A DNA stretch of 45,467 nucleotides. Source: Chthonomonadia bacterium. GTDB taxonomy: Bacteria > Armatimonadota > HRBIN16. The DNA lies in contig JABUFA010000030.1 of NCBI GenBank assembly GCA_013314755.1, forward strand, positions 1 to 45,467, written 5' to 3'. The position numbers and the translations under genes were made by a program. Below, in pieces: positions 1-45,467 of the stretch. Within the stretch, counting starts at the first letter, position 1. Each line of letters opens with the position of its first letter. The notes below the pieces were generated by a model that saw only the letters and a program-made list of their open reading frames with translations, searched no databases and was not told the DNA's origin.

Positions 1-284
1 CTCCCCGACGCGGGGAGAGGAGAGGCTCCCCTTCCCTCGCAGGGAAGGGGACGGGGGTTAGGTTGACAACAGCTCGGCGGGAGCCTGTGAAACCCCTCTC
101 CCAGCCTCTCCCCGACGCGGGGAGAGGTGAATCTCCCCTTCCCTCGCAGGGAAGGGGCTGGGGTTTAGGTTGACAACGGTTCGGCGGGAGCCTGTGAAAC
201 CCCTCTCCCGACCTCTCCCCGACGCGGGGAGAGGTGAATCTCCCCTTCCCTCGCAGGGAAGGGGACGGGGGTTAGGTGTCCTAC
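1..284. repeat. 107-bp tandem repeat of a double-hairpin element
   Basis: The motif CTCCCCGACGCGGGGAG begins at 1, 108 and 215, an exact 107-base period. Each unit contains two GC-rich hairpins. The first has CCTCTCCCC/GGGGAGAGG arms and the second has CCCCTTCCCT/AGGGAAGGGG arms around CGC. A GGGGTTAGGTT tail and a CGGCGGGAGCCTGTGAAA linker follow. The third unit diverges near 277. Single copies of the double hairpin recur near 11930-12005 and 36550-36610. Open reading frames here run through repeats on both strands and look non-coding. The array may extend beyond the left edge of the window. Confidence 0.85.
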
Positions 285-487
285 AAACACGGGGCGGCGG
301 GAGCCTCGCCCTCCAAAGAATGTTGTAGGGGCAACCCCCCTGTGGTTGCCCGATGACGTGGAACAGCCCCACCTGACATTCCCGCGGACGGGGAGGGCGT
401 GTCCCCCTGCTTGCGGGGGGACGACAGGGGGGCTGACAGAAGAGACCGTCCCCCTGCTTGCGGGGGGGACTACAGGGGGGGCTGACA
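285..487. repeat. Mosaic of dispersed intergenic repeat modules
   Basis: No gene is evident here. The stretch is a patchwork of modules seen elsewhere in the window. CGGCGGGAGCCTCGCCCTCC lies at about 295 and recurs at 10174, 11899 and 12018 with small changes. GGGGCAACCCCC..GGTTGCCC lies at 325-352 and recurs at about 9980 and 10243. GTCCCCCTGCTTGCGGGGGGAC lies at 401 and 448 and recurs at 10042 and 36492. Each module is an inverted repeat that can fold. Function is unknown. The block sits downstream of the antiporter gene, which ends at 504 on the minus strand. Confidence 0.75.
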
Positions 488-503
488 ATTGCTAACCAAG
501 ACC

Positions 504-1682
504 CTACGCCTGCGCTGTGCTCACCGCCACTTTGCGGGCAAAGCGTGCCAGCAGGATGGGCGCGACGAACGTGGTGAGAAATATCACCGCCAGCAGAGCC
601 GCATAGTGCGCATCGCTCAGCACGCCGTTTTGCTTGCCCACCGTGGCGAAAATCAAACCGACCTCACCGCGAGGAACCATGCCTGCACCGATGAGGGCGC
701 GATTGATACCTTTGCCCCAGGCTCCCCATCCCGCCAGAAACTTGCCGAGGAACGCCACCAGCGTGCCCAGCAGAGCCAGCACCACTGTGCCGCGGTTGGC
801 GGGGTCAAAGGGATTAAACAGGCGCACGTTTACCGCTACCCCCACGCTGACGAAGAAGATCGGGGCAAAAAAGTCCACCAGCGGCTTCAGTTCGTGCTCA
901 ATCTGCTTCGTGCGTCCAATGGAGGACAGCACCAGTCCCGCCGCGAACGAACCCACAATCGCCGCCGAACCGACCTCCTTCGCCGCCAGTGCGAACACAA
1001 ACGCCATCACCAGCGCCGTGGTCACCAGCGCACCGCGCACGGTCATGCGGTCCACAACGCGAAGCAGAGAAGGAGCCAGGATCCTGCCCACAATCAGCGC
1101 GACCGCCACAAACGCTACCGCCACGACGGTTGTCTGTACGGCAAACAGCGGAGTGACGCTACCTTTCGTGACGATGGCAGAAACGACCGCCAGTATCACC
1201 AGCCCGAGTACGTCATCCAGTACCGCTGCTCCCAGCACAATGCGCCCTTCGGTACTGTTGAGCACACCGAGGTCTGCCAGCACCCGCGCGGTGATACCGA
1301 TGCTGGTAGCACAAAAGGCGGCGCCAAACAGTATCGCCGCAGGACCGGTGACCCCCAGAGCCGCAGAAACCAGATATCCCCCAATGAACGGGAGGGCAAT
1401 ACCAACAAAGGCAACCACCAGCGACTTCACACCCACCCTTAACAGCGCGCCAAGGTCGGTTTCCAGCCCGATTTCGAACAGCAACAGCATCACGCCGACC
1501 TCGGCGAGCAGGTGCAGTATCTCGTTTTCCTGCACCCAGCCTAGCACGCTGGCGCCCAGCAACACCCCAGCCAGCAGTTCGCCAAGCACCGGAGGCTGTT
1601 TGACCTGCTCCGCCAGCTGCGCCATCATGCGGGCAAAGAAGAGTATCAATATCAGCATCAACAGAAACTGGTCAAGCGCCAT
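504..1682 (-). CDS. Cation:proton antiporter (CPA2 / Na_H_Exchanger family)
   Basis: This 392-residue integral membrane protein is almost entirely hydrophobic helices. It matches the monovalent cation:proton antiporter-2 fold (KefB/NapA-like), which exchanges H+ for Na+ or K+ across the cytoplasmic membrane. Visible family motifs are LLFEIGLETDL at about residues 67-77, ATSIGITARVLADLG at 125-139 and AAVLDDVLGLVIL at 152-164. The paired aspartates D156/D157 correspond to the ion-binding pair of electrogenic members. No C-terminal RCK/TrkA_N domain is present, so it is a short, membrane-only form. An AGGAGGGG ribosome site precedes ATG 1682. It is a single gene, divergent from the next gene. 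The transported ion cannot be read from the sequence. Confidence 0.9.
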   Translation of the reverse strand: MALDQFLLMLILILFFARMMAQLAEQVKQPPVLGELLAGVLLGASVLGWVQENEILHLLAEVGVMLLLFEIGLETDLGALLRVGVKSLVVAFVGIALPFIGGYLVSAALGVTGPAAILFGAAFCATSIGITARVLADLGVLNSTEGRIVLGAAVLDDVLGLVILAVVSAIVTKGSVTPLFAVQTTVVAVAFVAVALIVGRILAPSLLRVVDRMTVRGALVTTALVMAFVFALAAKEVGSAAIVGSFAAGLVLSSIGRTKQIEHELKPLVDFFAPIFFVSVGVAVNVRLFNPFDPANRGTVVLALLGTLVAFLGKFLAGWGAWGKGINRALIGAGMVPRGEVGLIFATVGKQNGVLSDAHYAALLAVIFLTTFVAPILLARFARKVAVSTAQA

Positions 1683-1709
1683 CCTGTCCCCTCCTTCAGG
1701 TTCCTAATC

Positions 1710-1715
1710 ATTATA
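1710..1715 (-). promoter_or_regulatory. -10 box of the antiporter gene
   Basis: TATAAT lies on the minus strand 27 bases upstream of ATG 1682, between the divergent antiporter and phosphoesterase genes. No convincing -35 hexamer is present at the usual spacing, so the assignment rests on the -10 box and its position. Confidence 0.45.
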
Positions 1716-1800
1716 CACCAGATACGCCAAAAGCTTCCCTACTCACAGGAGTCTGCGACTGTGGCATCGAAAAAGTGTATTAGCCACACAAAAGGAGGCG

Positions 1801-3867
1801 GTGCTGTTGTTGCGACGTACAGTTCTGATAGCTCTGGGGATTCTGTGGTGCATCCTGCCGGCGGTGGCAGGCGAGCTTTTCCGCTTCCTGCACATCACCG
1901 ACACCCATATCGGTGTCACCGCGCACCATCAGGAAACCCGCGAGTACGTCCGGCTGTTTAACGAGATGTCACCGCCACCTGCTTTCATTGTCAATACGGG
2001 CGATTGCACCGAGCTGGGTTCCACGCAGGAGTATAAGAACTACCGGCAGGTGATGGGCGATCTGCGCGTTCCACTCATCAATGTGCCCGGCAACCACGAT
2101 GTGCGCTGGAGCGCGATTGGCAAAGAGGGGTTCGCGAAATGGCTTGGTCCCCTGCGAATGCACTGGGAGCGTGGCGGTTGCCACTTCTTTGCGCTGGACA
2201 GCACTGCCCTGCTGGAGCATCATGGACACTTTGAAGAGGCAGACCTGCGCTGGCTGGCGAGCCGTCTGCGCCGGCTTCCGAAGGGTGCGCCCGTGTTTCT
2301 GTTCTTCCACCACTGGGTGGCGACCGGCGAAAAGATGGTGGATAACGAACAGCAACTGCTGGACATCATCGCCCCCTATAACGTGAAAGCGGTGTTTGTG
2401 GGGCACGGACACAAAGACACCACCTGGTGGCGCAATGGCGTGCTCTTCCTGATGGCGAGGGGGCTGTATCAGGGTAGTTACCACCAGGTGGAGGTGGACG
2501 ACTCGCGGATACGCATCTGGCGTGTGCGCAAGGAGGATGCCCAGCCCGTGCTGGAAGCAGAACTGCCTCGCCAGACCCAGCCTGTGCCCCAACTGCGCGT
2601 GCAAAAGCTGCAGGTTCAGGCGGATAGCCTGTTCGCCCGGTTGCAGTGGCGTGCGCCCGATGGCGCTCTTCCCGCTCGGTGGGAGGTTCGCCTCGGCGCC
2701 GGCGCGTGGCAACCGGTGAACGCAGAGCGCAACCGCGACACCTTCGAACTGAAGATCCCTCTTGGCAAGCCCATCCCAGGCACGCATCGGGTGACCTTCC
2801 GCGCCGTCTGCGATGAGAAGGCTTACGAGGCTTCAGCACAGGTGGAGGTCAAAGGGGCGGTACGCCCGGTGTGGACCTTCCGCACGGGAGGCTCGGTCAA
2901 AGCACAGCCTATGATATACGACGGAACGGTATACGTCAGCAGTTTTGACGGCACGCTCTACGCCTTGAGTGCAGATTCGGGCAGATTGCGCTGGAAGCGT
3001 TCCATCGGGGGCACGCTGGTGGCAGCGCCTGTGGTGACTGAAGAGGTCGTGGTGGTTGGAAGCACGTCGGGAGCGGTTGTCTGCCTGCGCCGCCGGGACG
3101 GCAGAGTGCTATGGAAAAGCGAGCTTCCTCCACCTGTGTTTGCCTCGGCGGGCATCTGGGAGGATGTCGTGTGCACTGCCGCGGGGGATGGGAAGATTTA
3201 CGGCTTGTCCCTGCGGGACGGCGGGCAGCTGTGGCAGTTCCAAACCGAGATGTTTGTGCAGTCGCGCATCCTGCCGGTGCAGGGGATGTTCGTTGTGGGG
3301 TGCTGGGACAACCACGTGTATGCGCTGGATGCGTATAGCGGAATCTTGCGGTGGAAACAGAAGTTTGGGCGTTCGTTCTACTATGCACCTGCTATCGGCT
3401 CGCCCGTGACGGACGGAGTGCGCGTGGTGGTTCCTTCCAACGATGGGGTGCTTCATGCGGTGCGCGTGCGCACCGGCGAGGTGTTATGGGAGCTGTCATC
3501 GGCGCAGGGCAACAGTTTTGGCTATCCATCGCCCTTGCTTGAGGGAGATGTGGTGTATTGCGGTGCGCTGGGCGGTCGCGGGCTGGTGTATGCGGTGGAT
3601 GTGCGCACAGGGCAGCCGCGCTGGGTTGCAGAAACGGGACGAGTGGTGTATGATTCTGGGTGTGCATCTGCGGGAGGTTACATTTTTACCGCCTCCGTCG
3701 ATGGTGTGGTATACTGGATAGAGAAGCAAAACGGTCGTGTGGTACAGGCATACCAGATGGCAGAGGGGCATGTGTTCTGCGTGCCTGATACCGATGGAGA
3801 GCGGTTTGTGATAGGCTCAATGAACGGGACGGTTTATGCCTTTCCCGCGCAGGTAAAGGGGAACTGA
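1801..3867 (+). CDS. Secreted calcineurin-like phosphoesterase fused to PQQ-type beta-propeller
   Basis: The protein has 688 residues. The GTG start at 1801 follows AAAAGGAGG with good spacing. Residues 1-23 form a signal peptide. Residues 27-250 are a metallophosphoesterase with all metal motifs: D34-T-H36, GD68, GNHD 97-100, HH 170-171 and GHGH 201-204. Residues of about 265-350 look like an immunoglobulin-type linker domain. From about 352 to the end there are repeated PQQ/quinoprotein-type blades (for example VYVSSFDGTLYALSADSGRLRWK and similar). It probably hydrolyses a phosphoester outside the cytoplasm, but the substrate is unknown. The propeller may bind a ligand or partner rather than PQQ. 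It is followed after 36 bases by the ANTAR regulator on the same strand and may be co-transcribed with it. Confidence 0.87.
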   Translation: MLLLRRTVLIALGILWCILPAVAGELFRFLHITDTHIGVTAHHQETREYVRLFNEMSPPPAFIVNTGDCTELGSTQEYKNYRQVMGDLRVPLINVPGNHDVRWSAIGKEGFAKWLGPLRMHWERGGCHFFALDSTALLEHHGHFEEADLRWLASRLRRLPKGAPVFLFFHHWVATGEKMVDNEQQLLDIIAPYNVKAVFVGHGHKDTTWWRNGVLFLMARGLYQGSYHQVEVDDSRIRIWRVRKEDAQPVLEAELPRQTQPVPQLRVQKLQVQADSLFARLQWRAPDGALPARWEVRLGAGAWQPVNAERNRDTFELKIPLGKPIPGTHRVTFRAVCDEKAYEASAQVEVKGAVRPVWTFRTGGSVKAQPMIYDGTVYVSSFDGTLYALSADSGRLRWKRSIGGTLVAAPVVTEEVVVVGSTSGAVVCLRRRDGRVLWKSELPPPVFASAGIWEDVVCTAAGDGKIYGLSLRDGGQLWQFQTEMFVQSRILPVQGMFVVGCWDNHVYALDAYSGILRWKQKFGRSFYYAPAIGSPVTDGVRVVVPSNDGVLHAVRVRTGEVLWELSSAQGNSFGYPSPLLEGDVVYCGALGGRGLVYAVDVRTGQPRWVAETGRVVYDSGCASAGGYIFTASVDGVVYWIEKQNGRVVQAYQMAEGHVFCVPDTDGERFVIGSMNGTVYAFPAQVKGN

Positions 3868-3903
3868 CAAAGACGGTGAGAAACTGGTGAGCGGAGGGAC
3901 AAG

Positions 3904-4482
3904 ATGGAAAGTTATCGCATCTTGATTGCAGAGGATGAGCCGCTGACTCGCATGATGTTGCGAGCGCGTCTGGAGAAAATCGGGCATCAGGTGGTGGCAG
4001 AGGCGGAAAACGGCGTGCAGGCGGTGCAGGCGGCGCGCGTGCACGAGCCAGACCTAATTATTATGGACATCCGCATGCCGGAGATGGATGGCATCGAAGC
4101 AGCCCGCGCCATTGTTCAGGAGCGCCCCTGTGCCATTGTGTTCCTCACCGCCTATAGTGAGCAGGAGCTGGTGGAAGCCGCCAGTGAGGCTGGAGCGTTC
4201 GGTTACCTGGTGAAGCCCTTCCGAAAGGAGGACCTGGGTCCCGCCATCGAAATCGCGATGTTGCGCTTCCGGGAACTGCAGGCACGCAACCGTGAGGTGG
4301 AGGAGCTGAAAGAGGCTCTGGAGACCCGCAAGCTGATTGAACGTGCAAAGGGCATTCTGATGCAAAGGCTCGGTTTGACCGAGGAAGAGGCGTTCAAGCG
4401 CATCCACTTCCAGGCACGCAACCAGAACAAGAAGATGCGCGAGATTGCCGAGAGCATCATCACGGCGGCGGATTTGATATAG
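3904..4482 (+). CDS. Response regulator with ANTAR RNA-binding output domain
   Basis: This 192-residue protein has an N-terminal receiver domain (residues 5-120) with acidic pocket E10-D11, phospho-acceptor D55 in LIIMDIRMP, T82 and K104 in LVKPF. A short coiled coil follows at about 120-140. The C-terminal ANTAR domain spans about 140-190 (RKLIERAKGILMQRLGLTEEEAF). ANTAR regulators such as AmiR, NasR and PdtaR act by antitermination. When phosphorylated they bind paired stem-loops in leader RNAs. A GAGCGGAGGG ribosome site lies before ATG 3904. No histidine kinase gene is adjacent. The only kinase in the window is at 13855-16518, and no ANTAR-type paired hexaloop target was found nearby. Confidence 0.93.
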   Translation: MESYRILIAEDEPLTRMMLRARLEKIGHQVVAEAENGVQAVQAARVHEPDLIIMDIRMPEMDGIEAARAIVQERPCAIVFLTAYSEQELVEAASEAGAFGYLVKPFRKEDLGPAIEIAMLRFRELQARNREVEELKEALETRKLIERAKGILMQRLGLTEEEAFKRIHFQARNQNKKMREIAESIITAADLI

Positions 4483-4620
4483 CGGCTTGCGTCAGCCCTG
4501 TTGCCTTTCTGAACCGCTTCCTGTGGTCAGGTGACACTGCCTGTCACTCTGAGCAAGGCTCTGCTTTGTCGGCAGTCGTCCTCTCTGTCCCTCTGCCCAC
4601 GTCTTCTGTCATTCTGAAGC

Positions 4621-5751
4621 CTACTTGTGGCGAAGCATCTGCTTCAGCTCCGCAACGTTGCCTGCGTGCGCCAGAGCCTCCTCGTAGGTGATAAGCTGCG
4701 CGGTGTACAGCCGCTCCAGCGCCTGGTTGAGCGTGTTCATGCTGTAGTGCTCGCCCTCGCGCATGGCGGCATACAGGTCATCGGTCTTGCCGTCCTCAAT
4801 CAGCTTACGCACCGTTGGCGAACCCACCAGTATCTCCACCGCCGGCAGCCTGCCCTGTCCGTCCGCCCGCAGAACCAGCCTCTGCGCCACCGCACAGATG
4901 AGCGTGTTTGCCAGCTGGACGCGCAGGGGCACTCGCTCCTCGGGCGGGAAGCTGTTCAGGATGCGGGTGATGGTAGAGGGCGCGGACATCGTGTGCAGAG
5001 TGGCGATTACCAGATGCCCCAGCTCCGCTGCGGTCAGCGCCACGCGCATTGTCTCCACATCGCGCATCTCGCCGATAGCGATGACGTCCGGGTTTTGCCT
5101 TAACACACTGCGCAGGGCAGTGGCGAACGAGGTGGTATCGGAGCCGACCTCGCGCTGAAGGATAACGCTTTGCTTGTCCTCAAAGACGTACTCTATCGGC
5201 TCCTCGATGGTGACGATGTTCGCGGTGCGCGTGCGGTTAATCTCCTCGATCATCGCCGCCATGGTGGTGGACTTGCCGCTGCCGGTTGGTCCGGTGATGA
5301 GTATCAGTCCCTGGGGTTGAGCCACGAACTCCTTAAATACCGTCGGCAGGTTGGCTTCCTCAATGGTGGGTGGCTGGAGGGGAATGATTCGCAACGCCGC
5401 ACTGATACTGCCCCGCTGCAGGAACAGGTTACAGCGCACACGCGCCATCCCGCCGATGGTGAATACAGTGTCAATTTCCGCGTGCGCCTCCAGCTGTTGC
5501 ATCTTTTCGTCAACGTCCAGAGGCTCCACGCTTCCCTGCGGATGCGCCGACGCCAGAAGTGCATCACGAGCAGCACTGTAAAGAATGCTGTACGCTAGCT
5601 CGTGGCAGTCGAGCGGTGTTAAAGGCGGTAAATCGCTGACCACTACCCTGCCATCAATCCTTAACACCGGAGGACTGCCAGCCTTGAGGATGACATCCGA
5701 AGCTCTCCTGGAGATAGCGTACTCTAAAAGGTCATGAATGTTGTGCATCAT
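4621..5751 (-). CDS. pilT: PilT-like type IV pilus retraction ATPase
   Basis: This 376-residue cytoplasmic hexameric ATPase is of the GspE/PilT superfamily. The N-terminal PAS-like part (residues 1-130) is followed by Walker A GPTGSGKST at 154-162, the Asp-box region TIEEPIEYVF at 181-190, Walker B DVIAIGEMRD at 222-231 and the His box AAELGHLVIATLHT at 241-254. These match PilT rather than PilB: the length is short, no Zn tetracysteine is present and GEMRD is the PilT form. A roughly 20-residue acidic stretch at about 74-95 looks like a small lineage insert. PilT depolymerises pilin for twitching motility. No other pilus gene is adjacent, but two GspF-type and two prepilin genes lie further on. 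ATG 5751 or the adjacent ATG at 5748 could be the start. Confidence 0.92.
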   Translation of the reverse strand: MMHNIHDLLEYAISRRASDVILKAGSPPVLRIDGRVVVSDLPPLTPLDCHELAYSILYSAARDALLASAHPQGSVEPLDVDEKMQQLEAHAEIDTVFTIGGMARVRCNLFLQRGSISAALRIIPLQPPTIEEANLPTVFKEFVAQPQGLILITGPTGSGKSTTMAAMIEEINRTRTANIVTIEEPIEYVFEDKQSVILQREVGSDTTSFATALRSVLRQNPDVIAIGEMRDVETMRVALTAAELGHLVIATLHTMSAPSTITRILNSFPPEERVPLRVQLANTLICAVAQRLVLRADGQGRLPAVEILVGSPTVRKLIEDGKTDDLYAAMREGEHYSMNTLNQALERLYTAQLITYEEALAHAGNVAELKQMLRHK

Positions 5752-5796
5752 CCACTGAAATCCTGTCGCTCTGTATCTGGGGCAACCCCCTTTTTG

Positions 5797-5802
5797 ATTA
5801 TA
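5797..5802 (-). promoter_or_regulatory. -10 box of the pilT-like gene
   Basis: TATAAT on the minus strand lies about 46 bases upstream of the start at 5751, inside the divergent pilT/Uma2 spacer. The -35 region is weak. Confidence 0.4.
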
Positions 5803-5850
5803 TCACAGCCTTGCCGCTTTTACATTGTACGGAGTGCCTGAAAGAACCGT

Positions 5851-5879
5851 TTGACACCACGCACGAGGGCTGGTAGTAT
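5851..5879 (+). promoter_or_regulatory. Sigma-70-type promoter of the Uma2 gene
   Basis: TTGACA (5851-5856) and TAGTAT (5874-5879) are separated by exactly 17 bases. They lie 21 bases upstream of the ATG at 5901, which leaves a short leader containing the GGTGGTGGAG ribosome site. Confidence 0.7.
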
Positions 5880-5900
5880 TTAAGCAGGTGGTGGAGCGCA

Positions 5901-6482
5901 ATGGCAGTTCACTCCTATCGGCTGGTTACCGAAGAGGAATACCTGAAGCACGAGCGGCAGGCGCAGACCAAAAGCGAGTATGTGCGTGGGGAAATCTTTG
6001 CGCTGGCTGGAGATTCCGCCTCGCATAACACCATTACAGTAAACCTCGTGGCGAGCCTGCACACACAGCTGCGCGGCACGGGGTGTCGCGTCTGGGTCAA
6101 CGACATGCGTGTTCGTGTTGTCGAAGCGGGGGCTTACTTTTATCCCGACGTGGTGGTGGTATGCGGTCAGCCGCAGTTTCTGGACGAGCATCAGGACACC
6201 CTGCTCAATCCGATGCTGATTGTGGAGGTGCTTTCGCCCTCTACGGAGGCTTTTGACCGGGGAGAGAAATCTTTCTACTACCGGCGTCTGAGTTCATTGC
6301 GGGAGTATCTGCTGGTGTCGCAGGATAGAGTTCGTATTGAGCGTTATGTGCGCCAGGCGAACGGGGAGTGGCTGTTGCACGATTACACGGAGCCAGGGCA
6401 AATAGTGCGCTTGGAGAGCCTTGGGGTAGAGATGCCCGTCGCGCAGATTTATGAAGGGATAGATTTTGCGGATTTGCGCTGA
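5901..6482 (+). CDS. Uma2 family (DUF820) PD-(D/E)XK nuclease-like protein
   Basis: This 193-residue protein belongs to the Uma2/DUF820 restriction-endonuclease-like family. The putative catalytic residues are visible: D83 in FYPDVVVV, E109 in LIVEVLSPST and K123 in GEKSFYYRR. The family is abundant in Cyanobacteria, Chloroflexota, Planctomycetota and Armatimonadota. Its true substrate is unknown. It stands alone with its own promoter and shows no partner methylase or toxin-antitoxin partner. The start ATG 5901 is supported by an upstream GGAG and by the family N-terminus (YRLVTEEEYLKHE). Confidence 0.88.
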   Translation: MAVHSYRLVTEEEYLKHERQAQTKSEYVRGEIFALAGDSASHNTITVNLVASLHTQLRGTGCRVWVNDMRVRVVEAGAYFYPDVVVVCGQPQFLDEHQDTLLNPMLIVEVLSPSTEAFDRGEKSFYYRRLSSLREYLLVSQDRVRIERYVRQANGEWLLHDYTEPGQIVRLESLGVEMPVAQIYEGIDFADLR

Positions 6483-6524
6483 TTTATGATACAGATATGA
6501 TACAGCGCGCATATCTTTTGCAGT

Positions 6525-6548
6525 AAAATATGAACGCGTTCATATTTT
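6525..6548. promoter_or_regulatory. Perfect 24-bp palindrome, candidate operator
   Basis: The half site AAAATATGAACG is followed at once by its exact reverse complement, centred between 6536 and 6537. The core TGAACG|CGTTCA has the look of a LacI-family operator. A TTGCAG at 6518-6523 with CATATT at 6541-6546 (17-base spacer) would put the palindrome over the promoter spacer and -10 box of the gene at 6601. Two direct copies of ATGATACAG lie just upstream at 6486 and 6497, 11 bases apart. A terminator reading is less likely because the stem has almost no loop and is AT-rich. Confidence 0.6.
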
Positions 6549-6600
6549 TGGAGCAGATGTTCAAACGGATAACCCTATTCCACGAGGAAGGAAGCGGAAA

Positions 6601-8823
6601 TTGAGAAGCACTGTGTTTGCTTTGTGTACACTGACCGTCGCACTCATCGCTTTCCCGATGGAGGCACAACCTGTGAACGACACCCCTTTTGTTCAGGAGA
6701 CCGCTGAGCGATACCACCTCGGCTCCCCGGAAGCCAACGACGTGCGCGCGATGACGGTGGCTCCCAATGGCGACGTGTGGTCTGCTACTCGCGACGGCTT
6801 CTATCGCTGGCGCAAAGAGCAAAACCGCTGGGAGAAAGCGATAGCAGATTCCGCTCCCGCTTTTTCAGCGTTTACCGACTCGCAGGGGCGAGTGTGGCTT
6901 GGCGCATGGAACGGGCTGTATGAGGTAACCAGCAGAGGTATCCATCGGTTAGAAGGCATCACTCAGCCCGTATCCGCCCTGTGTGAGGTAGGGAACGAAC
7001 TGCTGGCGTTCGGACCGGATGGTATGTGGCGTGTGCGCGATGGCGTGGTGACGCCGCAGCCGTTGCCCTGCGCTCGCAGTGTGCGCTGTGTGCTTCCCGA
7101 CGGAAAGGATGGCGTCTGGATTGGCACGGACGTCGGGCTGTTTCATCACTCCCCGTCGGGCACGATCTGGCTCAAAGATGAAGAGCACCTGCTCAGCGCG
7201 TCGGTGCGAGGACTGGCTTTTGCCCCCGATGGCAGTCTGTGGATTGGCGGGCTAGGCGGTATCACCATATACCGTGGAGACAGGCGCGTCGGGCAGCTGA
7301 CCACCGCGGATGGACTGCCGAGCGTACAGGTGCAGTGTGTGCGTCGCGCTCCTGACGGCAGGATGTGGATTGGCACACCCGTCGGCGTTGCCCGAACCGA
7401 TGGCAAAACATGGTCTCTGCGCCACAGCCTGCGCTGGCTCCCCGATGACGATGTGCGCGATGTGGCGTTTGATGCCGACGGCACGGCATGGATAGCCACG
7501 GCTGGCGGTGTGAGCGCAATACGCAGGCACACGACCACCCTTGCCCAAAAGGCTGAACACTACCTGAACGTCTGCCTCGCCCGCCATGTGCGTGAGCCGG
7601 GGCTGGTGGAGAAGTGCCTTCTGCAGACGCCCGGCGATGTAAACACCTGGAAGCCTCGCGATGACGATAACGACGGCGAGTACACCAGCATGTATCTGGC
7701 GATGGAGTGTTTCCGTTACGCGGCGACCAAAGACCCCTCTGCCCGCGTCAACGCCCGCCGGGCGTTCGAGGGTCTGCGCTTCCTGCAGACCGTCACAGGA
7801 ACACCCGGCTTTGTGGCGCGCACGGTTATTCCCGCCGACTGGCAGCCGATGAACGACCCGAACCGCGTATACACCGATGCCGAGTGGGCAGATGAGCACG
7901 TGCGCGACCCCCGTCACAAGCGGGTACACGAGCGGTGGCGACGGAGCGCGGATGGAAAATGGCTCTGGAAGGGCGACACCAGCAGCGATGAAATCACCGG
8001 GCACTTCTACGGCTACCTGCACTTCTATGACCTTGCCGCCGACGAGCAGGATAAACAGCGCGTGCGCGAGCATGTGCGCCGCGTGATGGACCACATTATT
8101 GAGTGCGGATATACGCTCAAGGACATCGACGGAACGCATACGCGGTGGGCGGTGTGGTCGCCCGAAAAGCTGAACGGTGACCCCGACTGGGCGCCGGAGC
8201 GCGGCATCAACTCGGTGGAGATACTCTTCTTCCTCAAAGCCACCTACCACATCACCGGCGACCCCAAATATGAACGGGAATACCGCCGACTGCTGGATGA
8301 GCACGGCTATCGCGAGAACGTGAAGGGGGCAAAGACCTTCAACCCGGCATGGCGCACGCATATCGACGACGAGCTGCTGGCGCTGGCGTTTCCCGCCCTT
8401 CTGCTTTACGAGACCGACCCTGAGCTTAAACAGTTGTACCGGCAGGCGCTGGATACATGGTACGAGGGCGTGAAGAACGACCAGAACCCCTGGTTCCACT
8501 TCCTGTACGCTTCGCTCACGGGCACGCCACCTGAGATGCGCGATTCGCTGATGTTCCTGCGCGACGCTCCGTTAGACCTTGTGCGCTGGAGGGTGGATAA
8601 CACCCGGCGAGAAGACCTGAAACTGGTGCGCTACCCGGAGATGGAGAGCTGGCAGACCGACCGCCTCCCGCCGCCCAGTGAGCGCGGGGTGATGCGCTGG
8701 GATGGGAACCCGTGGATTGCCGTGCAGGGCGATGGCGGGCATACCGAAAGCGATGGCGTGTTCTGGCTGTTGCCCTACTGGATGGGCAGGTATTACGGTT
8801 ACATCCAGTCCTCTGAAAATTAG
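6601..8823 (+). CDS. Secreted protein: regulator-type beta-propeller plus helical toroid domain
   Basis: The protein has 740 residues. The TTG start at 6601 is supported by GAGGAAGG upstream and by the signal peptide that begins there (residues 1-22). Residues of about 45-310 contain six or seven propeller strands with the pattern G-x-[VLMA]-W-[IL]-[GA]-x-x-x-G-[LIV] (for example GRVWLGAWNGLYEV, DGVWIGTDVGLFHH, GSLWIGGLGGITIY). These resemble the two-component regulator propeller of hybrid sensor proteins, but no membrane anchor or kinase follows. Residues of about 315-740 are a long aromatic-rich helical region that could be an (alpha/alpha) toroid like polysaccharide lyases or glycosidases. 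I do not recognise a catalytic motif. Possible roles are carbohydrate binding or degradation outside the cytoplasm. A likely operator lies at 6525-6548. Confidence 0.72.
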   Translation: MRSTVFALCTLTVALIAFPMEAQPVNDTPFVQETAERYHLGSPEANDVRAMTVAPNGDVWSATRDGFYRWRKEQNRWEKAIADSAPAFSAFTDSQGRVWLGAWNGLYEVTSRGIHRLEGITQPVSALCEVGNELLAFGPDGMWRVRDGVVTPQPLPCARSVRCVLPDGKDGVWIGTDVGLFHHSPSGTIWLKDEEHLLSASVRGLAFAPDGSLWIGGLGGITIYRGDRRVGQLTTADGLPSVQVQCVRRAPDGRMWIGTPVGVARTDGKTWSLRHSLRWLPDDDVRDVAFDADGTAWIATAGGVSAIRRHTTTLAQKAEHYLNVCLARHVREPGLVEKCLLQTPGDVNTWKPRDDDNDGEYTSMYLAMECFRYAATKDPSARVNARRAFEGLRFLQTVTGTPGFVARTVIPADWQPMNDPNRVYTDAEWADEHVRDPRHKRVHERWRRSADGKWLWKGDTSSDEITGHFYGYLHFYDLAADEQDKQRVREHVRRVMDHIIECGYTLKDIDGTHTRWAVWSPEKLNGDPDWAPERGINSVEILFFLKATYHITGDPKYEREYRRLLDEHGYRENVKGAKTFNPAWRTHIDDELLALAFPALLLYETDPELKQLYRQALDTWYEGVKNDQNPWFHFLYASLTGTPPEMRDSLMFLRDAPLDLVRWRVDNTRREDLKLVRYPEMESWQTDRLPPPSERGVMRWDGNPWIAVQGDGGHTESDGVFWLLPYWMGRYYGYIQSSEN

Positions 8824-8891
8824 GGGCACAGTAACTTTGCCTTTCGTGGTATAGTCTAAATAGTGTAAGCGAACGAAGGGAGGGTATTCGA

Positions 8892-9956
8892 ATGAAAACT
8901 CTCGTCTCCCGATGGAAGTTGCTGATCGCCGCAGGAGTGCTGGCTGTCGGCGTCGCGCTGGCTGTGCCGTCTTCTGCAGATGACCTCGGCAAGCTGTTCA
9001 AGAAAACCGAGAGCGGCAAGAGCAAATCGGATGACCGCTCCAAGAGCGATAACCGGAGCACGCCTTCCGTTTCACCCGGCAAGAGCGATAACAGCGGTAA
9101 TGATAACGACCTGTTCCGCAAGAAGAACGACCGTTCGCCCGCTCCGGTGCCGACACGCGAGCCATCCACGCCTTCGCGTTCACCGAGCAATCGTCCACAG
9201 CCCAGCGAGCGCAACCAGCCGCCGGTCGGACCAGGGGAGTACTGGGTGCATCCGCCCGAGGTGGAAACGCCTTTCGGCAATCGCCCACGCCCGTCGAGCA
9301 ACGGCATGATTAACCTGGCGCGGCGAACAGGTGAGTGGCAGCCGAAGATATACTTCCCGCCGGTAAACGATAACTACCGCCGACACTATCCACGAGGCGT
9401 CGCCTACGGCTTCTACGCTCGGACGTACGAACCGTATCGGGTCTGCCCATCGGTGTACGTGTTCTATCCCACCATGCCTGCCTATATCTCTACCGAGCGG
9501 ATTGTGATTGTGGCGCGACCGGTGTTCGTGGAAGTGCCAGTGTTCGTCTACCACGAGGGCTACTATCTGGAGCGCAATCTGCCCACTCGGCTCGATGCCA
9601 CCATCGGCGACATCCAGCGTGCCTGGCGCTACAACAGCCCCGACCTCATCCGCCGCCACCTGCGCTTTGACATGTTCGTCGCGGTGTACCTGCGCGGGAA
9701 ATACGCTTACTCCATCCCTGCCGAAGATTACTACACGATGACGCTGGACGCCATGCGCAATACCCGCACGGTACGCTTCGCCTTTGACGAGATTCGCAGG
9801 CGCACCAACGACGCCTACGTGCTGTACGGTCAGCATGTGTACGAGGATGAGGACGGGCATCTGCGCACCACATACATCAGCTACACTGTCGAGCGCATCG
9901 GCGGTGAGTGGATTATTACCGAAGTTGGCTCCAGCCCCGAGCCGATAGGGCGTTAA
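8892..9956 (+). CDS. Exported protein with low-complexity linker and NTF2-like C-terminus
   Basis: This 354-residue protein has a clear signal peptide (residues 1-30, ending near PSSADD). A Ser/Lys/Asp/Asn/Arg/Pro-rich disordered linker (about 31-120) precedes a globular half. The last 130 residues (pattern DIQRAWRYNSPDLIRRH ... GGEWIITEVGSSP) have the helix-then-sheet rhythm of an NTF2/SnoaL-like domain, suggested only by pattern. The middle part is rich in Tyr, Pro and Val. GAAGGGAGGG precedes ATG 8892. It begins 68 bases after the propeller gene and may be co-transcribed with it. The function is unknown; a cell-envelope role is plausible. Confidence 0.7.
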   Translation: MKTLVSRWKLLIAAGVLAVGVALAVPSSADDLGKLFKKTESGKSKSDDRSKSDNRSTPSVSPGKSDNSGNDNDLFRKKNDRSPAPVPTREPSTPSRSPSNRPQPSERNQPPVGPGEYWVHPPEVETPFGNRPRPSSNGMINLARRTGEWQPKIYFPPVNDNYRRHYPRGVAYGFYARTYEPYRVCPSVYVFYPTMPAYISTERIVIVARPVFVEVPVFVYHEGYYLERNLPTRLDATIGDIQRAWRYNSPDLIRRHLRFDMFVAVYLRGKYAYSIPAEDYYTMTLDAMRNTRTVRFAFDEIRRRTNDAYVLYGQHVYEDEDGHLRTTYISYTVERIGGEWIITEVGSSPEPIGR

Positions 9957-10290
9957 CAATACCAGCTGGCGAGTCGTCCGTAGGGGCACCCCCCTGTGGT
10001 TGCCCCCGACACAGAACAACCCCATCTGACCTCCCTGCAACGTCCCCCTGCTTGCGGGGGGACTACAGGGGGCTGATAACGCCTGAAAAAGCCCTCACCC
10101 TGCCCCTCTCCCACGAGGAGAGGGCAAACAGATCCACCTAACCTCCCCGCAGGCGGGAAGGCATTCAACAGCTCGGCGGGAGCCTCGCCCTCCAGGAAGG
10201 TGCGTCTGCGATTTGGAGGGCGAACCTCCCGGTGAGCCGACCGTAGGGGCAACCCCTTGTGGTTGCCCACTTTGTTCCATCCCCATGACG
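9957..10290. repeat. Mosaic of dispersed hairpin repeats
   Basis: No gene is supported between 9957 and 10324. The DNA holds GGGGCACCCCCC..GGTTGCCC (about 9980-10006), GTCCCCCTGCTTGCGGGGGGAC (10042-10063), CCTCTCCCACGAGGAGAGG (near 10107), CCTCCCCGCAGGCGGGAAGG (near 10142), CGGCGGGAGCCTCGCCCTCC (10174) and GGGGCAACCCC..GGTTGCCC (10243-10268). These are the same modules as at 285-487 in another order. Confidence 0.75.
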
Positions 10291-10297
10291 GCTGGAG

Positions 10298-10303
10298 TAT
10301 AAT
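10298..10303 (+). promoter_or_regulatory. -10 box of the rtcB gene
   Basis: TATAAT lies 22 bases upstream of the ATG at 10325, directly after the repeat block. The -35 region (TTCCAT at 10275 with a 17-base spacer) is poor. Confidence 0.45.
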
Positions 10304-10324
10304 ATCCTTCGGGAGGTGAAGGCG

Positions 10325-11794
10325 ATGAGCGAGAAATGGGAGGGCAAACTGGAGCGCATCGATACCTACCGCTGGCGTATTCCCAAGGATTATAAGAAGG
10401 GCATGCGTGTGGATGGAATCATCTACGCCAGCGCACAGATGATAGAGCATATCGTTCAGGACCAGTCTCCTGAGCAGGTGGCGAACGTGGCAACCCTACC
10501 GGGCATTCAGCAGTATTCCATCGCCATGCCAGACATCCACTGGGGTTATGGATTTCCCATCGGTGGAGTGGCAGCAATGGATATCAAAGAGGGTGTAGTG
10601 TCACCTGGAGGAGTTGGCTTCGATATCAACTGTGGGGTGCGGATGCTCCGCACCGACCTGACCATCGAGCAGGTCCAGCCCAAAATCAAGGAGCTGGTTG
10701 ACCAGATTTTCCGCGATGTGCCGGCGGGGCTGAAGGGTGAAGGGTTGATTACGGTGAACGCTCAGGAGCTGCGCGAGGTGATGCGCAAGGGCGCGAAGTG
10801 GATGATCGAGCACGGCTACGGCTGGGAGGAGGACATAGAGCGCAGTGAGCAGAGCACCACTCTGACCGGTCTACTGCCGCCGGAGCCATCCAATATCTCC
10901 AGCCGCGCCATCGAGCGAGGCAAAACGCAGCTGGGCACGCTTGGTGGAGGCAACCACTTCCTGGAGATTCAGGTGGTGGACGAGATTTACGACCAGAAGG
11001 TGGCGGAAGCCTTCGGCATCACGCAGGTCGGACAGATCACGGTGATGATACACACCGGCTCGCGCGGCTTTGGGCACCAGACCTGCGATGACTATCTGGA
11101 CGTGATGCAGAAAGCGCAGAAGAAGTACGGCATCGAACTGCCCGACCGTCAGCTCGCCTGTGCGCCCATCACCTCCGAAGAGGGCGAAGACTACCTGACG
11201 GCGATGGCGTGCGCAGCGAACTTCGCCTGGGCGAACCGTCAGGCGATTGCACACTGGGTACGCCAGGCGTTCGCCAAAGTGTTCGGCACGAAGGCACAGA
11301 ACCTGGGTATGCACCAGATATACGACGTGGCGCACAACATCGCCAAAATCGAAGAGCACGAGGTCAACGGCAAGACCAAAACCGTGTGCGTGCACCGCAA
11401 GGGGGCGACCCGCGCCTTTGGTCCGGGACATCCTGCGGTGCCGGAATGCTACCGGGAGGTGGGTCAGCCGGTGCTCATCCCGGGCGACATGGGGCGCTAC
11501 TCGTTCATTCTGGTGGGTACGCCAACCGCCATGCGCGAGACCTTCGGCTCGACCTGCCACGGCGCTGGGCGCATGATGAGCCGAAAGGGAGCGATGCGCG
11601 AGGCAGAGGGGCGCAACATCGCGCAGGAACTGGCGGAGCGAGGGATTTATGTGCGTGCCCAAAACAAAGCCACTCTGGCAGAAGAGGCTTCCTACGCCTA
11701 CAAGGACGTGGCGAACGTGGTGGATGTGTGCGAGGGAGTGGGTATCTCTCGTAAGGTCGCCCGTCTGCGTCCCATCGGGGTGGTGAAGGGGTAA
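10325..11794 (+). CDS. rtcB: RNA ligase RtcB (3'-phosphate/5'-OH splicing ligase)
   Basis: RtcB is a GTP- and Mn-dependent ligase that joins RNA 2',3'-cyclic phosphate or 3'-phosphate ends to 5'-OH ends in tRNA splicing or RNA repair. The 489-residue protein carries the metal and guanylylation motifs MPDIHWGYGFPIGGVAA, GGVGFDINCGVR (metal-binding Cys103), GTLGGGNHFLEI, HTGSRGFGHQ, HRKGATRAFGPGH and STCHGAGRMMSR, which contains the His guanylylated in the family. ATG 10325 is preferred because GGGAGGTG lies 7 bases upstream. An in-frame GTG at 10316 falls inside that ribosome site. No archease, RtcA or RtcR gene is adjacent. It is isolated between repeat blocks and ends 250 bases before the convergent hydrolase gene. 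Confidence 0.96.
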   Translation: MSEKWEGKLERIDTYRWRIPKDYKKGMRVDGIIYASAQMIEHIVQDQSPEQVANVATLPGIQQYSIAMPDIHWGYGFPIGGVAAMDIKEGVVSPGGVGFDINCGVRMLRTDLTIEQVQPKIKELVDQIFRDVPAGLKGEGLITVNAQELREVMRKGAKWMIEHGYGWEEDIERSEQSTTLTGLLPPEPSNISSRAIERGKTQLGTLGGGNHFLEIQVVDEIYDQKVAEAFGITQVGQITVMIHTGSRGFGHQTCDDYLDVMQKAQKKYGIELPDRQLACAPITSEEGEDYLTAMACAANFAWANRQAIAHWVRQAFAKVFGTKAQNLGMHQIYDVAHNIAKIEEHEVNGKTKTVCVHRKGATRAFGPGHPAVPECYREVGQPVLIPGDMGRYSFILVGTPTAMRETFGSTCHGAGRMMSRKGAMREAEGRNIAQELAERGIYVRAQNKATLAEEASYAYKDVANVVDVCEGVGISRKVARLRPIGVVKG

Positions 11795-11869
11795 TAACCC
11801 GGATTGGCGCGGGACATCCCGCTCCGCCCTGAGATGATAGCGGCATCACTGTTGTCCTGTTGTAAGCCC

Positions 11870-12040
11870 TCACCCACGAGGCGAGCGGAGAGACGGCTCG
11901 GCGGGAGCCTCGCCCTCTAGGGAAGAAAACCCCTCTCCCTGCCTCTCCCCGACGCGGGGAGAGGTGAGGCTCCCCTTCCCTCGCAGGGAAGGGGCTGGGG
12001 GTTAGGTTCAAACGGCTCGACGGGAGCCTCGCCCTCCACA
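11870..12040. repeat. Dispersed double-hairpin element between convergent genes
   Basis: The spacer between rtcB and the ADP-ribosylglycohydrolase gene holds two copies of the CGGCGGGAGCCTCGCCCTC-type module (11899 and 12018, the second with GACGGG). They flank one copy of the double hairpin (CCTCTCCCCGACGCGGGGAGAGG, then CCCCTTCCCTCGCAGGGAAGGGG). The arrangement copies the unit at 108-214. Its hairpins could end transcription from both sides, but no U-tract follows. Confidence 0.75.
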
Positions 12041-12043
12041 GGT

Positions 12044-13519
12044 TTACTTCTCGCAGATACACGCCTCCACGCGGGCATGACATTTCGGGCAGGTGGGCAC
12101 GTTCACGCCTGCAGGATAGCCTTTTGCCTCGCCCGGTCCCAGCATGGTGAACTCCGCGTTCAAAATCTGCCCGTCCAGCATGGCGGTCACGGCGATGGTA
12201 TTGCGGTCAGCCACCTCGTCAGCATACAGCGCAAAGCGGTGCTGTGCCAGCTTCTCGCCCAGAGGCTGTACGCGCCATCCTGACGGAACCCGAATATTGA
12301 CCGTTGCAGACACGGGCACGTCGTCCTTCTTCACGGAGACGCCGACCACTTTTTCGATGCCCGGACGCAACACGGGCTCGCCGCCATAGTGCAGAGCCAC
12401 ATCGTAGCCCTGCATGGTAATGATGGCGGACTGTGGGTCTCGGCTCAGTGCCAGCGAGGCACGTTCGTTGCGGAACAGCAGGGAAAGCAGGTTGTTGGGC
12501 AGGGCAGTCCGCTCGCCCAGTTCCACACTGTCCGAACGCTCCTTCACCATCTTCAGCGCGACCTCGGTGGTGCGCTCGGTCAGCTCGGCGACCGTCTTGG
12601 GGGCGTTTAATCCGCGCGTGTAGGGATGCAGGACGATGGTGTCGCCGATGGGGTCAATCCACTCTTGCGGGATGCCCTTGGTGCCGTTGATGATTCCCAG
12701 CACCGAGCCGAGCGTTGCACCCGTGCAGTCGGTGTCGTAGCCGCAGTTGACCGCCGTGCACAGTTTGTCGCCGTAGTCCTTGCCGTAAAGCCAGCCCAGC
12801 ACGGTGAAACCGTGATTTTGCACAGCGTGACAGGGCTGATTGTGCCCGAAGTTGAACAGGATGCGTTCGCGTGCCTCCTGCCAGCTCAAGCCGTTGTCGT
12901 AGCACCATACCGCCTCGCGAATGACCCGTGAGATTCGGCACCAGACGGGTATCATTGATAGCCCGATGCGAATGAGCGTATGGGGGTCGGAGAGCACGAA
13001 AGCTGCGCTTTCCACCGCAGCCCAGAACATCTCGCCGTATGTGCCCTCGCCACCTGCGTGGTCAAGCGCGGAGTCCAGCCACGCTAAGGACGCAGCCAGC
13101 TGCGGGTCGCCCGGAGCCACGCACGCCCAGATTTCACTGCGGATTGGCGAACCCATCTCGTCGATGTAGTAGTTTTCAAAACAGCCCGAGATGGGCGGGC
13201 GCAAGCCGCGTGCCAGGTTTCGCTGGCAGAAGCCATATTCGTTCCACGGATAGGGCGCCAGGTGTTTCGTCCAGTAGTCCGCGAAATCGCTGAGGGTGGG
13301 ATATATTCCCCGCTCACGCAGCATCTCCAGCCAGACCAGTTGAAGGTCCAGGTCATCGTTGGCGGAGGCTTTGTCCGGCACGGGGTCGTAGAAGGTGAGG
13401 GAGTGCAGCTTCTTCTGCCCCTCGTAGGGTGCGCCAAGCGTTCCCCCGATGTTCTTGCCTAACCAGCAGGCATAGACCTTATCGCGATACTCTTCCAGAC
13501 TAATCTGTATCGGTTTCAT
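12044..13519 (-). CDS. ADP-ribosylglycohydrolase family protein with C-terminal zinc-ribbon-like tail
   Basis: The protein has 491 residues. Residues 10-335 match the ADP-ribosyl-glycohydrolase (ARH/DraG) fold. The metal-binding acidic residues are visible in SANDDLDLQLVWL (N54, D55, D56, D58) and CGYDTDCTGATLGSVLG (D262, D264), and GGEGTYGEMF lies at 156-165. Residues of about 345-470 form a beta-rich domain. The last residues, CPKCHARVEACIC, form a Cys-rich motif. Such enzymes remove ADP-ribose from proteins or small molecules, but many members act on other substrates and this one could be catabolic. AAGGAG precedes ATG 13519. It is monocistronic. No ADP-ribosyltransferase gene is visible nearby. 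Confidence 0.85.
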   Translation of the reverse strand: MKPIQISLEEYRDKVYACWLGKNIGGTLGAPYEGQKKLHSLTFYDPVPDKASANDDLDLQLVWLEMLRERGIYPTLSDFADYWTKHLAPYPWNEYGFCQRNLARGLRPPISGCFENYYIDEMGSPIRSEIWACVAPGDPQLAASLAWLDSALDHAGGEGTYGEMFWAAVESAAFVLSDPHTLIRIGLSMIPVWCRISRVIREAVWCYDNGLSWQEARERILFNFGHNQPCHAVQNHGFTVLGWLYGKDYGDKLCTAVNCGYDTDCTGATLGSVLGIINGTKGIPQEWIDPIGDTIVLHPYTRGLNAPKTVAELTERTTEVALKMVKERSDSVELGERTALPNNLLSLLFRNERASLALSRDPQSAIITMQGYDVALHYGGEPVLRPGIEKVVGVSVKKDDVPVSATVNIRVPSGWRVQPLGEKLAQHRFALYADEVADRNTIAVTAMLDGQILNAEFTMLGPGEAKGYPAGVNVPTCPKCHARVEACICEK

Positions 13520-13854
13520 CGTGTGCTCCTTGCTTCATGTGAGATATGACGTCTTGATATTCCTGCTTGGCGCGAGGTTTCCTGCTCGTGCGGGAAGAGG
13601 AAATAGCCTGTCGGCAAGATTAAAACGCCCAGTGTGGTGGAGGGTGTTACCGTGAACGTGGTGATGGGGGACTCAAGAGACGCTTCACTTCGTTCAGAGT
13701 GACAAAAAATGCCACCATGAGCGTCAGCGAAGAGCCTCGCCGTGCTTGTCGCCCTTGACGCAGTGAAGGGTCTCGCACCCCTTCGCTAACGCTCTGCAGG
13801 AGAGTGAAGGAGGGTCAAAAGAACCCTCCCCCGACCTGGCAGCTGGGCTAGGGG
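13520..13854. repeat. Gene-free spacer with dispersed repeat modules
   Basis: No gene is visible in these 335 bases. At 13680-13705 lies GACGCTTCACTTCGTTCAG followed by AGTGACA, related to the block at 29148-29205 and to shorter echoes near 4540-4620. Further copies of the GCGAAG...GGGTCTC module lie at 13725-13790. At 13820-13854, CCCTCCCCCGACCTGGCAG leads into GGGGTTA, a degenerate relative of the double-hairpin element. No promoter or terminator could be assigned with confidence. Confidence 0.55.
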
Positions 13855-16518
13855 TTATGCAGCCCGCTGAAGAAATTGCTGATGGATATAGTCCTGTACC
13901 CTTTGCCACTCTTCGCGCAAGGCCTGCAGGATCTCAGGAGCCTCCTGCAGGTTCTGCGCCCTGCCTGCCTGCTCCAGGGCAAAGGCGATTTCCGAAAACT
14001 GCTGTGCCCCCACTGCCCGGGCACTGCCTTTCATGGTATGCGCCGCACGGGTAAGCAACGCACTATCACCGGCGTTCAGCGATTGTTCTGCCTCCTCTAA
14101 TAAGGGAGGGATGGTCCTCAGGAACTCTCCCAGTATCTCTTGCGCAAATGCTTCGTCCCCACCGGTCATCTCCGCCAGAAAGTCATGGTCAATCGGTGGC
14201 TTCTGCGCCGTTTCCTCCGCAAAAGGCGCGTTCGCGTGTCTCTCAAGCATCGCCTGTAAAGCCTCCATCCTGACTGGTTTACTCAGGTAGTCGTCCATGC
14301 CCACCATGAGGCACTGGTGCACATCTTCCTTCATCGCGCTGGCGGTCATGGCGATAATCACCTGATGTTCGCCGGTAAACCGCTCTCGCTCCCGAATACG
14401 CCTGGTGGCTTCCAGACCGTCCATGCGCGGCATGTGCAGGTCCATCAGTACCGCATCATATCGCCGCTCAGCGGTTTTCTCGACTGCTTCCACGCCATCC
14501 TGCGCCACGTCCACCTCACAGCCCAGGCGCTCCAGCAGACGTACCGCCACTCTGCGATTGACCTCGTTGTCCTCTACCAGCAACACCCGTTTTGCCAGAC
14601 GGACATCACGAGAGCCTGAAGCCTTCTGTTCCGCATCGTGGCTGGTTGTCCCCAGAGATTGTTCCATATCCGGCACGAAAAGTGGTAATGTCACCCAGAA
14701 CATGCTACCCTTGCCTTCCACACTCTGCACGCCGATGGTGCCTCCCATCAGTTCGGTCAGCCTGCGGTTAATCGCCAGACCCAATCCGCTTCCTCCATAC
14801 TGGCGTGTTGTGGAGCCATCAGCCTGAGCGAAACTCTCAAAGATAATCGCCTGCTTGTCCGCAGGGATGCCGATGCCGGTATCCGCCACCTCCAGCCTGA
14901 GCCATGCCGTGCTGTGGGTTTCGGCAATATTAAACTGCTGTCGGATGGTGCGTTCTCTCTGCTCGTCACCCGGTTCATCCAGCCGAACGCGAATGGTCAC
15001 CTCGCCCTGCTCGGTAAATTTGACGGCATTGCCCACAAAGTTGGAGAGTATCTGGCGCAGACGCAGCTCGTCACCAAGCACCTGCGAGGGCACACCATCC
15101 GCGATGTCTGTATGCAACCGCAAGCCTTTCTCCCTCGCACGCGCGGCAAACAGCTGAGCCACCTGATGCACCATCTGCCGCAGGTCGAAAGGCGCGTAGT
15201 ACAGGCTCATCTTGCCCTCTTCTATCCTCGAGATGTCCAGGATGTCGCCCAGCAGAGAGAGCAGGCTTTCCGCACTGCTTTTCAGGGTAGAAACGTAGTC
15301 CTTCTGCTCTTCGTTGAGAGGCGTATCCATCAGCAGTTGCGCCATGCCGAGGATGCCGTTCATGGGAGTGCGTGTCTCGTGGCTCATGTTGGCAAGGAAC
15401 TCGGATTTGGCGCGGCTCGCTGCCTGCGCTTGCTGAAGAGCCTGCTCTAACTGTTCCTGCGCCTGCTTGCGTTCGGTAACATCCTGCTTAATCGCAATGA
15501 AGTGGGTGATATCGCCCCGCTTGTCCCATACCGGCGCGATGGTCATCTCTTCCGTGTAAAGCCTGCCGTCCTTGCGCCGGTTAACCAGCTCCCCCTTCCA
15601 CACCCGACCCGCCAGGATGGTCTGCCACATCTGTTCGTAGAAGGCGCGGTCGTGCTTGCCCGACTTGAGGATACGCGGGTTCTGTCCAATAGCCTCTTCG
15701 CGCGAATAGCCGGTCATCCTGGTAAAGGCAGGATTTACCCACTGAATGGTTCCGTTTCGGTCGGTGATGACGATGGCGTTGGCTGCCATCTCCATTGCTC
15801 TGGCATGAAGGCGCAGCTGTTCGTGAATATGCCACGCTCGACGAGACAGCTTCCATACCACCGTACCTATCAGCACATCGATCAGGAGTACCACTCCATA
15901 AACAAAACGAGCGGACCGCCGTATCGCCGCCATGTGCTGCTGGTACCGGTCCACATGCAAATCCACGCCAACGATGCCCACAACCTGCCCGCTGGGGTTG
16001 CGAATGGGTGCGTAGCCGCTGATGTACGTGCCCCAGCGGTCGGTATAAAAGCGGTTCTCGGCGATGGCAACACCATCGCGCAGTGCCTGAAGCATCTCAG
16101 GAGTGGCGCCTTCATACACCTCGCCGATGTACGCCTTATCCTCCACACCATCGCCATCGGCATCGCCGGGTTCCATCGCGTCCAGAACGAAATGTACTTT
16201 GCCATTCTCGAGAACGCAGGTGTAGATGTCGTCAATCTCGGGTACCACCTGTATGATGCGGCGGAAGGGAGCAATGGCACGCTGGTATTCAGGGGTGGTC
16301 TCATCGCCGGGCTTCCACTGCAGATGACGGTCGCCGTCTACATGAAGCGCAGCCACGCGAGCAAGGCGCACCAGATTCTGACGCACCTCATGGTGCAACG
16401 CCCTCTCGGCTTGTTTTTGCAGTAGCGCCCCGCTGACAAGCGGCACCACAACGACCGCTGTCATCATCGTGGCAGTGATAACAGGCGGTCTGGATAACAG
16501 GCGAAGAAATGACCTCAT
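13855..16518 (-). CDS. Membrane hybrid sensor histidine kinase (Cache-PAS-HK-REC-Hpt)
   Basis: The protein has 887 residues. TM1 is at about 13-33, an extracytoplasmic Cache-like sensor at 35-200 and TM2 at about 203-222. A PAS domain spans about 240-350 ([19 protein letters not shown]). HisKA has H380 in [14 protein letters not shown]. The ATPase has N497, DTGIGIP at 546-552 and GGSGLGL at 575-581. A receiver follows with D693 and K748, then an Hpt domain with H827 in AAHTMKGSA. It is a complete phosphorelay chain ending in Hpt, so a separate response regulator must receive the phosphate. None is adjacent. Oddities: the H-box has Thr where Ile/Leu is usual (HETRTP), and the sensor holds an Asp-rich loop [10 protein letters not shown] at 118-127 that resembles a calcium-binding loop. 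The start follows AAAGG. Confidence 0.93.
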
Positions 16519-16551
16519 TCAGAGCTGCCTTTGCCCATCTGCTGAAATTAA

Positions 16552-16580
16552 ATTATCGGCAGGGCAAATCGATTTCGCAA
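16552..16580 (-). promoter_or_regulatory. Sigma-70-type promoter of the hybrid kinase gene
   Basis: On the minus strand TTGCGA (16580-16575) and GATAAT (16557-16552) are separated by 17 bases, 33 bases upstream of ATG 16518. It indicates that the kinase is transcribed separately from the ABC ATPase gene before it. Confidence 0.55.
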
Positions 16581-16619
16581 GGGCAGGCACATCAAACGAG
16601 GGTTTACGGGGTGTGGGGT

Positions 16620-18131
16620 TTACCTGCCGCCGGTAGCCAGGTGCATCACCCGTTCCTGCGTGGCTTCCTCGCGCGATAGCTCGCCGGCAATGCGCCCCTG
16701 GTGCATCACCAGAATGCGGTCGCTCATGCCGAGCACTTCGGGCAGTTCGCTGGAAATCATCAGGATGGCGACGCCTTCCTCCGCCAGCCGGTTCATCAGC
16801 TGATAGATTTCTGCCTTCGCTCCCACGTCGATACCGCGCGTCGGCTCGTCAAATATCAGCACCTTGGATTGAGTGAACAACCACTTCGCCAGAACAACCT
16901 TCTGCTGGTTGCCGCCGGAAAGGTTTTTCACCGCCTGCTCGATGGATGGCGTGCGTATCATCAGGTCGCGCACATACTGCTCGGCAACCTGTCGCTCCCG
17001 GCGCATCTGCACAAACCCAAACCGCGTCAGCGCCTTCAGGTTCGCCAGGGTATTGTTCTCCCGCACGCTCATGCTCAGGATAAGCCCCAGCGCCTTGCGG
17101 TCTTCGGTCACCAGTCCAATGCCCAGTCGGATGGCGTCCTGCGGGGAGCGAATACGCACGGGCTTGCCGTCCAGCAGGATTTGACCGCTGTCAATAGGGT
17201 CTGCTCCAAAGATGGCGCGTGCCAGCTCGGTACGCCCCGCGCCGACCAGCCCCGCCAGCCCAACAATCTCGCCCCGGTGCACCTTCAGGTGAATATCATG
17301 CAGAACGCCCTTGCGGCTGAGCCCGCGCACCTCTAAGGCAACCTCTCCGCGCTGAGTTCGCCGAGTGGGGAACTGTTCGGTGATTTCGCGCCCCACCATC
17401 ATGCGGATGAGCTCGTCGCGGTTGGTCTCCGAAACCTTCCGCACGCCCACCAGCCTGCCGTCACGCAAAACGGTCACCCGGTCGGCGATTTCGAAGATTT
17501 CTTCCAGCCGGTGCGAGATATAGATGATACCAACCCCCTGCGCCTTCAGGCGGCGGATGAGAGCGAACAGGTTCTCCAGCTCGTGCTCGGTGAGGGTGGC
17601 GGACGGCTCGTCCATCGCCAGCACGCGCGCGTTCTGCGAGATGGCTTTGGCGATTTCCACCATCTGCTGTTGGGCAACGGACAGATACTGCACCGGGGTG
17701 CGCACGTCGATGTGCACGCCCAGCTGGTCAATCAACTGCTGAGCGCGGGAGTACATGGTGCGGAAGTCCACAAAGCCGGGGATTCTGGCTCGCGGTTCGC
17801 GCCCCAGGAAGATATTCTCTGCCGCGCTGAGGTAGGGAACCAGATTGAACTCCTGGTAGATGATGCGGATGCCCAGGTCCATCGCGTCGTGCGGGGTGGC
17901 GATATGCACCGGTTGACCGTCCAGCAGGATTTCGCCCCGGTCGCGCACTTCCGCCCCGGCGAGGATTTTCATCAGCGTGGATTTGCCCGCGCCGTTCTCA
18001 CCTACAAGCGCCATCACCTCGCCCGCGCGCACTTCAAAGTCCACATCATCCAGCGCCTGCACGCCCGGGTACTGCTTGCTGATGCCCCGCATTTGCAGTA
18101 ACGGCGGCGCGGATACTGCTGTTTCGGTCAT
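16620..18131 (-). CDS. RbsA/MglA-type sugar ABC transporter ATPase (two ATPase domains)
   Basis: This 503-residue cytoplasmic protein contains two tandem ABC ATPase domains. The N-terminal half has Walker [10 protein letters not shown] (44-52), signature [15 protein letters not shown] and Walker [12 protein letters not shown]. The C-terminal half has a degenerate Walker A ([13 protein letters not shown]), signature [14 protein letters not shown] and Walker [17 protein letters not shown]. This is the carbohydrate uptake transporter-2 (ribose/galactose/xylose) pattern, in which one half is less active. No permease or binding-protein gene adjoins it. Upstream is lysS (79-base gap) and downstream is the histidine kinase. 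It is therefore an orphan here. It is unlikely to energise the importer at 20444-23474, which is of the MalFG class. GAGGAAGCGG precedes ATG 18131. Confidence 0.9.
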
Positions 18132-18209
18132 ACCGCTTCCTCACCCATGCACATAGAGCCTTCTCCCCCTGCTGTTTCGATATGGACGGAGCGGATTCCT
18201 GTCGCGCTA

Positions 18210-19718
18210 TCACGAACGAGGCGTTTGTCCCTTCGGGCGCATTTGTGGGAAGAAGATGACGTCCTGAATCGATTCCGCGCCCAGGATTACCATCGCCATG
18301 CGGTCCATGCCGATGCCCAGCCCGCCGGTTGGAGGCATCCCGTACTCCAGCGCGGTTACAAAGTCCTCGTCGTAGGGATGCGCCTCTTCATCGCCTTCGG
18401 CGCGGAGCCGCATCTGTGCCTCGAACCGCTCGCGCTGGTCGTCGGGGTCGTTCAGCTCCGAGAAGGCGTTGGCAATCTCCTGGCAGGCAACGTACCCCTC
18501 AAAGCGACGGGTGAATCGCGGATCCTGAGGGTGCTTCTTCGCCAGCGGTGAGGTCTCTATCGGGTAGTCGGTCACAAAGGTCGGCTCTATCAGGTTGGGC
18601 TGAACAAACCGCTCCAGCAGTTTCTCAATGATACCGCCGACGGTGTGCTCCTCTTCCGTGGGCAGTCCCTTGCGCTCCATCGCCGCCTTTGCGCTCTCCA
18701 GCGTGGTGAACTCTTCGGGTTTGACGCCGGCGTAGTGCTCGATGAGGTCCAGCAGGCGCGCCCGTCGCCAGGGTGGAGTGACGCTCACCTTCTGCCCGTT
18801 GTATTCAATAAACGGCTCGCCGCGCACCTCCATACACACATGGTAGAACAGCCGCTCCACCAGCTCCATAATGTCTTCGAGGTTGGCGTATGCCTGATAG
18901 AGTTCCAGCAGGGTATATTCCGGATTGTGGCGACGGTCCATCCCCTCGTTGCGGAACACGCGCCCGATTTCATACACTTTTTCAATGTTGCCCACAATCA
19001 GCCGCTTCAGGTACAGCTCCAGCGAAATGCGCAGATGAAAGTCCACATCCAGCGCGTTGTGGTGGGTGATGAACGGGCGCGCCGCCGCGCCGCCGGCAAT
19101 GGGCTGAAGCACGGGCGTCTCTACCTCCAGAAAGCCTTCACCATCTAGAAAGCGGCGCGTTGCCTGCACGATGCGACAGCGGTTGATGAGTACCTCGCGC
19201 GACTCGCGGTTTACCAGCAGGTCGAGATACCGACGCCGGTATCGCTGTTCGATATCCTGCAAGCCGTACCAGTGGTGCTCGCCCTTCTCCTTGCCGAAGG
19301 GGATGGGACGCAGGGCTTTGGAGAGGATGGTAAACTCGCGCACGTGTACGGTGGTTTCGCCCGTTCGGGTACGGAAGACCTCGCCCTGCACGCCCAGGAA
19401 GTCGCCGAGGTCCAGCAGTTTCAGCAGTCCATAACGCTCCTCGCCCAGGTCGTCGGCGCGGAGGTATATCTGAATCTTGTCCGAGCCGTCCTGGATGTGC
19501 ATGAAAGAGGCTTTGCCCATCAGGCGCATGGCTACGATGCGCCCGGCGATACGCACCGTTTTGCCTTCCAGCGCGTCGTAGTTTTGCAGGATGTCGGCGG
19601 CGAGATGGGTTCGTTCATAGCGTTCTTCGCGATAGGGGTCTATGCCCATCGCACGGAGGGTCTGCAGTTTCTCTCGCCGCCGGATAACCTGGTCGTTCTC
19701 CTCGTGCGTCAGTTCCAT
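18210..19718 (-). CDS. lysS: Lysyl-tRNA synthetase, class II
   Basis: This enzyme charges tRNA-Lys with lysine. The 502-residue protein has an N-terminal OB-fold anticodon-binding domain (about 55-165) and a class II catalytic core. Motif 2 is YEIGRVFRNEGMDRRHNPEYTLLE and motif 3 is GGLGIGMDRMAMVI near the C-terminus. The usual LysS segment GAAARPFITHHNALD is present. Length is typical for bacterial LysS. It starts 10 bases after the greA stop codon with GGGGAA as ribosome site, and so forms a greA-lysS operon, a gene pair also seen in many other bacteria. Confidence 0.96.
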   Translation of the reverse strand: MELTHEENDQVIRRREKLQTLRAMGIDPYREERYERTHLAADILQNYDALEGKTVRIAGRIVAMRLMGKASFMHIQDGSDKIQIYLRADDLGEERYGLLKLLDLGDFLGVQGEVFRTRTGETTVHVREFTILSKALRPIPFGKEKGEHHWYGLQDIEQRYRRRYLDLLVNRESREVLINRCRIVQATRRFLDGEGFLEVETPVLQPIAGGAAARPFITHHNALDVDFHLRISLELYLKRLIVGNIEKVYEIGRVFRNEGMDRRHNPEYTLLELYQAYANLEDIMELVERLFYHVCMEVRGEPFIEYNGQKVSVTPPWRRARLLDLIEHYAGVKPEEFTTLESAKAAMERKGLPTEEEHTVGGIIEKLLERFVQPNLIEPTFVTDYPIETSPLAKKHPQDPRFTRRFEGYVACQEIANAFSELNDPDDQRERFEAQMRLRAEGDEEAHPYDEDFVTALEYGMPPTGGLGIGMDRMAMVILGAESIQDVIFFPQMRPKGQTPRS

Positions 19719-19728
19719 CGGTTCCCCG

Positions 19729-20220
19729 TTACTTGTGAATTTCCAGAATCTGGTATCGCACCTTACCAGCAGGTATATTCGCCTCGACCACCTCGCCTAC
19801 CTTGTGCCCAAGCAACGCCTCACCGATAGGCGATTCGTTAGAGAGGCGGTCCTCATCGGGGTCCGCTTCAAACGGGCTGACCATGCGGAACTCCCACTCT
19901 TCGCCGGTATCCATATCGCGCACGCGAACGTAAGAACCGATGCTCACGTGCTCGGTTGAGATGTCCTCTTCGTTCAGGATGACCGCCTGGCTCAGGATTT
20001 GGCGCAGTTCCAGAATCCGCCCTTCGATAATCGCCTGCTCGCTTTTGGCATCCTCGTACTCGGCGTTTTCGGTGAGCTCGCCGAAATCCTTCGCTTCGCG
20101 GATACGGTCGGCAACCGCCTTGCGCTCCACCTTACTCAGATGCTCCAGCTCCTTTTCGAGACGTGCGTAGCCCTCGGCGGTCAGCACAATCTCCTGCCCG
20201 TTTAAGGTGTTGGCTTTCAT
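19729..20220 (-). CDS. greA: Transcription elongation factor GreA
   Basis: GreA rescues backtracked RNA polymerase by stimulating cleavage of the nascent transcript through the secondary channel. The 163-residue protein shows the N-terminal coiled coil (LTAEGYARLEKELEHL ... IREAKDFGELTENAEYEDAK) with acidic tip residues in DFGELTENAEYEDAK, and the C-terminal FKBP-like domain (SPIGEALLGHKVGEVVEANIP). ATG 20220 is chosen because AAAGGAG lies 12 bases upstream and the family N-terminus starts there. An in-frame ATG at 20274 has no ribosome site. It leads the greA-lysS operon and has a long leader with a terminator-like hairpin. Confidence 0.96.
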   Translation of the reverse strand: MKANTLNGQEIVLTAEGYARLEKELEHLSKVERKAVADRIREAKDFGELTENAEYEDAKSEQAIIEGRILELRQILSQAVILNEEDISTEHVSIGSYVRVRDMDTGEEWEFRMVSPFEADPDEDRLSNESPIGEALLGHKVGEVVEANIPAGKVRYQILEIHK

Positions 20221-20289
20221 CGGTGCTTGATACTCCTTTGTCGTCTGCCATGTCGCTGCCGACATGCAGGTCATCGTGATATGATACGT

Positions 20290-20313
20290 AAAAACGGACG
20301 CGCGTTGCGCCCG
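20290..20313 (-). terminator. Terminator-like hairpin in the greA leader (candidate attenuator)
   Basis: Read on the minus strand, CGGGCGC-AAC-GCGC-GT-CCG forms a 7-pair stem with a two-base bulge and is followed directly by TTTTT. It lies downstream of the candidate greA promoters and about 70 bases upstream of the greA start, so it would act inside the leader RNA. Confidence 0.5.
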
Positions 20314-20368
20314 CCTATCAACTTTCTGGCACGTCAGGTGTCCGTACGTCCCTCTGTTATTGTGCCAT

Positions 20369-20374
20369 ATTATA
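20369..20374 (-). promoter_or_regulatory. Second candidate -10 box for greA-lysS
   Basis: TATAAT on the minus strand within GGGTATAATATGG, about 150 bases upstream of the greA start. The -35 element is not clear. Confidence 0.35.
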
Positions 20375-20411
20375 CCCGTATTCCTGCTTGTTTGCTCCTG
20401 CCGAGAAACAG

Positions 20412-20417
20412 ATTATA
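20412..20417 (-). promoter_or_regulatory. Extended -10 promoter for greA-lysS
   Basis: The minus strand reads TGGTATAAT, an extended -10 element, 27 bases after the stop codon of the permease gene that ends at 20444. It would give a leader of roughly 185 bases before greA. Confidence 0.45.
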
Positions 20418-20443
20418 CCACATCTGCGGGAAAACAGCAGAGG

Positions 20444-21265
20444 CTATCCCTTCAGCGCGCCGGCTATCATCGTCTCGTGGATGCGGTCGCGGAACAGCCA
20501 GTACACCAGTAACACCGGAAGCATCACAATCACCAGCCCTGCGAACAGCGCACCCCAGTCGCTCTGATACTGCTCCACCATCAGCAGGTTGGCGATGCCC
20601 AAAGGCAGGGTGCGGCGTTCATCGCTGGTCATTATCACCAGAGCCAGCGGATACTCGTTCCACAAGCCGATGGCGTTGAACACTCCCACCACGATAATGC
20701 CGGGCTTTGCCAGCGGCAGCATCACCTTCCAGAACGCCCGCGCATGACCGCAACCGTCGATCAGCGCCGCCTCCAGCATCTCCTGCGGAAGCGTCTGGAA
20801 GAAACCCGTCAGCACGAACACGGTGAACGGCAGGGAATACGCCACATACACCAGAGTTAAGCCGTGCAGAGTATCCAGCATTCCCAACCGCGCCAGCAGG
20901 AAGAAGAGGGGCACTATCGTCAGGAACAGCGGGAACATCATTCCCCCCAGAAACGCCCCGAACAGCCACTTTGCGCCGCGAAACGGATATCGGGCAAACA
21001 CGTACGCCGCCATCGCGCCGATGGGCAACAGTATCGCCAGCGTTGCCAGCGTGACTATCAGGCTGTTGAGGAAGTAACGGGCGATGCCCGCCTCCTCCCA
21101 TGCCCGAACGAAGTTCTCCCACTGTGGAGTGTGAGGCAGTCCCCACGGCGAGGTGAAGATTTCGTGTCCTGTCTTGAACGCGGTCATCAGCACCCACAAC
21201 AGCGGCACTATCACTGACAGGGCGAACAGAAACAGGCAAAGGTTCACCACCGCGCGGCGTATCAT
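20444..21265 (-). CDS. Carbohydrate ABC transporter permease, MalG type
   Basis: This 273-residue inner-membrane protein has six predicted membrane helices. The cytoplasmic EAA loop (EAALIDGCGHARAFWKVMLPLAKPG) contacts the ATPase, and LWNEYPLALVIM follows in the MalG/UgpE manner. It forms a heterodimer with the MalF-type permease upstream. The ATG at 21265 overlaps the preceding stop by four bases (ATGA), which indicates translational coupling. No ATPase gene follows, since the next gene is greA behind its own promoter. Confidence 0.93.
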   Translation of the reverse strand: MIRRAVVNLCLFLFALSVIVPLLWVLMTAFKTGHEIFTSPWGLPHTPQWENFVRAWEEAGIARYFLNSLIVTLATLAILLPIGAMAAYVFARYPFRGAKWLFGAFLGGMMFPLFLTIVPLFFLLARLGMLDTLHGLTLVYVAYSLPFTVFVLTGFFQTLPQEMLEAALIDGCGHARAFWKVMLPLAKPGIIVVGVFNAIGLWNEYPLALVIMTSDERRTLPLGIANLLMVEQYQSDWGALFAGLVIVMLPVLLVYWLFRDRIHETMIAGALKG

Positions 21266-22149
21266 CCCCTGCCCTCCTGTGGATTGTGGCGGAACAGGGT
21301 GAGGATTGCCCCGCTCAACGCCATCACCAGCACGAAGTTCACCACCGCCAGCGCGGTCGCGTAGCCAAACTCGCTGTGCTTGAACGCCTGTTCATACAGG
21401 TAGGTCAGCATCACTTCCGTCGCGCGGTCAGGTCCCCCCTGCGTCATCAGGAACACCAGCGAAAAGATGTTCATCGTGCCAATCGCCATGTACACCAGTG
21501 CAATGCGCAGAACCGCCCACAGCAGGGGCAGGGTCACATAGCGCAGGCGAACCAGCCCGGTCGCGCCGTCCAGCGTTGCCGCTTCCATCACGTCGGTGGG
21601 GATGGTGCGCAAGGCGGCGGCGAAGAGCATAATGTAGAACCCCAGCGCGTGCCACACATGCGCCACTCCAATGGACGCCAGCGCGGTGTACGGGTTGCCC
21701 AGCCAGGTAATCGCCCACTCTTTCAAACCGACGGCTTTGAGGGTAGCATTCAGTATCCCGAACGAGGGGTTCAGGATGAACATCCATAGAATCGCCACCA
21801 CTACGAGCGAAATCACCTGCGGGAACAGGTACACCGAGCGCAGGAAGCGTGCCAGTGCGCTCTCTGCCCCCACCGCGTGCGCCAGCGCCAGCGACACCGT
21901 CAGAATCACCACGCTGGTGCCCACAAACAGCAGAAGGTTGTGCGACAGCGCACGCCACACCAGCGGGTCGTTAAACAGCTGCTGGAAGTTCTCCAGACCG
22001 ATGAATGTCCGATTGGCAGAGATGCCCCGCCACCGGTACAGCGAAAAAGCGAACGCCTGCACTACCGGTATCACCACAAAGAGCGCGTAAAGCGCGCTCG
22101 CAGGCAACAGAAACAGCGTGATGAAACCGGCGCGTGCGCGTGGAGTCAT
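21262..22149 (-). CDS. Carbohydrate ABC transporter permease, MalF/UgpA type
   Basis: This 295-residue permease has six membrane helices starting at about residue 9. The EAA motif is EAATLDGATGLVRLRYVTLPLL. It pairs with the MalG-type permease and binds the shared ATPase. The start at 22149 overlaps the stop of the binding-protein gene by four bases, so all three importer genes form one tightly coupled operon in the order binding protein, MalF-type, MalG-type. Confidence 0.93.
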   Translation of the reverse strand: MTPRARAGFITLFLLPASALYALFVVIPVVQAFAFSLYRWRGISANRTFIGLENFQQLFNDPLVWRALSHNLLLFVGTSVVILTVSLALAHAVGAESALARFLRSVYLFPQVISLVVVAILWMFILNPSFGILNATLKAVGLKEWAITWLGNPYTALASIGVAHVWHALGFYIMLFAAALRTIPTDVMEAATLDGATGLVRLRYVTLPLLWAVLRIALVYMAIGTMNIFSLVFLMTQGGPDRATEVMLTYLYEQAFKHSEFGYATALAVVNFVLVMALSGAILTLFRHNPQEGRG

Positions 22150-23474
22150 CGGTCTTTTCCGCGTGTGTAGGTGTGCTTGGGAATGTTCTTATCCTGGCGG
22201 GTGGCTTCGGCGGCGCGTTCCAGTCGCTCCACAAACTGCTCGGGGGTGATGTTGCCCGCCAGCAATGCCGCGGTCGCGTCTTCCACTTCCTTGCCCAGCT
22301 TCGGATACCACTGCCGGTATTCTACCGACCAGACCGTCTTCGCCCGACGGAAGACCTCCACCGGCTCCTTCAGGTGTTCGGGATAGTTCGCCTGGTCACT
22401 GCCGCGGATGGACATCAGCGTGCCCTTCTGCTCCACGAACTGTTTCGCCTTTTCCAGCGAGGTCATATACTTGTAGAAATCTATTGCCAGCTCGCGGTTC
22501 TTGCCCTTGGTCGGAACCATCCACGGCTCGATGCCGATGCCCACGGCGGTGGGATCGCCCTTGCCGTCATCCAGCACGGGCGGAAGCATAAAGCCCATTC
22601 GGAAGTTGGGCGGAAGCACATTGCGCATTTCGGAGTGAAGCCAGGTGCCGCAGGGAATCATCGCGGCACGCCCGGAGATGAACTCCATCTGTGCGCCCGT
22701 GTGGTCCATGCCGTTGGCGCCCTCCTGGAAGTAGCCGCGACGACGCAGTTCGTCTATCATCTGCGCTGCTTTCAGGAACGCCGGCGACTTCCACGCGCCG
22801 GGCACCAGGTTCTGCGCGTTATCAAACGCTTCGATTCCTCCTGCGCTGATCGCCCACGGGATGAGAAAACCGCTGACCGCGTAGGCGGGATAGATGCCCT
22901 GATAGGTGATGGGCGCGATGCCCTTCGCCTTAATCTTCTCGCACAGCGCCAGCAGCTCGCTCCACGTGCGCGGAGGCTTCCAGCCGTTCTTCTCAAACAT
23001 GTCCTTGTTGTACCACCACCCCAACATGCTGAAGAAGTAGGGTAGCATGTAGGTCTTGCCCTGATACTGGCACAGCGCCAGCAGGGACGGCTCGAAGGTA
23101 TCGCGCCATTTGCCCTCGCTCTTGCCGTAAGGAGGGCTATCCAGATATTCGTCCAGCGGGATGACCTGCCCCTCGTACACCAGCGCCCAGTGGTCCATCC
23201 CCCAGCCCGGATAGGTCAGGTCGGGCGGATTGCCGGCGACGAAGCGGGGGCGTAGCTGTTCCCATACGCGCGGATTGCCCCAGACCTTGATTTTCACACC
23301 CGGGTGCAGTTTCTCGTATTCCCGCGCCGCCTGCTCGAAAAAGTCAATTCCATAACCGCCCTTAAAGCAGGCAACCTCCAGCGAGCTGGTGGGCTGTTGC
23401 CTCCCACAGGAGACTATCACCGCCGATACGGCGATAAGAACGGTGACGATGAGTGCGTATCTGCCTGCCTTCAT
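22146..23474 (-). CDS. Sugar ABC transporter substrate-binding lipoprotein
   Basis: This 442-residue extracellular solute-binding protein is of family 1. The N-terminus has a lipoprotein signal with lipobox IVSC at about residues 20-23 (AVIVSCGRQQ), so it is tethered to the membrane by lipid. The mature part shows family features: FFEQAAREYEKLHPGVKIKV near the start, GRAAMIPCGTW in the middle, and a C-terminal stretch ending LLAGNITPEQFVERLERAAEATRQ. The ligand is probably an oligosaccharide or sugar alcohol but cannot be named. GGGAGGATG precedes ATG 23474. It is the first gene of the importer operon. Confidence 0.92.
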   Translation of the reverse strand: MKAGRYALIVTVLIAVSAVIVSCGRQQPTSSLEVACFKGGYGIDFFEQAAREYEKLHPGVKIKVWGNPRVWEQLRPRFVAGNPPDLTYPGWGMDHWALVYEGQVIPLDEYLDSPPYGKSEGKWRDTFEPSLLALCQYQGKTYMLPYFFSMLGWWYNKDMFEKNGWKPPRTWSELLALCEKIKAKGIAPITYQGIYPAYAVSGFLIPWAISAGGIEAFDNAQNLVPGAWKSPAFLKAAQMIDELRRRGYFQEGANGMDHTGAQMEFISGRAAMIPCGTWLHSEMRNVLPPNFRMGFMLPPVLDDGKGDPTAVGIGIEPWMVPTKGKNRELAIDFYKYMTSLEKAKQFVEQKGTLMSIRGSDQANYPEHLKEPVEVFRRAKTVWSVEYRQWYPKLGKEVEDATAALLAGNITPEQFVERLERAAEATRQDKNIPKHTYTRGKDR

Positions 23475-23561
23475 GCTTCATCCTCCCGCTATTTGACCTG
23501 GTTGTCATAACTGCGCATACTTTTTCTCTAAAAACGGGGAGTGTTCCTGCGAGCAGCCGCG

Positions 23562-24746
23562 CTACCTGCCCTGCTGTGCCCTCACCGAATCGCCGAACGC
23601 CCACCCACACAGCACCCCGAACCACAGCAGATTCGGCGCGAACAGAACCACCTGCTCGCGGGCGGGCGCGTAACTGAGCACGAAGCCGATGGTCAGCGCA
23701 ACCACCGTGCCCACCACCCGGTTCAGCGTGCGATGGAAGGCGTTCTGCGTGGAGGCAATCAGCAGATACAGAAACGCAGACGCATAGAAGGCAAACAGAC
23801 CCAGAACACCCAGCAGTCCAGCCACCGCCAGCCGCGCCTGAGGCAGCCCCTGCCGATGGGGCCACCAGACCACCTGCGCAATAGGCTCAATCCTGCCGCC
23901 CAGCGCCAGCAACGCCCCCGATAACATGCTTGCTGTCAGCATCAGCAGAGCCAGCGCCCCGCTCCACCGACTGATGAAGCCGATGCCCTGAAACACGCCG
24001 TCCGCCTCCAGCGCGAGATACCACGGCGCCAGCACCAACATCGTCACCACCGTCCAGCCCAGCATCTGTCCGTAACGCGCCCAGAGGATACTGGCGCTGG
24101 AAGCGCGCGGCGGCTCCGTGCCGTAGAAGTACCGCTGGCGAAGCAGGGCATCCAGCTTGGACTGTGCGCTGGCGGAACGCGGATTGCACTGTAGGGCGCA
24201 GGTGAACATGGCGATGGCTTCCTCGATGCGCCGCTCCTGCCGATACACGTCTCCCAGTATCTCGTATGCCTGCGCATTGTGACGCTGTAGCCGCAGGACT
24301 CGCTTTGCCAGAACCTGTGCCTCGTGCAGGTTGCCGCGCGCATACGCCAGCATTGCGCTCTGCAGAAGCTGCTGTGCCTCAATTTCCGCACTCCGCGCCG
24401 AAGTGTAAGCGGAGGATGCGCCAGGCGGGCGTTGCTGGCGAGTGGTGCTTCCCTGCGAAGAGGGACGCGAGCGCGGCGGAGGTGTGGTGGTAGCACTGCC
24501 CGTGCCCGTTCGTGCGCTCTGCGCACTGCGCCGCATCAGGTCGTAATCCGCACGCAAAGAGGGACTGGAAAGCACGCGATACGCCTCGGTAATCTCCTTG
24601 AAGCGGTGCTCTGCATCGGGCGAGCGGTTGACGTCGGGATGGTACTTGCGGGCGAGCTCGCGGAACCGGCGGCGTATCTGCTCGTCGGTGGCGTTTGGCG
24701 GCACCCCCAGCACCTCGTAATAGTCTCTGTCGGGCATCCGAAGCAT
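23562..24746 (-). CDS. J-domain and TPR membrane protein
   Basis: The protein has 394 residues. The J domain spans residues of about 6-70 with the HPD motif in [21 protein letters not shown], so it should stimulate a DnaK ATPase. A Ser/Thr/Pro/Gln-rich linker (about 72-115) leads to two or three TPR-like helical hairpins (about 120-205, ending [19 protein letters not shown]). The C-terminal 180 residues contain about five membrane helices. The J domain therefore lies in the cytoplasm on a membrane anchor. No Cys-rich DnaJ zinc domain is present. ATG 24746 follows the stop of the GspF gene by four bases, so it belongs to the operon that starts at 28191. Confidence 0.88.
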
Positions 24747-24750
24747 GTGC

Positions 24751-25938
24751 CTACTCTCCCAGAAACGCGCCTCCCCCGCTGGCGTATCCCTGCCAGAAGC
24801 CGATAATCATGCTGGCAATCCACAGCGCAATCAACAGATATACCCCAACGCTCAGCGCGATAACCGCCTGATGGCTCTTGACGTCCGTCTCCTGCTCATA
24901 ATATTCGGCAACTTTATCCATCATCGCATCCACACTGCCCGTGCTCTCGCCTGTGCTCAGCATATCCAGCACCAGCGGAGGCATCACCCCCGTCTGCCGG
25001 AACGCGCTCGACAGCGATTGCCCATGCTCCACCGCCGTCACCGCCGTGCGCAGGCGTTTGGTCAGATACGCATTGTCCGCCGCAAGCGCAGAGATGCTGA
25101 TGGCGCGTTGCAGAGGCACTCCCGCCGAGAACAGCGCCGCCAGCGCCCGGCTGAAACGCGCCATCGCCAGCTGGCGCACCAGCCCCCCGATGCCCGGAAC
25201 CATCAGCTTGAGCGAGTCGTACGCTTCGCGTACCGGCTCAATCTGCAGGGCGATGCGAAAGACCGCCAGCACCGCCAGCACCGCGAGCAGAATCGGTCCC
25301 GCCCAGCCGACGGTCTCACGCAGGTAGGGAATCAGCCCGCCCCCCACCACCAGTATCGGTATCTTCGGGATAAAAATGCCCGCTACCAGAAGCACTTTGG
25401 GATAGAACGTGCCGGCGCGGATTTTCAAGCGCAAGCGATAATCGCGCTCCAGATAGTCCGCCAGACGTTCCAGCATGTTGTCCAGCAGTCCGCCCTCCTC
25501 ACCCGCCTGAATCAGCGCAATCTGCAGTTCGTCAAACACGTGCGGATGTTGGCGCATCGCTTTCGCAAGCGTCTTACCCTGCATCAGGTCGTTGACCACT
25601 GCCTGCACCACCCGGCGCAGGCGCGGTTTGCCCGTGTTCTCTGCCACCGAAATCAGCGCGCGATGGATGGGAATGCCCGCCCGCACCGCCGTTGCCACCT
25701 GACGGTAGAACACGGCGAGGTCGCGCACCGACACACCCGAGTAGACGGGATACACCACCTTCTGCATTACCGCCTGCTCCGCGTGCCCAACGTCCATCGT
25801 TCGCTCCGGGCGCACGTCCAGCAGAAGCAAACCCATCTCGCGCACGATGCCAGCCGCGCGGCGCGTATCCTCTGCCTCCACCAGCCCGGTTACCGTGCCG
25901 CCCTGCTGATTCTTTGCGGTATACCGATACACAGGCAT
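24751..25938 (-). CDS. GspF/PilC-type inner-membrane protein, second copy
   Basis: This 395-residue platform protein is of the type II secretion/type IV pilus F family. It contains two T2SSF domains (about 60-185 and 260-385), each with membrane helices. Typical stretches are [23 protein letters not shown] and [22 protein letters not shown], and ST(G)[20 protein letters not shown] near the end. ATG 25938 is chosen because GAGGGGGG lies 6 bases upstream and [11 protein letters not shown] matches the paralogue start. It begins 13 bases after the first copy. It differs clearly from the neighbour, so the duplication is old. Confidence 0.88.
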
Positions 25939-25951
25939 CAGCATCCCCCCC

Positions 25952-27187
25952 TCAAGGCGTCTTGAAAAACTCGTCCACGAAGCGGAACATGCCGTTGAAG
26001 TAGGAGTAGACCATCCACAGCATCGCCGCACCGCCCAGAATCAGCGTGCCCAGACAGCCCAGCCGTATCAGCGCGAACGAGGCTCGCTGATAACGCTCCC
26101 GCAGAGTCTCTTCATGATAGCGGGCGGCGCGGTCGAGCATATCAGCGATTTCTCCGCTCTGCTGTCCCGCGGCGATGAGGCTAATGGTCTCCCAGTCAAA
26201 CAGCCCTGTTGCCTGCAGGGCGCGGTCAATCCCCTCCCCGGCGCGAACGATGGGAAGAACCTCCATCAGCTTCTCACGCACGAACACGTTGCCTGCGGAC
26301 GGCGCGGAAGCCTCCCACGCGCTGATGGCGGGCACACCTGCGGCGAACATACGATGCAGAGTACGCAGGAACGCCGTCAGCGCACGCTGGCGGTTCAGCG
26401 CCCCGAACACGGGCAGGCGCATCACAACGGCATCCTTCCACCGGCGGTTGGCGGGCAGGTCTATCCACCACCACACCCCGGCGACGGTCACCGCCAGCCC
26501 GGCAAACAGAGGCAGATAGCGCCCCAGCAGAAGGGCGATATACTGCTTGAAAAACAGCGAGACATCCCCCCGCGCCATGCCGTAATAGAACGCCGGGAAC
26601 AGGGGCAGGACCAGCATCAACATGCCGATGCCGTTCAGCATCAGCAGGCGCGGTATCCACAGCCGACGCCAGAGGGCATGTTCCTGTTCGTAGTGGTTGG
26701 CGATTTCGTCGCAGATGAGGTCTAACGAGCCGCCCAGTTCGCCAGCGCGAAACATGCCCACCACATGCGGCGCAAACAGGCGCGGGAACGCCTCCAGTGC
26801 CTGCGAAAGGGGTTGTCCCAGATGGGCGTTTGCCAGCATGGCACGCGCCGCCGCCTGCAGGGATTGGGGCATGGAGGGCTGGTCGGCAATCTGGCTGAGG
26901 GCGTTCACCGGATTCTGTCCTGCCCGGAGCAGGGAGGCAAGCTGGCGGAAAAACACCGCACGCGCACGCAGGCTGGCAGTGGCACGCTCGGCGCGGCGGT
27001 CGGCTGGTTGGCTTTGCAGTGGCTGACTCTGCGGCGGTGGGGTATCGGTTGCGGAAACAATCCGCTTGATCACGAATCCACGCGACTGCAGGAGCCTCTG
27101 CAAACTCTGCTCGTCGCTCGCCTGCAGGGTACCCATCACCGGTCGCCCGGTGGTCTGGTCAACGGCTTCAAAGCGATAGGTTGGCAT
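25952..27187 (-). CDS. GspF/PilC-type inner-membrane protein, first copy
   Basis: This 411-residue protein of the F family has an N-terminal MPTYRFEAVDQTTGRPVMGTLQ segment, a Gln/Pro-rich linker (about 55-80), and two T2SSF domains (about 85-205 and 285-405) with three or four membrane helices. Signature segments include RAVFFRQLASLLRAGQNPVNALSQIA and AGQQSGEIADMLDRAARYHEE. F proteins organise the pilus assembly ATPase at the inner membrane. The start ATG 27187 lies 20 bases inside the end of folK, with only a weak GGAAA ribosome site, so translation is probably coupled to folK. No assembly ATPase (GspE/PilB) gene is nearby. Confidence 0.87.
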   Translation of the reverse strand: MPTYRFEAVDQTTGRPVMGTLQASDEQSLQRLLQSRGFVIKRIVSATDTPPPQSQPLQSQPADRRAERATASLRARAVFFRQLASLLRAGQNPVNALSQIADQPSMPQSLQAAARAMLANAHLGQPLSQALEAFPRLFAPHVVGMFRAGELGGSLDLICDEIANHYEQEHALWRRLWIPRLLMLNGIGMLMLVLPLFPAFYYGMARGDVSLFFKQYIALLLGRYLPLFAGLAVTVAGVWWWIDLPANRRWKDAVVMRLPVFGALNRQRALTAFLRTLHRMFAAGVPAISAWEASAPSAGNVFVREKLMEVLPIVRAGEGIDRALQATGLFDWETISLIAAGQQSGEIADMLDRAARYHEETLRERYQRASFALIRLGCLGTLILGGAAMLWMVYSYFNGMFRFVDEFFKTP

Positions 27188-27674
27188 CTGGCAGTTTCCA
27201 TATCTTCTGCGCACGTACTTCGGGCTGTTCCAGCAAAAGCCGGATGGGCGTGCCGTCCGGCAGGGTCAGGTCGGGCGATACTTCCAGCAGAGGAACCAGC
27301 ACAAACGCCCGCCCGTACATGCGCGGATGGGGTATGGTCAACCGTTCGCTCTGCATCTGCACGCCCTCATACAGCACGATGTCAATATCTATGGTGCGCG
27401 GGTTGCCATAATGCGTGCGTACCCGTCCCCCTGCCTGCTCCACCGCCATCACATACTCCAGCAGGTCCATCGGAGGCAGGGATGTACGCACCTGCACCAC
27501 CGTGTTCAGATACATCGGCTGTGGGGTGTCGTAGCCCACCGGCTCGGTCTCGTACACGCTGGCACAGCGCACCACCTGCACCTGCTCAGAGTGAAGGCGT
27601 GCTATCGCCTCACGCAGGTTGCGCAGGCGGTCACCCTGATTGGATCCCAGGCTTAACCACGCATTGACGCCCAT
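27168..27674 (-). CDS. folK: 2-amino-4-hydroxy-6-hydroxymethyldihydropteridine pyrophosphokinase
   Basis: HPPK transfers pyrophosphate from ATP to 6-hydroxymethyl-7,8-dihydropterin in folate synthesis. The 168-residue protein has the family segments WLSLGSNQGDRLRNL, SVYETEPVGY, NPRTIDIDIVLYEG (the two Mg-binding aspartates) and IPHPRMYGRAFVLVPL. It is slightly longer than average at the C-terminus. ATG 27674 is 10 bases after the stop of the zinc-ribbon gene. No Shine-Dalgarno sequence is visible, which suggests reinitiation or a leaderless start. Its 3' end overlaps the GspF gene by 20 bases. Confidence 0.94.
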   Translation of the reverse strand: MGVNAWLSLGSNQGDRLRNLREAIARLHSEQVQVVRCASVYETEPVGYDTPQPMYLNTVVQVRTSLPPMDLLEYVMAVEQAGGRVRTHYGNPRTIDIDIVLYEGVQMQSERLTIPHPRMYGRAFVLVPLLEVSPDLTLPDGTPIRLLLEQPEVRAQKIWKLPDANLSL

Positions 27675-27684
27675 CAGTTAAATA

Positions 27685-28191
27685 TTATCCGATACCGAAG
27701 GGAGGTACCCTTTTGCGCAACAGCCGGAACAGCGAAGTGAGCATGTTCGCGCGCTCGACCTGCTCCTGGCTTTCTATCGCGTATTGCGCGACTGCAAGCC
27801 GATGCTGTGCCTCGGGCTGGGTTTCTGCCTGCTCCTGCGCCTGCAGAGCCTCATGCAGTTTGCGCAACTCGCCGTTTTCCACCCAGATACCATGACACTG
27901 ATTACAGCCGTCCAGTTCCACGGGCGAGTCGTACAGATAGCGATATGCATGCAGTGGGATAGCGCATCGCGGACACCGGCGACCCAGCGCTTCTTCGGGG
28001 CTGTAATAGACATCAGGTACAGCCCGGTCTTCCAGCGAGAGCAGAATCAGCGGGTCTATCTGCAACAGCGACCTGAGTTCGCCCTCATCAAACCAGACAC
28101 CGGCACAGGCAGGGCAGACGTCCACCGCCACCCCGTAGTAGCGCTGGCTCTGCATCTCAATCTTGCAGTCGGGACAAAGCAGAGGCTCCAT
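27685..28191 (-). CDS. Protein with two TFIIB-type zinc ribbons
   Basis: This 168-residue protein has two copies of the zf-TFIIB family ribbon. The first is CPDC...CPACAGVWFDEGEL (residues 6-38) and the second is CPRC...CNQCHGIWVENGEL (about 76-109). Each pair of CxxC motifs should bind one zinc. The rest is a charged helix rich in Gln and Glu with a likely coiled coil, then a basic tail. The family is common in bacteria with no settled function. A GGAGGAG ribosome site precedes ATG 28191. It starts the operon that continues with folK and the two GspF genes. Confidence 0.85.
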   Translation of the reverse strand: MEPLLCPDCKIEMQSQRYYGVAVDVCPACAGVWFDEGELRSLLQIDPLILLSLEDRAVPDVYYSPEEALGRRCPRCAIPLHAYRYLYDSPVELDGCNQCHGIWVENGELRKLHEALQAQEQAETQPEAQHRLAVAQYAIESQEQVERANMLTSLFRLLRKRVPPFGIG

Positions 28192-28242
28192 GGCACTCCT
28201 CCATTCCGAGAATCGCGTTTACCTCATTATACCCTGCCTGCG

Positions 28243-29010
28243 CTACTCCCTCTGGCAGAACCAGTTGTACCGGCTGGACTCCGATTCGGTGATGGGTATC
28301 TTCCAGCAGAACAGGTCATCGGGCACGCTTTCGGGGCAGTTCCAGATGACGGGAGGCTGACTGGCTTTAATCCATTTTGAGTGCCCATCAAAGAACAGAA
28401 ACACCGCCCCGCCATTGTGTACGATGGATGGACAATCGGCACTCACGGGATGAAACGCGCCGTCGTTCAGCGTAATCTGTTCGTCAATCAGCAGGGCAAG
28501 GCGGGCAGGGCGCTCTACCGCCGTTTCGGGAATAAAGGCAAGCCCAGCATTCATCGAGTAGCTCAGTAGTTTCTCCTCGCGCGGGTCGGACGGGCACACG
28601 TACAACCCGGCGTTCCTGACATAGGGATAGAGCACTCCGCTGACCGGTCCCTTGACCGCCAGCCATTCGGGGTTGACCGGCGCGGTAGTCTCCTGTCCAA
28701 CAGGCACTGCGTAGATACAGGGAACCCACTGTGCACCCGAGTTCCACGGGAAGCCGCGCATCCACTCGGGCCACACACCATCTACCCAGCCGCCCATGCA
28801 GCTACCGTCACCGTTACCCGCGTTGCGCCCATCGTGGTCCGTGCGATACATCACCAGTGCCAGTCCCAGCTGGCGTAGGTGTGCCAGACAGGTGGTTTGC
28901 CTTGCCTTCTCGCGTGCCTGTGCGAACACGGGGAACAGAATCGCTGCCAGTATCGCGATAATCGCGATGACCACCAGCAGCTCAATCAGGGTAAATGCCC
29001 GGCGAGACAT
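28243..29010 (-). CDS. Prepilin with H-X9-DG C-terminal domain
   Basis: This 255-residue pseudopilin-like protein has a short leader [14 protein letters not shown] with a type IV prepilin peptidase site before F6. The hydrophobic helix that follows, to about residue 25, continues into [12 protein letters not shown]. The C-terminal part carries the [16 protein letters not shown] motif (H-X9-DG) of DUF1559-type proteins. It is exported and may be part of a pseudopilus or anchored at the envelope. The AGGAGGG ribosome site and the leader support ATG 29010. Close relatives occur in many copies in Armatimonadota and Planctomycetota genomes. A second copy is at 42869. Confidence 0.9.
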
Positions 29011-29048
29011 GATGGTATCCCTCCTGGGAATGGAATGCTAACCACGTC

Positions 29049-29054
29049 ATTATA
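29049..29054 (-). promoter_or_regulatory. Extended -10 promoter of the prepilin gene
   Basis: The minus strand reads TGTGCTATAATG, an extended -10 element 39 bases upstream of ATG 29010. The same TGCTATAAT string occurs at the pabB and M48 protease promoters. Confidence 0.5.
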
Positions 29055-29130
29055 GCACAGATGCCACGCGGTTGGGAAATTGCTTACAGGAATGCGAGAT
29101 ACAGTGACATAAACTGTCATTTCAAGTAGA

Positions 29131-29205
29131 ACTAAAGGTCTCTGAGATGCTTCACTGCGTTCAGTATGACATGTGGTGTCACCCGGAGCGAAGCGAAGGG
29201 TCTCA
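29131..29205. repeat. Dispersed inverted repeat in the spacer upstream of the prepilin gene
   Basis: The string GGTCTCTGAGATGCTTCACT at 29138 continues with GCGTTCAGTATGACA and is followed by TGTCACCCGGAGCGAAGCGA then AGGGTCTCA. The two halves are imperfect reverse complements. Related modules lie at 13680-13790 and in shortened form at 4540-4620. Function unknown. It abuts the gene fragment at 29203-29364. Confidence 0.55.
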
Positions 29206-29364
29206 GGAACGAGGAGCAGTCAGTAATCGCGGTCTCGGCAGGGCGACAACGAACTCATTACCCTCCAGGCGGAAGTCGGGCTCCTGTCCGGTGGCTTCAC
29301 GCACCCGTCGGATGACGCGAGGGATTCCGCTTCCCGCATCCGTGACAAAGCCAATTGTTGGCAT
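29203..29364 (-). pseudogene. C-terminal fragment of a RecG/AlbA-type ATP-binding regulator
   Basis: A 53-codon minus-strand frame ending in TGA at 29203 encodes GSGIPRVIRRVREATGQEPD and then a short FRLEGNEFVVALPRP-like end. This matches the C-terminal part of proteins with an AlbA_2 DNA-binding domain and an HATPase_c_4 domain (often annotated RecG-like or putative transcriptional regulator), in which [DG]SGIPR and the final VxLPRP strand are conserved. Family members are about 400-500 residues, so only the tail is left. Upstream sequence runs in frame into the stop codon of the gene at 29386. It has no ribosome site and is probably a decayed remnant. Confidence 0.6.
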
Positions 29365-29385
29365 CAAAGGTTGTCCACAGCCATA

Positions 29386-31551
29386 TCACTGCGCCTCAAA
29401 GCGCAGTTCGCGGAGACCGCGCCAGTTCACAAGCAGTGCTCCGTCCTCCGCCCGGCGGGTAGGTTGCAGTTCACTCTGACTGCCGTTGCGGTCAATGGCT
29501 GTCACCTTCCAGGCACGATTGGGAAGGCGCAGGGCGATTGGTTCTTCCGTGTCCCCCTCTTTGAGGATTCGGATGGTGTTTGGGGTGGCGGTGATGTCCA
29601 GTGTGACATCGCGCCAGCGGATGCGGTCGATGCGCACCTGCTTCCATGTCGACGGCAGGCTGGGCTGTAGCGTGAAGCCGTCTGCGGAGGGCTGGAACCC
29701 CAGAAAGCCGTAAAGCATCACCTGCGGCACCAGCACGCTTTCGAAAAACTCCATATCCAGCCCCAGTCCGCCGGCGGTGCCGCCGCCCTGCAGTCTGCCC
29801 GGGCGCGAGCCATCATAGTACCTGCGGTAGCCGCCCGCGGATTCCACCTCCTCGAACCAGCGGAGTATCTCCTGCAGGCGGTTCCAAGCATCGTCCGCAC
29901 CACGTGTCCGTAACCTTGCCATCAGGTCGTGATAGGAGAAGCCCAGCACCGCCCCACCGTCCTGAACCTGGTCGCCAAAGGGGATGCTTTCGGGTGCGCT
30001 CCATGCCCAGAAGTAATAATCGATGTTGCGGCGCGTGGTGGCACGTGGGGCAAATCGCCAGAAGTAGATGTCCTCGCCCTGCGAGGTGTCGCCTTCCACC
30101 ATCCTTTCGCCGCTGATCCAGCGCAGGATGTCACGGGCGCGTTCGGGCGTGGCGAAACCGTAATATATCGCCTCTAAGTTCAGGAAGGTTAAACCGTAGT
30201 CGTGCATCTTGCCGTCGGCGTCGATGGGCGCATAGCGGCGCGTGCGCGGATTCCAGAACAGGCGATTCCCCTCGTGCTTTACCTCCTCCGCGTGTTTCAA
30301 CAGGAAGTCGGGGTCTAAGGCCAGCACGCCGCCCGGCATGTTCCACTCGGGATGTTGCCTGACCTCGCGCTCGATGCGTGCCATCACGCGCAGGGCGTCG
30401 TAATAGTGAATCGTTGCGTAGACGTCCTTATAGCCAAACGGCAGGAGGTCCCAGTAGTTGTTGCCGATGCCCTGTCCGGCGATAATCTCCTTTTTGCCGT
30501 CGGGGGTGCGGCGGATTCCGCTGCGCCCTTCATGCCCCACCCAGGGCGTATATACCACTTTGTGCGTCAGCGTCTGGTGTTCGGTCATGAGATAGCGGAT
30601 GGCGGTGCGCATGCGGTTGAGGTTCTGGCGGAGGAAGTTCAGGTCGCGCGTCCACCAGAAGAGCGTGGCGCATCCGCGCACGAAGTTCTGGCTGTTGATG
30701 TTGTGGCGGGTGTCGTACTGGGTGAAGAACGCCTGAAGCACGACCTCTGCGCCCGGTCTGGGGTTGCCGAAACCGATACGCAGGCGGGTAATTTCGCCCT
30801 TCCACTGCGGGTGGTGATATACGGGGATAACCTCGTGGTGGTAAACGTCGCCAGAGTATGGATTGAAGTAGAAACGCCGCTCTACCGAGAAGTTCGGTTG
30901 TTCGCGTGTTGTCCACTCGACGTAAGGCTGGGCGTCGTCTAAGCCTTTGCCCTTCCAGCGCAGTTGCAGGAACGGCGCTTCGTAAGGGTCTATACGGCAT
31001 TCGGGGGTGGTGGCGGTGGCGTTCGGCTCGGTCAGCGTAAGGCGCCAGCCCTCCTCGTCCACGCCGTTGTCCTGTGCGCGGTTCAGCGTCCAGCCCTCGG
31101 GGGTGTTCAGTCGGTCAGGTCGCCATCCGGGTCCCACCGTATCTTTGAACGAGAAGTGCCAGCCTGCAGTGCGCCTGCCCTGATTCCAGAAGGGGAAGGG
31201 CCAGCCCAGCGGATGGGCGATAGAGGCATGTTGATGCGTGGCGACATAGCCCTCCGGGTCGATGATGCGGGCGCTCAGCACCTGCTTCCACTGCTGGCGG
31301 AAGGACTGGGCAGAGTTGTCGGTGTCTACTGCGGGCCACAGCGAGGCGGAGGAGAGCCACTCATCCCACAGCGTGGCTTTGGGACCTGCGCCCGGATAGT
31401 GCAGCCAGAACAGCCGCCGCAGGGTGTCCATCTGTTTCTCGTAGCCCGGAACGTGAAAGCGCGGGAAGTCGTCAGGAATACTTCCCTGTTGAGAGCCGTA
31501 AGCGCACAGGGAGACAGCCATTACCAGTAATATTGTCCACCACAGCCACAT
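29386..31551 (-). CDS. Secreted six-hairpin glycosidase-like protein
   Basis: The protein has 721 residues. ATG 31551 is chosen because GAGGTG lies 5 bases upstream; an in-frame GTG at 31557 overlaps that site. Residues 1-22 form a signal peptide. After a beta-rich N-terminal domain (about 25-275), the middle part (about 280-620) is rich in aromatic and acidic residues with helix pairs: TLFWWTRDLNFLRQNLNRMR, GQGIGNNYWDLLPFGYKDVYATIHYYDAL and HDYGLTFLNLEAIYYG. This is the pattern of (alpha/alpha)6 six-hairpin glycosidases. A C-terminal beta domain (about 640-721) follows. It probably cleaves or binds an oligosaccharide outside the cytoplasm. The exact glycoside hydrolase family and catalytic acids cannot be fixed by eye. 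Confidence 0.75.
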   Translation of the reverse strand: MWLWWTILLVMAVSLCAYGSQQGSIPDDFPRFHVPGYEKQMDTLRRLFWLHYPGAGPKATLWDEWLSSASLWPAVDTDNSAQSFRQQWKQVLSARIIDPEGYVATHQHASIAHPLGWPFPFWNQGRRTAGWHFSFKDTVGPGWRPDRLNTPEGWTLNRAQDNGVDEEGWRLTLTEPNATATTPECRIDPYEAPFLQLRWKGKGLDDAQPYVEWTTREQPNFSVERRFYFNPYSGDVYHHEVIPVYHHPQWKGEITRLRIGFGNPRPGAEVVLQAFFTQYDTRHNINSQNFVRGCATLFWWTRDLNFLRQNLNRMRTAIRYLMTEHQTLTHKVVYTPWVGHEGRSGIRRTPDGKKEIIAGQGIGNNYWDLLPFGYKDVYATIHYYDALRVMARIEREVRQHPEWNMPGGVLALDPDFLLKHAEEVKHEGNRLFWNPRTRRYAPIDADGKMHDYGLTFLNLEAIYYGFATPERARDILRWISGERMVEGDTSQGEDIYFWRFAPRATTRRNIDYYFWAWSAPESIPFGDQVQDGGAVLGFSYHDLMARLRTRGADDAWNRLQEILRWFEEVESAGGYRRYYDGSRPGRLQGGGTAGGLGLDMEFFESVLVPQVMLYGFLGFQPSADGFTLQPSLPSTWKQVRIDRIRWRDVTLDITATPNTIRILKEGDTEEPIALRLPNRAWKVTAIDRNGSQSELQPTRRAEDGALLVNWRGLRELRFEAQ

Positions 31552-31619
31552 CGTCACACCTCGTCCGCACAGATATTGGAAATGGTTTTCGGATGAGCAC
31601 GCTGGAGTTCCTGCCTGAT

Positions 31620-31659
31620 TTGCCTGAAGTGAGGCTATCCGTTATCATAATAGCGGATA
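31620..31659 (+). promoter_or_regulatory. Promoter with overlapping 24-bp near-palindrome
   Basis: TTGCCT (31620-31625) and TATCAT (31643-31648) are separated by 17 bases. A 24-base near-palindrome spans 31636-31659, with TATCCG/CGGATA outer arms and TAT/ATA inner arms, and covers the -10 box. The arrangement suggests a repressor site for the aminotransferase gene that starts at 31683. Confidence 0.6.
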
Positions 31660-31682
31660 TTTTGCAGGGAGGTGTAAGTATC

Positions 31683-33011
31683 GTGTCGCGCTATCCGGGT
31701 CCGGTAAGCCAGCAGATGCTGGAGGAGCTCTCGCGCTACGTGATTGCCGAGCCGAAGCCGTTTGTGATTGACCTGGAGAAAAGCGAAGGCATGTGGCTGA
31801 CAACGGTAGACGGTCAGCGCGTGTTTGACTGGGCAGGTTACTATGCTTCCAAGCTCATCGGACACAACCATCCCCGCCTGTACGAGCCCGAGTATCTGAG
31901 ACGGCTGGCTCGCGCCGCGAACAACAAGACGGCGAACCCGGATTTCCTCACCCCGGAGTGCCTGGAGTACTACCGATTGCTCCACGAACTGGCTCCGGCA
32001 TGTATGCGCAACCCGCGTCTGGAGGTGTACGCGGTCAATTCGGGGGCGGAAGCGGTGGAGAATATGATGAAGTATCTCATCAACCTGCATCACCACAAGC
32101 TGCTGAAGCAGGGTAGAATCCCCAACCCCCGCCGGTTTATCTACTTTGACCAGGCTTTCCACGGACGAACGGTGTTTGCGCTGAACATCACCCAGGTCAC
32201 GCATGACCCGGTGGTGACCAAAGACTTCCATGGTTTTATTCCGGGCAATATTCAGGTTCCGTTCCCCGCTATAGACACCTCCCTGCCCGAGTCGGAGAAT
32301 CGCGCTCGCACCCAGCGCAGTCTGGAAATCGTGGAGGACTTTCTGCAGAGGTATGCCGGCGAGGTGGTGGGCATTATTGTGGAGCCCCTGCAGGGTGCAG
32401 GCGGACATCGGGTGGCACTGCCGGAGTTCTTTCAGGGCTTGAGTCTGCTGGCGCACAAATACGACGTGTACCTGGGATTTGACGAAGTGCAGACCGCCGG
32501 CGGACAGACGGGAACCTTCTTTGCGTGTGACCAGTTCAACCTGCCGTACCCGCCTCAGGCGGTTGCCACTGCGAAGAAGCTGGGCAACGGCGTGGTGTAC
32601 ATGCTGTATCCGATGGAGGACCGGGGCGTGCTGGACTCCACGTGGGGCGGTTCACTGGCGGATATGGTGCGTTTTGTGCAGGAGATGAAGATTGTGCGAG
32701 AGGAGCAGTTGATCGAGCAGGTTCCCTACAAAGCGGCGATACTGGTGGATGGACTGAACGCGCTGGCACAGCGTTATCCCGACCTTATCTATAACGTGCG
32801 CGGGATGGGCTTGTATCAGGGCTTCAGCCTGCGGCAACCGGAGCTGCGCAAGCGGCTGCTGGACATCGCCCTGCAGGAAGAAGACCTGCTTCTGCTTGGC
32901 GCGGGAACCGACACCGTCCGCTTGCGCCCCAGTCTCAGCGTCACCGTGGAGGAGATAGAGCTGTTCCTGCAAAAGATGGAGCGCGTGTTGCAAAGGCTGG
33001 CGGAAGGGTGA
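31683..33011 (+). CDS. Class III aminotransferase, L-lysine 6-transaminase-like
   Basis: This 442-residue PLP enzyme starts at GTG 31683, chosen for AGGGAGGTG 8 bases upstream; the frame stays open further upstream but has no ribosome site. Features recall lysine epsilon-aminotransferase (Lat): PFVIDLEKSEGMWL near residue 27, NKTANPDFLTPE, NSGAEAVENMMKY, FDQAFHGRTVFALNIT, IIVEPLQGAGGHR, GFDEVQTAGGQTGT (PLP-binding Asp at about 267), ATAKKLGNG (Schiff-base Lys at about 298) and STWGGSLADMVR. Lat moves the 6-amino group of lysine to 2-oxoglutarate. Ornithine, 4-aminobutyrate or another omega-amine are alternatives. A 173-base gap separates it from pdhA on the same strand. Confidence 0.85.
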   Translation: MSRYPGPVSQQMLEELSRYVIAEPKPFVIDLEKSEGMWLTTVDGQRVFDWAGYYASKLIGHNHPRLYEPEYLRRLARAANNKTANPDFLTPECLEYYRLLHELAPACMRNPRLEVYAVNSGAEAVENMMKYLINLHHHKLLKQGRIPNPRRFIYFDQAFHGRTVFALNITQVTHDPVVTKDFHGFIPGNIQVPFPAIDTSLPESENRARTQRSLEIVEDFLQRYAGEVVGIIVEPLQGAGGHRVALPEFFQGLSLLAHKYDVYLGFDEVQTAGGQTGTFFACDQFNLPYPPQAVATAKKLGNGVVYMLYPMEDRGVLDSTWGGSLADMVRFVQEMKIVREEQLIEQVPYKAAILVDGLNALAQRYPDLIYNVRGMGLYQGFSLRQPELRKRLLDIALQEEDLLLLGAGTDTVRLRPSLSVTVEEIELFLQKMERVLQRLAEG

Positions 33012-33048
33012 TATAGCACAGGGAACGGGTCTTGCAGGAGTTTGAACT

Positions 33049-33099
33049 TTTGTGCCACAATACACTGGTGCAACGGGCGTAGCACAGCGCTTGTGCTAC
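33049..33099 (+). promoter_or_regulatory. Palindromic elements in the pdhA leader
   Basis: The gap before pdhA contains TTGTG-C-CACAA at 33050-33060 and a perfect 8-bp inverted repeat GTAGCACA-GCGCT-TGTGCTAC at 33079-33099. Either could be an operator or an RNA hairpin. No clear -35/-10 pair was found, so the role is open. Confidence 0.35.
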
Positions 33100-33184
33100 A
33101 CTATGTGGAGGGGCGAACCCCCAACGCATTTTAACGGGCGGCGGCAGACATCCGCTGTCCCAGGGTTTACAGGAGGATTTCATT

Positions 33185-34216
33185 GTGAAGACCGAGGTTG
33201 CTGTACGCAAGGCTCTGCCTGAGTCTCTGACCCCACAGCGTCTGGTGGAACTGTACCGTACCATGCTGTTGATTCGCCACTTCGAAGAGCAATGTTCTCC
33301 TGCTTACCGCCAGGGTAAAATGGGCGGGTATATGCATGTGTACATTGGGCAGGAGGCGGTAGCCACCGGCTTTATCGCTCACATGCGCGATGACGATTAT
33401 ATGGTTTGCTCGTATCGTGACCATGGGCACGCTCTGGCGCGAGGCACAGACCCACGCCGCGTCATGGCGGAGCTGTTTGGTCGCTACACAGGCGTCTCCA
33501 AAGGCAAGGGCGGCTCGATGCACCTCGTGGATGTGGAGCGCGGCTTCCTCGGAGGCTATGGCATCGTGGGCGGGATGGTTCCGCTGGCGGTCGGTATCGG
33601 CTACGGCATCCGTTATCGCGGGGGCGACCAGGTGTGCCTGTGCTTCTTCGGCGACGGCGCGATGAACATCGGTCCTGTGCACGAGGCGCTGAACATGGCA
33701 GCCATCTACAAGGTGCCGGTGGTCTTTGTATGCGAGAACAACCGGTATGCGATGGCAACGCCTGTGGAGTTTGCATCCGCCGTGCCGAACCTGGCGGAAC
33801 GGGCGAAGCAGTACGGAATGCCCACCAGACAGATTGAGGGCATGGACCTGCTGGAGGTCTATCGGCAGGCTGAAGAGATTATTCGGCAGGTGCGCACCAC
33901 CCCAACCCCCTTCTTCGTGGAGGTCATCACCTACCGATTTGAAGGGCACGGCATTGCCGATAACCCCACGAATCAGGCGCTTTACCGCACGAAGGAAGAG
34001 GTAGAGTACTGGCGACAGCGCGACCCCATCGTCAACACCGCACGCTTCCTGCTGGATTCAGGTATCGCCACCGAACAGCAACTGCTGGAGTGGGATGCCC
34101 ATGCCAAACAGCAGGCACTGGAGGCGGTTGCCTACGCCGACGCCAGCCCGGAACCGCCGATAGAGGAGCTGTATCGCGACGTGTATACCGATATGGAGGT
34201 GCAGGAGTGGCGGTAA
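33185..34216 (+). CDS. pdhA: Pyruvate dehydrogenase E1 component, alpha subunit
   Basis: This 343-residue thiamine-diphosphate enzyme subunit oxidatively decarboxylates a 2-oxoacid, most likely pyruvate, and passes the acyl group to lipoyl-E2. The TPP motif GDGAMNIGPVHEALNMAAIY ... CENNRYAM is intact at about 157-190. YRDHGHALARG and GKGGSMHLVD are the usual E1-alpha segments. GTG 33185 follows AGGAGG with 8-base spacing. The end overlaps the pdhB start by 10 bases. Acetoin or branched-chain 2-oxoacid dehydrogenase E1 are alternatives because these families look alike. Confidence 0.9.
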   Translation: MKTEVAVRKALPESLTPQRLVELYRTMLLIRHFEEQCSPAYRQGKMGGYMHVYIGQEAVATGFIAHMRDDDYMVCSYRDHGHALARGTDPRRVMAELFGRYTGVSKGKGGSMHLVDVERGFLGGYGIVGGMVPLAVGIGYGIRYRGGDQVCLCFFGDGAMNIGPVHEALNMAAIYKVPVVFVCENNRYAMATPVEFASAVPNLAERAKQYGMPTRQIEGMDLLEVYRQAEEIIRQVRTTPTPFFVEVITYRFEGHGIADNPTNQALYRTKEEVEYWRQRDPIVNTARFLLDSGIATEQQLLEWDAHAKQQALEAVAYADASPEPPIEELYRDVYTDMEVQEWR

Positions 34217-35184
34217 TCACCTACCGAGAAGCCTTGCGACAGGCGTTAACCGAAGAGATGGAGCGCGACCCGAACGTGTTCCTGGTTGGCGAGGAGATCG
34301 GACGCTATCAGGGCACGTTCCGGGTGACCGAGGGGCTTCTCCAGCGGTTCGGAGAGATGCGCGTGGTGGATACGCCCATTTCGGAATCGGGCATTGCGGG
34401 GATGGCTATCGGCGCAGCGATGATTGGACTGCGCCCTGTGGCGGAGTTCATGACCTTCAGCTTCGCGCTGATTGCTGTAGACCAGATTGTCAACCACGCG
34501 GCGAAGATTCTGTACATGTTCGGCGGGCAGATTAGCGTGCCGGTGGTGTTTCGCGGACCGGCGGGCGGTGGGGCACAGCTCTCTGCCCAGCATTCTCACA
34601 GTCTGGAGTCGTGGTATGCGCATATCCCCGGGCTGAAGGTGGTCACCCCTGCCACTCCCGCCGATGCGAAGGGGATGCTCAAAACCGCCATCCGCGACGA
34701 TAACCCGGTTATCTTCATGGAGCACGCCAAGCTCTACTCCACCCGCGGAGAAGTGCCCGAAGGCGATTACACCATTCCCTTCGGCGTGGCGGACGTGAAG
34801 CGCGAGGGAAGCGACGTGACCATCATCGCCTATTCGCAACCGGTTCTGCTGGCACTGCACGCTGCGGAGAAGCTGGCGGAGACGGAGGGCATCCAGTGTG
34901 AGGTGATAGACCTGCGCTCTCTGCAGCCGCTGGATATGGAGACCATCCTCCGTTCCATCAGCAAAACGCACCGGGCGGTGGTGGTGCACGAAGACCATCG
35001 CAACGTGGGCTTCGGCGCCGAGATTGTGGCGCGTATTCAGGAGTTTGCCTTTGATGAACTGGATGCGCCGGTACTGCGCGTGGCGAGTGCAGATGTACCC
35101 ATCCCGTATGCTCGCAACCTGGAGCGCGCGGCGTTCCCCAGCGAAGAAGATATTATCCGAGCGGTCAAACGTGTGCTGGTTTAA
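34207..35184 (+). CDS. pdhB: Pyruvate dehydrogenase E1 component, beta subunit
   Basis: This 325-residue E1-beta pairs with PdhA to form the alpha2-beta2 E1. Family segments include ITYREALRQALTEEMERDPNVFLVGEEIG, RVVDTPISESGIAGMAIGAA, PVVFRGPAGGG, HSQSLE-type AQHSHSLESWYAHIPGLKVV and PTP/ADAKGMLKTAI. GTG 34207 is the start: GGAGGT lies 6 bases before it and the length matches the family. The longer open frame that begins at 34090 runs inside pdhA and has no ribosome site there. The 10-base overlap with pdhA points to translational coupling. Confidence 0.93.
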   Translation: MAVITYREALRQALTEEMERDPNVFLVGEEIGRYQGTFRVTEGLLQRFGEMRVVDTPISESGIAGMAIGAAMIGLRPVAEFMTFSFALIAVDQIVNHAAKILYMFGGQISVPVVFRGPAGGGAQLSAQHSHSLESWYAHIPGLKVVTPATPADAKGMLKTAIRDDNPVIFMEHAKLYSTRGEVPEGDYTIPFGVADVKREGSDVTIIAYSQPVLLALHAAEKLAETEGIQCEVIDLRSLQPLDMETILRSISKTHRAVVVHEDHRNVGFGAEIVARIQEFAFDELDAPVLRVASADVPIPYARNLERAAFPSEEDIIRAVKRVLV

Positions 35185-35196
35185 GGAGGAGGACGG

Positions 35197-36435
35197 ATGG
35201 CACAGGTAATTATGCCCAAGATGGGCGATGGGATGTCGGAAGGAACCATCCTGCGCTGGCTGAAGAAAGAGGGCGACAGCGTGGAGGTTGGCGATATTAT
35301 TGCCGAGATTGAGACCGACAAAGCCAGCGTGGAGTTGCCCGCCGATGTATCGGGCAAGCTGGCGACTATCGTGGCAAAGGAAGGCGAAACGGTGCCGGTG
35401 GGCGCGGTGATTGCCGAGATACTGGGCGAAGGCGAACAGCCCCAGGTGAGCACCCCCGCGCCTGCGCCCACGGCGGAAGCTCCGGCGGAGCCGACCCCTG
35501 CCCCTCATGCAGAGGCGCCGATTCGCGAGGAGTCGCCTGTGCAGGAGCGCGTCAAAGCCTCGCCGCTGGCACGGCGCATCGCCCAGGAGGCGGGCATTGA
35601 CCTCGCGATGGTAAGGGGCACAGGACCCGGCGGGCGGATTGTGGAGCGTGACGTCCAGCAGTTTATCGCCTCAAGGCAGGCGGCGCCGCGTCCACCGATA
35701 GCGGAACCCGCGCGTCCCGCGGCTGCGGTTGTCGAAACGCCCGCGCTCACCGGCGGCGAGCCGCTCAGCCGAATGCGCCGCCTCATCGCCGAGCGCACCA
35801 CATTGACCAAGCAGACCGTGCCTCACTTCTACGTGACGATGGATGTGGACATGACCGAGGCGATGGCGCTGCGCGAGAAGCTGAACGCCTCCCTGCCCGA
35901 AGATGCGCCTAAAATCTCGGTCAACGATTTCGTCACCAAAGCGTGTGCGCTCGCGCTGGCACGCCATCCGCGCGTGAACGCGCTGTACCAGAACGAGCGA
36001 ATCTATCCCAGCAGTGAGATACACATCGGCATTGCGGTCGCCCTGCCCGATGGGCTGATTGTGCCTGTCCTGCGCCATTGCGAGCGCAAAACGCTCCGGC
36101 AAATCGCCACCGAGACGCGCCAGCTGGTGGAGAAGGCACGCGCAGGACGCCTCACGCCCGACGAATACACCGGAGCCACCTTCAGCATTTCCAACCTGGG
36201 CATGTATGGCGTGGATGAGTTCATTGCTATCATCAATCCGCCGGCGGTGGCGATACTGGCGGTTGGGGCGGTGCAGAAACAGCCCGTTGCCCTGGATGAT
36301 GACACGGTGGTGGTGCGTCCGCGTATGAAGGTGACCATCTCGGCGGACCATCGTGCGCTGGACGGGGCGGTGGCTGCCGAGTTCCTTCGCGAACTGAAGC
36401 GGATTCTTGAAAACCCGTATGTGATGGTGGAGTAG
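35197..36435 (+). CDS. pdhC: Dihydrolipoamide acyltransferase (E2) of the pyruvate dehydrogenase complex
   Basis: The protein has 412 residues. One lipoyl domain spans 2-77, with the lipoylated Lys in ETDKASVEL. An Ala/Pro-rich linker (about 80-115) leads to a peripheral-subunit-binding domain (VKASPLARRIAQEAGIDLAMVRGTGPGGRIVERDV, about 118-152), a second linker, and the catalytic domain (about 185-412) with the ADHRALDGA active site near the end. E2 accepts the acyl group from E1 and transfers it to CoA. GGAGGAGG precedes ATG 35197, 12 bases after pdhB. The E3 dehydrogenase gene is not in the window. Confidence 0.93.
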   Translation: MAQVIMPKMGDGMSEGTILRWLKKEGDSVEVGDIIAEIETDKASVELPADVSGKLATIVAKEGETVPVGAVIAEILGEGEQPQVSTPAPAPTAEAPAEPTPAPHAEAPIREESPVQERVKASPLARRIAQEAGIDLAMVRGTGPGGRIVERDVQQFIASRQAAPRPPIAEPARPAAAVVETPALTGGEPLSRMRRLIAERTTLTKQTVPHFYVTMDVDMTEAMALREKLNASLPEDAPKISVNDFVTKACALALARHPRVNALYQNERIYPSSEIHIGIAVALPDGLIVPVLRHCERKTLRQIATETRQLVEKARAGRLTPDEYTGATFSISNLGMYGVDEFIAIINPPAVAILAVGAVQKQPVALDDDTVVVRPRMKVTISADHRALDGAVAAEFLRELKRILENPYVMVE

Positions 36436-36440
36436 GGGCA

Positions 36441-36612
36441 GAGAGAGGACAGCCCCACCTAACCTCCCCGCAGGCGGGGAGGGACTTGTGTGTCCCCCTG
36501 TTTGCGGGGGGACTACAGGGAGGCTGACAACCTCTAACAAGCACCTGTCCGCCGGCGGGGAGAGGCGAGGCTCCCCTTCCCTCGCAGGGAAGGGGTTGGG
36601 GGTTAGGTTTAA
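36441..36612. repeat. Dispersed hairpin modules between pdhC and lexA
   Basis: CACCTAACCTCCCCGCAGGC-type hairpin at about 36455-36483 and GTCCCCCTGTTTGCGGGGGGAC at 36492-36513 are followed by a copy of the double-hairpin element (GGCGGGGAGAGG... CCCCTTCCCTCGCAGGGAAGGGG, 36555-36600) with its GGGGTTAGGTT tail. The order resembles 369-487 plus 1-60. Confidence 0.75.
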
Positions 36613-36653
36613 CTCGTGTCTAATCTGGTGAGCCAAAAAACATTCGGAAATCC

Positions 36654-36690
36654 TTGACAAGTAGACCAATTTTAGTATATACTTCGTATA
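36654..36690 (+). promoter_or_regulatory. lexA promoter with candidate LexA operator
   Basis: TTGACA (36654-36659) is followed by TATACT (36678-36683) with an 18-base spacer. Two overlapping palindromes cover the -10 region: AGTAT|ATACT at 36674-36683 and TATAC-TTC-GTATA at 36678-36690. Because lexA usually represses itself, these are candidates for the LexA box of this lineage. They do not match the Firmicutes/Actinobacteria GAAC-N4-GTTC box or the CTGT-N8-ACAG box. Confidence 0.55.
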
Positions 36691-36712
36691 GTATTTGGGG
36701 AGGAGGACAGCT

Positions 36713-37357
36713 ATGACACGAGGGCTTACACACAAACAGGAGATGATTCTTCGCTACATTCTGCACTACACGCGGGAAAACGGATATCCGCCCACCATTC
36801 GCGAGATTGGCAACCATTTCGGTATCTCCAGCCTGCGTGGGGTAACGGTGCATCTGGATGCCCTTCAGCGCAAGGGCTACATCGAGCGCGAGCACAAAAG
36901 CCGCAGTATCCGCGTGGTGCATCCCGAGTTTGTCCAGCATTTAGAGAGTTCTCCCGATGTAGCAATGCTCCCGCTGGTGGGTACGATTGCCGCGGGTACA
37001 CCGGTGCTGGCATCGCAGAACATCGAGGCGCTGGTACCCGTGCCGCGCGAAATGGTGCACAATATCGAAGGAGCGTTTCTGTTGAGAGTGCGGGGCGACT
37101 CGATGGTGGGCGAGCATATCCTGCCGCGTGACCTGGTGATTATCAAGCCCCAAAGCACGGCAGAAAACGGCGAACTGGTGGCGGTGCTTATCGGCGACGA
37201 GGCGACCATCAAGCGCATCCAGTACGATAACGGCAAGATACGTCTGCTACCCGCAAACCCTGCCTACGAACCGATAGAGGTACGCCCCGAGGAGACGCGC
37301 GTGATTGGCAAGGTGATTGGCTTACTGCGTTCGTACGATAGAGGGTTGGCTTACTGA
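36713..37357 (+). CDS. lexA: SOS repressor LexA
   Basis: This 214-residue repressor represses DNA-damage genes and cleaves itself when RecA is activated. The winged helix-turn-helix is at about 4-68 (PPTIREIGNHFGISSLRGVTVHLDALQRKGYI), with a modified recognition helix (SSLRGVTVHL rather than SSxxAVxxHL). The protease part has the Ala94-Gly95 cleavage site in VGTIAAGTPVLA, catalytic Ser130 in VRGDSMVG and Lys167 in DEATIKRI. GGGGAGGAGG precedes ATG 36713. An upstream in-frame GTG at 36695 falls in the promoter. Its 3' end overlaps the convergent pabC gene by 7 bases. Confidence 0.96.
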   Translation: MTRGLTHKQEMILRYILHYTRENGYPPTIREIGNHFGISSLRGVTVHLDALQRKGYIEREHKSRSIRVVHPEFVQHLESSPDVAMLPLVGTIAAGTPVLASQNIEALVPVPREMVHNIEGAFLLRVRGDSMVGEHILPRDLVIIKPQSTAENGELVAVLIGDEATIKRIQYDNGKIRLLPANPAYEPIEVRPEETRVIGKVIGLLRSYDRGLAY

Positions 37358-38205
37358 GCGGTTTGCTGTTCTTCCTCAATCAGCTGGCGATATGCCTGTT
37401 GCAGGCGGGCGACAATGGGGTGCTGGGACAAGGGGTTGTCGTCCAGATGGGTGACGGCAACGATTTCGCGCACCGAGTTGGTCAACATCACCGCCTGCGC
37501 CCCATACAGGTGGTGCACGGGCAGGCGTTCCTCCCGGCACGGGATGTGCAGACGCTCCGCAATCTGAAAGACGACCTGCCGGGTGATGCCCGCCAGAATG
37601 CCTTCCTGCAGTGGGGGCGTTTTCAGTATCCCTTCGTGCCAGATGAAAAGGTTGCTGATGGCTCCCTCGGTCAAATAGCCAGCAGAGTTGACCCATATCG
37701 CCTCCTGCGCTCCGCGCGATTGGGCGTGCAGCTGCGCCTCCATGTTCCACGCATAGCTGCCCCATTTGGGCAGTTCCGTCTGTGCAGACCGTGGGTCGGG
37801 TAGCAGTATCGCCCTGATTCCCCTCTGCCACTGTGCCTTCTGCTCTGCCGTAATCTCGTCCGCTAACAGGAAATAGCTCGGCGGGCAGTGCTCCGACCCT
37901 GCGGTAACCGTGATGCGCAGGCGAGCGTCTCGCTCCTGCAGCCCGCAGGCGTCCAGCAGTTGCGCGATGGCGCTGCGTATGGTGGGCGTACTGAGGTCAA
38001 GCCCTTCTCCCCTGCGTGCGAACAGGCGCAGGTGTTGCATCCAGCAGTGCAGGCGCTGCAGGTGTGCCTCCAGTCGAAAGGGATGCCCGCTGTAACAGCG
38101 CAGGGTTTCAAACAACGACGCACCGTGCAGTACCGCGCCGTCGCGCACGTTGAGGCATGCTTCAGCTTCCGGTACCAGTTTTCCGTCCTTCCATGCCCAC
38201 TGCAT
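37351..38205 (-). CDS. pabC: Class IV aminotransferase, 4-amino-4-deoxychorismate lyase-like
   Basis: This 284-residue PLP-dependent protein of fold type IV has RDGAVLHGASLFETLRCYSGHPFRLEAHLQRL near its N-terminus, AQSRGAQEAIWVNSAGYLTEGAISNLFIWH in the middle and GITRQVVFQIAERLHIPCREE later. In this place after pabB the likely role is release of pyruvate from aminodeoxychorismate to give 4-aminobenzoate for folate. A branched-chain or D-amino-acid aminotransferase role is possible from sequence alone. ATG 38205 is chosen for AGGGGA upstream, which makes the gene start 44 bases inside the end of pabB. An in-frame ATG at 38235 is an alternative. Confidence 0.87.
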   Translation of the reverse strand: MQWAWKDGKLVPEAEACLNVRDGAVLHGASLFETLRCYSGHPFRLEAHLQRLHCWMQHLRLFARRGEGLDLSTPTIRSAIAQLLDACGLQERDARLRITVTAGSEHCPPSYFLLADEITAEQKAQWQRGIRAILLPDPRSAQTELPKWGSYAWNMEAQLHAQSRGAQEAIWVNSAGYLTEGAISNLFIWHEGILKTPPLQEGILAGITRQVVFQIAERLHIPCREERLPVHHLYGAQAVMLTNSVREIVAVTHLDDNPLSQHPIVARLQQAYRQLIEEEQQTAQ

Positions 38206-39679
38206 CCGTTGTCCCCTGCTCGGAAATGGCTTCAAGCCATCCCCGAGCCTTCGCTATCGTCTCTTCGTATTCCGAGTCGGCGTCCGAATCGGCAACGATG
38301 CCGCCGCCCGCGTAAAAGGTGAGGTTCCCACCACGCAGGATACCGGTTCGGATGGCGATGTTCAGGTCCAGCCCGCCATGGAAGCCGATGTACCCAATCG
38401 CGCCGGTGTACACCTCGCGGGCGACAGGCTCTACCTCCTCGATAATCTGCATCGCGCGTATCTTGGGCGCACCGGTGATACTGCCACCTGGGAAGGTCGC
38501 CTGAAGCAACTGAGCCGTATCCACATCGGGGCGCAGGACAGCCTCCACCGTGCTGGTGAGATGGTACACCTGCGCGAAGCCCTCCACAGCCATCAGTTCC
38601 GACACCCGGACTGTGCCCGTTTGTGCCACCCGCCCGAGGTCGTTGCGCTCCAGGTCTACAATCATGATATGTTCGGCGCGGTCTTTCTCGCTCGCGCACA
38701 GTTCGCGGGCGTAGTGGGCATCCTGCTCGGTGCTCGCGCCGCGGGGACGAGTGCCTTTGATGGGACGGGTGTGCACACGCCGGCTGAGCGGACACAGATG
38801 CAGGAACCGCTCTGGCGACAGGCTGATGACGGCGAAATCCTCTGCCTGCAGGTATGCCCCAAACGGCGCGGGGCTGACCGCACGCGCCCGCAGGAACAGC
38901 CCAGATGGAGAGCCTTCGAACCGCACCTGAAATGGCTGTGCCAGATTGACTTGATACACGTCGCCGTCCGCGATGTATCGCTGTATCCGGTGCAGGGCGT
39001 GTCCATACTCCGCGCGGTTCCACAGTGCGCGAACCTCTCCACAGCGAAAGGCGGGTAATATTGCGGGAGGTATTCCCTCCAGAAGAGCCTGCCAGCGAGC
39101 GACCAGAGCATCCAGCCGTTCATGCGCTCTCCGGTATCGCGCGGAGCCTTGCTCGGGCAGGCCGGTGGAGGTAAGGATAACCTCGCGGCGATGCAGGTCT
39201 ATGGTAGCGACAGCATCATAGAAGCCGAACCAGAACATGGGCAGATTGTTCAGGGTGGGGAGCCGATTCGGGCAGGGCTCCATCAGCGCCTTCAAGCCAT
39301 AGCCGACAAAACCGATAGATCCAGCCGGAAGCGGTACGGGGTAGGGGCGCGCCGGCAGTCGGTAGCTGTCCAGGAAGCGTTGCAGGATAAGCAGTGGATT
39401 GCCCACGATGAAACGGCTTTGCTGTTGAGAATGCCACCACACGCCTTCCGGGTAGGCTTCCAGCGTTGCGAATGGCTCCTGTGCAATGATGCAGTAGCGT
39501 GCCAGCGAAAATCGTCCCGATGGCGATGGCTCCGCTGCGCTGTCCAGCACCACACTGCCCGGCAGGTTCAACGGCAGGCGTGCATATATCTCCTGCAGGG
39601 TGAAGTGCACGGGCAGAGGGAGCACAGCCTGCAGTAGTGCTTCGTTGTGGCGGGGTATAACCTGGGTCGTCTTCATCAT
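38162..39679 (-). CDS. pabB: Aminodeoxychorismate synthase component I
   Basis: This 505-residue chorismate-utilising enzyme converts chorismate and ammonia to 4-amino-4-deoxychorismate. The N-terminal Anth_synt_I-like region (about 20-165) is followed by the chorismate-binding domain (about 225-490). K308 in RPIKGTRPRG marks a PabB rather than an anthranilate synthase (PIAGT). GGSITGAPKIRAMQIIEEVEPVAREVYTGAIGY and GGGIVADSDADSEYEET are intact. No glutamine amidotransferase (PabA) gene is near. It overlaps pabC, which confirms the pathway. Two adjacent ATG codons are possible starts (39679, 39676); GGACGGAG stands just before. Confidence 0.93.
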   Translation of the reverse strand: MMKTTQVIPRHNEALLQAVLPLPVHFTLQEIYARLPLNLPGSVVLDSAAEPSPSGRFSLARYCIIAQEPFATLEAYPEGVWWHSQQQSRFIVGNPLLILQRFLDSYRLPARPYPVPLPAGSIGFVGYGLKALMEPCPNRLPTLNNLPMFWFGFYDAVATIDLHRREVILTSTGLPEQGSARYRRAHERLDALVARWQALLEGIPPAILPAFRCGEVRALWNRAEYGHALHRIQRYIADGDVYQVNLAQPFQVRFEGSPSGLFLRARAVSPAPFGAYLQAEDFAVISLSPERFLHLCPLSRRVHTRPIKGTRPRGASTEQDAHYARELCASEKDRAEHIMIVDLERNDLGRVAQTGTVRVSELMAVEGFAQVYHLTSTVEAVLRPDVDTAQLLQATFPGGSITGAPKIRAMQIIEEVEPVAREVYTGAIGYIGFHGGLDLNIAIRTGILRGGNLTFYAGGGIVADSDADSEYEETIAKARGWLEAISEQGTTDAVGMEGRKTGTGS

Positions 39680-39702
39680 CTCCGTCCGTTCCGGGACGCC
39701 TT

Positions 39703-39708
39703 ATTATA
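39703..39708 (-). promoter_or_regulatory. Extended -10 promoter of pabB
   Basis: The minus strand reads TGTGCTATAATAAGG, giving an extended -10 TGCTATAAT 24 bases upstream of ATG 39679. The -35 region has only ATGACA at a long spacing. Confidence 0.5.
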
Positions 39709-39796
39709 GCACAGTATCCCCACCCGGTGTCATGAAACCGCCGGAGCCTTCCAGCCGTCTGATTAGCTGGAGATGATAAATACGTGGTCGCGCGTA

Positions 39797-39805
39797 TGCT
39801 ATAAT
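39797..39805 (+). promoter_or_regulatory. Extended -10 promoter of the M48 protease gene
   Basis: TGCTATAAT at 39797-39805 forms an extended -10 element 30 bases upstream of ATG 39836. No -35 hexamer is present. It lies back to back with the pabB promoter. Confidence 0.5.
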
Positions 39806-39835
39806 GGAAGGGATAGCAAAGCGAGGTTGAACTGA

Positions 39836-41011
39836 ATGAAACGTTTCTGGTTCACTCAATGGGTTCGAATGCTCGTGGTCAGCCTGCTGCTTGGTGGGCT
39901 GATAGCAGGTATTGCTGTGCCCTCCCGGTCGGATGAGGACCCCGAAGTGCGCATGGGCAGGGAAGCCGCGCAGGAGATCGAGCGCACCTTGAAGCTCATC
40001 ACCGATCCTGCGCTGGTGGAGCGGGTCAACCGTATCGGTCAGGAGATTGCCGCCGTTGCCAACGCTTCGGACGTGCCCGTGACATGGGGCATTGATAAAA
40101 AATCACAGTTTCAATACACGTTCAAGGTCGTGGACGATAAGGATGTAAACGCCTTCTCACTGCCTGGTGGTTTCATCTATGTGAACAAGGGACTGCTGGA
40201 CTACGTGCAGTCCGACCACGAGCTGGCGGCGGTGCTGGCGCATGAAATCGCCCACGCAGCGCATCACCACCTGGTGCGGCTGGGTCAGGAAAACGAAAAA
40301 ATCAATCGTCGCGTTACTCTACCTGCGTTGCTGGTAATGGTTCTGTCGGGTGCGCCCGCTCGCGACCTGAGTAACGTGATGCTGGGCGTGCAGCTGTATC
40401 AGATTGCCAAGATCAACGGCTACACCCAGGAAGCGGAAATGGATGCCGACCGCGCGGCGATTTATTACCTCACGCGCACGAAGTACAACCCGGTAGGCAT
40501 GTTGACCTTCATGGAGCGGTTGGCACGGGATGAGGCGCGTCGCCCGGAGAGGCAGCTGGGTATCTACCGGACTCACCCTCCTTCGCGAGAGCGTGCTCAG
40601 GCGATGCTGGACCTGTTCAGGCAGTTGAACATTCCCGTCAATCGCCGGGCGGTTGCGCGTATCCTTCCGGTGGAACTGCGTGAGAAGACCATACAGAATC
40701 ACAACCTGACCGAGGTGTATCTGGACAGCGTGCCGGTGTTTGCTCCGGCGGACTCCAACGGCAGGAGCTCTGCTGAGCGTGCCCAGCAGATAAGAGAGCG
40801 GCTGGACAGCCTGCTGAACGACGGCGTTCAGATGTACGATATCCGCCTTTCCAGCGACAGGCGCACGGTGGTGGCGCGGAACAGCCCCATCGTTACCATC
40901 GAACCTGAAGATGCCAGCCTGTACGGCAAAAGCATCGAGGAGCTGGCTCTGCAGGTTTCCAACGCCATCAAGCGCGCCCTGTGGAACGAGGTCATCCAGC
41001 GAGCTTACTGA
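39836..41011 (+). CDS. M48 family metalloprotease, exported
   Basis: This 391-residue zinc peptidase has an N-terminal signal peptide (about 1-31). The gluzincin motif is LAHEIAHAAHH with H136, E137 and H140. The third zinc ligand is the Glu in QEAEMDADRAAIYYL at about 201, and the family glycine loop is FSLPGGFIYVNKGLL. Members such as BepA and LoiP act in outer-membrane protein quality control in the periplasm. The C-terminal 130 residues (about 265-391) carry no TPR repeats and match no domain I know. The stop overlaps the convergent ThuA-DUF1080 gene by 7 bases. The ribosome site GAGGTTGAACTGA is only moderate. Confidence 0.92.
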   Translation: MKRFWFTQWVRMLVVSLLLGGLIAGIAVPSRSDEDPEVRMGREAAQEIERTLKLITDPALVERVNRIGQEIAAVANASDVPVTWGIDKKSQFQYTFKVVDDKDVNAFSLPGGFIYVNKGLLDYVQSDHELAAVLAHEIAHAAHHHLVRLGQENEKINRRVTLPALLVMVLSGAPARDLSNVMLGVQLYQIAKINGYTQEAEMDADRAAIYYLTRTKYNPVGMLTFMERLARDEARRPERQLGIYRTHPPSRERAQAMLDLFRQLNIPVNRRAVARILPVELREKTIQNHNLTEVYLDSVPVFAPADSNGRSSAERAQQIRERLDSLLNDGVQMYDIRLSSDRRTVVARNSPIVTIEPEDASLYGKSIEELALQVSNAIKRALWNEVIQRAY

Positions 41012-42246
41012 AGCTCCTTCAGGAAGATATTGCGAAACTCCACCAGGCTGCGGTGGTTCTGCAAGCCGATGTATCCCCAGTTTGGGCGTCGGTACAGCAG
41101 GTGCGTGCGCGGCAGGTTTGCACTCAGAGCCGGGTCGTCCAGATTGATGTCATGCACCAGCTGTCCGTTCCACACCACACGCAGATGCCGGTCCTTCAGC
41201 GTAATCTCCACCTGGTTCCATTCGCCGGCGGGTCTGGCTGGGTTCACGCGCGGCGTAACCACACTGTACACCGCTGAGGTGCAGGTATTGCTGGGCGGAC
41301 TGGTTCCGTCATCCTGAATCTGCAGCTCCATCCCCAGTCGCGAGCTTCTGCCGTAGTGCGGCGCACGCAGGAAGATGCCGCTGTTGCCACCCGGGGCAAT
41401 ACGATACTCGAGGCGCAGGATAAAGTCGCGATACATCCGGTTGGAACGAAGCCAGCCCGTGCTTTCACCGAGACCGCTGCACTGGATGACCCCATCCTGT
41501 ACCGACCAGCACGGTGGACCGACCTCGCCCCAGCCTTCCAGATTGACCCCGTTGAACAGGGATACGAAGCCTTTAGGTGGACGAGGAGTACGTGGTTGGG
41601 GTGGTTTGCGCCCGGCGCACCAGTACACCGCGTTGAGTATCAGCTGCTGGAAGCGGGGATGCCCCCATGCGGAGGAAGAGTGCCCCAGCGCGGTCATGAA
41701 AACCCTGCCCCTGCCCATTCGCTGTGCCCATGCCAGTGCCTGCCCGTCTCGCTGGCGCGCCAGCACCTCTATATCGCCCGGCACAGTGCCTTCGTATTTG
41801 ATGGGCGCATCCGTTATCTGGAAAGAAGCAATCCCCTGCATAATCGGATGGCGCGGCTGGAGTATCTCTACCACCACATTGCCCAGGGTTTGCTCAGCGG
41901 AGGGGGAGACAGGAGAAGTATGCAGGTAAACAAGTCCGCCGCCTCGCTGGATGAACTCATGCAGTGCACTCCTTTGCGCTTCGTTCAGCGCAGTGCCGGG
42001 CGCGAACAGCACGAGGCTGTCGACGTTTGGCAGATTCTGGGCGTTCAGCTCCCTGGCGGTGGTAACCTGCACCTCGTCGTGTCGCTTCAGAATCCACAAC
42101 AGCGTGGAGGAGAGACCTGCCACATCATGCCCCTCGCCGGTGACCACCATCAGCACACGAAGCGGTCTGGCAGTCACCGCGCCCTGCAGAAGAAGCAGTG
42201 CTGTAACGCACGCAATCAGTAACCTCCGTTTTCTCTGTGCTACCAT
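41005..42246 (-). CDS. Secreted ThuA-like and DUF1080 (3-keto-disaccharide hydrolase) fusion
   Basis: The protein has 413 residues. ATG 42246 is chosen because the signal peptide MVAQRKRRLLIACVTALLLL starts there and GAGGTG lies upstream; an open frame continues to 42327 without such support. Residues of about 30-220 resemble ThuA/glutamine-amidotransferase-like domains (VLMVVTGEGHDV, GGGLVYLHTS, WAQRMGRGRVFMTALGHS). Residues of about 235-413 are a DUF1080 laminin-like beta sandwich (GFVSLFNGVNLEGWG, YRIAPGGNSGIFLRAP, EWNQVEITLKDRHLRVVWNGQLV). DUF1080 proteins include enzymes of 3-keto-glycoside breakdown, and ThuA proteins accompany disaccharide utilisation. Together this suggests secreted sugar processing through the 3-keto route. 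It is monocistronic. Confidence 0.88.
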   Translation of the reverse strand: MVAQRKRRLLIACVTALLLLQGAVTARPLRVLMVVTGEGHDVAGLSSTLLWILKRHDEVQVTTARELNAQNLPNVDSLVLFAPGTALNEAQRSALHEFIQRGGGLVYLHTSPVSPSAEQTLGNVVVEILQPRHPIMQGIASFQITDAPIKYEGTVPGDIEVLARQRDGQALAWAQRMGRGRVFMTALGHSSSAWGHPRFQQLILNAVYWCAGRKPPQPRTPRPPKGFVSLFNGVNLEGWGEVGPPCWSVQDGVIQCSGLGESTGWLRSNRMYRDFILRLEYRIAPGGNSGIFLRAPHYGRSSRLGMELQIQDDGTSPPSNTCTSAVYSVVTPRVNPARPAGEWNQVEITLKDRHLRVVWNGQLVHDINLDDPALSANLPRTHLLYRRPNWGYIGLQNHRSLVEFRNIFLKELQ

Positions 42247-42318
42247 TTCCCCTGTCCACCTCGTGAAGATGGTTCTGCTTGAGAAGGTGTTAGTCCTGCA
42301 CGCACACAGGAGAGGACA

Positions 42319-42640
42319 ACCCTGCAACGGAAAGTTGCGGGCTACTCTTCTCTTTGGAGTGCTGAAGCTTGCTTCAGCAACCCCTTAACCTGCGCCAGCA
42401 GGTTTTGTCCTGTGTTGCCTGCGATTTTCAATCGCAAGGTTGCCTCAAAAACAACCCTGCAACTTCCAGTTGCAGGGTGGCTGAAGCATGGCTTCAGCAC
42501 TCCATAGACCTGCGCCAGCAGGTTTTGTCCTGTGTTGCCTGCGATTTTCAATCGCAAGGGCAGAATAAAAAAGCGGACTTGCTGAAGCATGGCTTCAGCA
42601 CTCCATATCTGCGGAGGGTAACCTGCAGGTTGCCTGCGAC
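42319..42640. repeat. Hairpin array with 120-base period
   Basis: A 52-base sequence starting ACCTGCGCCAGCAGG and ending TTTTCAATCGCAAGG is repeated exactly at 42388-42439 and 42508-42559. A second unit, GCTGAAGCATGGCTTCAGCA plus CTCCATA, occurs at 42480-42506 and 42581-42607, with a variant at about 42359-42380. Further stems are CCCTGCAACT-TCC-AGTTGCAGGG at 42455-42477, CCTGC..GCAGG and TGCGA..TCGCA. Frames read through it on both strands only because the repeat is free of stops. No gene is supported between 42247 and 42758. Confidence 0.85.
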
Positions 42641-42699
42641 TTTCAGCCGACTGGGCGCTCGGATGTCCTGATTCGTACCCCGGTCTCAGCAAAAAACGC

Positions 42700-42728
42700 T
42701 TGACAGTTTTGTACCCCTGCCCTATAAT
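42700..42728 (+). promoter_or_regulatory. Consensus sigma-70 promoter of the prepilin cluster
   Basis: TTGACA at 42700-42705 and TATAAT at 42723-42728 match both consensus hexamers exactly, with a 17-base spacer. It is the strongest promoter in the window and drives the leader ORF, prepilin and following genes. Confidence 0.88.
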
Positions 42729-42735
42729 GAGGGCA

Positions 42736-42750
42736 ATGCAAACGTTTGTA
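42736..42750 (+). promoter_or_regulatory. LacI-family-type palindrome just after the transcription start
   Basis: ATGCAAACGTTTGTA contains the perfect palindrome CAAACGTTTG (42739-42748). It agrees with the catabolite-repression (cre) consensus WTGNAANCGNWWNCA at all but one fixed position. It sits about 10 bases downstream of the -10 box, where a bound repressor would block transcription. Confidence 0.5.
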
Positions 42751-42758
42751 AGGAGGTG

Positions 42759-42869
42759 ATGACAGGAGTTACAGGCAAGGAGGTAGAACCCAGAAAGGTA
42801 GAACCCGTTTCATTTCCTGGCTTTGAACAAAGCCGCATACCAAAAGTCGAGCGAGAAGGAGGATTCTGA
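42759..42869 (+). CDS. 36-codon leader ORF coupled to the prepilin gene
   Basis: ATG 42759 opens a frame of 36 codons that ends TGA at 42867-42869, so that TGATG joins its stop to the start of the prepilin gene with a one-base overlap. AAGGAGGTGATG stands directly before it, with the ribosome site very close to the ATG (2 bases), which weakens the call. The predicted peptide is charged and includes an imperfect repeat ([10 protein letters not shown]) caused by a repeated GGTAGAACCC. No similarity is known to me. It may be a leader peptide that couples translation, or the ribosome site may serve another purpose. Confidence 0.4.
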
Positions 42870-43684
42870 TGAAGCAAAGAGGTTTTACGCTTATCGAATT
42901 GCTGGTGGTTATCGCGATTATCGCGATACTGGCAGCGATTCTGTTCCCAGTGTTCGCACAGGCACGCGAGCAGGCACGCCGCGCTACCTGCGTGAGCAAC
43001 CTGAAACAGCTGACCAACGCGTTCCTGATGTACGCCCAGGATTGGGACGAGCGATTCATGTCGCAGAACAACGCCGATGGTCCCAACTTCGATGACAACA
43101 CAGAGGCGCAGGTATTACTGCAGCCATACATTAAGAACCGCAACATCTTCTACTGCCCGTCGCGCAACAACTACAACTGTGTGCGATGGATAGACCCCTC
43201 AGGGCGATGTCTGGGCTATGCCCCAAACTTTGGGTTGTACTCTTACCTAAACGGACTGGGTATCTTTGAAGTGCCCATTACTCAGCCCGGTGTGCCCGGT
43301 CAGATATGGGTGGGGAAAACTCTCTCACAGATGGCACATCCTGCCCAGACCATCCTGCAGGGCGATACGAACGACTGCAACATGTATACCCTTTCCTTCT
43401 ACTTCCAAGACTGGGACGGGCGCACGAGCGCTGCCATCCGTCACAACCGAATGTACCAGTTCTCCTTCGTGGACGGACATGTGAAGAGCATGAAGATGGC
43501 GGCATATTCGTTCCTGGTGGATGGCGACTCGTTCACCATCATGCCGGAGAACGGCGAAAACATCAAGCTCTACTGCGCCGATGTCAACGAGATAAGCAAG
43601 CGCACGGGCAACTACTATGGCAGGGGATTGCCCTGTGGACAGATTGCCGAGAACATCGCGCGCGACCGCGTGCCACTACCGTAA
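42869..43684 (+). CDS. Prepilin with H-X9-DG C-terminal domain
   Basis: The 271-residue protein has the leader [14 protein letters not shown] with a prepilin peptidase site before F6. A hydrophobic N-terminal helix follows, then [23 protein letters not shown] and the C-terminal [16 protein letters not shown] motif (H-X9-DG). The N-terminal 30 residues are almost the same as in the prepilin at 28243-29010, while the rest differs strongly. It should be exported and processed as a pseudopilin or minor pilin. AAGGAGG precedes ATG 42869, and the leader-ORF stop overlaps it. It is followed by a small membrane protein gene. Confidence 0.92.
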
Positions 43685-43699
43685 GGCAGGAGGTCAACC

Positions 43700-43861
43700 G
43701 TGGATAACGACGGAAAGCGCATGTTGGTTCTCGTCATTGCGGTTGCGGTGGTGGTGCTGGCGGTGATTGCGTGGTGGTGGTCCGGGCGCAGCGGCAGTGC
43801 CCCCGCGGGACAGGAACTTCAGCAGATACAGGCGGAACGCGCCATGAAGCGCGAGAAGTAG
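43700..43861 (+). CDS. Small single-pass membrane protein (53 residues)
   Basis: The GTG start at 43700 has GGCAGGAGG upstream. The peptide is MDNDGKRMLVLVIAVAVVVL at the start, with a membrane helix at about 8-27, then WWWSGRSGS, a Gly/Pro/Ala linker and a charged helical tail (QQIQAERAMKREK). It would sit in the membrane with a short soluble tail. It lies 16 bases after the prepilin stop, so the two are probably co-transcribed. Another frame after the stop reads GQIISKKNPGYDETVRGVGV, which looks protein-like, so the gene may be cut by a frameshift or stop. Confidence 0.65.
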   Translation: MDNDGKRMLVLVIAVAVVVLAVIAWWWSGRSGSAPAGQELQQIQAERAMKREK

Positions 43862-43949
43862 GCGGAGATCCTGGAGATGTTCGCCCGGGGCAAATCATCA
43901 GCAAGAAGAATCCCGGATACGACGAGACGGTCCGTGGAGTAGGCGTTAC

Positions 43950-43981
43950 GGGCGTCTGACGCCCTGAGGCGTCAGACGCCC
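43950..43981 (+). terminator. Perfect 14-bp stem-loop between small gene and LamG-dockerin gene
   Basis: GGGCGTCTGACGCC-CTGA-GGCGTCAGACGCCC forms a flawless 14-base stem with a four-base loop. No T-tract follows, so termination is not certain. RNA processing or stability control between the prepilin part and the downstream gene is equally possible. Confidence 0.55.
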
Positions 43982-44014
43982 CGAACATAAACATTCCGAA
44001 AGGAGGAGGAAACC

Positions 44015-45244
44015 ATGCGTTTCGCAATCGCAACACTGGGCTTACTGCTGCTGGTCACCGCATCTCCAGATGCCCAGCGAGTGGTAGGACAGTGGGATTT
44101 CAACGGCAACCTGAACGGCACCATTGGCGCACCTCTGGTGGGGGTGGGAAACATCTTCTTCGAGACCGCCATCATCGGAGGACAGGTGGCGCGGGTCGCT
44201 CGATTCGGCGATGACTGGTGGGACGGTGATGAGACGTGGACCACAGGGCACTCGTCTTATTTCATCGTGCCCAACCCCATCGGCGGGAACGGCGGAGGAG
44301 CTTACACGAACCAGTACACCATCATCATGGATGTGATGTTTCCCGTCACTCCGGGTTACGTGAGCCTCTATCAGACCAACGTCAACAACGCGAACGATGG
44401 CGACTGGTTCATCTTCCACGATGTGCCCGGCGATGAGCGCACCAACGGGCTGGGAATTACCGGCGACTACTCCGAGCCTGGCAATCCCCTGCGCTTCCAG
44501 GATGGTGTCTGGCAACGTATTGCGCTGGTCATAGACACCACCTCGCCCTCCGACAGTGACGCCTGCGTGTATCGCTGTTACATCAACGGACAGCTGCAGA
44601 ACATCGTGCAAAGCCCCAGCGGCTGGGGAGTGGATGGGCGATTCTCGCTGGACCCCGTCTTCCTGCTGTTCGCGGACGAGGATGGCGAGACGCAGGAGGG
44701 GCTGATTAACAGCCTGCAGTTGCGTGATTACGCCATGTCCGACGCCGAGATTGCCGCGCTGGGTGGACCCTCGGCGGCGGGCATTCCCGTGCCCGTTGAG
44801 GTATCGGGAACCGTGAACCTGGGCGACTACGGGGGAGACCTCACCAGCGTGCCGGTCACCATCGAAATCCGCAACCCAGGCGAGACCACCCCTCGGGAGA
44901 CGCACGTGGTGAACCTGAACAGCGCAGGGCAGTACGCCTTCATCACCAGCCTTGCTGGCACCTTCGACGTCGCCGCCAAAGCGCCGCACTGGCTGCGCTC
45001 GGTGAAGGGTAGTGTGAACATCGTGCCACCCAGCACCGTCGTGAACTTTGACCTGGCTAACGGCGATATCGACGGCGATAACGAGGTAACGCTGTTCGAC
45101 TTCGGACAGCTGGTTGCCGCCTTTGGCAGTATGCCCGGTGACGACAACTGGAATCCCAACGCCGACCTGGACGGTGACGAAGAGGTCACTCTGTTCGATT
45201 TCGGCGTGCTGGTGCGTAACTTCGGCGCGATTGGAGACGAGTAA
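44015..45244 (+). CDS. Secreted LamG-like protein with C-terminal dockerin-type repeats
   Basis: The protein has 409 residues. Residues 1-20 form a signal peptide. A LamG/concanavalin-like beta sandwich spans about 21-250 (VVGQWDFNGNLNGTIGAPLV ... YINGQLQNIV). A carboxypeptidase-regulatory-like beta domain follows (about 260-345). The C-terminal 60 residues carry two calcium-type repeats, DIDGDNEVTLFDFGQLVAAFG and ADLDGDEEVTLFDFGVLVRNFG, in the manner of type I dockerins. Dockerins bind cohesins in cellulosomes, but the same repeats occur in other bacteria as stand-alone surface or secreted protein tags, and no cohesin gene is visible here. GAAAGGAGGAGG precedes ATG 44015. Confidence 0.85.
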   Translation: MRFAIATLGLLLLVTASPDAQRVVGQWDFNGNLNGTIGAPLVGVGNIFFETAIIGGQVARVARFGDDWWDGDETWTTGHSSYFIVPNPIGGNGGGAYTNQYTIIMDVMFPVTPGYVSLYQTNVNNANDGDWFIFHDVPGDERTNGLGITGDYSEPGNPLRFQDGVWQRIALVIDTTSPSDSDACVYRCYINGQLQNIVQSPSGWGVDGRFSLDPVFLLFADEDGETQEGLINSLQLRDYAMSDAEIAALGGPSAAGIPVPVEVSGTVNLGDYGGDLTSVPVTIEIRNPGETTPRETHVVNLNSAGQYAFITSLAGTFDVAAKAPHWLRSVKGSVNIVPPSTVVNFDLANGDIDGDNEVTLFDFGQLVAAFGSMPGDDNWNPNADLDGDEEVTLFDFGVLVRNFGAIGDE

Positions 45245-45252
45245 GCACACGA

Positions 45253-45275
45253 CAGGGGCGGATTCCCCGCCCCTG
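45253..45275 (+). terminator. Stem-loop after the LamG-dockerin gene
   Basis: CAGGGGCGG-ATTCC-CCGCCCCTG is a 9-bp perfect stem starting 9 bases after the stop codon. No U-tract follows. It is the most likely place for transcription to end. The rest of the window up to 45467 holds no gene, only an echo of the AAGTTGCAGG hairpin module near 45411. Confidence 0.45.
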
Positions 45276-45467
45276 CCCAAACTTGCAAAGGGTAATCGAC
45301 ACAAGAGCTTGTCCCAACTTTAGTTCCGAATCCCAAAAAACTGAGGTCAGGACTTAAGTTAAGACAAAGGGCGGACAATCGGGTAGAGGCATCCAAGCAA
45401 CAGGAAGTTGCAGGTTACCCAAGACAAAGCCTCCCGCGGAGCCTAACCCATTCCCGCAGGTTTGATT

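Follow-up and report, generated by a model that had tools for sequence, protein, structure and literature searches.

What is the repeated DNA at the very start of this contig, and how did it come to be reiterated there? The window, that is, the whole stretch of 45,467 nucleotides analysed here, is the entire contig C6 of an 88-contig, 3.95-Mb genome of a Chthonomonadia bacterium (Armatimonadota), and the closest named relatives of a protein encoded in it come from Armatimonadetes MAGs and Bacterium HR16. The only array that TRF reports in the window occupies nt 1–277 of the plus strand, with a period of 107 bp, 2.6 copies and 92% matches. Identity at a lag of 107, taken in 150-nt stretches, reaches 0.93 at position 1 and never exceeds 0.38 past position 1000. 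The 107-bp period claimed in the preliminary description is therefore real, while its three repeats amount to 2.6 copies in the assembly, since the third copy is partial and the contig edge cuts the array. In the 107-bp register, copy 3 keeps its first ~63 bases; it is identical to copy 1 at 60 of 65 positions, and at 78 of 107 overall.

The period is the sum of a 79-bp A-B pair and a truncated G module (CAGCTCGGCGGGAGCCT), the latter forming the linker between units. The A-B core consists of two inverted hairpins, A and B, separated by a 7-nt spacer. Unit 1 (nt 1–63) has lost its 5′ end at the contig edge and retains the A hairpin, the 7-nt spacer, the B hairpin and the B tag. Unit 2 (nt 92–170) is 79 bp long and runs from ACC to GGT, and unit 3 (nt 199–277) has the same length. 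The two copies that had been described as single, near 11930 and 36550, are also found: one is intact in the spacer of two convergent genes (nt 11929–12007), and the other has a decayed A (left) half beside an intact B half (nt 36529–36610). All five units lie on the plus strand. Folding as DNA predicts two strong hairpins per strand (z of −5.6 and −4.8, with 0 of 200 shuffles as good), as expected from the two GC hairpins noticed earlier. In the predicted simple fold that ranks best for the paired unit, portions of both tags pair together.

Hairpin modules occupy four spacers of the window (nt 1–503, about 9957–10315, about 11795–12044 and about 36436–36694), in line with the earlier count of at least four. 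In the first, the array is followed by a REP-type G module (290–315, plus), whose family flanks a RAYT gene in the sister genome G001; by a D module (325–351, plus), a GTAG-tagged hairpin of the form GTAGGGGCAACC..GGTTGCCC; by an E module (362–395, plus), a single triplex-type hairpin with its tag, partly decayed; and by two triplex-type C modules (400–438 and 448–488, both minus), GTAG preceding the stem in most C copies. The second spacer holds D (9980–10006, plus), C (10042–10079, minus), F (10088–10124, plus), E (10127–10160, plus), G (10169–10194, plus), the G variant K (10214–10240, minus) and a further D (10243–10268, plus). G modules lie to the left (11893–11918, plus) and to the right (12013–12038, plus) of the single A-B unit in the third. 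In the fourth, E (36449–36481, plus) is the first module of a cluster inserted upstream of a lexA-like gene and is followed by C (36491–36530, minus). The modules were located by mismatch scans, because nhmmer with single seeds is too weak at 26 nt. Two further repeats of the window are recorded here in their own right: a 129-nt inverted repeat (28867–28995 and 42884–43012; 81% complementary) with a relative in L032 (4540–4677), and a 69-nt direct repeat (42371–42439 and 42491–42559; 93% identical, spacing 120), parts of which recur by eye in L008.

Judged from its sequence, the array very probably arose by tandem amplification, at this site, of a 79-bp paired element that belongs to the BoxC/PIT/TM class of intrastrand triplexes. 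Each half, read along the purine strand, has a hairpin, then a short loop, then a purine tag mirroring the purine arm, with T allowed opposite an A of the arm. Purine-motif intrastrand triplexes obey this mirror-tag rule, and their ITxF class, as set out in the available text of PMC4666352, comprises a pyrimidine arm, a loop, a purine arm, a loop and an antiparallel third strand, with G-G-C and A/T-A-T triads and at most one mismatch. Each half would thus form a GC hairpin followed, after ~3 nt on the purine strand, by a purine tag able to fold antiparallel into the major groove, placing G on G-C and A or T on A-T. Since the halves are inverted with their tags outward, each DNA strand would carry one purine-type triplex. 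By sequence, the modules fall into the purine class of intrastrand triplexes, the consensus triads fitting at 9/9 for A, 9/10 for B, 7/8 for C, 7/8 for E and 9/9 for F (shuffled-tag p from 0.003 to 0.034 each, in registers chosen by eye). A family-blind triplex finder with an 8-nt stem returns 11 motifs in the window and 16 in 400 kb of this genome, against a single motif in order-2 Markov shuffles of equal length. The preliminary description had the structured, dispersed and amplified nature of the element right; it missed the unpaired tag as a mirror of the arm.

The mirror relation is maintained as sequences diverge. In a fixed register, the third-strand fit of tag to arm over 17 elements is 0.962 against 0.688 for permuted pairs (0/20000), although this permutation test and those below overstate independence because tag and arm share inheritance. 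When the register may vary in both real and permuted pairs, 18 hand-typed elements from Armatimonadota, Cyanobacteria, Enterobacter and Neisseria give a mirror fit of 0.959, while permuted pairs have a mean of 0.805 and a maximum of 0.894 (0/5000). Similarly, 48 distinct machine-parsed halves fit at 0.926 versus 0.845 when permuted (0/3000), and one half per arm class (16 halves) at 0.910 versus 0.811. Alternatively, the tag could be a direct repeat that serves an alternative hairpin. This was rejected, for the direct-repeat model does no better than permuted pairs in the 18 elements (0.784 against 0.790) or in the 48 halves (0.803 against 0.797). In alignment A3, which holds 23 hand-picked units from several phyla, sliding by 1–3 lowers the mirror fit of hairpin A from 0.961 to 0.646 or less, and that of hairpin B from 0.909 to 0.690 or less. 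The direct-repeat and slide controls share the same descent and yet fail, which argues that shared descent is not the whole cause.

The stems themselves co-vary. Standard pairs make up 95.6% of stem pairs, and 8 pairs show two-sided change, in 26 cells against 6.9 in shuffles (0/500); alignment A1, of lower diversity, gives a small signal with 5 two-sided cells. Conserved base pairing, named beforehand as a point on which the element would stand or fall, is thereby upheld by compensatory change. The A units of this genome join a stem CCTCTCCCC to a tag CCCCTCTCC, and in most sister units the two are exchanged (CCCCTCTCC with CCTCTCCCC or close to it), a coordinated flip within the genus.

The nearest known relatives are the BoxC/PIT/TM motifs, reported as abundant in Cyanobacteria and Enterobacteria (PMC4666352; Holder et al. 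2015). Module F matches the strict TM_ECO (BoxC) pattern CCCTCNCCC N3-6 GGGNGAGGG N3 GGGNGAGGG with one mismatch, on the minus strand at nt 10092–10124, and 8 other copies in the genome do so with one mismatch each. Scanning with the strict pattern returned only F-type sequences, and A, B, C and E do not fit it. On sequence evidence, A and B are thus different sequences under the same structural rule as TM_ECO/BoxC. They share with these motifs, as far as the available text of PMC4666352 describes them, the C-rich arm, short loop, G-rich arm, second loop of ~3 nt and mirror third strand, as well as intergenic location, type A/type B inverted pairs and sites that vary between relatives. The A-B unit differs from TM_ECO in its fixed 79 bp, its 7-nt spacer, its tandem amplification, its occurrence in Armatimonadota and its carriage by a MITE in sister species. 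Moreover, tags point inward in the E. coli TM pairs, to go by the table positions in PMC4666352, whereas those of the A-B unit point outward. The same source, in the text available, reports no link of TM_ECO in E. coli to mobile elements, and describes a triplex that is stable in vitro and lacks in vivo protection in E. coli.

How widely is the unit spread in its own genome? With nt 1–321 as query, BLAST gives 164 matches in this genome at dozens of sites, so that the element is not limited to the window; this genome-wide count had been named beforehand as a test. A survey of the window, 30 BLAST-hit loci and 20 stretches of 20 kb yields 36 distinct A-B units, 34 of them with a spacer of exactly 7 nt, and nearly all start with ACC and end with GGT. 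Beyond these ends, in-register sharing between flanks is limited to single bases. The flanking target duplication that had been suggested as a further check does not appear: a flanking direct repeat of at least 6 is present in 0 of 37 units of this genome.

Sites occupied here are often empty or otherwise filled in related genomes. The spacer at 36436–36643, between a 2-oxoacid dehydrogenase acyltransferase gene and the lexA-like gene, is 3–9 nt long in L032, L036 and L040; in L033, L034 and L035 it is filled by other modules or other sequence. For the other two spacers, relatives with both flanks on one contig were counted. The single A-B unit at nt 11929–12007 is absent from four of four (G001, G006, G007 and G009), where the spacer corresponding to nt 11795–12044 consists of 34–60 nt with a single hairpin. 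Similarly, the spacer corresponding to about 9957–10315 contains modules, by eye, in none of four relatives (121 nt in G008, 124 in G006, 325 in G002 and 1249 in G003). The array at the antiporter gene is seen in no relative, where the neighbouring gene may differ. These comparisons record presence and absence, and leave the direction of each change unproven. Nevertheless, genome-wide copies together with sites that are empty in relatives support the earlier proposal of a mobile or amplified structured element that is not a known insertion sequence. As a separate observation at the lexA-like gene (nt 36436–36710), 44 nt separate the end of the cluster's last intact module from the TTGACA of a strong predicted promoter.

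One alternative is that the A-B unit is a REPIN, i.e. a pair of inverted REPs that a RAYT (Y1) transposase mobilises in trans in single-stranded form. The inverted pair with outward tags, the sharp ends and the lack of target duplication in all 37 units are what such an element would present. Of 36 A-B units, 18 have a G or K module no more than 60 nt to the left and 22 have one no more than 60 nt to the right, against 0 of 400 random 60-mers. G, K and D are REP-type repeats and not triplex-type. The G family flanks RAYT in G001 on both sides with 1 and 0 mismatches (L115: 1388–1413 and 1912–1937, either side of the RAYT frame 1435–1902), a second, degraded RAYT of G009 is flanked by G with 3 and 5 mismatches, and D lies inside the RAYT reading frame of G007 with 0 mismatches (L116 1691–1716). 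The module C carries GTAG before its stem and could therefore be a RAYT REP. REP, REPIN and BIME elements (Di Nocera et al. 2013, PMC3733652, in the text available) are likewise short palindromes that occur as inverted dimers, in clusters and in tandem reiteration with flanking DNA; G, K and D belong to this class, as do the H hairpins described below. The RAYT-like genes of G007, G001 and G009 (L116, L118 and L119) also have GTAG-type or similar hairpins inside the frame.

The A and B hairpins, in contrast, depart from REPs. No GTAG or CGTC tag stands at their foot, where tag and loop read CCCCTCTCCCGA and ACCTAACCCCCAG. The genome has one RAYT (NCBIfam NF047646, 104.9 bits; L031/L112, G000:C57:70315-70719), and it is flanked by ten hairpins GCGGAAGC..GCTTCCGC of the unrelated H family, split six to four between its two sides. 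At 37 RAYT loci in the phylum, none of A, B, C, E or F adjoins the gene, and the sole triplex motif there is 1.3 kb off. At E 1e-10, RAYT is found in 161 of 291 genomes of the phylum, in 66 of the 104 with A-B versus 95 of the 187 others, a weak association (p 0.049); at the same threshold it is missing from 13 of 29 heavy A-B carriers, including G002, G006 and G008, which are 98–100% complete. RAYT as the mover of A and B is therefore unsupported by the 0 of 37 flanked loci, and the REPIN reading as a whole is unlikely. The suggestion to look for a RAYT-type transposase thus held for G and D, which flank or lie within RAYT genes of sister genomes, and failed for A and B.

Another alternative starts from the sister species, where the A-B unit is found inside a transposable element. 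In G007 it sits in a 186-bp element (L186), which occurs at 31 places in G005 among the matches listed and at additional sites in G002 and G006. The element has inverted ends GAGGGTG..CACCCTC and a duplication of at least 9 nt in 12 of 13 copies, exact in a fixed 9-bp register in 20 of 35, and its site in G007 is empty in G002. With inverted ends and target site duplication it is a MITE like others in bacteria, present in G005, G002, G006 and G007 with A-B inside. We infer that it is of the DDE type because of the inverted ends, the 9-bp duplications and the empty site. No transposase was found for the MITE; a reading frame beside one G005 copy resembles a transposase start, but Pfam yields no match to a transposase. 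By analogy, the A-B units of the present genome might be decayed MITEs of this kind, given the same pair inside the same ends with 9-bp duplications in four sister genomes. However, they end sharply in ACC...GGT against dissimilar flanks, and have neither inverted MITE ends nor duplications. The MITE end string was found at two places in the DNA of this genome examined, neither with A-B nearby, and 9 of 11 inspected A-B units of relatives lack it in the 110 nt upstream. A decayed-MITE origin is accordingly very unlikely. Two further repeats accompany the MITE in sister genomes: one of ~200 bp that adjoins it in L186 (1685–1888) and occurs at many places in G002, and a G005 element of ~292 bp (L301 1849–2140) that shares the GAGGGTGTTC..GAACACCCTC ends and lies next to another MITE copy.

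The MITE is placed with respect to promoters. Scored out of 12 for TTGACA, 16–18 nt and TATAAT, a sigma70 promoter pointing away from the MITE reaches at least 9 in 27 of 35 copies (L281-L294 and L313-L331 of G005, G002 and G006; L186), and the best-scoring −35 starts 8–9 nt from the MITE end in 28 of 35. Of 2000 positions drawn at random from a small and mostly coding pool, 0.55% attain this score; the own-genome A-B units, which serve as the intergenic control, do so in 1 of 37. Promoter adjacency as a trait of A-B itself is rejected by this difference (1/37 versus 27/35). In 12 of 12 cases the empty site already has the promoter. Either targeting or selection may account for the position of the MITE beside −35 boxes. 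Such a fixed placement appears unusual among bacterial MITEs.

Could the hairpins instead act as RNA, as terminators, mRNA stabilisers or small RNA selected at gene ends? Their stems are conserved, and their location agrees: by a simple gene finder over 445 kb, 88% of it coding, A (9/9), B (8/8), C (5/5) and F (4/4) copies all lie outside predicted genes (26/26 together), with 6/7 for E and 69/73 for all modules, so that the claim of a strictly intergenic element is borne out for A, B, C and F and nearly so for the whole set. Nevertheless, convergent spacers are not enriched (2/15 versus 27/198), and the orientation of spacers with modules (9 tandem, 4 divergent, 2 convergent) is unremarkable beside that of all spacers (126, 45 and 27). 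Rfam gives no match, no T run follows the hairpins, and the sites are empty in close relatives. The mirror code would be meaningless for RNA pairing, and purine triplexes do not form in RNA, nor is terminator or promoter activity cited, according to the available text of PMC4666352. An RNA role has a very small probability. That the array is an assembly artefact deserves next to no credence, for in spite of its position at a contig edge and an identical overlap in which the start of C6 repeats the 124 nt that end the reversed start of C66, its copies differ among themselves and arrays with other hit spacings exist inside long contigs, such as those of 125 nt in C66 and 93 nt in G005, a 7-contig assembly. 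Further arrays have hits 108 nt apart in G001, 98 in G005 contig 2 and 86 in G004. Both the cut at the C6 edge and the overlap make the true copy number uncertain, and the array probably continues past that edge into C66.

The paired-triplex amplification reading can be laid out as a sequence of steps. On strand separation, the folded unit would stall polymerases; slippage, or unequal exchange between neighbouring copies, would then generate arrays whose period is that of the unit plus the local linker. In sister species the A-B unit would spread as cargo of the DDE-type MITE, while in this genome it stands free amid the RAYT-type REPs G, K and D, without target duplication. What the sequences establish directly is the mirror code, which co-varies in different families and phyla, the conserved stems, the sharp ACC...GGT ends, the intergenic location, the presence or absence of units at given sites, and the recurrence of tandem arrays with site-specific periods.

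The unit is not confined to one lineage. A covariance model of A-B finds it in all 10 genomes searched in the genus and in 104 of 291 of the phylum, at most 15 places being scored per genome. In other phyla it is detected in 5 of 38 genomes at lower scores (48 bits and below). On plasmids, the window query matches A-B in 2 records, and a Calothrix copy as query matches 6, its own record included, all of them cyanobacterial. F-type single elements are more widespread, occurring in 59 plasmid records, mostly of Enterobacteriaceae and Rhizobium, and in 3956 of 5426 E. coli genomes. A paired triplex unit also lies on a viral contig (L171 3361–3440); phage records gave no match to the A-B unit. In a Bacteroidetes MAG (G294), a paired triplex unit is enclosed by a 165-bp segment whose inverted ends read CGAG(A/C)CTGTGTGAAAAT, at L303 and L308, the two copies having opposite orientation and similar flanks.

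Bacterial triplex-forming repeats have been noticed for decades. No publication on the A-B unit appeared among the matches listed for PIT elements, mirror repeats with MITEs, Armatimonadetes repeats and promoter-adjacent MITEs, and the main text of PMC4666352 has 0 mentions of 'Armatimonad'. That the array is a tandemly amplified form of the BoxC/PIT/TM motif, with paired units at fixed spacing and RAYT-linked REPs interspersed, has good support from the sequence. A fixed paired unit with many diverged copies offers a natural co-variation test of the third strand, and the sister-species MITE provides one concrete route of spread for triplex-forming repeats.

Our study raises a more far-reaching idea, which we put forward tentatively as possible rather than probable: the paired triplex unit may be a self-standing mobile module with one triplex per strand, which crosses phyla, enters unrelated carriers and sets a structure that stalls polymerases at a constant distance from the −35 boxes downstream of it. 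If so, REP clusters would be its carriers in this genome; in the sister species the carrier would be a MITE with a transposase that finds sigma70 promoters by their upstream edge. On this view, co-variation of the three strands would be evidence from nature that not just the hairpin but the triplex itself is kept, and MITE insertion beside promoters could link triplex structure to gene control.
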